Part shown: positions 1 through 36,958 of the stretch, piece by piece
Numbering within the stretch: position 1 is the stretch's first letter
Layout of the letters: each line of letters begins with the position of its first letter
From: an uncultured Bacteroidales bacterium
GTDB taxonomy: Bacteria > Bacteroidota > Bacteroidia > Bacteroidales > P3
Reading direction: 5' to 3'
Length of the DNA stretch: 36,958 nt
NCBI GenBank assembly: GCA_900317285.1
Contig: ONGA01000020.1
Coordinates: 1 to 36,958, forward strand
The notes under the pieces: model-generated
Seen by the model: the letters and a program-made list of their open reading frames with translations, nothing else
Told to the model about the DNA's origin: nothing
The model's database searches: none
Position numbers and translations under genes: made by a program

Positions 1-263
1 TCCACGCCATCTGCGACGCCATGAAGGCCGACCAGAACCTCAAGGTCACCGTCTACGGCCACACCGACAATACCGGTTCGCTGAAAGCCAACATGAAATA
101 CGGCAAGCAGCGCGCCCAGGCCCTGAAGGACTACATGGTGAAGCTTGGCGCCCCCGCCAAGAACATCACGTGTGAGAGCAAGGGTCCCAAGGAGCCCGTC
201 GCCGACAACAAGACCAAGGAAGGCCGCGCCAAGAACCGCCGCGCCACCGTCGTCCTGAAATAA
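1..263 (+). CDS. OmpA-family protein, C-terminal end (5' truncated by window)
   Basis: The reading frame is open from the left edge (frame starting at base 3) to a TAA at 261-263, so only the last ~86 residues are seen. They form an OmpA-like peptidoglycan-binding domain: GHTDNTG carries the conserved Asp, KQRAQAL the conserved Arg, and the KNRRATVVL end matches the family's NRRV strand. In this family the domain anchors an outer-membrane or periplasmic protein to peptidoglycan. The N-terminal part (barrel, lipoprotein or other) lies outside the window. An internal ATG at base 21 is not a plausible start because it would cut the domain. A strong terminator follows 22 bp downstream. A second OmpA-type gene at 23848-25104 is followed by the same kind of intergenic element. 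Confidence 0.88.
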   Translation, partial: HAICDAMKADQNLKVTVYGHTDNTGSLKANMKYGKQRAQALKDYMVKLGAPAKNITCESKGPKEPVADNKTKEGRAKNRRATVVLK

Positions 264-285
264 ACTTTTTAACATATCCGCAGCC

Positions 286-310
286 CAGGGGCGCCCGCAA
301 GGCGCCCCTG
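286..310 (+). terminator. Intrinsic-type terminator after the OmpA gene
   Basis: A perfect 10-bp GC-rich stem (286-295 with 301-310) closes a 5-nt loop, 22 bp after the stop codon. The downstream U-tract is weak (TCTGTTT), so termination may be partial. Confidence 0.75.
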
Positions 311-317
311 TCTGTTT

Positions 318-469
318 CCAACCCCTCCTGTTTCCCGCCCCAATGACATAGGTCAAACCAGGTAGCGACATAGGAGCGATATAGGAGAGACCATAGACCT
401 ACCATAGAGTTACAATAGAGGTACCATAGACCTAGTATAGACCTACCGAACATAGTTTACATAGTTTTT
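318..469 (+). repeat. Phased ATAG repeat element, copy 1
   Basis: A pyrimidine-rich tract (about 313-342, with CCTGTTTCCC at 327-336) leads into TGACATAGG. ATAG-type units then begin at 348, ~360, 370, 381, 393, 404, 415, 426 and 437, with irregular extra ATAGs at 452 and 461. From 370 on, the spacing is 11, 12, 11, 11, 11, 11 bp. Early units read ATAGGAG and later ones ATAGACCTACC or ATAGAGGTACC. The period matches one DNA helical turn and is not a multiple of three, so TAG triplets fall in every forward frame. No protein-coding signal is seen. Confidence 0.8.
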
Positions 470-470
470 T

Positions 471-820
471 GTGAATTAAAGGAATGTATTGTTTTGAAAA
501 TCAGTACTACTCACAATTATCTTCCTGATAATCAGCTCCCATTTTGATTTTCAAAGTGGATTCCCATCCTGTTTTGCACTTGCAAAGGTACGAACATTTT
601 TCTTTCCGCCAAACAAAATTATGGTTTTATAACAGAAAAAACGCTGAAAATACATAAATCGTTGTTTTACAATAATTTGAAAGAATACCGATAAAAAACC
701 GCCTTCCGAGGGGTCCAAAAAACCCTCCAAAACACCGCTTGGCAGAAGAAAAACGGGGTGGGGGAGCCCTCTTGGCAAAAAAATATCAACCTTAACATGG
801 TTTGATTTTCAGTGAATTAA
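471..820. other. Gene-free AT-rich segment with inverted and direct repeats
   Basis: No convincing gene is found here. An 11-bp perfect inverted repeat (TTTGAAAATCA at 493-503, TGATTTTCAAA at 545-555) encloses a 41-nt loop. TTTGATTTTCA recurs at 801-811. The 9-mer GTGAATTAA occurs at 471-479 and again at 812-820, so the segment is bounded by direct repeats. It could be the remnant of a small non-autonomous insertion or a decayed gene. The 75-codon leftward frame at 551-778 has no recognisable protein character. Confidence 0.5.
583..613 (-). promoter_or_regulatory. Orphan leftward promoter
   Basis: On the minus strand a -33 TTTG (613-610) is separated by 19 bp from a -7 TACCTTTG (590-583). 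This matches the Bacteroidota consensus TTTG-N19/20-TAnnTTTG exactly. Transcription would start near 576 and run left through the inverted repeat and the phased ATAG array toward the OmpA 3' end, where there is no plausible ORF. It could drive an antisense or small RNA, or be a relic. Confidence 0.55.
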
Positions 821-850
821 GATATAAAGTGCAAAAAAAATGAAAAAAAC

Positions 851-882
851 TTTGGTGGTATTTGAAAAATGTAGTATCTTTG
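851..882 (+). promoter_or_regulatory. Promoter of the tRNA-tuf operon
   Basis: A -33 TTTG at 851-854 and a -7 TATCTTTG at 875-882, 20 bp apart, match the Bacteroidota housekeeping consensus. The first tRNA begins 46 bp downstream, giving a short leader removed by processing. No closer promoter is evident for the tRNA cluster or tuf. Confidence 0.75.
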
Positions 883-928
883 CAGCCTCAAACAGAGAAA
901 AGCGAGTTGTTTGACAAGTTTGAACAAA

Positions 929-1001
929 GCCGATGTAACTCAGTTGGTAGAGTAGCTGATTTGTAATCAGCCTGTCGGGGGTTCGAGTCCCTTCATCGGC
1001 T
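929..1001 (+). tRNA. tRNA-Thr (anticodon TGT)
   Basis: The 73-nt cloverleaf has a perfect 7-bp acceptor stem (GCCGATG / CATCGGC), anticodon loop TTTGTAA, a GGTTCGAGTCC-type T arm and discriminator U. No 3' CCA is encoded. It is the first gene of a four-tRNA cluster ahead of tuf. Confidence 0.95.
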
Positions 1002-1038
1002 CGAACACCAACAGAACCAAAAGAGTTCGTTGGAAATC

Positions 1039-1120
1039 GGGGGAGTCGCATAGCGGCAATTGCAACAGACTGTAAATCTGTCCTCGGAAGAGTTCGGTGG
1101 TTCGAGTCCACCCTCCCCCA
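1039..1120 (+). tRNA. tRNA-Tyr (anticodon GTA)
   Basis: An 82-nt class II tRNA: acceptor GGGGGAG / CTCCCCC, anticodon loop CTGTAAA, a long variable arm, and T arm GGTTCGAGTCC. The discriminator is A and CCA is not encoded. Confidence 0.95.
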
Positions 1121-1140
1121 CGAAAGCCAAACTTCAACAG

Positions 1141-1213
1141 GCGGAAGTAGCTCATTTGGTAGAGCGATAGCCTTCCAAGCTATAGGTGGCGGGTTCGAGC
1201 CCCGTCTTCCGCT
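1141..1213 (+). tRNA. tRNA-Gly (anticodon TCC)
   Basis: A 73-nt cloverleaf with acceptor GCGGAAG / CTTCCGC, anticodon loop CTTCCAA, a GGGTTCGAGCCC T arm, and discriminator U. CCA is not encoded. Confidence 0.95.
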
Positions 1214-1293
1214 CCAACACAGAGCGGAGAGAGGACGAAAAACCAAAGCCCCGCTTCGAAAAGCAAGGTACTCGAAAGGAGAGAGTGCAAAAA

Positions 1294-1365
1294 GCCGCAG
1301 TAGCTCAGTGGTAGAGCGCTTCCTTGGTAAGGAAGAGGTCACGAGTCCGACTCTCGTCTGTGGCT
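1294..1365 (+). tRNA. tRNA-Thr (anticodon GGT)
   Basis: A 72-nt cloverleaf with acceptor GCCGCAG / CTGTGGC (one G-U pair), anticodon loop CTTGGTA, and discriminator U. With the TGT isoacceptor it gives two threonine tRNAs in the same cluster. It is followed by the tuf leader (1366-1482). Confidence 0.93.
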
Positions 1366-1482
1366 CTCTTTTTATGCGAAAGCGTGGAAGAAAAACAACA
1401 AAAATGAACGAGGACGAACGCTTAGGCGCGCCCTCTTTGAACGTGAATTAATATTATTGTTAACATTTAATACGTATTAAAA

Positions 1483-2670
1483 ATGGCAAAAGAAAAATTC
1501 GACCGCTCTAAACCGCATGTCAACATTGGTACTATCGGCCACGTTGACCATGGTAAGACCACCCTCACCGCCGCTATCACCAAAGTGCTGGCTGAAAAAG
1601 GTCTCTCCGAAGTGAAATCCTTCGACTCCATCGACTCCGCTCCCGAAGAGAAAGAGCGTGGTATCACCATCAACACCGCTCACGTCGAGTATCAGACCGA
1701 GACTCGTCACTATGCACACGTCGACTGCCCGGGTCACGCTGACTATGTGAAGAACATGGTTACCGGTGCTGCCCAGATGGACGGTGCTATCCTCGTTGTG
1801 GCCGCTACCGACGGTCCCATGCCCCAGACCCGTGAGCACATCCTGCTCGCCCGTCAGGTTGGTGTCCCCCAGCTCGTCGTCTTCCTCAACAAGTGCGACC
1901 TTGTTGACGATCCCGAGCTTCTCGACCTCGTCGAAATGGAAGTCCGCGAGCTCCTCAGCTCCTACGACTTCGATGGCGACAACATCCCCATCATCCGTGG
2001 TTCCGCCCTCGCCGCCCTTAACGGCGAACCCAGCGGTGTCAAAGCCGTTGAAGAACTCATGAACGCTGTCGACACCTGGATCCCCCTGCCCACCCGCGCT
2101 GTGGATAAGGACTTCCTCATGCCCGTCGAAGACGTCTTCTCCATCACCGGCCGTGGTACCGTTGCTACCGGTCGTATCGAGACTGGTGTTATCCACACTT
2201 CCGACCCCGTCGACATCATCGGTATGGGTGCTGAGAAACTCAAATCCGTCGTCACCGGCGTCGAAATGTTCCGCAAGATCCTCGATGAGGGTGAGGCCGG
2301 CGACAACGTGGGTCTGCTCCTCCGCGGTATCGACAAGAACGAAATCCGTCGTGGTATGGTTATCGCCAAGCCCGGCTCGGTGAAACCCCACCACAAATTC
2401 GAGGCTGCTGTCTATATCCTCAAGAAGGAAGAAGGCGGTCGTCACACCCCGTTCCACAACAACTATCGTCCCCAGTTCTACTTCCGTACCACTGACGTCA
2501 CCGGTACCATCATCCTCCCCGAAGGCCGCGAGATGGTCATGCCTGGCGACAACCTGACGATCACTGTGGAGCTGATCGCTGACATCGCTCTGAACGAGAA
2601 CCTCCGCTTCGCTATCCGCGAGGGTGGCCGCACCGTGGGTTCCGGTCAGGTGACCAAGATCCTCGACTAA
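1483..2670 (+). CDS. tuf: Elongation factor Tu
   Basis: EF-Tu is the cytoplasmic GTPase that delivers aminoacyl-tRNA to the ribosome. The 395-residue length is normal. The G domain shows G1 GHVDHGKT (residues 19-26), switch I RGITI, G3 DCPGH, G4 NKCD and G5 SAL, followed by domains II and III ending in [10 protein letters not shown]. The start is fixed by the [15 protein letters not shown]-terminus. The gene sits in the usual Bacteroidales position between the Thr/Tyr/Gly/Thr tRNAs and tRNA-Trp/secE. It is probably cotranscribed with the tRNAs, since no consensus promoter is seen in the 117-bp gap before it. It shows very strong codon bias toward C-ending codons, as expected for a highly expressed gene. 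Confidence 0.99.
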
Positions 2671-2684
2671 TCGAGACAACCTCC

Positions 2685-2710
2685 AAGGGCGTACATCAAC
2701 GTACGCCCTT
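2685..2710 (+). terminator. Hairpin between tuf and tRNA-Trp
   Basis: A perfect 10-bp stem (AAGGGCGTAC / GTACGCCCTT) with loop ATCAAC lies 14 bp after the tuf stop and only 4 bp before tRNA-Trp. No U-tract follows. It may be a processing site or a weak attenuator rather than a full terminator. Confidence 0.55.
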
Positions 2711-2714
2711 CCAC

Positions 2715-2785
2715 AGGGGCATAGTTAAATGGTATAATGACGGTCTCCAAAACCGTAGTTGGGAGTTCGATTCTCTCTGCCCCTG
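2715..2785 (+). tRNA. tRNA-Trp (anticodon CCA)
   Basis: A 71-nt cloverleaf with acceptor AGGGGCA / TGCCCCT, an anticodon loop containing CTCCAAA, T arm GAGTTCGATTCTC, and discriminator G. The next three bases are CCA, so the 3' end may be encoded here, unlike the upstream four tRNAs. It lies between tuf and secE. Confidence 0.94.
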
Positions 2786-2811
2786 CCAATAAAAAAACTA
2801 GTTTAAGAGAA

Positions 2812-3027
2812 ATGTCAAAGTTTGGTGAATATGCGAAGTCCAGCTACGACGAACTTGTGCACAAAGTGTCGTGGCCCACATTCAAAGAGCTTCAGAGCAG
2901 CGCCGTCGTCGTTGCCGTCGCTTCAATCATTATTGCCCTTATCGTCTTCGCTATGGACATCGTCTTCGGCGTCCAGTCCGGAGGATGGAAGGGATTGCTT
3001 GGAAACTTTTACAATCTGCTCGGCTAA
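2812..3027 (+). CDS. secE: Preprotein translocase subunit SecE
   Basis: SecE is the small essential subunit that clamps SecY in the inner-membrane translocon. The 71-residue protein has an amphipathic N-terminal helix with the conserved HKVSWPTFKE motif, then a single transmembrane helix (about residues 29-50, VVVAVASIIIALIVFAMDIVF) and a short tail. It is the short single-TM form, as in most bacteria outside the gamma-proteobacteria. The ATG at 2812 is chosen because the earlier in-frame ATG at 2737 lies inside tRNA-Trp. It sits directly upstream of nusG, the near-universal arrangement. Confidence 0.95.
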   Translation: MSKFGEYAKSSYDELVHKVSWPTFKELQSSAVVVAVASIIIALIVFAMDIVFGVQSGGWKGLLGNFYNLLG

Positions 3028-3028
3028 A

Positions 3029-3093
3029 GATTCGGCATCTTCCGCCGGGGGTCTTGCTTCCCAAATCCTTTTGAGACCCGCGGCAGCGGAATC
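3029..3093 (+). other. Imperfect long hairpin in the secE-nusG gap
   Basis: The 126-bp gap contains an interrupted stem: GATTC (3029-3033) with GAATC (3089-3093), and CCGC...GGGTCT (3042-3054) with AGACCCGCGG (3074-3083). It could be an RNA processing or regulatory structure. No U-tract follows, and the two genes probably remain one operon. Confidence 0.35.
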
Positions 3094-3153
3094 GGAAAGC
3101 GGAAAGATTTCAAGTTTATTTTCACTGTCCTAATACTACTGTGCATTAAAGCA

Positions 3154-3699
3154 ATGGAACAACAGGAAAAAAAGTGGTATGTCGTCAGAGCAATCAGCGG
3201 CAAGGAGAAAAAAGCCAAGGAGTACATCGAAAACGAAATGGCCAAACGCGGCTGGAGTGAAGATGTCCCCACGGTCTTGATTCCTACCGAGCAGGTGGTT
3301 GCCATCCGCAACGGAAAAAAGGTAATCAAAGAACGTAACTACTTCCCTGGCTACGTGATTATCGAAGCCGACCTGCGCGATGAGATCATCCCCGTTATCC
3401 AGAACCTGCCCAACGTCCTCGATTTCCTTCGTGAACGTGAAGGCAAGCCCATCCCCATGCGTCAGGCCGAAATCAACCGCATCCTCGGCAAGATGGATGA
3501 ACAGATCGACGGCACCGACGCCATGGACCGTTTCATTGTCGGCGAGAGCGTGAAAGTCATCGATGGTGCCTTCAACAGCTTCTCGGGCATCGTGGAAGAA
3601 GTCAACGAGGAAAAGAAGAAATTGAAAGTTACGGTCAAGATCTTCGGTCGCAAGACCCCCCTCGAACTCAGCTTCTCCCAAGTGGAAAAGGAACAGTAA
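3154..3699 (+). CDS. nusG: Transcription termination/antitermination factor NusG
   Basis: NusG binds the RNA polymerase clamp and couples transcription to Rho or the ribosome. The 181-residue protein has an N-terminal NGN domain (WYVVRAISGKEKKAKEYIE near residues 9-27, and FPGYVIIEAD near 64-73) and a C-terminal KOW domain (about residues 125-181: GESVKVIDGAFNSFSGIVEE). The length is standard for a two-domain NusG with no insertion. It follows secE and precedes rplK by 34 bp in the expected operon order. Confidence 0.97.
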   Translation: MEQQEKKWYVVRAISGKEKKAKEYIENEMAKRGWSEDVPTVLIPTEQVVAIRNGKKVIKERNYFPGYVIIEADLRDEIIPVIQNLPNVLDFLREREGKPIPMRQAEINRILGKMDEQIDGTDAMDRFIVGESVKVIDGAFNSFSGIVEEVNEEKKKLKVTVKIFGRKTPLELSFSQVEKEQ

Positions 3700-3733
3700 C
3701 CGATTCAACTAACCTAATTTAAAATTTAATTCA

Positions 3734-4177
3734 ATGGCAAAAGAAGTTGCAGGATTGATTAAATTGCAAATCAAAGGCGGTGCTGCCAACCCCGCTCCTC
3801 CCGTCGGACCGGCTCTCGGTGCAAAGGGTGTGAACATCATGGAGTTCTGCAAGCAGTTCAACGCCCGTACACAGGACCAGGCCGGCAAAGTCGTGCCCGT
3901 CATCATCACTGTGTACACGGACAAGTCCTTTGACTTTGTACTGAAGACCCCTCCTGTCGCTGTCCAGCTGAAAGAGATGTCCAAGGCACAGAAAGGCTCT
4001 GGTGAGCCCAACCGTGTCAAAGTCGCCTCCGTCACCTGGGAGCAGGTGCGTCAGATCGCCGAAGCCAAAATGCCCGACCTCAACTGCTTCACGGTTGAGA
4101 GCGCTATGAGCATGGTGGCCGGCACCGCACGCAGCATGGGTATCACCGTCACCGGTGAAAATCCCCTGAACAAGTAA
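3734..4177 (+). CDS. rplK: 50S ribosomal protein L11 (uL11)
   Basis: A component of the ribosomal GTPase-associated centre that binds 23S rRNA with the L10/L12 stalk. The 147 residues include the classic N-terminus [20 protein letters not shown], with the Pro-rich linker, and the C-terminal rRNA-binding region ([20 protein letters not shown]...MGITV). The length is as expected (about 141-147). It is the first of four ribosomal protein genes between nusG and rpoB. Confidence 0.98.
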
Positions 4178-4187
4178 ATTATCAACA

Positions 4188-4227
4188 GTGGTAGCACCAG
4201 TAGCGCAAGCGAACGTGCGGTGACCAC
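4188..4227 (+). promoter_or_regulatory. Hairpin in the rplK-rplA gap, candidate L1 autoregulatory site
   Basis: GTGGT (4188-4192) pairs with ACCAC (4223-4227) and GCAC (4194-4197) with GTGC (4215-4218). This leaves an asymmetric GGTG bulge and an inner CGC-AA-GCG stem-loop. In many bacteria L1 represses its own operon by binding an rRNA-like mRNA structure. The position just before rplA fits that idea, but the match to an L1 site is inferred, not shown. Confidence 0.35.
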
Positions 4228-4241
4228 AAAAAAAGACCAAC

Positions 4242-4937
4242 ATGGCAAAATTAACAAAAAAACAAAAAGAGGCTGTAGCCAAATTTGACGGAAGCAAAGT
4301 CTATTCGCTCGAAGAAGCCGTCAGCATCGTCAAGAAGATCACCTTCACCAAATTCGATGCATCCGTTGATATCGACGTTCGTCTGGGTGTTGACCCCCGC
4401 AAGGCCAACCAGATGGTGCGTGGTAGCGTCACCCTGCCCCACGGCACGGGTAAGACCGTCCGCGTGCTCGTACTTTGCACCCCCGACAAAGAAGAAGAGG
4501 CTAAAGCCGCCGGCGCCGACTACTACGGTCTCGACGAGTACATCACCAAAATCAAGGGTGGCTGGACCGACGTTGATGTCATCATCACCATGCCCAGCTG
4601 CATGCCCAAGATTGGTGCACTCGGACGCATCCTCGGTCCCCGTGGCCTGATGCCCAACCCCAAAACCGGCACCGTCACCATGGAAGTCGGCAAGGCTGTC
4701 CAGGAAGCCAAGGCTGGTAAAATCGACTTCAAAGTCGACAAATTCGGTATCATCCATACCGCCGTCGCCAAATGCTCCTTCGACGACCAGAAGATTGTCG
4801 AGAACGCCCGCGAAGTGCTCCAGATGATCATGAAGCTCAAACCCAGCGCCGCTAAAGGCACCTACGTCAAGAGCATCGCCATCAGCAGCACCATGAGCCC
4901 CGGCGTCAAAGTCGACACCAAAGCCGCTACCTTGTAA
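4242..4937 (+). CDS. rplA: 50S ribosomal protein L1 (uL1)
   Basis: L1 forms the mobile stalk at the ribosomal E site and is often a translational repressor of its operon. The 231-residue protein has the normal bacterial length and two-domain layout. The family signature around [21 protein letters not shown] lies near residues 124-144, and the protein ends in a conserved MSPGVKVDT stretch. It lies 64 bp after rplK, a gap holding a hairpin, and 23 bp before rplJ. Confidence 0.98.
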
Positions 4938-4960
4938 ATCCAATTAATTAAAGAAACATT

Positions 4961-5488
4961 ATGAGAAAAGAACTGAAAGACCAGCACATCGACGCTCTGT
5001 GCGAAGAGATCAAGGCCTACCCCAATCTGTACATCGCAGATATCGGAGGTCTGAACTCTGTGCAGACCAGCAAACTGCGCCGTTCTGCCTTCCGCAACGA
5101 GGTGAAGCTGGAAGTTGTAAAGAACACTCTTCTCATCAAGGCCCTCGAAAAGTCCGGTTTCGACTATTCCGAGCTCTTCCCTGTGATCAAGGGTGAAACC
5201 GCCATAATGCTTTCGAACACCAACAATGCACCCGCGAAACTCATCAAGAGTTTCCGTGCCGCTGAGAAAACCGCTGAGAAGCCCATCCTCAAAGGCGCCT
5301 ACGTCGAAGAGTCCTTCTACATTGGCCACGAAAACCTCGATGCTCTTGTCAACATCAAGTCCAAGAGCGAGCTTATCGCCGATGTCGTCGCTCTCCTGCA
5401 GTCGCCCATCAAGAATGTCCTTTCCCAGGTTCAGTCGGCTGGCAATACCATTACCGGTGTGCTGAAAACTTTGGAGGAACGCGCCTAA
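4961..5488 (+). CDS. rplJ: 50S ribosomal protein L10 (uL10)
   Basis: L10 is the base of the ribosomal stalk, binding L7/L12 dimers through its C-terminal helix. The 175-residue length is typical. The N-terminal rRNA-binding domain (LYIADIGGLNSVQTSKLRR...VKNTLLIKAL) and the helical C-terminal tail (SPIKNVLSQVQSAGNTITGVLKTLEER) are recognisable. The leader before rplJ is only 23 bp, so the long L10-L12 binding leader known from E. coli is absent here and control must act elsewhere. Confidence 0.96.
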   Translation: MRKELKDQHIDALCEEIKAYPNLYIADIGGLNSVQTSKLRRSAFRNEVKLEVVKNTLLIKALEKSGFDYSELFPVIKGETAIMLSNTNNAPAKLIKSFRAAEKTAEKPILKGAYVEESFYIGHENLDALVNIKSKSELIADVVALLQSPIKNVLSQVQSAGNTITGVLKTLEERA

Positions 5489-5583
5489 TCCCGCGCAACA
5501 ATACAACGGGGTGGCCCCCCTTTAAACAGGCCGAAAGAAAAATTTAAAAACAAAATTGTAAAACATTTAAAAACAATAAAGTC

Positions 5584-5967
5584 ATGGCAGACATCAAAGC
5601 TATCGCTGAAGAATTGGTTAACCTTACCGTTAAAGAAGTTAAAGAACTCGCTGACGTCCTGAAAGAGGAATACGGCATTGAACCCGCCGCCGCTGCTGTC
5701 GCAGTCGCCGCTCCCGCCGCCGGTGGTGCCGCCGCCGCCGCCGAGGAGAAGACCTCCTTCGACGTGATCCTGAAGGGTGTTCCCGATCAGACCAAGAAAC
5801 TTGGCGTCGTGAAGGCCGTCAAAGATATGGCCAGCCTGGGTCTGAAAGAGTCCAAAGAGCTCGTTGACAACGCTCCCAAGCCCGTCAAGGAAGGTGTCTC
5901 TAAGGACGAGGCTGAAAGCCTGAAGAAAGCTCTCGAAGAGGCTGGTGCCGAAATCGAGATCAAGTAA
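5584..5967 (+). CDS. rplL: 50S ribosomal protein L7/L12 (bL12)
   Basis: A multicopy stalk protein that recruits and activates translational GTPases. The 127-residue protein has an N-terminal dimerisation region, an Ala-rich flexible hinge (about residues 37-55, [19 protein letters not shown]) and the globular C-terminal domain ([19 protein letters not shown]...[11 protein letters not shown]...EAGAEIEIK). It follows rplJ after 95 bp, without a clear promoter in the gap, and is followed by an attenuator-like hairpin before rpoB. Confidence 0.98.
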
Positions 5968-5991
5968 GGTTGCCCCTTTCTGACAACTACG

Positions 5992-6031
5992 AGGAATAGG
6001 GCCTCCGACAGGGATCGGAGTGCCTATTCCT
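5992..6031 (+). terminator. Attenuator-like hairpin between rplL and rpoB
   Basis: A 9-bp outer stem (AGGAATAGG 5992-6000 / CCTATTCCT 6023-6031) and a 6-bp inner stem (CTCCGA 6003-6008 / TCGGAG 6015-6020) are separated by a 2x2 internal loop. Only a weak U-tract (TTGTTGCT) follows. In E. coli an attenuator at the same junction lowers rpoBC expression relative to ribosomal proteins, and this structure could do the same. Two smaller hairpins (about 6051-6060 and 6072-6085) lie further along the 172-bp gap. Confidence 0.6.
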
Positions 6032-6139
6032 TGTTGCTATGGAATTTATTTCCGCAAGCGGCTATCTTCATGCCCCCGTGTGGGCGACACTTTCATCACT
6101 CGCGATCAGTTATAGAACACGATATAATTTTTTAGTCCC

Positions 6140-9100
6140 TTGGCAAAAAAAGAACCCACAGTAGTAAATTTCGCGTCGGTACGAAAGTTTGAGTACCCGG
6201 ATTTCCTCGACATCCAGGTCAAGTCTTTCAAGGATTTCTTCCAGATTGAAACCAACCCCGACAACCGTTTGGACGAAGGCTTGTACAAGGTCTTTAAAGA
6301 AAACTTCCCCATTACGGATGCGCGAAACAATTTTGAACTCGAATTCTTGGATTATTACATCGATCCTCCCCGCTATTCCATCGAGGAGTGCATTGAGCGC
6401 GGCCTCACCTACAGCGTGCCGCTGAAAGCCAAGATGAAACTGAGTTGCAAAGACCCCGAAAACGAGGACTTCCAGACGCTCGAGCAGCATGTCTATCTCG
6501 GCATGATCCCCTACATGACCCCGAAGGGCACCTTCGTCATCAACGGTGCCGAGCGTGTCGTCGTTTCCCAGTTGCACCGCTCCCCTGGCGTCTTCTTCGG
6601 CACCCAGTTCCACTCCAACGGCACTCAGCTCTACTCCGCACGTATCATTCCTTTCAAAGGTTCGTGGATGGAGTTTACGACCGATATCAACAACGTCATG
6701 TATGCGTATATCGACCGTAAGAAGAAATTGCCCATCACCACGCTGCTCCGCGCCATCGGCTACGAGACCGACAAGGATATCCTCGATATCTTTGAGCTCG
6801 CCGAAGAGGTGAAGGTCAACAAGAATAATCTGAAGAAAGTTCTCGGCAAACAGCTCGCCGCTCGTGTGGTGGAGGCCTGGACCGAGGATTTCGTCGACGA
6901 GGACACCGGCGAGGTCGTTTCCATGGAGCGTACCGAGGTGGTCATCGAGCGCGATGTCGAACTCACCGAGGAACACATTGAGAAAATCCTCAACCTGGAT
7001 GTGAAATCCATCCTCATCAAAAACGAGGACAAGGACGGCATCGACTACTCCGTCATCTACAACACCCTCAAGAAAGATACAGCTAACAACGCCAAGGAAG
7101 CCTGTGAGTACATCTACCGTCAGCTTCGCAACGCCGAACCGCCAGACGAGGAGACTGCCCGCAGCATCATCGAGAAGCTCTTCTTCTCTGAAAAACGCTA
7201 CGATCTGGGCGATGTGGGTCGCTACAGAATCAATACCAAGCTCAATCTTGATGTCCCCGACAATGTCCGCGTGCTGACCAAGGAGGACATCACCTCTATC
7301 ATCAAATATTTGGTTGAACTCATCAACCAGAAAGCCGAGGTGGACGATATCGACCACCTGTCGAACCGTCGTATCCGTACTGTCGGTGAGCAGCTTTCGA
7401 ACCAGTTCGGCGTGGGTCTCGCCCGCATGAGCCGCACCATCCGCGAGCGTATGAACGTCCGCGACAACGAGGTGTTCACTCCCACCGAGCTTATCAACGC
7501 TAAGACCCTCTCTTCGGTCATCAACTCTTTCTTCGGCACCAACCAGCTGAGCCAGTTCATGGACCAGACCAACCCGTTGGCAGAGTTGACCCACAAGCGC
7601 CGTATCTCGGCTCTGGGTCCCGGCGGTCTTTCGCGTGAGCGTGCAGGTTTCGAGGTCCGCGACGTCCACTACACCCATTACGGACGCCTCTGCACCATTG
7701 AGACTCCTGAAGGACCTAACATCGGTCTTATCTCCTCGCTCTGCGTCTACGCAAAAATCAACGAACTCGGTTTCATCGAGACTCCCTACCAGCGTGTCGT
7801 CAACGGACAGGTCCAGCTTAACGAGCCCCCCGTCTACCTCTCTGCCGAAGCAGAAGAGAACAAGACCGTTGCTCAGGCCACCACTCCTCAGGACGAGGAA
7901 GGCAACATCACCGAGACCCGCGTCAAGGCCCGTCGTCAGGCCGACTTCCCCATCGTGTCGCCCGACGAGATTGACCTCATGGACATCGCCTCGAACCAGA
8001 TTGCCTCTATCGCCGCTTCGTTGATTCCTTTCCTGGAGCACGACGACGCCAACCGTGCCCTCATGGGTTCGAACATGATGCGTCAGGCTGTGCCCCTGCT
8101 CAACCCCGAAATTCCTATTGTCGGAACCGGTATCGAAGAGGCCGTGGCCCACGACAGCCGCGTGCTGCTGAATGCCGAAGCCGACGGTGTTGTCGAGTTT
8201 GTCGACTCCACCAAGATTGTTATCCGTCACAACCGCACCGAGAAGGAGCGTCTCGTCTCCTTCGACGACGATGTGAAGGAATACCGTCTTACCAAATACC
8301 AGCGCACCAACCACTCCACCGCTATCAACCTGCGCCCCATCGTCAAGAAAGGTGACAAGGTCAAAAAAGGTCAGGTGCTGTGCGAGGGTTATGCCACCCA
8401 GGGTGGTGAGCTTGCTCTCGGTCGTAACATGATGGTTGCCTTCATGCCTTGGAAGGGTTACAACTTCGAGGATGCCGTCGTGATTTCCGAACGCGTGGTG
8501 AGAGAGGATATCTATACCTCCGTCCACGTCGAAGAGTTCACCCTTGAGGTCCGCGAGACCAAGCGTGGTAACGAGGAACTCACCCGCGATATCCCCAATG
8601 TGGGTAACGACGCCACCAAGGACCTTGACGAGAACGGTATCATCCGTATCGGTGCCGAGGTGAAGGAAGGCGATATCCTGATTGGTAAGATTACCCCCAA
8701 GGGCGAGTCCGATCCCACCCCCGAGGAGAAGCTGCTCCGCGCCATCTTCGGCGAGAAAGCCGGCGATGTGAAGGATGCCTCCCTGAAGGTTCCGCCTTCA
8801 ATGCACGGTGTGGTCATCGACAAGAAACTCTTCGCCCGCGTTGTCCGCGACCGCAAGGCCCGCGCCAAGGAGAAAGAGCTGCTTGCCAAACCCGAGGAGG
8901 AATATCGTTTCGAGTGCGAGGAGCTGAAGGATAAACTCATCTCCCGCCTGCTCATTCTTCTCAACGGCAAAACCTCCAACGGTGTGTACACCAACCACCG
9001 CGAGGAGCTTATCCCCAAGAAGGTCAAATTCACTGCCAAAACTCTCAAGACCATTGATTATACTGAGGTGAGCCCCAACAAGTGGACTACCGACAAGGAA

Positions 9101-9943
9101 ACCAATGCTCTCATCAAAGAGTTGCTCAACAACTACAATATCAAATACCGCGAGATTTCCGGACGCTTCACCCGCAACAAGTTCGCTCTCACCGTCGGTG
9201 ACGACCTTCCCAGCGGTATCGTCCAGATGGCAAAGGTCTATATCGCCATGAAGCGCAAACTGCGCATCGGTGATAAGATGGCCGGTCGCCACGGTAACAA
9301 GGGTATTGTCTCCAAGATTGTCCGTGCCGAGGATATGCCGTTCCTCGCCGATGGTACTCCTGTGGATATCGTGCTGAATCCTCTGGGTGTGCCTTCGCGT
9401 ATGAACCTCGGACAGATTTACGAGACTGTGCTCGGTTGGGCTGGCAAGAAACTCAACAAACGCTTCAAGACGCCTATCTTCGATGGTGCCACCCTTGAGC
9501 AGATTAACGGTTACATGCGCGAAGCCGGTCTCCCCGAGAACGGTCGCACATACCTCTACGACGGCGAGACTGGCGACCGCTTCGACCAGCCTGCCACCGT
9601 CGGTTACATCTATTACCTCAAGCTGCACCACATGATTGACGACAAGATGCATGCCCGTTCTATCGGTCCCTACTCCCTCATCACCCAGCAGCCCCTTGGC
9701 GGTAAAGCCAACTTCGGTGGTCAGCGTTTCGGTGAGATGGAGGTCTGGGCTCTCGAGGCCTATGGCGCATCGCATGTGCTGCAGGAAGTCCTCACTGTCA
9801 AGTCCGACGATGTCATGGGTCGTGCCAAAGCCTATGAGGCCATCGTCAAGGGCGACAATATGCCGGTTCCGGGCATCCCCGAATCGTTCAACGTCCTTGT
9901 CCACGAACTCCGTGGTCTGGGTCTGGAGGTAACGTTTGATTAA
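6140..9943 (+). CDS. rpoB: DNA-directed RNA polymerase beta subunit
   Basis: The 1267-residue catalytic beta subunit of RNA polymerase, with normal Bacteroidales length. It starts at TTG (6140), giving [12 protein letters not shown]. An in-frame TAA at 6125 and the absence of any ATG before the conserved PDFLDIQ region make TTG the only reasonable start. The rifampicin-binding region (about residues 465-495, [18 protein letters not shown]) has the wild-type Asp, His and Ser residues linked to resistance. Also visible are the [17 protein letters not shown]-type core, [10 protein letters not shown] near residue 1047, and the C-terminal [11 protein letters not shown] end. It is followed by rpoC after 19 bp. 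Confidence 0.99.
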
Positions 9944-9962
9944 TTAAGTAGAGAAAAAGAAA

Positions 9963-12900
9963 ATGGCTTTTAAACAAGAATCTCAGGTTAAGACCGATTT
10001 CAATTCGATCACCATCAGCCTTGCATCGCCCGAGTCGATCAAGCGTCGCTCCTATGGCGAGGTGACGAAGCCTGAAACCATAAACTACCGCACCTACAAG
10101 CCCGAGCGCGACGGCTTGTTCTGCGAGCGTATCTTCGGACCCACGCGTGACTGGGAGTGCCATTGCGGCAAGTACAAACGCATCCGTTACAAGGGAATCG
10201 TCTGCGACCGCTGCGGTGTGGAGGTTACCGAGAAGAAGGTCCGTCGTGAGCGCATGGGTCACATCGAACTGGTGGTGCCCGTCGCACACATTTGGTTCTT
10301 CCGCTCTCTCCCCAACAAAATCGGTACGCTGCTCAACATCCCGTCGAAGAAGCTCGACCAGGTGATTTATTACGAGAAGTACATCGTTCTCCAGCCTGGC
10401 CGTGCCATGCTGAACGAGAATCCCGTGCAGCGTCTCGACCTGCTCACCGAGGAGGAATACTACTACATCAAGGATTCCCTCCCCGAAGGTAATGAGCAGC
10501 TCCCCGACACCGACCCCGACAAGTTCATCGCCGGCATGGGTGCCGAGGCTCTCTATAAGCTTCTTTGCGAGCTCGACCTCGACAAACTTTCCTATGAGCT
10601 CCGTGCAAAAGCTTCGCGCGAGACCGCTGTCGCCCGCAAGCAGGATGCACTGAAGCGTCTGAATGTTATCGAGTCGTTCCGCGAGTCGCAGCGCAGCATG
10701 CGTGCCCGTGGCATGGACAACCGTCCCGAGTGGATGATTATGAATATCATTCCTGTCATTCCTCCCGACCTGCGTCCTCTCGTGCCACTGGATGGCGGCC
10801 GTTTCGCCACCTCCGACATCAACGAGCTCTATCGCCGCGTCATCATCCGCAACAACCGACTGAAACGCCTCGTCGAAATCAAGGCTCCCGAAGTCATCAT
10901 GCGCAATGAGAAGCGCATGCTTCAGGAAGCTGTCGATTCCCTCTTCGACAACAGCCGCAAGGTCTCCAGCGTCAAGTCCGACAGCAACCGCGCCCTCAAG
11001 TCGCTCTCCGATGCCCTCAAGGGTAAGCAGGGTCGCTTCCGTCAGAACTTGCTCGGTAAGCGTGTCGACTATTCCGGCCGTTCGGTCATCGTTGTCGGTC
11101 CCGAACTGAAAATGCACGAGTGCGGTCTGCCCAAAGACATGGCAGCCGAGCTCTTCAAACCTTATGTCATCCGCAAACTCCTTGAGCGCGGCTTGGTGAA
11201 GACCGTCAAGAGCGCCAAGAAGATTGTCGACCGCAAGGAACCCGTCGTGTGGGAAATCCTTGAGAACATCCTGAAGGGTCACCCCATCCTGCTGAACCGT
11301 GCTCCTACGCTGCACCGTCTCGGTATCCAGGCTTTCCAGCCCCGACTCGTCGAGGGTAAGGCCATCCGCCTGCATCCTCTGGTGTGTACCGGCTTCAACG
11401 CCGACTTCGACGGTGACCAGATGGCTGTCCACGTCCCCATGGGCAATGCTGCCATCCTCGAGGCTCAGCTCCTGATGCTCTCCACCCACAACATCCTCAA
11501 CCCCGCCAACGGTGCTCCTATCACCGTGCCTTCGCAGGACATGGTGCTCGGTCTGTATTATATGACCAAACCCCGCCGCACCACTGCCGACGAGGTGGTC
11601 AAGGGTGAGGGTCAGCGCTTCTATTCCTCCGAGGAGGTTATCATTGCCTACAATGAAAAGCGTGTCGACCTCAATGCCTGCATCAGTGTCCAGCTCGATG
11701 AGGACCATCGCTTCGATGAGTACTCCTATGTCAAGACCGACAAGACCTTCATGGAGGTCATCAAGGACAAGGACGGCAAGGTGCTCACCGACATCGACTG
11801 CAGCACTCCCGCCGAGACGGCTCTCCACAGCCGCACCGAGTTTGAAATCAAGCGCGACAAGGATGGCAACCCCATCGTCGACGCCAACGGTCACTACATC
11901 AAGACAAACCGTCTCCGTACCACTGTCGGCCGTGTCATCTTCAACCAGGTGGTGCCCGCACAATACGGCTTCATCAACCAGGTGATGGGTAAGAAATCCC
12001 TCCGCGACATCATCGGCGACATCTTCACCGAGTGCGGCAATGCCGTCACCGCCACCTTCCTCGACGACATCAAGAACATGGGTTACCGTCAGGCATTCCG
12101 CGGCGGTCTCTCCTTCAACCTGGGCGATGTCATCATCCCCGCCGAGAAGGAACAGCTCATCGAGAAGGCCAACGAGGAGGTCGAAGAGGTTATGGCCCAG
12201 TATGCCATGGGTCTTATCACCAACAACGAACGTTACAACCACGTCATCGATATTTGGACCAACACCAACAACCAGCTTACCGAGACCTTGATGAAACAGC
12301 TCAAGGCCGATAACCAGGGCTTCAACCCCATCTACATGATGTATGATTCGGGTGCTCGTGGTAGTAAGGAGCAGATCCGTCAGCTCTCCGGTATGCGTGG
12401 TCTGATGGCCAAGCCCCAGAAAGCTGGTGCCTCCGGCAACGAGATTATCGAGAACCCCATTATCTCCAACTTCAAGGAGGGTCTGTCGGTGCTCGAGTAC
12501 TTCATCTCCACCCACGGTGCCCGTAAGGGTCTGGCTGATACCGCTCTGAAGACCGCTGACGCTGGTTACCTGACCCGTCGTCTGGTCGACGTGGCCCACG
12601 ATGTGATTATCAACGAGGAAGACTGCGGCACCCTCCGCGGTCTGCCCACCACAGCCCTCAAGAAGGGCGAGGATATCGTCCAGTCCCTTGGCGAGAAGAT
12701 TCTCGGCCGCACCTCTGTGCACGACATCTACCATCCCCAGACCGGCGAGCTTATCGCCCGTGCCGGCGAGGAACTCACCGAGGACATCTGCAAGAAGATT
12801 GAAGAATCCCCCATCGAGGAGGTCGAAATCCGTTCCGTGCTCACCTGCGAGTCCAAGCATGGCGTCTGCGCCAAGTGCTACGGCCGCAACCTTGCCACCG

Positions 12901-14438
12901 GCAAGATGGTCCAGAAGGGCGAGGCCGTCGGCGTCATCGCCGCACAGGCTATCGGTGAGCCTGGTACGCAGTTGACCCTCCGTACCTTCCACGTTGGTGG
13001 TGTCGCCGGTGGCAACATCGGTACCGCCTCCAGCCTCCAGGCAAAATACGAGGGACGTCTCGTCATCGACGAGCTCCGCTCCATCCCCTATACCGACAGC
13101 GAAGGCGGCAGCTACCATATCGTCATGGGCCGTTCCGCCGAGATGCGCATCGTCGACCCCAAGACCGAGGTCACCCTCTTCTCCTCGCTCCTGCCTTATG
13201 GCGCCAAGCTCTACAAGGCTGCCGGCGAGATGCTCAAGAAGGGCGATGTCGTCGCCGAGTGGGATCCCTACAATGCCGTCATCATCTCCGATGTCGCCGG
13301 TAAGGTCTCCTTCGAGAACGTCATCGAGAACGTCACCTACCGTGTCGAGAGCGACGCCCAGACCGGCCTTCAGGACAAGGTCGTCATCGAAAGCCGTCAG
13401 CGTACCAAGAACCCGACCCTCAACATCGTCGACTCCGAGGGCAACATCCTCAAAGTCTACGACCTTCCCGTCGGCGCCCACATCGGTGTCGAGCAGGGTC
13501 AGGACCTCAAGGCTGGTGACATCATGGTCAAGATTCCGCGCTCCTTCGGCAAGGCTGGCGATATCACCGGCGGTCTGCCCCGTGTCACCGAGCTCTTCGA
13601 GGCACGCAATCCCTCCGATCCCGCCATCGTGGCCGAGGTCGACGGTATCGTCTCCATCGCCAAGAAACTCAAACGCGGCAACCGCGAGGTGACCATCACC
13701 TCCAAGACCGGCGAGCAGCGCTCCTACCTCATCCCCACCTCCAAGCAGATCCTTGCTCAGGACAGCGACTATGTCAAGGCCGGTACCCCGCTTTCCGACG
13801 GTGCCATCACGCCTTCCGACATCCTCGCCATCAAGGGACCCATGAAGGTTCAGGAGTACATCGTCAACGAAGTCCAGGAAGTCTACCGCCTCCAGGGTGT
13901 GAAGATCAACGACAAGCACTTCGAAGTCATTGTCCGCCAGATGATGCGCAAGGTCGAAATCGAAGACCCGGGCGACACCCGCTTCCTCGAAGGCGACCTC
14001 GTCAACAAGCTCGACTTCAGCGATGTCAACGACAATATCTTCGGCATGAAAGTCGTTGAGGATGCTGGCGACAGCCAGACCCTCTCCGTCGGCCAGATTG
14101 TCACCGCCCGCGAGTTGCGCGACGAGAACTCCGCTCTCCGCCGTCAGGACAAGAAACTGGTCACCGTGCGCGATGCACGCCCCGCCACCTGCAAACAGGT
14201 CCTCCAGGGCATCACCCGCGCCTCCCTGCAGACCCGCTCCTTCATCTCCGCCGCCTCCTTCCAGGAGACCACCAAGGTGCTCACCGAGGCCGCTATCAAC
14301 GCCAAACGCGACACCCTCGTCGGCATGAAGGAAAACGTCATCGTCGGTCACCTCATCCCCGCCGGTACCGGTCTGCGCGAGTATCAGGACCTCGTCGTCG
14401 GCTCCGCTCCCGCCATGAGCGCCGCCAAGGAGAACTGA
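9963..14438 (+). CDS. rpoC: DNA-directed RNA polymerase beta' subunit
   Basis: The 1491-residue beta' subunit carries the catalytic magnesium site NADFDGD (Asp481, Asp483, Asp485). The N-terminal zinc-binding motif has Cys66, Cys68, Cys81 and Cys84. The second zinc site is built from Cys888, Cys962, Cys969 and Cys972. The trigger-loop region ([16 protein letters not shown]) is intact. The ATG at 9963 gives the expected [17 protein letters not shown]-terminus. Codon bias is so strong that almost the whole minus strand is an open frame, which is a shadow. No rpsL-rpsG-fusA block follows; the next gene is a DUF3467 protein. Confidence 0.99.
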
Positions 14439-14464
14439 TTCCTCTCAGGCATCGACTAACATCA

Positions 14465-14491
14465 AAGGGATTCGCACTCTTGCGGGTCCCT
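14465..14491 (+). terminator. Terminator after rpoC
   Basis: A two-part stem, AAAGGGA / TCCCTTT enclosing CGCA / TGCG with a CTCT loop, is followed directly by TTCCTTTTCC. It lies 27 bp after the rpoC stop and fits the end of the long ribosomal protein-polymerase operon. Confidence 0.75.
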
Positions 14492-14621
14492 TTTCCTTTT
14501 CCCTCCGTCAGTCCTCCCTCACCACCCCCTGACATAGGAGCAACTAAGAAGCATCATATACGCATCATAGGAGAACCCAAGGAGAAGTATAGGAGAATGG
14601 TAGTACAACCATAGGAGCCAC
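14491..14621 (+). repeat. Phased ATAGGAG repeat element, copy 2
   Basis: A pyrimidine tract (about 14485-14530) runs into CCCCCTGACATAGG. Eight 11-bp units then begin at 14534, 14545, 14556, 14567, 14578, 14589, 14600 and 14611, with no spacing drift. Four units read ATAGGAG exactly; the others are variants (taagaag, atatacg, caaggag, gtagtac). The rest of the gap to 14732 is AT-rich with no gene or clear consensus promoter. Confidence 0.85.
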
Positions 14622-14732
14622 TTTTTCCGGATTTCGTCCCACTTTCTCCGTTTCATCCCTAAAAAGTAAAAAACACCCTGTCGGACAATAAAATAACTCC
14701 CTCTGCCGTTATCATCACAAAAAACTCCCATT

Positions 14733-15035
14733 ATGGCAAACCAGAAAGAACAAAACCTCAAACTCAACATCAACCCCGAGGTCGCCAAAGGCACCTATTC
14801 CAACCTCGTGGTAGTCAGCCACAACCCCTCCGAGATTGTCCTCGACTTCGCCCAGATGCTCCCCGGCCTCGAGGGTGCCACTGTCCGCGAACGCGTCATC
14901 ATGAGCCCCATCCATGCCAAACGGCTCCTCATGGCCCTCAACGACAACATCAAGAAATACGAGCAGCAGTTCGGCGCCATCGTCGAGCCCACTGCCGACG
15001 GCACTGTCCCCTACGACATCCTCGGCAAAGCATAA
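14733..15035 (+). CDS. DUF3467 family protein
   Basis: A 100-residue soluble protein with no signal peptide or membrane segment. The pattern KGTYSNLVVVSHNPSEIVLDFAQMLPG...RVIMSPIHAKRLLMALNDNIKKYEQQFG matches DUF3467, a small family widespread in Bacteroidota and commonly found just after rpoC. Its function is not established, although the position beside RNA polymerase genes suggests a link to transcription (inference). It is separated from rpoC by a terminator and a phased repeat element, so it may have its own promoter, which I could not identify. The next gene starts one base after its stop. Confidence 0.88.
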   Translation: MANQKEQNLKLNINPEVAKGTYSNLVVVSHNPSEIVLDFAQMLPGLEGATVRERVIMSPIHAKRLLMALNDNIKKYEQQFGAIVEPTADGTVPYDILGKA

Positions 15036-15036
15036 G

Positions 15037-15555
15037 GTGGAATACACCCGTTTCCTCATCGAGCCCCTGGCGGACACCCCCTCCGGCAGCCAGCGTGAGC
15101 GTGAGCGCGCGCTGGCATACACCCTTTTGTGCCGTCTGCTCGATGGGGAAACTCCCCAACTGGAACACAACGAAAAGGGTGCCCCCTACCTGCCCGCGCA
15201 TCCCGAACTTTCGGTAAGCATCAGCCATTGCCGTGCGGCCGTGGCCGTGGCGGTGAGCCCCGAGGGTAGGGTGGGTATCGATGTGGAATGCCGCCGCAGG
15301 ATTGGCGACGGCCTCATGGAGCGTGTCTGCACGCCCGACGAGCAGGCTGCGGTGCAGGCTTCTCCCGACCCCACGATGGCGTTCCTCCGGCTCTGGACCC
15401 GCAAAGAAGCCGTCCTCAAGCTCCGCGGCACCGGTATACAGGGCTTCTCCAGCATGCGCGATGCCCTGCTGGCAAAAGATTGTGTGGTCAACGATTTGGA
15501 GTGTACCCTGCCCGACGTTGTGGCGTCAATGGCATGGTTTAGGGACGCAGAATAG
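15037..15555 (+). CDS. 4'-phosphopantetheinyl transferase superfamily protein
   Basis: Predicted to move the phosphopantetheine arm from CoA to a Ser on a carrier protein. The 172-residue protein has the family hallmarks: GIDVE (Asp82, Glu84) for magnesium and CoA, and WTRKEAVLK (Trp120, Lys123, Glu124, Lys128). The upstream SISHCRAAVAVAV stretch also matches. It belongs to the Sfp/Gsp type rather than AcpS, although it is shorter than typical Sfp. GTG at 15037 is chosen as the start because it lies just after the DUF3467 stop and gives the expected N-terminus; an upstream in-frame ATG at 14914 lies within DUF3467. The last 17 bp overlap the convergent TsaC-type gene. Confidence 0.9.
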   Translation: MEYTRFLIEPLADTPSGSQRERERALAYTLLCRLLDGETPQLEHNEKGAPYLPAHPELSVSISHCRAAVAVAVSPEGRVGIDVECRRRIGDGLMERVCTPDEQAAVQASPDPTMAFLRLWTRKEAVLKLRGTGIQGFSSMRDALLAKDCVVNDLECTLPDVVASMAWFRDAE

Positions 15556-16084
15556 TCTGGGAACCGTCGGGATTGAGCTTCACGATGCGGCTGCCGCGCG
15601 TTTCACCCGACAGGAACTCCGCCAGCGGCGGCACGCAATAGTCTATGCGGCGCTTCAGCTCCTCTTCGATTTCTTCATAATTTTGTGGCGACGGATGCCC
15701 CGAAAGGTTGGCGGAGGTGCTCACTATCGGAGCCCCCAGCTCTTTGATAACAGATTGGCAGAAAGGATGTTTCGGCATGCGGATGCCCAGCGTCCCGTCG
15801 GCGGCAGCAAGGTTGTCGGCAACCTCCAGCCCCAATTCCCCCTGCCATATCTCCTTCGGCAGAATGTACGTCGTCGGTCTCCCGTCGCTTTCCACTTTCC
15901 ATTTTTCGCTTTCCACCAGAATAATCATACTCTTCGAGTGGTCGCGCTCCTTGATGGCATACAGTTTTTCCACCGCCTCGCCGTTGCGGGCGTCGCAGCC
16001 GATACCCCAGATGGTGTCGGTAGGGTAGAGGAGAGTCTTCCCCGACCGCAACGCTGCCACTGCTTGTTCAACGATTTTTTCCAT
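15539..16084 (-). CDS. L-threonylcarbamoyladenylate synthase (TsaC/Sua5/YciO family)
   Basis: Makes threonylcarbamoyl-AMP for the t6A37 modification of tRNAs reading ANN codons. The 181-residue protein is a single YrdC domain without the Sua5 C-terminal extension. Visible motifs are KTLLYPTDTIWGIGCDA, AIKERDHSKSM (the KxR...SK ligand-binding set) and GAPIVSTSANLSG. The start is set at 16084 (MEKIVEQAV); the in-frame ATG at 16153 adds 23 residues unlike the family and includes the promoter. Residues 57-66 (VESEKWKVES) come from a 21-bp direct repeat and look like captured repeat DNA. The gene is convergent with and overlaps the transferase gene by 17 bp. Confidence 0.92.
   Translation of the reverse strand: MEKIVEQAVAALRSGKTLLYPTDTIWGIGCDARNGEAVEKLYAIKERDHSKSMIILVESEKWKVESDGRPTTYILPKEIWQGELGLEVADNLAAADGTLGIRMPKHPFCQSVIKELGAPIVSTSANLSGHPSPQNYEEIEEELKRRIDYCVPPLAEFLSGETRGSRIVKLNPDGSQTILRP
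15886..15916. repeat. In-frame 21-bp direct repeat within the TsaC-type gene
   Basis: CGCTTTCCAC occurs at 15886-15895 and 15907-15916, a 21-bp period with TTTCCA units between. On the coding strand this gives VES-EKWK-VES (residues 57-66). The period is seven codons, so a change in copy number would preserve the frame. Confidence 0.6.
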
Positions 16085-16091
16085 TGCGCTG

Positions 16092-16099
16092 CAAAAGTA
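16092..16099 (-). promoter_or_regulatory. -7 element for the TsaC-type gene
   Basis: TACTTTTG on the minus strand matches TAnnTTTG. A good -33 TTTG is not seen 19-20 bp upstream. The box ends 8 bp before the chosen ATG, so the transcript would have almost no 5' leader. Confidence 0.5.
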
Positions 16100-16119
16100 C
16101 GAAAAAAAAGCGTCTCCGC

Positions 16120-16150
16120 TTGCACGGATAAATATTTTTTTGTAATTTTG
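16120..16150 (+). promoter_or_regulatory. Promoter of the POT transporter gene
   Basis: TTG at 16120-16122, a 20-bp spacer and TAATTTTG at 16143-16150 fit the Bacteroidota consensus. The predicted leader is about 60 nt. The promoter is divergent from, and closely packed with, the TsaC-type gene's promoter. Confidence 0.6.
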
Positions 16151-16219
16151 CATATTGTTAATTTTACAAAATACACGCTGAAATTAATTCAATAATTTAT
16201 AAACCAAAAAATTACAACT

Positions 16220-17809
16220 ATGTTTAAAAGTCATCCCAAGGGACTTGTCGCTGCAGCATTGAGTAATATGGGCGAGCGTTTCGGCTACTATATTATGAAT
16301 GCTGTGCTGACTCTGTTCATCTGTTCCAAGTTCGGCTTGAGTGACAGTACGGCTACCACAATTTACGGATGTTTCTATTTCGGCATCTACATCATGGCTC
16401 TGCCGGGTGGTATCATCGCCGACAAACTGCAGAACTTCAAGGGCACCATCATCGCCGGTCTTCTCACCATGGTGCTGGGCTACATCATCCTGTCGATTCC
16501 CGCCGGCTACGGCGCGATGGATATTTCAATGACCGCTGTGCTGGTCATCACCTGCATCGCTCTGCTGATTATTGCCTTCGGTAATGGCTTGTTCAAGGGC
16601 AACCTGCAGGCCATCGTGGGTCAGATGTACGACAACTTCGAAGCCGAAGCCGCCAAGAAAGGCCCCGAGGCTTTGGAGAAAGCAAAGGCCAAACGTGACC
16701 CTGGTTTCCAGATTTTCTACATGTTCATCAATGTCGGCGGCCTTATCGCTCCTTTCGTGGCCCCGTTGCTCCGCTCCTGGTGGCTTGGCGTGAAAGGCAT
16801 GGGCTATGAGTCCACCCTGCCGAAACTCTGCCACATGTACCTCAACACTCCCGCCGAGATGACCGCCGACCAGGTCAACAACCTCAATACCCTGATGAAC
16901 CAGGTGAACCACGGTGGTCTCGACCTTACCGACATGGGTGCCGCCTGCAGCAGCTACCTTGAGGTCTTCAACACCGGCGTCCACTACAGCTTCATCGCCT
17001 CCATCGCCGCCATGCTTATCTCCCTCACCATCTTCCTCTGCACCAAGAAGGGCATGCCCAACCCCGTCAAGAAGGTTGCCGCCGCCGTCGAGGAGAAGAA
17101 AGAGGAACTCACCGCCGAGCAGAAAGCCGCTGCCATCAAGGATGTCAAGCAGCGCATGGCCGGCCTCTATGCCGTGCTGGGTGTCTGCGTCTTCTTCTGG
17201 ATGTCGTTCCACCAGAACGGCGTGTCGCTGTCTCTCTTTGCCCGCGACTTCGTCCACAACACCATCCCGCCCGAGATTTTCCAGTGCATCAATCCCTTCT
17301 TCGTGGTGGTCCTGACCTTCCCCATCATGTGGATCTTCGGCACCAAGTGGGGTCGCAAGTTCTCCACTCCCAGCAAGATTGCCATGGGTATGGGTATCAC
17401 CGCCCTCGCCTATGTCTTCCTGATGGTCTTCTCGATTGTCATGGGTTATCCCGGATCGCAGGAGTACCTCGCCCTGCCCATTGAGCAGCAGGCCAGCATG
17501 AAGGCAGGCCCGATGGTCCTCATCGTCACCTATTTCTGCCTCACTGTGGCCGAACTCTTCATCAGCCCGCTGGGTATCAGCTTCGTCTCCAAGATTGCCC
17601 CCAAGCATATTCAGGGTATCTGCCAGGGCCTCTGGCTTGGTGCCACCGGTATCGGCAACGCTCTGATTCTCCTTGGCGGTCAGCTGTACGAGAAGATGCC
17701 GAGCATCTGGATGTGCTGGGCTGTCTTCATGGTCATCTGCCTCATCGCCATGGGCATCATGATTGGCATGCTCAAATGGCTCGAGCGCATCACCTCGCAG
17801 CAGCAGTAA
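16220..17809 (+). CDS. POT/PTR-family peptide MFS transporter
   Basis: An inner-membrane proton-dependent oligopeptide transporter of the major facilitator superfamily. The 529-residue protein has about 12-14 hydrophobic helices and the N-terminal POT signature ERFGYY (residues 19-24). The classic motif is ExxERFxYY; here the first Glu is Asn16 (NMGERFGYY). That Glu takes part in proton coupling in studied POTs, so coupling or substrate may differ. A charged cytoplasmic loop (about residues 285-310, VEEKKEELTAEQKAA) lies between the two halves. C-terminal helices include LTVAELFISPLGISFVSK, another POT-typical stretch. It is apparently monocistronic, with its own promoter and a downstream hairpin. 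Confidence 0.88.
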   Translation: MFKSHPKGLVAAALSNMGERFGYYIMNAVLTLFICSKFGLSDSTATTIYGCFYFGIYIMALPGGIIADKLQNFKGTIIAGLLTMVLGYIILSIPAGYGAMDISMTAVLVITCIALLIIAFGNGLFKGNLQAIVGQMYDNFEAEAAKKGPEALEKAKAKRDPGFQIFYMFINVGGLIAPFVAPLLRSWWLGVKGMGYESTLPKLCHMYLNTPAEMTADQVNNLNTLMNQVNHGGLDLTDMGAACSSYLEVFNTGVHYSFIASIAAMLISLTIFLCTKKGMPNPVKKVAAAVEEKKEELTAEQKAAAIKDVKQRMAGLYAVLGVCVFFWMSFHQNGVSLSLFARDFVHNTIPPEIFQCINPFFVVVLTFPIMWIFGTKWGRKFSTPSKIAMGMGITALAYVFLMVFSIVMGYPGSQEYLALPIEQQASMKAGPMVLIVTYFCLTVAELFISPLGISFVSKIAPKHIQGICQGLWLGATGIGNALILLGGQLYEKMPSIWMCWAVFMVICLIAMGIMIGMLKWLERITSQQQ

Positions 17810-17834
17810 TCTCTGTTTAGATTAATCCACTTTC

Positions 17835-17864
17835 ATCGGGGGTGTCCAACAGGATGCCCCCGAT
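17835..17864 (+). terminator. Hairpin after the POT gene
   Basis: A 13-bp stem (17835-17847 with 17852-17864, two G-U pairs) with loop AACA is followed by TTATAAAAAAG. It is 26 bp after the transporter stop. Alternative ATGs for the next gene at 17842 and 17854 fall inside this stem. Confidence 0.65.
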
Positions 17865-17883
17865 TTATAAAAAAGATATCGGT

Positions 17884-19926
17884 ATGAAAAGACTTCTGTC
17901 TCTCTTCCTCTTGGGTCTGGCCCTGACGGGTGGAGCAAACGCTGAAAGGGTGTCGGTGGATGTCGCCCGGACAGTGGCTCGAAACTTCATGGAGAGGCAA
18001 GGCCTCAAGGCGCAGGTGGAGTATGTCGACTGCAGATTGGCGGAGATGTACCTCTTCTCTGCCGTCGAGGGCGGTTTTGTGCTGGTGGCGGCCGACGACT
18101 GCGTGAGGCCCATCCTGGGCTACTCCCTCACCGACCGGTTCGCCGACACATTGCCGGAGCATATCGCCTCGTGGCTGCAGGGATATGCCGACGAGATAGC
18201 ACTGTTGCGCTCGCGTGGCGTGGCGCCCTCATTGCTGGTGCGCGACGAGTGGGAAACCCTGCTCAAAGACAATGGCGAGGAGCCGCTTTATGCTGTGGTG
18301 GTGTCGCCCCTGCTGACGACCACCTGGAAGCAAGGGTCGCCCTACAATACGATGTGCCCCACCGACACACTGAACCGCAAAACAATCTCGGGCTGCGTGG
18401 CCGTCGCTTTGGCCCAGGTTATGAAATACTGGAACCATCCCCTTCATGGCGAGGGCAGTTACAGCTACTCCACCGCCAACTGTGGAACCATGAGCGCCAA
18501 CTTCGCCGCCGCCACCTATGACTGGGCGAACATGCCCAACACGCTGACTTCGGTGTCGCCGTCGGTGAACATCAACGCCGTAGCCACGCTAATCTATCAT
18601 GCAGGTGTGGCGGCGAAAATGAAATATGGCTACTCTTCGTCGAGTGCTACCACTACCTCGAGCAACAACCTGAGCACCGTCACCGGTGAACGCGCCCTGC
18701 GCACACACTTCAAGTACGACAAGGCATTGCACAGTGTCAGCCGTGACGCGGTGGGCGATTCCGTTTTCACCGCCCTTCTTGAGCAGGAACTCCTTGCCGG
18801 ACGTCCTGTCATCTTCTCGGGTCATGATGTCTCGGGTGGCCACGCCTTTGTCTGCGATGGCGGCAACAACGCCGGGCTCTACCATTTCAACTGGGGGTGG
18901 GGCGGCTATTGCGACGGTTTCTATCAAATCGGGGCGTTGAATCCGGCCCCGGGTGGTGAAGGTGGCAATGCCACGAGTCACTACAACCTCGAAAACAAGA
19001 TGATAATCGGCATACAGCCCGACACTGTTGCAGCAGGAAACCATACCCTTACGGCGTTGCCCAATGTTGACGGGGGCGGCAGCTATGCCTATGGCGACTC
19101 GGTGACGTTGACGGCCATGTCTTCCGACGGTCTCCGTTTCGCGCGGTGGGACGACGGCATGTGCTACAATCCCCGCACCCTCATTATGGGCGGCGACAGG
19201 ACGCTGACGGCTGTCTATGACTCGGTCTGTGGTGACACTCTGCAATATGATAACGGGGTTTATGTCACCTCGTGGGGATATAGCACTCCCCGCTCTTATT
19301 ATTGGGGTGTTAAGTTCGCGCCCGCGCTGCTCACAGGTCATGCCCAGTTGGATGCGGTGCAGGTCTATCTGAAAGTGGGTGCCTACCGCCTGATGATTTT
19401 TAACAATACCACCCCTTCGGAAGTCACCATGGTCGACTCTATGTCGTATGTGTCGACAGAGAAAGGCTGGCACACCTTGACTCTCAGGAATCCCCTTCCG
19501 GTCAATGCCACGCGCCCGCTCTGGATTGTGTTTTATAACGATGACGTCGACCATCCTGCCTGTGCCGGTGTCTACTGTGGTCACCAGCACGCTTCCTATG
19601 CTAGCTCAAACTTGAACGATATGTCCACCACTACGAACAATCGCACGTTCCTCATCCGGGGCATCTTCTCTTCTCCCGCGCTTGCTGTCGATTCCTTCGA
19701 CGACGGTGACAAGGACATTGTTTTCTATCCCGTACCGACAACGGGAAGGTTGTATACGGATGCCGATGTTGAATCGCTGGATGTGATTGATGTTATGGGT
19801 CGGAAGGTCCTGTCCGTGGGTCGCACCAAGGAGGTCGACCTCTCACCGTTGCCCAATGGCATATATATGGTCAGGGTTCGTCTGGAGAGTGGGGATTTTC
19901 ACTTGCGACGTGTCGTGAAGCACTAA
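17884..19926 (+). CDS. Secreted C10-family cysteine protease with T9SS sorting domain
   Basis: A streptopain/interpain-type papain-like peptidase, 680 residues. A signal peptide (MKRLLSLFLLGLALTGGANA) precedes an inhibitory propeptide (about 21-145). The catalytic domain has Cys171 in SGCVAVALAQVMKYW, His320 in GGHAFVCDG, and Asn336-Trp337 in FNWGWGG. Next come a Gly/Tyr-rich bacterial repeat module (about 385-445, SYAYGDSVTLTAMS...RFARWDDG) and a beta-sandwich region. The C-terminal ~65 residues (FYPVPTTGRLY...DVMGRKVL...LPNGIYMVRV) form a type A type IX secretion sorting domain. Predicted route: Sec to the periplasm, T9SS across the outer membrane. The 17884 ATG gives a proper signal peptide; upstream ATGs lie in a hairpin. 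Confidence 0.94.
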   Translation: MKRLLSLFLLGLALTGGANAERVSVDVARTVARNFMERQGLKAQVEYVDCRLAEMYLFSAVEGGFVLVAADDCVRPILGYSLTDRFADTLPEHIASWLQGYADEIALLRSRGVAPSLLVRDEWETLLKDNGEEPLYAVVVSPLLTTTWKQGSPYNTMCPTDTLNRKTISGCVAVALAQVMKYWNHPLHGEGSYSYSTANCGTMSANFAAATYDWANMPNTLTSVSPSVNINAVATLIYHAGVAAKMKYGYSSSSATTTSSNNLSTVTGERALRTHFKYDKALHSVSRDAVGDSVFTALLEQELLAGRPVIFSGHDVSGGHAFVCDGGNNAGLYHFNWGWGGYCDGFYQIGALNPAPGGEGGNATSHYNLENKMIIGIQPDTVAAGNHTLTALPNVDGGGSYAYGDSVTLTAMSSDGLRFARWDDGMCYNPRTLIMGGDRTLTAVYDSVCGDTLQYDNGVYVTSWGYSTPRSYYWGVKFAPALLTGHAQLDAVQVYLKVGAYRLMIFNNTTPSEVTMVDSMSYVSTEKGWHTLTLRNPLPVNATRPLWIVFYNDDVDHPACAGVYCGHQHASYASSNLNDMSTTTNNRTFLIRGIFSSPALAVDSFDDGDKDIVFYPVPTTGRLYTDADVESLDVIDVMGRKVLSVGRTKEVDLSPLPNGIYMVRVRLESGDFHLRRVVKH

Positions 19927-19931
19927 AAAAG

Positions 19932-19957
19932 AAAGCCTCGGGATTTCCCGGGGCTTT
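19932..19957. terminator. Terminator after the C10 protease gene, possibly bidirectional
   Basis: An 11-bp stem (AAAGCCTCGGG / CCCGGGGCTTT, one T-G pair) with loop ATTT has A-rich sequence on its left and TTCCTTT on its right. It lies between convergent genes (protease and rpsU) and could serve both strands. A second small hairpin (GCGTT / AACGC, 19971-19984) lies closer to rpsU. Confidence 0.75.
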
Positions 19958-20003
19958 TCCTTTCCAATGCGCGTTTCCAAACGCGGGGCAGGGGAGGGCT
20001 CTC

Positions 20004-20201
20004 TTATTTGTCGAGCTCCTGCTGACGCAGATGCTGGACGTAGATGGCCTTCAGGTGCTTCTCGCGGTTGATGACACTGGGCTTGGTGAACTGCTGACGA
20101 CGGCGCATCTCTTTCACCACGCCGGTTTTCTCGAATTTGCGTTTCAGTTTCTTGAGAGCTCTTTCGAGGTTGTCACCTTCTTTAATAGGAACTACGATCA
20201 T
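20004..20201 (-). CDS. rpsU: 30S ribosomal protein S21 (bS21)
   Basis: A small basic protein of the 30S platform near the anti-Shine-Dalgarno region. The 65 residues start MIVVPIKEGDNLERALKKLKRKFEKTG and contain the basic RRRQQFTKPS segment typical of the Bacteroidota form. It is 61 bp downstream of rpmB on the same strand and probably cotranscribed with it. In several Bacteroidales rpsU lies next to xerC and hpf just before the tRNA-tuf cluster; that arrangement is not present here (from general knowledge, not checked). Confidence 0.96.
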   Translation of the reverse strand: MIVVPIKEGDNLERALKKLKRKFEKTGVVKEMRRRQQFTKPSVINREKHLKAIYVQHLRQQELDK

Positions 20202-20262
20202 TGTTAATACCTCTTTCTTTGTTAAAGGTTAATACTAATTTTATTTAAGACTTCTTGTCTTC

Positions 20263-20502
20263 TTAGAACATCAGGTGTCCCTGGGCGGCAGCGTCGTTGA
20301 GAGCGGCAATGATGCCTTTCTTGTTGATGATGCGCATGCCTTTGGCAGAGACTTTCAGGGTAATCCACATGTCCTCTTCGGGAATGTAGAACTTCTTGGT
20401 CTGCAGGTTGGGCGAGAAGGTACGTTTGGTGTGGATGCGGGAGTGCGAAACGTTGTTGCCCACAATCACTTTCTTTCCGGTAATTTCACATTTCTTTGAC
20501 AT
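20263..20502 (-). CDS. rpmB: 50S ribosomal protein L28 (bL28)
   Basis: A small 50S protein of 79 residues with the conserved start MSKKCEITGKKVIVGNNVSHS and the RIHTKRTFSPNLQTKKFYIPEE core. The only Cys is Cys5, so it is a non-zinc-ribbon form. It has a consensus promoter about 75 bp upstream. It is followed by rpsU rather than by the rpmG gene often found after rpmB in related genomes. Confidence 0.96.
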   Translation of the reverse strand: MSKKCEITGKKVIVGNNVSHSRIHTKRTFSPNLQTKKFYIPEEDMWITLKVSAKGMRIINKKGIIAALNDAAAQGHLMF

Positions 20503-20576
20503 TGTAGTATAATTTTTATTGTTTTTATACGTTATTTATCTACTTTTTCTCCCCCTTTTGGGGCGAAAAACGGCTG

Positions 20577-20607
20577 CAAAAGTACCACCTTTTTCCGATA
20601 TGGCAAA
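20577..20607 (-). promoter_or_regulatory. Promoter of rpmB-rpsU
   Basis: On the minus strand, -33 TTTG (20607-20604), a 19-bp spacer and -7 TACTTTTG (20584-20577) match the consensus exactly. The predicted leader is about 70 nt. The rest of the 20503-20765 gap is AT-rich; no clear promoter for mutY was found. Confidence 0.75.
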
Positions 20608-20765
20608 ACCTTTTGCACTACAAAAGTTGCATTTTAAACTTTTTTAACAATTTGTTATTCATAATACGTTATAAAAGAGATAGTTGATAAAAATCGAAAA
20701 ACACGATTTAACACATTTTTTTCAGACACTTAGCACTCCTTTTTTGTTCATTTTGACCCTTCTTT

Positions 20766-21824
20766 ATGGTTCTTTCTCATAAATTGGACAGTTGGTATAC
20801 GGACTTCGGTCGGACGCTCCCCTGGCGAGGCATCGACGACCCTTACAGGATCTGGCTTTCGGAGATTATTCTCCAGCAGACGCGCATCGAGCAGGGCAGG
20901 GACTACTATGCCCGCTTCGTTGAGTCTTTCCCTACCGTGTCCGACCTTGCCTCTGCCACCGAGGAGCAGGTACTCCGTCTTTGGCAAGGGCTCGGCTACT
21001 ATTCCCGCGCCCGCAACCTTCATGCGGCGGCACGGTATATTGTCGAGCATCATCAGGGCGTCTTCCCGTCTGTCTATGAGGATATTCTGAAGCTGAAAGG
21101 GGTGGGACGCTACACCGCGGCAGCCATTGCCTCTTTCGCCTTCCGCTTGCCCTATCCGGTCATCGACGGTAATGTCTACCGTTTCATCAGTCGTCTCTAC
21201 GGCATCACGACACCCATCGCCACAGATGCAGCCTATAAAGAGTTCGAATCCCTGTTGCTCAAACAGATAGACCGCAAACGCCCCGACAGGTTCAATGCTG
21301 CCCTGATGGATTTTGGGTCGCTGCAGTGCAAGCCGCAGCCCGACTGTGGCGTGTGCCCGTTCGCGGACGAATGTGTGGCGTTGAAATCCGGAAGGGTTGA
21401 CCTGTTGCCCGTTAAGGCGCCAAAGGCTAAGCCCAAGGACCGCTGGTTCTACTATTTCGACCTCCGGTGGCAGGAAAATGGAACCTTTTATACGCTCATG
21501 GAGCAGCGCGATGGGAAGGACATTTGGCGCGGGCTTTACCAGTTTCCACTGTTGGAGACCGCCGAGGAGCTGAATGGGAAGCAGTTGCAGGCGGAAGCAG
21601 AAAACTTCGTTCAAAATAATTTTCAATTTTCAATTTCCAATTTTCAACTCTCTCCCCCCTTCCTCCACCAGCTCACCCACCGCACCATCCATGCGCTCTT
21701 CCTCAGGGCAGAACTCCCTTCGCGCCCCACTTCGATGCCGGAAAATTTCACGGTAATTCCAGTCTCCGGAATAAAAAATATCCCTGTGTCAAGGTTGATT
21801 GATAGGTATTTGCATTCTTTGTGA
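20766..21824 (+). CDS. mutY: A/G-specific adenine DNA glycosylase MutY
   Basis: Removes adenine mispaired with 8-oxoguanine or guanine. The 352-residue protein has catalytic Glu33 (SEIILQQT), the helix-hairpin-helix LKGVGRYTAAAIASFAF (about residues 112-128) and the catalytic Asp in PVIDGNVYR. The iron-sulfur Cys set reads CKPQPDCGVCPFADEC, a C-X5-C-X2-C-X5-C pattern; the usual first spacing is X6. The C-terminal NUDIX-like 8-oxoG recognition domain (WRGLYQFP onward) is interrupted around residues 285-297 by NNFQFSISNFQLS, encoded by four 7-bp TTTTCAA units. It is followed by ssb after 75 bp. Confidence 0.95.
   Translation: MVLSHKLDSWYTDFGRTLPWRGIDDPYRIWLSEIILQQTRIEQGRDYYARFVESFPTVSDLASATEEQVLRLWQGLGYYSRARNLHAAARYIVEHHQGVFPSVYEDILKLKGVGRYTAAAIASFAFRLPYPVIDGNVYRFISRLYGITTPIATDAAYKEFESLLLKQIDRKRPDRFNAALMDFGSLQCKPQPDCGVCPFADECVALKSGRVDLLPVKAPKAKPKDRWFYYFDLRWQENGTFYTLMEQRDGKDIWRGLYQFPLLETAEELNGKQLQAEAENFVQNNFQFSISNFQLSPPFLHQLTHRTIHALFLRAELPSRPTSMPENFTVIPVSGIKNIPVSRLIDRYLHSL
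21620..21647 (+). repeat. Four 7-bp tandem repeats inside mutY
   Basis: TTTTCAA, TTTTCAA, TTTCCAA, TTTTCAA run back to back at 21620-21647. The unit length is not a multiple of three, so gain or loss of one unit would shift the frame in the C-terminal domain. Confidence 0.8.
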
Positions 21825-21857
21825 ATATCTTTCTTCCGCAGTGTCGGAAAAAAGTAG

Positions 21858-21865
21858 TACTTTCG
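21858..21865 (+). promoter_or_regulatory. Possible -7 element of ssb
   Basis: TACTTTCG is one base off TAnnTTTG and sits 34 bp before the ssb ATG. No clear -33 TTTG is found at the right distance. Confidence 0.4.
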
Positions 21866-21899
21866 CATCCGTTTTTTGACAGTTTAATTATACTTTTTT

Positions 21900-22331
21900 A
21901 TGATTGGTGTTAACAAAGTTATTTTAGTAGGAAACGTTGGTAAAAACCCTGATGTAGTCTCTTTCCCTTCCGAGGGTTCCATGCCCGTGAAGAAGGCTTC
22001 TTTCCCCCTTGCTACTACAGAGTATCGTCGCAATCGCGACAATGAACGTGTCGAAATTACCGAATGGCACAATGTGGTCTGCTGGCGCGGTCTCGCCGAC
22101 ATCGCCGAGCGCATTCTCCACAAAGGTGCTCAGATTTATATCGAAGGTCGCCTCCAGAGCCGCACCTGGGAGGACAAGGAGGGCAACAGGCGTCATGTGA
22201 CCGAGGTGGTCGCCGACAATCTCCTCCTCCTCTCCAACCGTCAGCGCAACGAAGAAAGCCAGCAGGCGAACAACCCACTGGCCGACATTCTTAATGCTGA
22301 TACAGAGCCTCTCGGAGACCTGCCCTTCTAG
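21900..22331 (+). CDS. ssb: Single-stranded DNA-binding protein
   Basis: Coats single-stranded DNA during replication and repair. The 143-residue protein has an OB fold (VNKVILVGNVGKNPDVVSF...ITEWHNVVCWRGLADIAERILHKGAQIYIEGRLQSRTW), a short polar linker rich in Asn/Gln, and the acidic GDLPF tip that recruits partner proteins. The stop is only 3 bp from the convergent pgi stop, with no hairpin between, so the two transcripts should overlap at their 3' ends. Confidence 0.97.
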   Translation: MIGVNKVILVGNVGKNPDVVSFPSEGSMPVKKASFPLATTEYRRNRDNERVEITEWHNVVCWRGLADIAERILHKGAQIYIEGRLQSRTWEDKEGNRRHVTEVVADNLLLLSNRQRNEESQQANNPLADILNADTEPLGDLPF

Positions 22332-22334
22332 TCT

Positions 22335-23642
22335 TTAAAAACCAGGCTTGCCCAACAGGCGGAACATGTTCCGTTTGTAGGCCTCCACACCGGGTTGATC
22401 AAACGGGTTGACTCCCAGGGTGTATCCACTGACACCGCAGGCGAACTCAAAGAAGTAGATGAGTTGGCCCAAGGTGTATTCGTCGATTCTCTCGGTCTCG
22501 ATTTCCACCACCGGCACTCCTCCCGACACGTGGGCCTCGATAGTACCTTCGGCGGCGCAGTCGTTGATTTCTGTCAGGCTCTTGCCTACCAGGTAGTTGA
22601 TGCCGTCAAGGTTCTGCTCGTCGGTGGGAACGGGGACATGGGTGGCGGGGCTCTTCACGCGAATCATGGTCTCCATCATCAGGCGTTCGCCGTCCTGCAC
22701 ATACTGGCCCATCGAGTGCAGGTCTGTGGTGATGCTGATACTGTGCGGCAGCAACCCTTTGTGCTCCTTGCCCTCGCTTTCGCCATAGAGCTGTTTCCAC
22801 CATTCCGCCAGATAGCGCAGGTTGGGCTGGCAACTGACCATCATTTCTACCTTTATTCCGTTGCGGTACAACGCATTGCGGACGGCGGCATACATCATGG
22901 CGGGGTTCTCCTCGAGGGTCTCTTTCTCGATGCAGACCTTGCGCATGTCGCGGGCGCCCTGAAGCAGGCGGTCGATGTCGAATCCGGCCATCGCGATAGG
23001 AAGCAGGCCTACGGGGGTCAGCACCGAGAAGCGCCCGCCCACATTGTCGGGAATGACATACATCGGGTAGCCTTCCTGCACGGCAATCTCGTGCAGCGCA
23101 CCCTTGCGGGCATCCGTGATGGCGATGATGCGTTTCTTCGCCTCCTCTTTGCCGTATTTCTTTTCCAAGTGGGCTTTCACTATGCGGAACGCCACGGCAG
23201 GCTCCGTCGTGGTGCCCGATTTCGATATGACTGTCACGCTGTAGTCCTCGTGGTCAAGGAGTTGCAGCAGTTGGCTATAGTAGTCCTCGCCAAGCGTATG
23301 TCCGGCATATATGATATAGGGGTTGCCGTTGCGCTCGATGGCGGCGAATTCCGACTGCAGGGCCTCAATCACCATGCGGGCGCCCAGATATGAACCGCCG
23401 ATGCCTATCACCACCATCAGCTGGCTTTTGCCTTTCAGCCGGGCTACGTCGGCCTTGAGCCTATTAAGCATCTCTCCATCAATCTCTTCCGGCAGGTTCA
23501 CCCAGCCGAGAAAGTCATTTCCGGCGCCATCGCCGTTCAGTAGGTGCTTTTTTGCCGCTTTCACTTCGGGAAGTAACTGGGTGATAGTTTTTTCGTCGAC
23601 TTTATTGGTGCAGTGGACCGTCTTGACTGTAATTTGATTCAT
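22335..23642 (-). CDS. pgi: Glucose-6-phosphate isomerase
   Basis: Interconverts glucose 6-phosphate and fructose 6-phosphate in glycolysis. The 435-residue protein is of the shorter bacterial type. Visible are the sugar-phosphate-binding stretch VIGIGGSYLGARMVIEAL, VISKSGTTTEPAVAFRI, the GGRFSVLTPVGLLPIA segment and the C-terminal GVNPFDQPGVEAYKRNMF with the catalytic Lys region. The start is taken at 23642 (MNQITVKTVHC), where similarity to the family begins; an upstream ATG at 23675 would add 11 atypical residues. No consensus promoter was found in the 205-bp gap shared with the divergent OmpA-type gene. Confidence 0.96.
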   Translation of the reverse strand: MNQITVKTVHCTNKVDEKTITQLLPEVKAAKKHLLNGDGAGNDFLGWVNLPEEIDGEMLNRLKADVARLKGKSQLMVVIGIGGSYLGARMVIEALQSEFAAIERNGNPYIIYAGHTLGEDYYSQLLQLLDHEDYSVTVISKSGTTTEPAVAFRIVKAHLEKKYGKEEAKKRIIAITDARKGALHEIAVQEGYPMYVIPDNVGGRFSVLTPVGLLPIAMAGFDIDRLLQGARDMRKVCIEKETLEENPAMMYAAVRNALYRNGIKVEMMVSCQPNLRYLAEWWKQLYGESEGKEHKGLLPHSISITTDLHSMGQYVQDGERLMMETMIRVKSPATHVPVPTDEQNLDGINYLVGKSLTEINDCAAEGTIEAHVSGGVPVVEIETERIDEYTLGQLIYFFEFACGVSGYTLGVNPFDQPGVEAYKRNMFRLLGKPGF

Positions 23643-23765
23643 ATTTTTGGTATTTTTTTGATGTAAATTCCTCACTTTTAGGGGCTAAAAAGTCTTTTGT
23701 GTAATTTTTTTTCGATTCGTAACTTCAATAGTTACATGTGGTTAACGAAAAATGAAAAAAAATAT

Positions 23766-23797
23766 TTTCCCGAATCAAAAAAATATTCGTACTTTTG
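23766..23797 (+). promoter_or_regulatory. Promoter of the OmpA-type gene
   Basis: A -7 TACTTTTG at 23790-23797 is an exact TAnnTTTG match, with TTTC (three of four bases of TTTG) 20 bp upstream at 23766-23769. The predicted leader is about 45 nt. Confidence 0.6.
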
Positions 23798-23847
23798 CAT
23801 CCGTTTATTAGTGTGTATTATATAGTTTTGAAAAATATAAAAGAGAT

Positions 23848-25104
23848 ATGATGAAAAAAGTTATCAAAATGGGCGTTGTGATGTCGCTTCTTGTGGCTTC
23901 CATGAGCGCCTTTGCACAAAACACCGGCAAAGCCGAGTATCCTCGCTACGGCTTTTGGAGCAACTGGTCCGTCGGTTTCTCCTTCGACCTCAACAACCAG
24001 GCTGCCATGAACGGCAACAGCTATGACGCTGGTTGGCGTCGTGCCACCAACGCTGGTATGGACATCTTCGCCCAGCAAAAACTCAACCACGCCTTCGACT
24101 GGCGTCTCCGTTTCGGCTTCCCCAGTTTCTGGGCTCCCCTGCAGGGCTATAAAGGCTACTACAACGACCGCCACATGTCCCTCACCCTCGACATCCTCTG
24201 GTCAATCAACAACTCCCTCCTCGGCTATGACCCCGACCGTCGTCTGAACCTCTACGTCTTCGCCGGTGGTGGTCTCGCCCTCAGCGGCAACAGCGATGAG
24301 GAAATGTCACTTCCCCTTGAGGATTATGAGCACGTCGGTATCGTCCTCGACGGTGGTGCCGGTGTCAGCTATCGCCTCACCGAGAAGCACAATATCTTTG
24401 CCGAGTATGGTTACGACATCAATGGCGATGCCCCCCATCCCACGCAGTTCTTCTCCAACGCCCTCCACAACACCAACCGCATCTTTCGCCTCGGTTACTT
24501 CTACTGCTTCGGCGTCACCGCCGCCGACCAGGCTGTGGCCGCCCAGAAAGCCATGCTGACCCAGGAGAACTTCTCCGCCCTCAACACCCAGGTCAACAAC
24601 CTCGAGCGTCAGGTTGCTACCGAGCGCGGCAACGAGAAGAAACTTGAGAACCGCATCGCCGAACTTGAAGACCAGCTCGCTCAGGCTATGGCTCAGGCCA
24701 ACAAGGGTAACAACGCTGCCTCCGACAGCCTCCAGGCCGTCATCGACCAGATCAAGGCCGACCAGCTGACCTTCTACGCCATGCCCTTCTCCGTCCTCTA
24801 CGACATCGATGACTGGAAAGTCTCCGAGAGCGAGGACATCAAGGTCAAAGCCGTCGCCCGCGTCCTCAAGGACAACCCCAACGTCAAAATCCTTGTTGTT
24901 GGCTTCGCCGACTACAGCGGCAGCGACAACTACAACATGAAGCTCTCCGAGAAGCGTGCCAACGAGGTCAAACGCCTCCTTGTCAAGAAATATGGCATCG
25001 CTGAGGATCGCATCCAGACCGAGTACAAAGGCAAGAGCGTTGCTTTCGGCGACATCCAGTACTCCCTCAACCGTCGCGTCAGCTTCTACCGTGTAATCGA
25101 ATAG
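23848..25104 (+). CDS. Outer-membrane barrel protein with OmpA-like C-terminal domain
   Basis: A 418-residue envelope protein. A signal peptide (MKKVIKMGVVMSLLVASMSAFAQ) is followed by a predicted beta-barrel (about 25-230), a coiled coil (about 236-288, NLERQVATERGNEKKLENRIAELEDQLAQ) and an OmpA-like domain (about 305-418). The OmpA motif is divergent: GFADYSGS replaces GHTDxxG, and the NxTxEGR segment before the final NRRV is missing, although the Asp and Arg used to bind peptidoglycan are kept. MM at the N-terminus gives two adjacent starts. It likely links outer membrane to peptidoglycan. It is highly codon-biased, suggesting strong expression, and is followed by a terminator and phased element copy 3. 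Confidence 0.87.
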   Translation: MMKKVIKMGVVMSLLVASMSAFAQNTGKAEYPRYGFWSNWSVGFSFDLNNQAAMNGNSYDAGWRRATNAGMDIFAQQKLNHAFDWRLRFGFPSFWAPLQGYKGYYNDRHMSLTLDILWSINNSLLGYDPDRRLNLYVFAGGGLALSGNSDEEMSLPLEDYEHVGIVLDGGAGVSYRLTEKHNIFAEYGYDINGDAPHPTQFFSNALHNTNRIFRLGYFYCFGVTAADQAVAAQKAMLTQENFSALNTQVNNLERQVATERGNEKKLENRIAELEDQLAQAMAQANKGNNAASDSLQAVIDQIKADQLTFYAMPFSVLYDIDDWKVSESEDIKVKAVARVLKDNPNVKILVVGFADYSGSDNYNMKLSEKRANEVKRLLVKKYGIAEDRIQTEYKGKSVAFGDIQYSLNRRVSFYRVIE

Positions 25105-25126
25105 TTTTAGGTAAACAATCACCCTT

Positions 25127-25161
25127 GCGGGGCATCCATCCACGGATGCCCCGCTTTTTTT
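25127..25161 (+). terminator. Strong terminator after the OmpA-type gene
   Basis: A perfect 11-bp GC-rich stem (GCGGGGCATCC / GGATGCCCCGC), loop ATCCAC, and a run of seven T at 25155-25161. It is a textbook intrinsic terminator 22 bp after the stop. Confidence 0.92.
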
Positions 25162-25331
25162 ATTCCCTCCTCTTCCCGTTTTTATTCCCTCCTCCTCCCG
25201 TTCCCTTTTGCTCCCCTTCCTGTTTCCCTCCCGTTTTTAATTCCTCCCCCTCTCCTGCCTCTCCCCCTGGCATGAGATAGTACACACATAGTAGCGATAT
25301 AGGAGATGAGTAAGAGTTCAGTAAGAGTTGA
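25155..25331 (+). repeat. Phased ATAG repeat element, copy 3, with 22-bp pyrimidine repeats
   Basis: A pyrimidine tract starts at the terminator T-run. It contains a near-perfect 22-bp tandem repeat (TTTTATTCCCTCCTC-type units, about 25158-25178 and 25180-25200) and a looser third 22-bp stretch at 25201-25222. CCCCCTGGCATGAG near 25263 then leads to units at 25277, 25288, 25299, 25310 and 25321, all exactly 11 bp apart (ATAGTAC, ATAGTAG, ATAGGAG, GTAAGAG, GTAAGAG). AGCGATATAGGAGA at 25293-25306 is shared with copy 1 at 375-388. Confidence 0.8.
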
Positions 25332-25412
25332 TGCCTATAATGTATTAATAACCACTCGATTGCAAATCTCAAAAAAACGCCTTTCCCTGCTTCAGGTGCA
25401 AAAAATGAATAA

Positions 25413-25437
25413 AGTCCGCAACTTAAGGTCGCGGACT
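25413..25437 (-). terminator. Terminator of the purN-glycosyltransferase-OmpA operon
   Basis: A 7-bp perfect stem (AGTCCGC / GCGGACT) with an 11-nt loop is followed, on the minus strand, by a T-rich stretch (TTATTCATTTTTTGC). It is 33 bp beyond the stop of the minus-strand OmpA gene. Confidence 0.65.
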
Positions 25438-25469
25438 CTTATAAGTGTCTGATAAAAAGTTTATTATTG

Positions 25470-26609
25470 CTATTTCTTCAGCACCCGGTACTCCACGCGG
25501 CGGTTCCTCTGGCGTCCCTCCTCCGTGTCGTTGCTGTCGACGGGCTGGCTCTTCCCGTAGCCGTTCCATTCTATCCGGCTTGCCTGGATGCCGTGGCTCA
25601 CGAGATAGTCTGCCACCGCCTTCGCCCGGGCTTCCGAAAGGCGCTGGTTGAAGTCCACAGTTCCCCGGTCGTCCGTGTGACCCCGCAGCTCGATGCGCAT
25701 GTTGGGGTGGACCTCGAGAAGCTCTTTCAAGCGGCTGAGCTCGCGAAACGACTGCTGGAGCAACTCGCTTTGCCCTGTTGCGAAATAGATGCCGTCGATG
25801 CTCACAAGGTCTCCCTCCCGGGGCTCCTCTGTCGTGGGCTGCTGCTTCGGTGGCAGGCTGTCGAGGCAGATAAGACTCACATCATCTATATAATAATAGG
25901 CTCCCGGCAGCACCGAGTAGTCCTTTCCGGTGGCAACCACATTCGAACGGTTAAAGCTGTTGAAGTTCCCGATAGTCAGGAACTTCTCCCCGCCTTCCGC
26001 GGTGAATTCTCCACTGATTTCCACCCATTCCGTGGTGTTGTCGAGTACCTTGTCGGCGGGGTTCGACACCTGTGGGCGGTAGTAGGTCCTAACCGATTCC
26101 GTGATGGTCGTATTTCTTTGCAGCAATTCCCTCTGCATCAGCACCTCCCATGTGGTGTCGCCGATGCGTTCTCGCGTCAGTAACGCGCTTAGGGTGGCGA
26201 TGGCATGGGGTGACTTGTCGGCCAGGCTGGTCCAGAAACTCACTCGGTAGCGCTTTCCGGCCGACAGGGGCTCCCGCAACTCGGTCTGCAGATACTCCCG
26301 GTAGTTCTCCTGTGAGCAGTAGATGCCGCAATAGCCCTCGCCGCTGTGGGCGCGCTGGACCCCCATCTTGTTCCTCGGGGTCTGGCACTCGCGGGTTCCG
26401 CAGGCATGGAAGTAGTCGCTACTTCCGCGGCTCGGCTGCCACCATCCCTCCACCTCATTCATCACACCCAGGGCATCCACCTTCTGGGGACAGTAGGTGT
26501 GTATTTCGAATGATGGGTTATGTATCATGCTATCAGATACTTGTCCTTTTACGGAAAGAAAAGGTAGCATGAGGCTCAGCCACACAATACTGGTCCAGTG
26601 CTTTTTCAT
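25470..26609 (-). CDS. OmpA-family protein with N-terminal carbohydrate-binding-like domain
   Basis: A 379-residue exported protein: signal peptide (MKKHWTSIVWLSLMLPFLSVKGQ), an N-terminal beta-sandwich-like region (about 25-265, beginning NPSFEIHTYCP, resembling galactose-binding or DUF642-type folds), then a complete OmpA-like domain (about 275-379: RGHTDDRG, LSEARAKAV, QRNRRVEYRV) predicted to bind peptidoglycan. The N-terminal fold assignment is tentative. The start at 26609 gives the signal peptide, and its A overlaps the stop of the upstream glycosyltransferase gene (TAATG), suggesting translational coupling. It is the third gene of a leftward operon after purN and the glycosyltransferase. 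Confidence 0.88.
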   Translation of the reverse strand: MKKHWTSIVWLSLMLPFLSVKGQVSDSMIHNPSFEIHTYCPQKVDALGVMNEVEGWWQPSRGSSDYFHACGTRECQTPRNKMGVQRAHSGEGYCGIYCSQENYREYLQTELREPLSAGKRYRVSFWTSLADKSPHAIATLSALLTRERIGDTTWEVLMQRELLQRNTTITESVRTYYRPQVSNPADKVLDNTTEWVEISGEFTAEGGEKFLTIGNFNSFNRSNVVATGKDYSVLPGAYYYIDDVSLICLDSLPPKQQPTTEEPREGDLVSIDGIYFATGQSELLQQSFRELSRLKELLEVHPNMRIELRGHTDDRGTVDFNQRLSEARAKAVADYLVSHGIQASRIEWNGYGKSQPVDSNDTEEGRQRNRRVEYRVLKK

Positions 26610-27736
26610 TACGATTTGATGGTTTTCATCATGCTGTCCCACAGTAGGTTGGCAGTGATTTCCCAGCTGAATTTCTGCCGCTGCAGCCGTCCTTTTTCTA
26701 TGAACTCCTGCCGCAACGTTTTATCGCGTAATCTGCTGATAGCATGTGCTATATCATCTATGTCCGAGGGGTCGATGTAAAGCACCGCATCTCCCCCCAC
26801 TTCGGGCATTGAAGTGGTTCTGGAGGCTATCACGGCCGTCTCGGCATACATTGCTTCAAGTATTGGAATGCCAAATCCCTCAAAGTATGATGGATAGACA
26901 AGCATCTCGGCGGCGGAGAGCAGTGCCGAGAGGTCGTTGGGCTCCACCCGTCCGGGGAATATCACATCGCTTTGGTGTTTCATCCCATTCCAGGCGGATT
27001 CCAGTTCATCTTGCCACCATACGCGGCTGCCCACGACCACCAGCTTCAAGTCCTCATTGCCCTTGTCTTCCTTCACCTTGTCGAAGGCAAGCAGCAGGTT
27101 GGCAAGGTTTTTCCTTTTAAGGATGGTGCTGATGAAAATGACAAAAGGATGTCCGTCGGTAAAACGCTGACGGATGGCTTCTTTCTCGTTGTCGGAATGG
27201 GGGCGGTAGTTGCTGTGGGCTCCGTCGTACACTACATCGATTTTTTCCGCAGGGATGCCATAGGTCTCTGCAATGTCCTTCTTCGAATAGCTCGAGACGG
27301 TGGCAAGCCGTGTGGCATTGCGCGCGAAAAGAGGGAAGTAATGGCTCATGTAACGTTGGTGCGACGCCTTGAGGTTCCCCGAGGCATGCTCGAAGTTCAA
27401 GTCATGTATCACGTTCAGTGTCGGCACCTTGGGGTTCAGCGGCATCATTCCGTCGGGCGACAGGTATAGGTCAATCTTGTAACGCTTGAGCGCCATTTGA
27501 GTGCTCCATTCGAAATAGAGGTACCACAGGACGGGATGCCTCGCCTGGGGGCAGAGCACCACTGGCGTTACATTGTCCGCGAAGAGGAATTCGGGATGGG
27601 GTTTCCGGTCGAAAAAAAAGAAAAACTCGTGCTCCGGATGTGCCAGTACCATGCGTCGCGCCGTTTCGGCAGTGAACCAACCGATGCCGTCGAGCCGGTC
27701 GTGGAGCAGCAGGCGGGTGTTGACAGCGATGCGCAT
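26609..27736 (-). CDS. Glycosyltransferase family 4-type protein
   Basis: A predicted retaining GT-B glycosyltransferase of 375 residues with no signal peptide. The N-terminal half begins MRIAVNTRLLLHDRLDGIGWFT, typical of GT4 enzymes that bind acceptor, and includes an FFFFF stretch near residue 40. The C-terminal nucleotide-sugar half has VIFISTILKRKNLANLLLAF and the EX7E motif region EGFGIPILEAMYAETAVI. Donor and acceptor cannot be inferred. It starts 3 bp after purN stops and overlaps the OmpA gene by one base, so the three genes are one operon; the link between purine synthesis and an envelope glycan enzyme may only be positional. Confidence 0.9.
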   Translation of the reverse strand: MRIAVNTRLLLHDRLDGIGWFTAETARRMVLAHPEHEFFFFFDRKPHPEFLFADNVTPVVLCPQARHPVLWYLYFEWSTQMALKRYKIDLYLSPDGMMPLNPKVPTLNVIHDLNFEHASGNLKASHQRYMSHYFPLFARNATRLATVSSYSKKDIAETYGIPAEKIDVVYDGAHSNYRPHSDNEKEAIRQRFTDGHPFVIFISTILKRKNLANLLLAFDKVKEDKGNEDLKLVVVGSRVWWQDELESAWNGMKHQSDVIFPGRVEPNDLSALLSAAEMLVYPSYFEGFGIPILEAMYAETAVIASRTTSMPEVGGDAVLYIDPSDIDDIAHAISRLRDKTLRQEFIEKGRLQRQKFSWEITANLLWDSMMKTIKS

Positions 27737-27739
27737 GGC

Positions 27740-28309
27740 TCAGCGGGCGTTGATGGTCTCGTCGATGATTTTCGGGAAATACTCTTTCTCCAGCAGGTGG
27801 ATTTTTGCCGCAAGACTGTCGGGGGTGTCCTCCGGAGTAATCTGGCAACGTGCCTGGAAAAGTGTCGTACCCCGGTCATAATGCTGGTCGACGATGTGGA
27901 TGGTGATGCCGCTTTCTTTCTCGTGGTTGGCAATAACTGCCTCATGCACATGGTGACCATACATCCCCTTCCCGCCGTAGGCAGGGAGCAGAGCGGGATG
28001 AATATTGATAATGTGGTTGGGATAGGCGGCAAGCATGTTTTCCGGCACAAGCCAGAGGAATCCCGCCAGAATCACCCAGTCGGCTTGTTTCTCCTTCAAA
28101 TAATCCAGCACGGCAGAGCTCTCATAAAAGTCTTTGCGACCGAAGTAACGGGATTCAACGCCCAGGTTCTTAGCCCTTTGGGCAATATAGGCATCCTTCA
28201 CGTTGTAGATGATGCAGGCTATCTCTACATCGGCTCTTCCGGCAAAGTATTCCGTTATCTGTTGAGCATTGGTGCCGTTGCCGGAACCCAGGATTGCAAG
28301 TCTTGTCAT
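27740..28309 (-). CDS. purN: Phosphoribosylglycinamide formyltransferase (PurN)
   Basis: Transfers a formyl group from 10-formyl-THF to GAR in de novo purine synthesis. The 189-residue length is standard. The phosphate-binding GSGNGTN is at residues 8-14. The catalytic Asn and His are in INIHPALLPAYGGKGMYG, and the catalytic Asp lies in HIVDQHYDRG. It is the first gene of the leftward operon. A possible -7 box (TATTTTTG, minus strand, 28343-28336) lies 27 bp upstream without a clear -33 element. Confidence 0.97.
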   Translation of the reverse strand: MTRLAILGSGNGTNAQQITEYFAGRADVEIACIIYNVKDAYIAQRAKNLGVESRYFGRKDFYESSAVLDYLKEKQADWVILAGFLWLVPENMLAAYPNHIINIHPALLPAYGGKGMYGHHVHEAVIANHEKESGITIHIVDQHYDRGTTLFQARCQITPEDTPDSLAAKIHLLEKEYFPKIIDETINAR

Positions 28310-28657
28310 ATAATTATATAGTTTAAAATAAAATGCAAAAATAAGAAATAATATTGAAACAGAGCGACTAAAATCATCGCAGATAGGTTATTCTATTGAA
28401 AATAAGAAGAATACATCTTCCTGTGTGTGTTGCGACCAATGATAGGCGAATTTTTGTGAAAATTAATTAAAATTTTGACAGAAGTACACGGAAAAAAGAA
28501 ATGAAAAAATCGAAAAGTCGAAAAAAAATATTTTATTAGGATGCTTTATCTCAATATTTTAGTAAATTTAACACATGTCTGAAATGTTAAAAAATGTTTA
28601 TATGTCGGAAAAATTTTGTTTCTTTGCACCCAGTTTTATCAATTAAAATTAAAGAAA
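28310..28657. other. AT-rich divergent intergenic region (purN / acpP)
   Basis: A 348-bp gap without a gene. On the minus strand, TATTTTTG at 28343-28336 could be the purN -7 box. On the plus strand, TTTCTTTG at 28619-28626 is an imperfect -7 box for acpP, with TTTA about 18 bp upstream. The middle (28380-28600) is A/T-rich and shows no repeat, hairpin or RNA gene that I can recognise. Confidence 0.45.
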
Positions 28658-28894
28658 ATGTCAGAAATTGCAACTAGAGTTAAGAGCATCATCACCGACA
28701 AATTGGGTGTTGAAGAAAGTCAGGTTACTCCCGAAGCCAGCTTCACCAACGATCTTGGTGCAGATTCTTTGGACACTGTTGAGCTGATCATGGAGCTCGA
28801 GAAAGAGTTCGACCTCTCCATTCCCGATGAAGAAGCTGAGAAGATCGTCACCGTTGGCGACGCTATCGCTTTCATCGAAAACGCGAAAAAGTAA
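28658..28894 (+). CDS. acpP: Acyl carrier protein
   Basis: Carries growing acyl chains on a phosphopantetheine arm in fatty acid synthesis. The 78-residue acidic protein has the attachment motif GADSLD with Ser37. Helix II ([20 protein letters not shown]) and the C-terminal IAFIENAKK are typical. The ATG at 28658 gives the standard [11 protein letters not shown]-terminus; an upstream ATG at 28616 overlaps the promoter region. It is 26 bp ahead of fabF, the usual pairing. It is a possible substrate of the phosphopantetheinyl transferase at 15037, although AcpS normally serves this ACP. Confidence 0.98.
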
Positions 28895-28920
28895 GTAATT
28901 AAAGCTACTCTTTCCGCTTT

Positions 28921-30165
28921 ATGGAGTTGAAAAGAGTTGTTGTTACAGGTCTCGGCGCGCTCACACCTATTGGCAACACGGTCCCCGAATTATGGGACGC
29001 CTTGGTCAAGGGAGTGAGCGGAGCCGGGCCAATAACACATTTCGATGCCTCAAAGTTCAAATGCAAGATTGCAGCTGAACTGAAGGGTTTCGATCCTTTC
29101 AACTATTTTGACAAGAAGGAGATGCGCCTCCTCGACGGTTACACCGTGTACGGTCTCATTACTGTCGACGAAGCACTCCGCGATGCAGGACTGAACGATG
29201 ACAATATCGACAAGTCCCGCATGGGTGTCATTTGGGGCTCCGGTATGGGCGGAGTAAAAAGTCTTCAGGACGAGCTGATGGAATTCGCTTTGTCCGAAGG
29301 CAATCCCCGTTTCAGCCCCTATTGGATTCCAAAGGTAATCACCGATATCTGTGCCGGTCAGATTGCTATCCGGCATGGATTGAGAGGTCCGAACTACAGC
29401 ACGGTTGCAGCTTGCGCAACATCGGCTGTCGCCATCAGCGATGCTTTTAACCTGATTCGTTTGGGTAAGGTCGATGCGATGGTGGCTGGCGGATCGGAAT
29501 GCGCGGTTGTAGAGGCAGGTATTGGCGGTTTCGGCAATATGCGTGCACTCTCTACACGCAACGATGACCCCAAGACGGCATCGCGCCCCTTCGACAAAGA
29601 CCGTGACGGTTTTGTCCTGGGTGAAGGCTCGGCCACTCTGATTCTTGAAGAATTGGAACATGCCAAAGCCCGTGGGGCAAAGATCTATGCCGAGATTACC
29701 GGTACGGGTCTTTCTGCTGACGCTTACCACATCACAGCTTCTCATCCTGAAGGTCTGGGAACCATCAGCGTCATGCGGCAGGCTGTAGAGGAATCAGGTA
29801 TGGCGTTGACCGATGTCGACCACATCAACACCCATGGTACTTCGACACCTATCGGCGATATCTCCGAACCCAAAGCCATCGTGGGTCTCTTTGGCGACCA
29901 TTCCTACAAGATGGCTATCAATTCAACCAAGTCGATGACAGGTCATCTTCTTGGTGCAGCAGGTGCCGTTGAGGCCATTGCCACCATCCTTACCATTAAG
30001 AATGGTATCGTGCCTCCCACCATCAACCATTTCACCGACGACCCCCAGATTCCGGCACTTGATTTCACTTTCAACCAGGCAAAGAGACGTGAGGTCAACT
30101 TTGCCATCAGCAATGCCTTCGGTTTCGGCGGTCACAATGTCTGTCTTGCTTTCAGAAAGTATTAG
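28921..30165 (+). CDS. fabF: Beta-ketoacyl-ACP synthase II
   Basis: Condenses malonyl-ACP with acyl-ACP during fatty acid elongation. The 414-residue thiolase-fold protein has the Cys-His-His triad at Cys165 (AACATSA), His305 (NTHGTSTPIGD) and His342 (TGHLLGAAGAVEAI), plus the FGFGGHN end. It lies between acpP and rnc, with rnc starting 3 bp after the stop, so the three are one transcription unit. Confidence 0.98.
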   Translation: MELKRVVVTGLGALTPIGNTVPELWDALVKGVSGAGPITHFDASKFKCKIAAELKGFDPFNYFDKKEMRLLDGYTVYGLITVDEALRDAGLNDDNIDKSRMGVIWGSGMGGVKSLQDELMEFALSEGNPRFSPYWIPKVITDICAGQIAIRHGLRGPNYSTVAACATSAVAISDAFNLIRLGKVDAMVAGGSECAVVEAGIGGFGNMRALSTRNDDPKTASRPFDKDRDGFVLGEGSATLILEELEHAKARGAKIYAEITGTGLSADAYHITASHPEGLGTISVMRQAVEESGMALTDVDHINTHGTSTPIGDISEPKAIVGLFGDHSYKMAINSTKSMTGHLLGAAGAVEAIATILTIKNGIVPPTINHFTDDPQIPALDFTFNQAKRREVNFAISNAFGFGGHNVCLAFRKY

Positions 30166-30168
30166 CAG

Positions 30169-30900
30169 ATGTTGTTCTTTTTCAGGAAAAGGGAAAATAA
30201 GGAAATTTGCGTCTTTGTGAAGGGTGTGCTGGGATTTGTTCCTAAGCATACTGATTTGTTTCACACTGCATTCATCCATCGCTCTTCGTCGGCGTCCTTC
30301 AAGGGTCACCGGGTTAATAATGAGCGCCTGGAATATCTGGGAGATGCCGTATTGAGCGCCGTTGTGGCGGACTTTCTCTACAGGAAGTATCCTTATCAGG
30401 GAGAAGGCTTCCTCACGGAGATGCGTTCCAAGATTGTCAGTCGCGCCAGTCTGAACAAGTTGGCGAAGAAAATCGGTCTTCTTGACATGATTGACTATCA
30501 GCGGAACTCGCAAGGGGGCTTCAAATCCATTGGTGGGGATGCTTTCGAGGCTCTTGTCGGTGCCGTTTACCTTGAAAAAGGATACAAGCGCACGCGACGT
30601 ATCATTATTGACCGAATACTTTGTACCCATCTGGATGTCGATAGCATTGCCACTACCGACTGGAATTACAAGAGCAAACTGATTGACTGGGGACAGAAAA
30701 ACCATAAAAAGGTCTCCTTTGAGGTTGTCCGTTCTTTCACCGAAGGCCACTCCAGCCGCAGGCAGTATGAGTGTCAGGTGAATATCGACGGCGTGCCGCA
30801 GAAGTCAGCAGTTGATTTTTCCATCAAGGCGGCTGAGCAATTGGCGGCCGAGAAGACTTACAAAGAAATTGTTGCCCAGACGGTGAATGAGAAGGAATGA
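30169..30900 (+). CDS. rnc: Ribonuclease III
   Basis: A double-strand-specific endoribonuclease for rRNA and mRNA processing. The 243-residue protein has the signature NERLEYLGDAVL with metal ligands Glu55 and Asp59, and the second pair Asp124 and Glu127 in GDAFEALVGAVY. A C-terminal dsRNA-binding domain follows (about 166-243, WNYKSKLIDWGQKN...AAEQLAAEKTYKEI). The acpP-fabF-rnc order is common. The next gene's ATG overlaps its end by 14 bp. Its substrates could include the long hairpins in the ribosomal protein operon of this window (inference). Confidence 0.97.
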   Translation: MLFFFRKRENKEICVFVKGVLGFVPKHTDLFHTAFIHRSSSASFKGHRVNNERLEYLGDAVLSAVVADFLYRKYPYQGEGFLTEMRSKIVSRASLNKLAKKIGLLDMIDYQRNSQGGFKSIGGDAFEALVGAVYLEKGYKRTRRIIIDRILCTHLDVDSIATTDWNYKSKLIDWGQKNHKKVSFEVVRSFTEGHSSRRQYECQVNIDGVPQKSAVDFSIKAAEQLAAEKTYKEIVAQTVNEKE

Positions 30901-31636
30901 GTTTCTTTTCCTGTTTCTTCTTTGTTTGACATTTCCTGCCGGTGCGCAGTTCGCCAGTGTACCCGCAGACGCCCGCAGTTGTGCGTTGGGAGGCGTCCGG
31001 GATTATGTTGACGGTAGCCGTCATGTGTCCATAGACTATCGTCATGGTTTCATGCTTTCCGAGATGTCTACCCGCAGCATTGAGGCCGCTTTCCCGTTAG
31101 GGAGAATGGGCTCGGTGGTGGCTCGCTACAGCCATTTTGGTGATCATGATTATGCTGAGCAGCAGGCATCCGCAGGTTATTATATGTCACTCAACGACTG
31201 GTTGTCGATGGGTGTGGCAGGTCGCTACCTCCGATTGGGTACTTCCGATGGTCATTATCTTCCGCAGCAGTGGCTTGCGTTAGTCGTCGCTGCGAAAGCC
31301 GCACTTTCTCCATCGCTTTATTTTACGGGACAGACAGGGACACGTCCGTGGGACGAGGAACGCCCGTGGCAGATGAGTATCGGGATGGGATACCGTCCTG
31401 TAAACCATCTTTTGGCACTTGTGGAAGTGGAAAGCGAGGATCGTCTGCGGATGCACTGCGGTGCGGAATATTGCTACCGTGAACATTATTTCCTGCGCGC
31501 GGGATTCTCCACCGCTCCATTGGCACTCTCCTTTGGCGTGGGCGCGCGCTTCGGGAATTATAGCATTGATATTGCTGCAGCGGATTATCAAACTCTCGGC
31601 ATTACACCTCAAATCTCACTTGCGCTATGGTTCTGA
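30887..31636 (+). CDS. Predicted outer-membrane beta-barrel protein (PorV/PorQ-like, uncertain)
   Basis: A 249-residue protein with a signal peptide (MRRNEFLFLFLLCLTFPAGAQ). It continues FASVPADARSCALGG, reminiscent of the DARSxxMG start of PorV/PorQ-type barrels, then shows alternating amphipathic strands and ends in the aromatic residue Phe (SLALWF), as expected for BAM-assembled barrels. The length is short for PorV (about 390), so membership is tentative; it may be an uncharacterised barrel. It overlaps rnc by 14 bp, and its last 10 bp overlap the start of the HhH-barrel gene, suggesting the two proteins are made together. Confidence 0.72.
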   Translation: MRRNEFLFLFLLCLTFPAGAQFASVPADARSCALGGVRDYVDGSRHVSIDYRHGFMLSEMSTRSIEAAFPLGRMGSVVARYSHFGDHDYAEQQASAGYYMSLNDWLSMGVAGRYLRLGTSDGHYLPQQWLALVVAAKAALSPSLYFTGQTGTRPWDEERPWQMSIGMGYRPVNHLLALVEVESEDRLRMHCGAEYCYREHYFLRAGFSTAPLALSFGVGARFGNYSIDIAAADYQTLGITPQISLALWF

Positions 31637-33435
31637 TTCGAAGGATATTGATGGTGTGTATGATGGCATTGCCGATGCCGATGATGGCGCAAGTGGAGGA
31701 TGCCGTTGAGCAGTGGCTTGAGGAGGGTGTGGGCGAGTATGAGGTTTCGGAGTGGATTGACATGCAGCAGCAGTTCCGCGACAATCCAGTGAACATCAAC
31801 GATACCAATGCTGTGGAGACGTTGCCCTTCATCTCGCCATTCCAGATACAGGCATTGAAGAATTACATCCTTTTGTATGGTCAGCTGTTGAGCATAAAAG
31901 AACTTAGGCTTGTTCCGGGATTCGACAGCCTGACAGTGGCGATGCTTTCACCCATACTGAAGGTGGAACCGTATGAGTCTTCCCGACGGATAGGCTGGAA
32001 GAATCTGCTGACGGGTGGCCGCCATACGATTGTGACGGGTGTAGGCGGTACTGTGGAGCAGGCGGAAGGCTACCGCAACGGTAAATATGATGGCGACAAT
32101 CTTCGCACCATTGTCAGCTATAGCTACAACTACCGTCACAACCTGTCCTTCCGATTCAGTGCCGACAAAGACCCTATGGAGGCCTGGGGGAAGGATAACT
32201 TTTACAATTTCCATCTGATGTTGAAAGACATCGGGCGGCTAGAAAAACTCATCGTTGGGCGCTATAACCTCCAGTTTGGGCAGGGAACGACGCTCTGGAC
32301 GGGTTTCCGTCCGTTCCACTTGACAGGGGACGTGCCGGTGCGGTATGCTTCTGGGGTGAGACCGTCGGGAGTCTTCTACGAAGAAAGTTGGCAGCAGGGG
32401 GTGGCGGCTACGGTTCGCCTTGGGCGAGGTTTCCATTTGTCGGGTTTCAGTTCGTTGAATGGGGACGAAAAGCTTTCCGGAGGTCACTTGGACTACCGCC
32501 GTGGGAATCTTGTGCTGGGGGTCACCGCTTTCGGTGCCGACCGCTTCTATCTTGGCGCAGATGCTTTGTGGCAGTACGGGGTACTGCAGTTGTTTGGCGA
32601 GGTGTCGGCCGCCGGTGACGCTCTGGCTGCTGTGGGAGGGGTCCGTGTGTCTGCCAGCGACAGGAACAGCTTCGGGGTTACTCTCCGCCATTATGACCCC
32701 GATTACCGGAACCCTTATGCCAATGCTTATGCCATCAGTAGCACCGTCAACGAGACAGGGATGACCCTTGATGCGCGGGTGCAGCTGCCGTGGTCCCTGC
32801 AATCGCTGCTGAGTGTCGACCTCTACCGCTACCCGTCGCCACGCTATGCCTCCAATGCCCCTTCCACGGGAGCATGGCTCAGGGCGCAGCTTGTGCGCTC
32901 CTTTGGGTCGCATGTGGAGGCATCGGCACGCTATGCCTGGCGACAGAAGCAGCGCAATATCCCGAATATCGATAGCACCCTGTATTTGAGTGAGCAGACG
33001 TTGTGGCAGGAGCTGCAGTGCCGTGTGCGTGCTGAATGGGGAGCGTGGCGTTTTACCACACGTGCCACATTGTCGCAGTTCGATGCCGAGCATGCCGCTG
33101 AACAATGGGGACGCATGGTGTCGCAGGAGGTGCGTTGGGAGCATTTGGGATGGCAGTTGACCGCACAGGGGACGTGGTTCGATGTCGATGGCTACTATGC
33201 CCGCATCTACCTTACCGAGGCCTGCCCGCAATATGCTTTCTCCTCGCCGATGCTCAACGGCAAGGGATTCCGGACCATGCTCATGGTGAGGTATGAGATA
33301 AGTAACCGCCTGGCATTGAGTGCGAAATACACTCTTGCCGTCTATCCGGGAGTTGAAAGCGTGGGCAGTGGCAATGCCGCCACACATGGCGACCACCGTC
33401 AGGGGTGGGTGCTGCGCCTGAGGTGGAAGTTTTGA
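31627..33435 (+). CDS. Helix-hairpin-helix plus outer-membrane barrel protein
   Basis: A 602-residue protein: signal peptide (about 1-21, ending PMPMMAQ), a ComEA-like tandem helix-hairpin-helix region (about 55-111: NPVNINDTNAVETLPFIS... and ELRLVPGFDSLTVAMLSPIL), then a long beta-strand-rich region (about 130-602) ending in the aromatic LRLRWKF typical of outer-membrane barrels. ComEA proteins bind incoming DNA, but here the hairpin glycines are poorly kept (LPFISP for LPGIGP, PGFDS for PGIGE), so DNA binding is doubtful. Similar proteins are widespread in Bacteroidota without known function. It overlaps the preceding barrel gene by 10 bp and is followed by a 53-bp gap. Confidence 0.82.
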   Translation: MVLIRRILMVCMMALPMPMMAQVEDAVEQWLEEGVGEYEVSEWIDMQQQFRDNPVNINDTNAVETLPFISPFQIQALKNYILLYGQLLSIKELRLVPGFDSLTVAMLSPILKVEPYESSRRIGWKNLLTGGRHTIVTGVGGTVEQAEGYRNGKYDGDNLRTIVSYSYNYRHNLSFRFSADKDPMEAWGKDNFYNFHLMLKDIGRLEKLIVGRYNLQFGQGTTLWTGFRPFHLTGDVPVRYASGVRPSGVFYEESWQQGVAATVRLGRGFHLSGFSSLNGDEKLSGGHLDYRRGNLVLGVTAFGADRFYLGADALWQYGVLQLFGEVSAAGDALAAVGGVRVSASDRNSFGVTLRHYDPDYRNPYANAYAISSTVNETGMTLDARVQLPWSLQSLLSVDLYRYPSPRYASNAPSTGAWLRAQLVRSFGSHVEASARYAWRQKQRNIPNIDSTLYLSEQTLWQELQCRVRAEWGAWRFTTRATLSQFDAEHAAEQWGRMVSQEVRWEHLGWQLTAQGTWFDVDGYYARIYLTEACPQYAFSSPMLNGKGFRTMLMVRYEISNRLALSAKYTLAVYPGVESVGSGNAATHGDHRQGWVLRLRWKF

Positions 33436-33488
33436 TTGTTTTTCTTCCTCTCATACAATAAGTTTCGTGGAAATGCGTTATTAGAGAT

Positions 33489-34475
33489 ATGAAAGTGCTG
33501 CTGCTTGGAGCAACGGGATTGCTGGGGCATAATGTCCTGCAGAGGCTACTCGCCGAAGGTCACCGCGTCGTAGTCCTTGTCCGTCGCCGTCGCTCTTTGC
33601 GAATCCCTGTCACCGGTTTTGAAGTGCTGGAAAGCCCCTCTTTCGACAATGATGCCCTTCTCCGTGCCGCTGAAGGCTGCGAAGCGGTGGTCAATTGTGC
33701 CGGCGTGACCGATATGAGCCTGCTGCATCTGGAGGACTATCTCGGGGTGAACCGCGACCTTTGCGTGCGTGTGATAGCAGCAATGAAACATCATGGAATC
33801 AGACGTTTGGTGCATGTGTCGACGGTCAACACCATAGGACACGGGACCGAGTCGCACCCCGCCGACGAGTCGCAGCCGATGCGTCCGCCCTTTGCCGATA
33901 GTTTTTATGCCCGAAGCAAGCGCCTCGGCGAGGAGGCGGTGCAGGAGGGGATGCGGGATTACCCCGGCTTGGAGGCAGTGATAATCAACCCCGGCTACAT
34001 GCTGGGGGCCTATGACGTGAAGCCCTCGTCGGGACGCATGCTGCTGGCAGCCTACCGCAAGCCGCTGATGTTCGCTCCGCGGGGGGGCAAGGCTTTCGTG
34101 CATGTGGCCGATGTGGCGCAGGCTGCGGTCAACGCCCTCGAGCGGGGCGTGCCGGGCAACCGCTACATTGTGGTGAACAGCCAGGCATGTATGAGCATCA
34201 AGGAGCTGTACCGCCTGCAGGCTGCGGTGTGTGGCTACCGCCAGAGGGTGGTGACCGCGCCCGACTGGCTGCTGCTTGCAGCCGGAAGGGTGGGGGACCT
34301 GCTGCGCCTGATGGGGATGAAGACACAGGTCTCTACCTGCAACATCCGACAGCTTTTGGTGCGTGAGTACTACGATAACCATCATGGACTATGTGATTTA
34401 GGCTTTCCGGAGACCCCGATTGCCGACGCTATCCGCGACTTTCATTCTTGGAAAAACAAACAAACAGAAATATGA
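33489..34475 (+). CDS. NAD(P)-dependent epimerase/dehydratase (extended SDR)
   Basis: A 328-residue extended short-chain dehydrogenase/reductase with the Rossmann motif GATGLLG (residues 7-13) and the active-site pair Tyr140 and Lys144 (YARSK), with the catalytic Ser in HVSTVN. Substrate is unknown; the family includes nucleotide-sugar epimerases, dihydroflavonol-type reductases and 3-beta-HSD-like enzymes. It is the first gene of a run of four cotranscribed genes; its TGA overlaps the next ATG (ATGA). The context with a lipoprotein, a barrel and UppS suggests an envelope or lipid role (inference). Confidence 0.88.
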   Translation: MKVLLLGATGLLGHNVLQRLLAEGHRVVVLVRRRRSLRIPVTGFEVLESPSFDNDALLRAAEGCEAVVNCAGVTDMSLLHLEDYLGVNRDLCVRVIAAMKHHGIRRLVHVSTVNTIGHGTESHPADESQPMRPPFADSFYARSKRLGEEAVQEGMRDYPGLEAVIINPGYMLGAYDVKPSSGRMLLAAYRKPLMFAPRGGKAFVHVADVAQAAVNALERGVPGNRYIVVNSQACMSIKELYRLQAAVCGYRQRVVTAPDWLLLAAGRVGDLLRLMGMKTQVSTCNIRQLLVREYYDNHHGLCDLGFPETPIADAIRDFHSWKNKQTEI

Positions 34476-35464
34476 AAAAGTTCATCATCATCATCGCCGC
34501 TGCCGTGCTTTTTGTTGCCTGTGGCGGCCGCCAGAACGAAGCATTGAAGAAGAAGAGCTCGTCGGGCAAGACCCTCGAGGTGCTTCTTGTCGCCAACAAG
34601 GGTCAGTACTACGGCATGACCCGCGACCTCATCGACTCCATTTTCAGACAGCCGCAGGACTGCCTGCCGCAGCCCGAGCCCCGTTTCGACGTGGTGAACA
34701 TCCCCGTCTCGTCGCTGCATAACGCACAGATGTTCCGCATGCACCGGAATATTATCCTGTGCGAGCTGAAGGCCGACAACCCCGACAAGGTGTACATCGA
34801 GCGCGACAAGTGGGCCTCGCCGCAGGTGGTGGTGGGCATCGAGGCGAAGTCGGAGGCGTCGCTGCGCGACCTCCTGCGCAAATACGAACACCGTATCGTG
34901 GAGGCTATCTATGAGGCTGAGCATCAGCGCATCATCAATGCTTTCTATAACATCCGGAATGTGGAGCTGATGAACCGGATCAAGGAGAAATTCGGCTTTG
35001 AGTTGACGGTCAGCGAGGACTTCATGTGGGCGTCGGAGGACGACGGTTTTGCCTGGATTCGCAAGGAAACCAAGGACTTCAGCCTCGGGGTGCTGGTGAA
35101 TGTGACCCCCTACCGCAACGAGGACCAGTTCACGCCGGAGAAGATTTACAACCGTCTCGACACCATCATGCGCCGCCATGTGCCGGGTCCCGCCGAAGGG
35201 AGCTACATGTGCACGGAGCGACGCGTCGAGCCCGTGACCCGCAAGGTGGACTACGAGGGCAGCGACTATTGCATCGAGACCCACGGCCTGTGGCGCCTGC
35301 AGGGCGACTTCATGGGTGGCCCTTATGTCAACTATTCGATGCTCTCGGCCGACGGCAAGAACATCATCGACCTGGTGGGATTTGTCTATTGCCCGCGATT
35401 CAACAAGCGCGACTACCTGATGCAGGTGGAGGGTATCTGCAACTCGCTGAAGTGGAAAGAATAA
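34472..35464 (+). CDS. DUF4837 family lipoprotein
   Basis: A 330-residue predicted lipoprotein: a lipobox LFVAC with Cys17 after the hydrophobic stretch FIIIIAAAVLFVA, then a soluble domain matching DUF4837 (GKTLEVLLVANKGQYYG...DSIFRQPQDCLPQPEPRFDVVNI). The function of the family is not known. The ATG at 34472 is preferred over 34448, which would lie within the preceding gene and spoil the signal peptide. The 4-bp overlap with the epimerase and one-base gap to the PorG-like gene point to translational coupling. Confidence 0.88.
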   Translation: MKKFIIIIAAAVLFVACGGRQNEALKKKSSSGKTLEVLLVANKGQYYGMTRDLIDSIFRQPQDCLPQPEPRFDVVNIPVSSLHNAQMFRMHRNIILCELKADNPDKVYIERDKWASPQVVVGIEAKSEASLRDLLRKYEHRIVEAIYEAEHQRIINAFYNIRNVELMNRIKEKFGFELTVSEDFMWASEDDGFAWIRKETKDFSLGVLVNVTPYRNEDQFTPEKIYNRLDTIMRRHVPGPAEGSYMCTERRVEPVTRKVDYEGSDYCIETHGLWRLQGDFMGGPYVNYSMLSADGKNIIDLVGFVYCPRFNKRDYLMQVEGICNSLKWKE

Positions 35465-35465
35465 A

Positions 35466-36335
35466 ATGAGATTCAAACCGTTAGCATGGGCATTGGCGTT
35501 GTTGCTCTCGCTGCCGTCGGCGGCGCAGAGTGACGATTTGCTGCGCAACGGCGAGCTGCTGCTGGCTGCTGGCGGTATGAGCTATATCGGCGACCTGAAC
35601 AACCAGAGTGCCCTGGGCATGCCCCACGGCGCTGCCGCTGTCGGGTTGCGTTATCGCCTCGACAACCGGTGGGCGCTGCGGTTCGAACTGGCCTATGGCT
35701 CTGTCGCAAGCCCCGACAAGGACTATATCAGGCAGCGCAACCTCTCGTTCCGCTCCGACATCTGGGAGTTGTCGGGGGTCGGCGAGTTCAATTTCGCCCC
35801 TTTCGGCGGCCCCAACGACCGCCTGTGGACGCCCTACATCTTCGGGGGTCTGGCGGTGTTCTATTTCAATCCCATGGCGTCGTACATGCGTGCCGACGGC
35901 AGCACCGCGTGGACGGAGTTGCAGCCGCTGCATACCGAGGGGCAGGGTTCCCAGGCCTATTCCGGTCGGCAGCCCTACCGTCTCGTGCAGGTGTCGCTGC
36001 CTTTCGGCGTGGGTGTGAAGGTGCGGCTGAGCAAGGTGTTCACCGTGGCGGCGCAATACGGTTTCCGCAAGACGTGGACGGATTATCTGGACGATGTCAG
36101 CACGACCTATGTGGAGCCGTCGGTGCTGCTTTCCAATGCCGACGACGGAGCCCTCGCAGTGCAGCTGGCCGACCGCAGCGGCGAGGTGACGCCGGGCTTT
36201 TCCAACGCCCCCGGCATCAAGCGCGGCGACGACTCGCTGGACGACTGGTACTCCTTCTTCAACCTTTCGGTGGGTGTGAGCCTGGAGACCCTCTTCGGGT
36301 GGACGCAGAAAAAACGTTGCAAACTAAACAATTAA
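35466..36335 (+). CDS. DUF6089 / PorG-like outer-membrane protein
   Basis: A 289-residue barrel with a signal peptide (MRFKPLAWALALLLSLPSAAQ). It continues with GELLLAAGGMSYIGDLNNQ...GLRYRLDNRWALRFELAYG and the conserved FNFAPFGG region, typical of the DUF6089 family that includes PorG, an outer-membrane part of the type IX secretion system in Porphyromonas. The location just upstream of uppS also matches the PorG locus, where a BamA gene usually follows. With the T9SS cargo protease at 17884 this supports a working T9SS in the organism. It could instead be a paralog with another role. Confidence 0.8.
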   Translation: MRFKPLAWALALLLSLPSAAQSDDLLRNGELLLAAGGMSYIGDLNNQSALGMPHGAAAVGLRYRLDNRWALRFELAYGSVASPDKDYIRQRNLSFRSDIWELSGVGEFNFAPFGGPNDRLWTPYIFGGLAVFYFNPMASYMRADGSTAWTELQPLHTEGQGSQAYSGRQPYRLVQVSLPFGVGVKVRLSKVFTVAAQYGFRKTWTDYLDDVSTTYVEPSVLLSNADDGALAVQLADRSGEVTPGFSNAPGIKRGDDSLDDWYSFFNLSVGVSLETLFGWTQKKRCKLNN

Positions 36336-36345
36336 TATCCGAAAT

Positions 36346-36958
36346 ATGACAACTATTGAGCAGATAGACCGCAGCCGCGTGCCGGCGCACGTCGCCATCA
36401 TCATGGACGGCAACGGCCGTTGGGCGATGAAGCAGCAACATGAACGCCTGTTCGGGCACCAAAACGCCTTCACGGCGGTGCGGCAGGCGGTGGAAGCTGC
36501 CGTGCAGCTGGGGGTCAAATACCTGACACTCTATACGTTCAGCACCGAGAACTGGAACCGTCCGCAGGCGGAGGTCGACGGGCTGATGGAGCTGCTCATC
36601 AAGGCCGTGCGCGAGGAGACGAAGACCTTGATGGACAACAATGTGCGTCTTGCGATGATTGGCGACCTGGAGCGTATCCCCGAACGGTCGCGCACCATGC
36701 TGCAGCAGTGCATGGACCAGACCGCCGGCAACAGCGCAATGACACTGGTGCTGGCGCTGAGCTACAGCGCACGCTGGGAGATTGCACAGGCTATCAAGCA
36801 GATATGTGTGGAACGCCCCTCGGCGGAGAGTGTCGATGAGGAGACGCTGCGGCGCTACCTGACGACGCGCGACTATCCCGACCCCGACCTTTTGATACGT
36901 ACCGGCGGGGAGCTGCGGGTGTCGAATTTCCTGCTGTGGCAGATGGCTTATACCGAGT
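36346..36958 (+). CDS. uppS: Isoprenyl (undecaprenyl) diphosphate synthase, 3' truncated by window
   Basis: A cis-prenyltransferase that makes the lipid carrier for peptidoglycan and surface glycans. The first 204 residues are seen (normal length about 245). Motifs are AIIMDGNGRWA with the catalytic Asp, a conserved FGH, YTFSTENWNRP, ALSYSAR, and DPDLLIRTGGELRVSNFLLWQMAYTE at the edge. The usual RTSGE is RTGGE here. The ATG at 36346 gives the standard N-terminus (VPAHVAIIMDG). It starts 10 bp after the PorG-like gene. A BamA-type gene would be expected beyond the edge. Confidence 0.96.
   Translation, partial: MTTIEQIDRSRVPAHVAIIMDGNGRWAMKQQHERLFGHQNAFTAVRQAVEAAVQLGVKYLTLYTFSTENWNRPQAEVDGLMELLIKAVREETKTLMDNNVRLAMIGDLERIPERSRTMLQQCMDQTAGNSAMTLVLALSYSARWEIAQAIKQICVERPSAESVDEETLRRYLTTRDYPDPDLLIRTGGELRVSNFLLWQMAYTE

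Follow-up and report, generated by a model that had tools for sequence, protein, structure and literature searches.

Array downstream of rpoC

The window, the whole stretch of 36,958 nucleotides analyzed, is contig ONGA01000020.1 of an uncultured Bacteroidales bacterium (assembly GCA_900317285.1). Between rpoC and a gene for a DUF3467 protein it holds a phased array of 11-bp units. Two further arrays lie elsewhere in the window. The three belong to different repeat families, termed A, B and C. The features are as follows.

344–466, forward strand: phased array of family A, of which 33 loci were collected in the genome
467–580, forward strand: AT-rich module of family A with the inverted repeat GAAAATCA / TGATTTTC, folding no better than shuffles
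581–594, reverse strand: TACCTTTGC, promoter-like, at family A's far end; it would give an antisense transcript of the array
14491–14529, forward strand: pyrimidine tract preceding the array on the left, judged to lie outside the repeated element
14530–14617, forward strand: phased array of family B, eight 11-bp units with starts from 14534 to 14611
14618–14649, forward strand: conserved tail of family B, including an inverted AGGAGAA unit; many genome matches extend to the end of the 121-base query
14685–14712, forward strand: promoter-like ACAATA-N17-GTTAT 5′ of the DUF3467 gene, about 48 bp upstream of it
25270–25331, forward strand: phased array of family C, akin to the leader of MAKLHQG, a DUF6266 gene present in multiple copies

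The eight units at exact 11-bp steps (14534–14611), noted in the sequence-only reading, are present as described. Four units read ATAGGAG and one CAAGGAG; three are degenerate (TAAGAAG, ATATACG and GTAGTAC). Tandem Repeats Finder, run down to a score of 30, missed the 14534–14611 array and listed 11-bp rows at 364–396, 390–447 and 25309–25329 of the window. The pattern (ATAG N7)x2 ATAG with up to two mismatches matched seven times in the window, against 0.78 matches expected, and none of 100 shuffles reached seven.

Two further copies of the same design had been placed at 318–469 and 25155–25331. The arrays there occupy 344–466 and 25270–25331, consist of other units, and represent families A and C. 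The family A copy spans 344–594, from the phased array through the AT-rich module to a leftward TAnnTTTG end, which is present in 31 of 33 family A loci. The TAnnTTTG end, TACCTTTGC in the window, is presumably promoter-like and directed leftward, judged by the promoter consensus. CATAGG units are common to families A, B and C, and two family A copies (L014 and L073) carry the family B unit CATATACGCAT in phase.

Dispersed copies in the source genome

The genome of this rumen-type bacterium (G000) contains roughly 90 dispersed copies, the rpoC array among them. Among named sequences, the DUF3467 protein has its nearest relatives in uncultured gut Bacteroidales, many of them from ruminants. Family B yielded 41 matches in the 2.07-Mb genome, two of them adjoining pieces. 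The best full-length match to the window copy reached 98%, and some partial copies were 100% identical (over 96, 92 and 79 bases). Family C yielded 18 matches, five at contig ends.

A gene end is the left neighbor at 27 of 51 loci by crude gene calls (11/15 in family A, 10/23 in B, 6/13 in C); this count took in 15 of 33 A loci and 25 of 41 B loci, with two B loci lacking a left call. In family A, the first bases of copies L010 and L028 are the left gene's TGA stop codon, and L025 and L019 start within about 20 bases of a stop codon, all without a pyrimidine tract. Since the tract is missing at such copies, it is judged, together with the hairpin, to lie outside the repeated element. The family B query started at the junction, and its left limit was taken only from the listed flanks of copies. 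The supposed common order of gene end, hairpin, pyrimidine tract, junction and array thus fails beyond the window, and a compound post-terminator element is rejected on the neighbor counts and the copies starting at stop codons.

Conservation of phase within copies is mixed. Family A has no indel across 30 full arrays. Its arrays differ at 139 of 2641 positions (32 copies), and all nine gaps fall in L001 and L002, where left units are missing. The adjoining module shows 684 mismatches in 4113 positions and is non-homologous in some copies. Family B has accumulated six indels and 105 substitutions in 23 of its 41 copies. L066, cut by a contig end, was dropped from the comparison of the two families. 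Visual inspection of the family A alignment revealed no terminal inverted repeats. Many family A copies, L007, L019 and L022 among them, are flanked on the right by TTTAACTAC repeats in steps of about 10 bp, placed between two divergent promoter-like sites; a strict pattern of the TTTAACTAC type had a single match in 432 kb.

The 11-bp period in genome and relatives

Absence of the array elsewhere in the genome had been named as grounds for abandoning it. The genome search proposed with it, using (ATAG N7)x3 ATAG, returned 68 matches against none for the reversed pattern, and other copies are present. Self-similarity was scored over 21 stretches that together cover 432 kb of the genome, with 29 kb counted as intergenic on a crude ORF call. 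At a threshold of 30/55, lag 11 marked 23 regions, while other lags from 5 to 45 marked zero to nine (five at lag 10, three at lag 12), except for the multiples 22 (16 regions) and 33 (13 regions). Among intergenic periods in the sampled 432 kb, 11 bp stands out.

Unbiased stretches of the genus (106 kb) gave six regions at lag 11, five at lag 9 and three at lag 15; the peak is therefore weak there. Other families of the order, sampled over 319 kb, showed no lag-11 peak (two regions). Of 99 genomes, 30 contain the pattern (ATAG N7)x3 ATAG, the source genome being one of them, and the units are mostly different. Genus genomes hold 11-bp arrays of unrelated sequence, some of them palindromic. 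Family B had no match in 58 other genus genomes, and family A had weak matches only, in five of the 58. Family B is a dispersed repeat specific to its lineage.

The expectation that relatives would conserve the 11-bp phase holds for the period, but not for the unit sequence or the position next to rpoC. That the 11-bp phase is meaningful, as suggested earlier, is supported by the unrelated units in relatives that keep the period; within copies, as noted above, its conservation is mixed. Two other kinds of locus were observed. In genome G063 (L196 and L032), long inverted ends enclose 11-bp units in a palindromic, MITE-like element, and a DUF6266 gene (L233) is preceded by a 10-bp instead of an 11-bp array (lag-10 score 37/55).

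The rpoC-DUF3467 gap was compared by inspection, with rpoC out of reach in many loci. An array was not seen in the gap of relatives such as L082, L094, L095, L100 and L101, and a conserved cis element of this gap was rejected on the frequent lack of an array in relatives. Two loci (L085 and L091) carry an unrelated 11-bp array in the gap. A DUF6266 gene or its remnant precedes the DUF3467 gene in L080, L081, L083, L085, L090 and L102, and several contigs break there.

Arrays upstream of DUF6266 and DUF6266-like genes

Arrays (lag 11 at least 31/55) were found within 400 bp upstream of 21 of 72 DUF6266 (PF19781) genes and downstream of none (0/72). The next non-harmonic lag upstream was 10, in five genes. 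The 72 distinct genes came from the genus and other families after removal of duplicates; another duplicate rule gave 20/71. A second set was obtained with a profile (A4) built from 16 divergent DUF6266-like proteins. From its listed matches 59 genes were taken without viewing arrays, the 16 founders being excluded, and six duplicate proteins were dropped. Of these 53 distinct genes, which may include DUF6266 proper but repeat no locus of the first set, 31 had an array upstream and none downstream; lag 10 was found in seven and the harmonic lag 22 in 19. Control genes from source-genome and genus samples had arrays upstream in 30/489 and downstream in 38/489 cases, a control inflated by nine genus stretches that had been picked on array matches. 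The upstream excess over other genes is significant (Fisher, 7e-8 and 1e-19), with the test genes not phylogenetically independent (similar arrays in L416–L418, L447/L451 and L448/L449).

The profile matches 57 of 59 genus genomes. Among genomes lacking a Pfam DUF6266 match, 11 of 21 genes had an array upstream and none downstream (0/21); these were 21 of 24 matches, three encoding identical proteins, and L374 was known beforehand to adjoin an array. Among the tested genes, 73 of 125 (51/72 and 22/53) showed no array at threshold, including most canonical high-scoring DUF6266 genes (L212–L216, L218 and L220–L227). By score, the upstream region was palindromic for 20 of the 31 array-bearing genes versus 7 of the 22 others. 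Dispersed arrays mostly lie far from any DUF6266-like gene, which was found at 8 of 127 loci searched, some of them overlapping. Such a gene is present in five of ten family D-type loci examined (L018, L048, L051, L054 and L057), and one family D array (L068) adjoins the gene of L205.

The source genome has 12 DUF6266 matches, all above the Pfam cut-off, six being closely similar copies at contig ends. At five other contig ends, a family C-like array is preceded by ACAATA-N16-GTTAT; four of these reach the start codon of the MAKLHQG DUF6266 gene, and the fifth ends just short of it. None of eight broader DUF6266-like proteins scanned matched PF19781. These eight also matched no ParR model, and two other neighbor proteins matched PF19781. 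Searches of PHROGs, PDB and NCBIfam returned no significant relative. An AlphaFold model of the L085 protein, based on a six-row alignment, was poor (pLDDT 45). Phages and plasmids had no DUF6266 match with one query protein, nor did four viral-contig scans, which were sensitive to close relatives only. No mention of DUF6266 was found in the part of the literature covered.

Shared dialects of solitary and gene-linked arrays

The unit-sequence type of an array is termed its dialect. In G041, a solitary array (L040) and a gene-linked array (L466) are identical at 44 of 44 bases. G025 gave 99 pattern matches, about two per palindrome. The one DUF6266-like gene found there is divergent, was missed by the Pfam model, and lies 3′ of an array in G025's own dialect. 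In the source genome the sharing is weaker: family C and the MAKLHQG leaders are 74–76% identical over 58 bases. The link between solitary and gene-linked arrays rests there on shared units, because the MAKLHQG leader scores only 25/55 at lag 11, below threshold. G070 and G085, of different families, have the unit CGTATCAAGTC in common, and the neighboring proteins are 69% identical. Array similarity tracks protein similarity (Mantel r 0.38, p 0.0005, 26 genes), clearly only at high identity. A similarity fading with protein identity is expected from co-divergence of binder and array, but also from common descent. The 78 arrays comprise 28 dialects; all were chosen by lag 11, and the count is therefore uninformative on other periods.

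Position relative to promoter-like elements

A loose form of ACAATA-N16/17-GTTAT precedes 14 of the 16 DUF3467 genes that were inspected. A stricter ACAATA-GTTAT occurred in 14 of 76 DUF6266 entries versus 14 of 535 control genes; four of the 14 entries are copies of one gene, and 10/72 remain without these. The array abuts or overlaps the promoter-like ACAATA in L248, L249 and L269 and lies upstream of it in L205, L211 and L278. ACAATA-GTTA is not general to array gaps, occurring in 2/22 and 2/18 gaps with an array versus 4/69 and 2/57 without.

Proposed function

The rpoC array belongs to a real lineage-specific repeat of a design that is found again throughout the genus and is linked to an uncharacterized protein group; binding of protein to array is put forward as a hypothesis. 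From multiplicity, 11-bp period, upstream linkage and dialect sharing, the window arrays are tentatively interpreted (probability roughly 0.4) as gene-less dispersed copies of DNA operator arrays for a cooperative one-face binder, likeliest the product of a neighboring gene. Each array would consist of head-to-tail sites, elsewhere often palindromic, one per 11-bp helical turn, along which the protein would bind cooperatively on one face of the DNA. Stacking of protein once per turn is favored, because the period is constant and the sequence free. DNA operators are favored because of the upstream polarity and of several arrays next to or upstream of a promoter-like element. From an upstream region or leader, the DUF6266-like product may act on its own promoter. 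The neighboring gene's product is the likeliest binder, as unit sequences differ between all but close relatives. Arrays beside DUF6266 genes with differing sequences suggest protein-specific docking sites that also spread without the gene. In the lineage of the source genome, families A, B and C may represent the spread of the CATAGGAG-type dialect, which is akin to the multicopy DUF6266 gene's leader; the gene-less copies would have spread in a MITE-like manner. Two roles considered earlier, a one-face protein-binding array and a small mobile repeat, are both retained as candidates.

The extension of this proposal is more doubtful. DUF6266 and DUF6266-like proteins might form a Bacteroidales superfamily of self-specific array binders, each recognizing its own dialect only, with arrays spreading as the protein's dependants in species-own dialects. 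An uncharacterized protein group gains a cis partner that can be tested, and the question of which array each protein might read can be put directly. If binding is true, nature would offer a series of dozens of protein-DNA pairs that have diverged together while keeping a fixed helical pitch, as well as a source of lineage-specific intergenic repeats.

Several known systems resemble the operator arrays proposed here. The parC site of plasmid R1 has tandem 11-bp direct repeats beside the gene of its binding protein. The parC centromere-operators of ParMRC plasmid partition fall into specificity groups (PMC9426499). Here, tandem arrays lie upstream of DUF6266-like genes, the products of which are putative binders; the neighbor proteins scanned lack a ribbon-helix-helix match, the arrays are chromosomal, and tens of copies are gene-less. 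The bind locus of rolling-circle plasmids is a plasmid replication origin, whereas DUF6266 was not found on plasmids (one query). PHO-box type sites of OmpR/PhoB regulators are positioned near −35. Those of Streptomyces coelicolor PhoP are 11-bp direct repeats (PMC9019756). Unlike OmpR/PhoB operators, the arrays have no common recognition sequence, and units differ from gene to gene. The systems parC, bind locus and PHO boxes, like the gyrase sites treated below, each match parts of the design only.

Alternative explanations

Passive MITE-like repeats carrying a minisatellite are an improbable but serious alternative, with the 11-bp period as a by-product and the DUF6266 link as hitch-hiking. 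The nearest named repeat is the BrickBuilt MITE of Porphyromonas gingivalis, and nothing closer was found in the literature covered in part. It is intergenic, multicopy and present in Bacteroidales, with a tandem repeat inside a larger dispersed element, and has reported promoter activity in Escherichia coli (PMC4596501). It has a 23-nt unit of a single sequence and terminal inverted repeats near those of the IS5 family; the arrays here have an 11-bp unit, many dialects and DUF6266-like neighbor genes. Besides this precedent, the many near-identical intergenic copies in one species only and the indels of family B fit passive spread. It does not account for a period that is constant in many lineages although the units are unrelated, for the strict upstream polarity shown by one protein group (31/53 versus 0/53), or for a family A array better conserved than its adjoining module.

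Action at the RNA level is considerably less probable. Leader arrays, or an antisense transcript from the leftward promoter of family A, would be bound by an RNA-binding protein. The promoter-like TAnnTTTG with which family A ends is consistent with the latter, and the arrays of MAKLHQG, L208 and L258 lie apparently within leaders. Several arrays, however, are upstream of the presumed promoter. The structured RNA element considered earlier found no support in folding, which was no better than shuffles for two window stretches (z −0.44 and −1.04). Five tRNAs are the sole Rfam matches in the window, and, judged by eye, there is little covariation in the inverted repeat of family A.

A wrapping platform for gyrase or a nucleoid protein, the 11 bp arising from supercoiled DNA, is very unlikely. 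The precedent is the 130-bp symmetrical gyrase motif of E. coli with a GC periodicity of 10.75 bp, together with the enrichment of BIME-2 in gyrase cleavage sites (both from PMC6379681). BIME/REP sequences are dispersed intergenic repeats, as are the arrays here, and the symmetrical arrays of G025 lie between divergently oriented ORFs in nine of 12 loci (crude gene calls). The periodicity here, however, resides in the unit sequence and not in GC alternation. The GC first harmonic at 11 bp had a mean z of −0.04 (s.e. 0.18, n = 28 dialects), and half-turn alternation is absent. A bend, as proposed earlier, or a wrap is thus not favored, and dialects and gene linkage would be left unexplained.

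The post-terminator insulator or pausing element of the sequence-only reading, in keeping with the position of all three window copies 3′ of gene ends, is scarcely credible given a gene end as left neighbor in just 27/51 called loci and the lack of a visible array in the rpoC-DUF3467 gap of relatives such as L082.

Further repeats at DUF6266-related loci

In L048, L068, L055 and L057 the family D array is followed by a perfect short hairpin (ATTCTTCT..AGAAGAAT). The 3′ tails differ among the closely similar DUF6266 copies L202, L203, L204, L206, L209 and L210. Some of these tails contain a short CTAG-containing repeat encoding Ser and Pro. In L112, the rpoC-DUF3467 gap is filled with CTAG repeats of a similar kind, 9 bp long.
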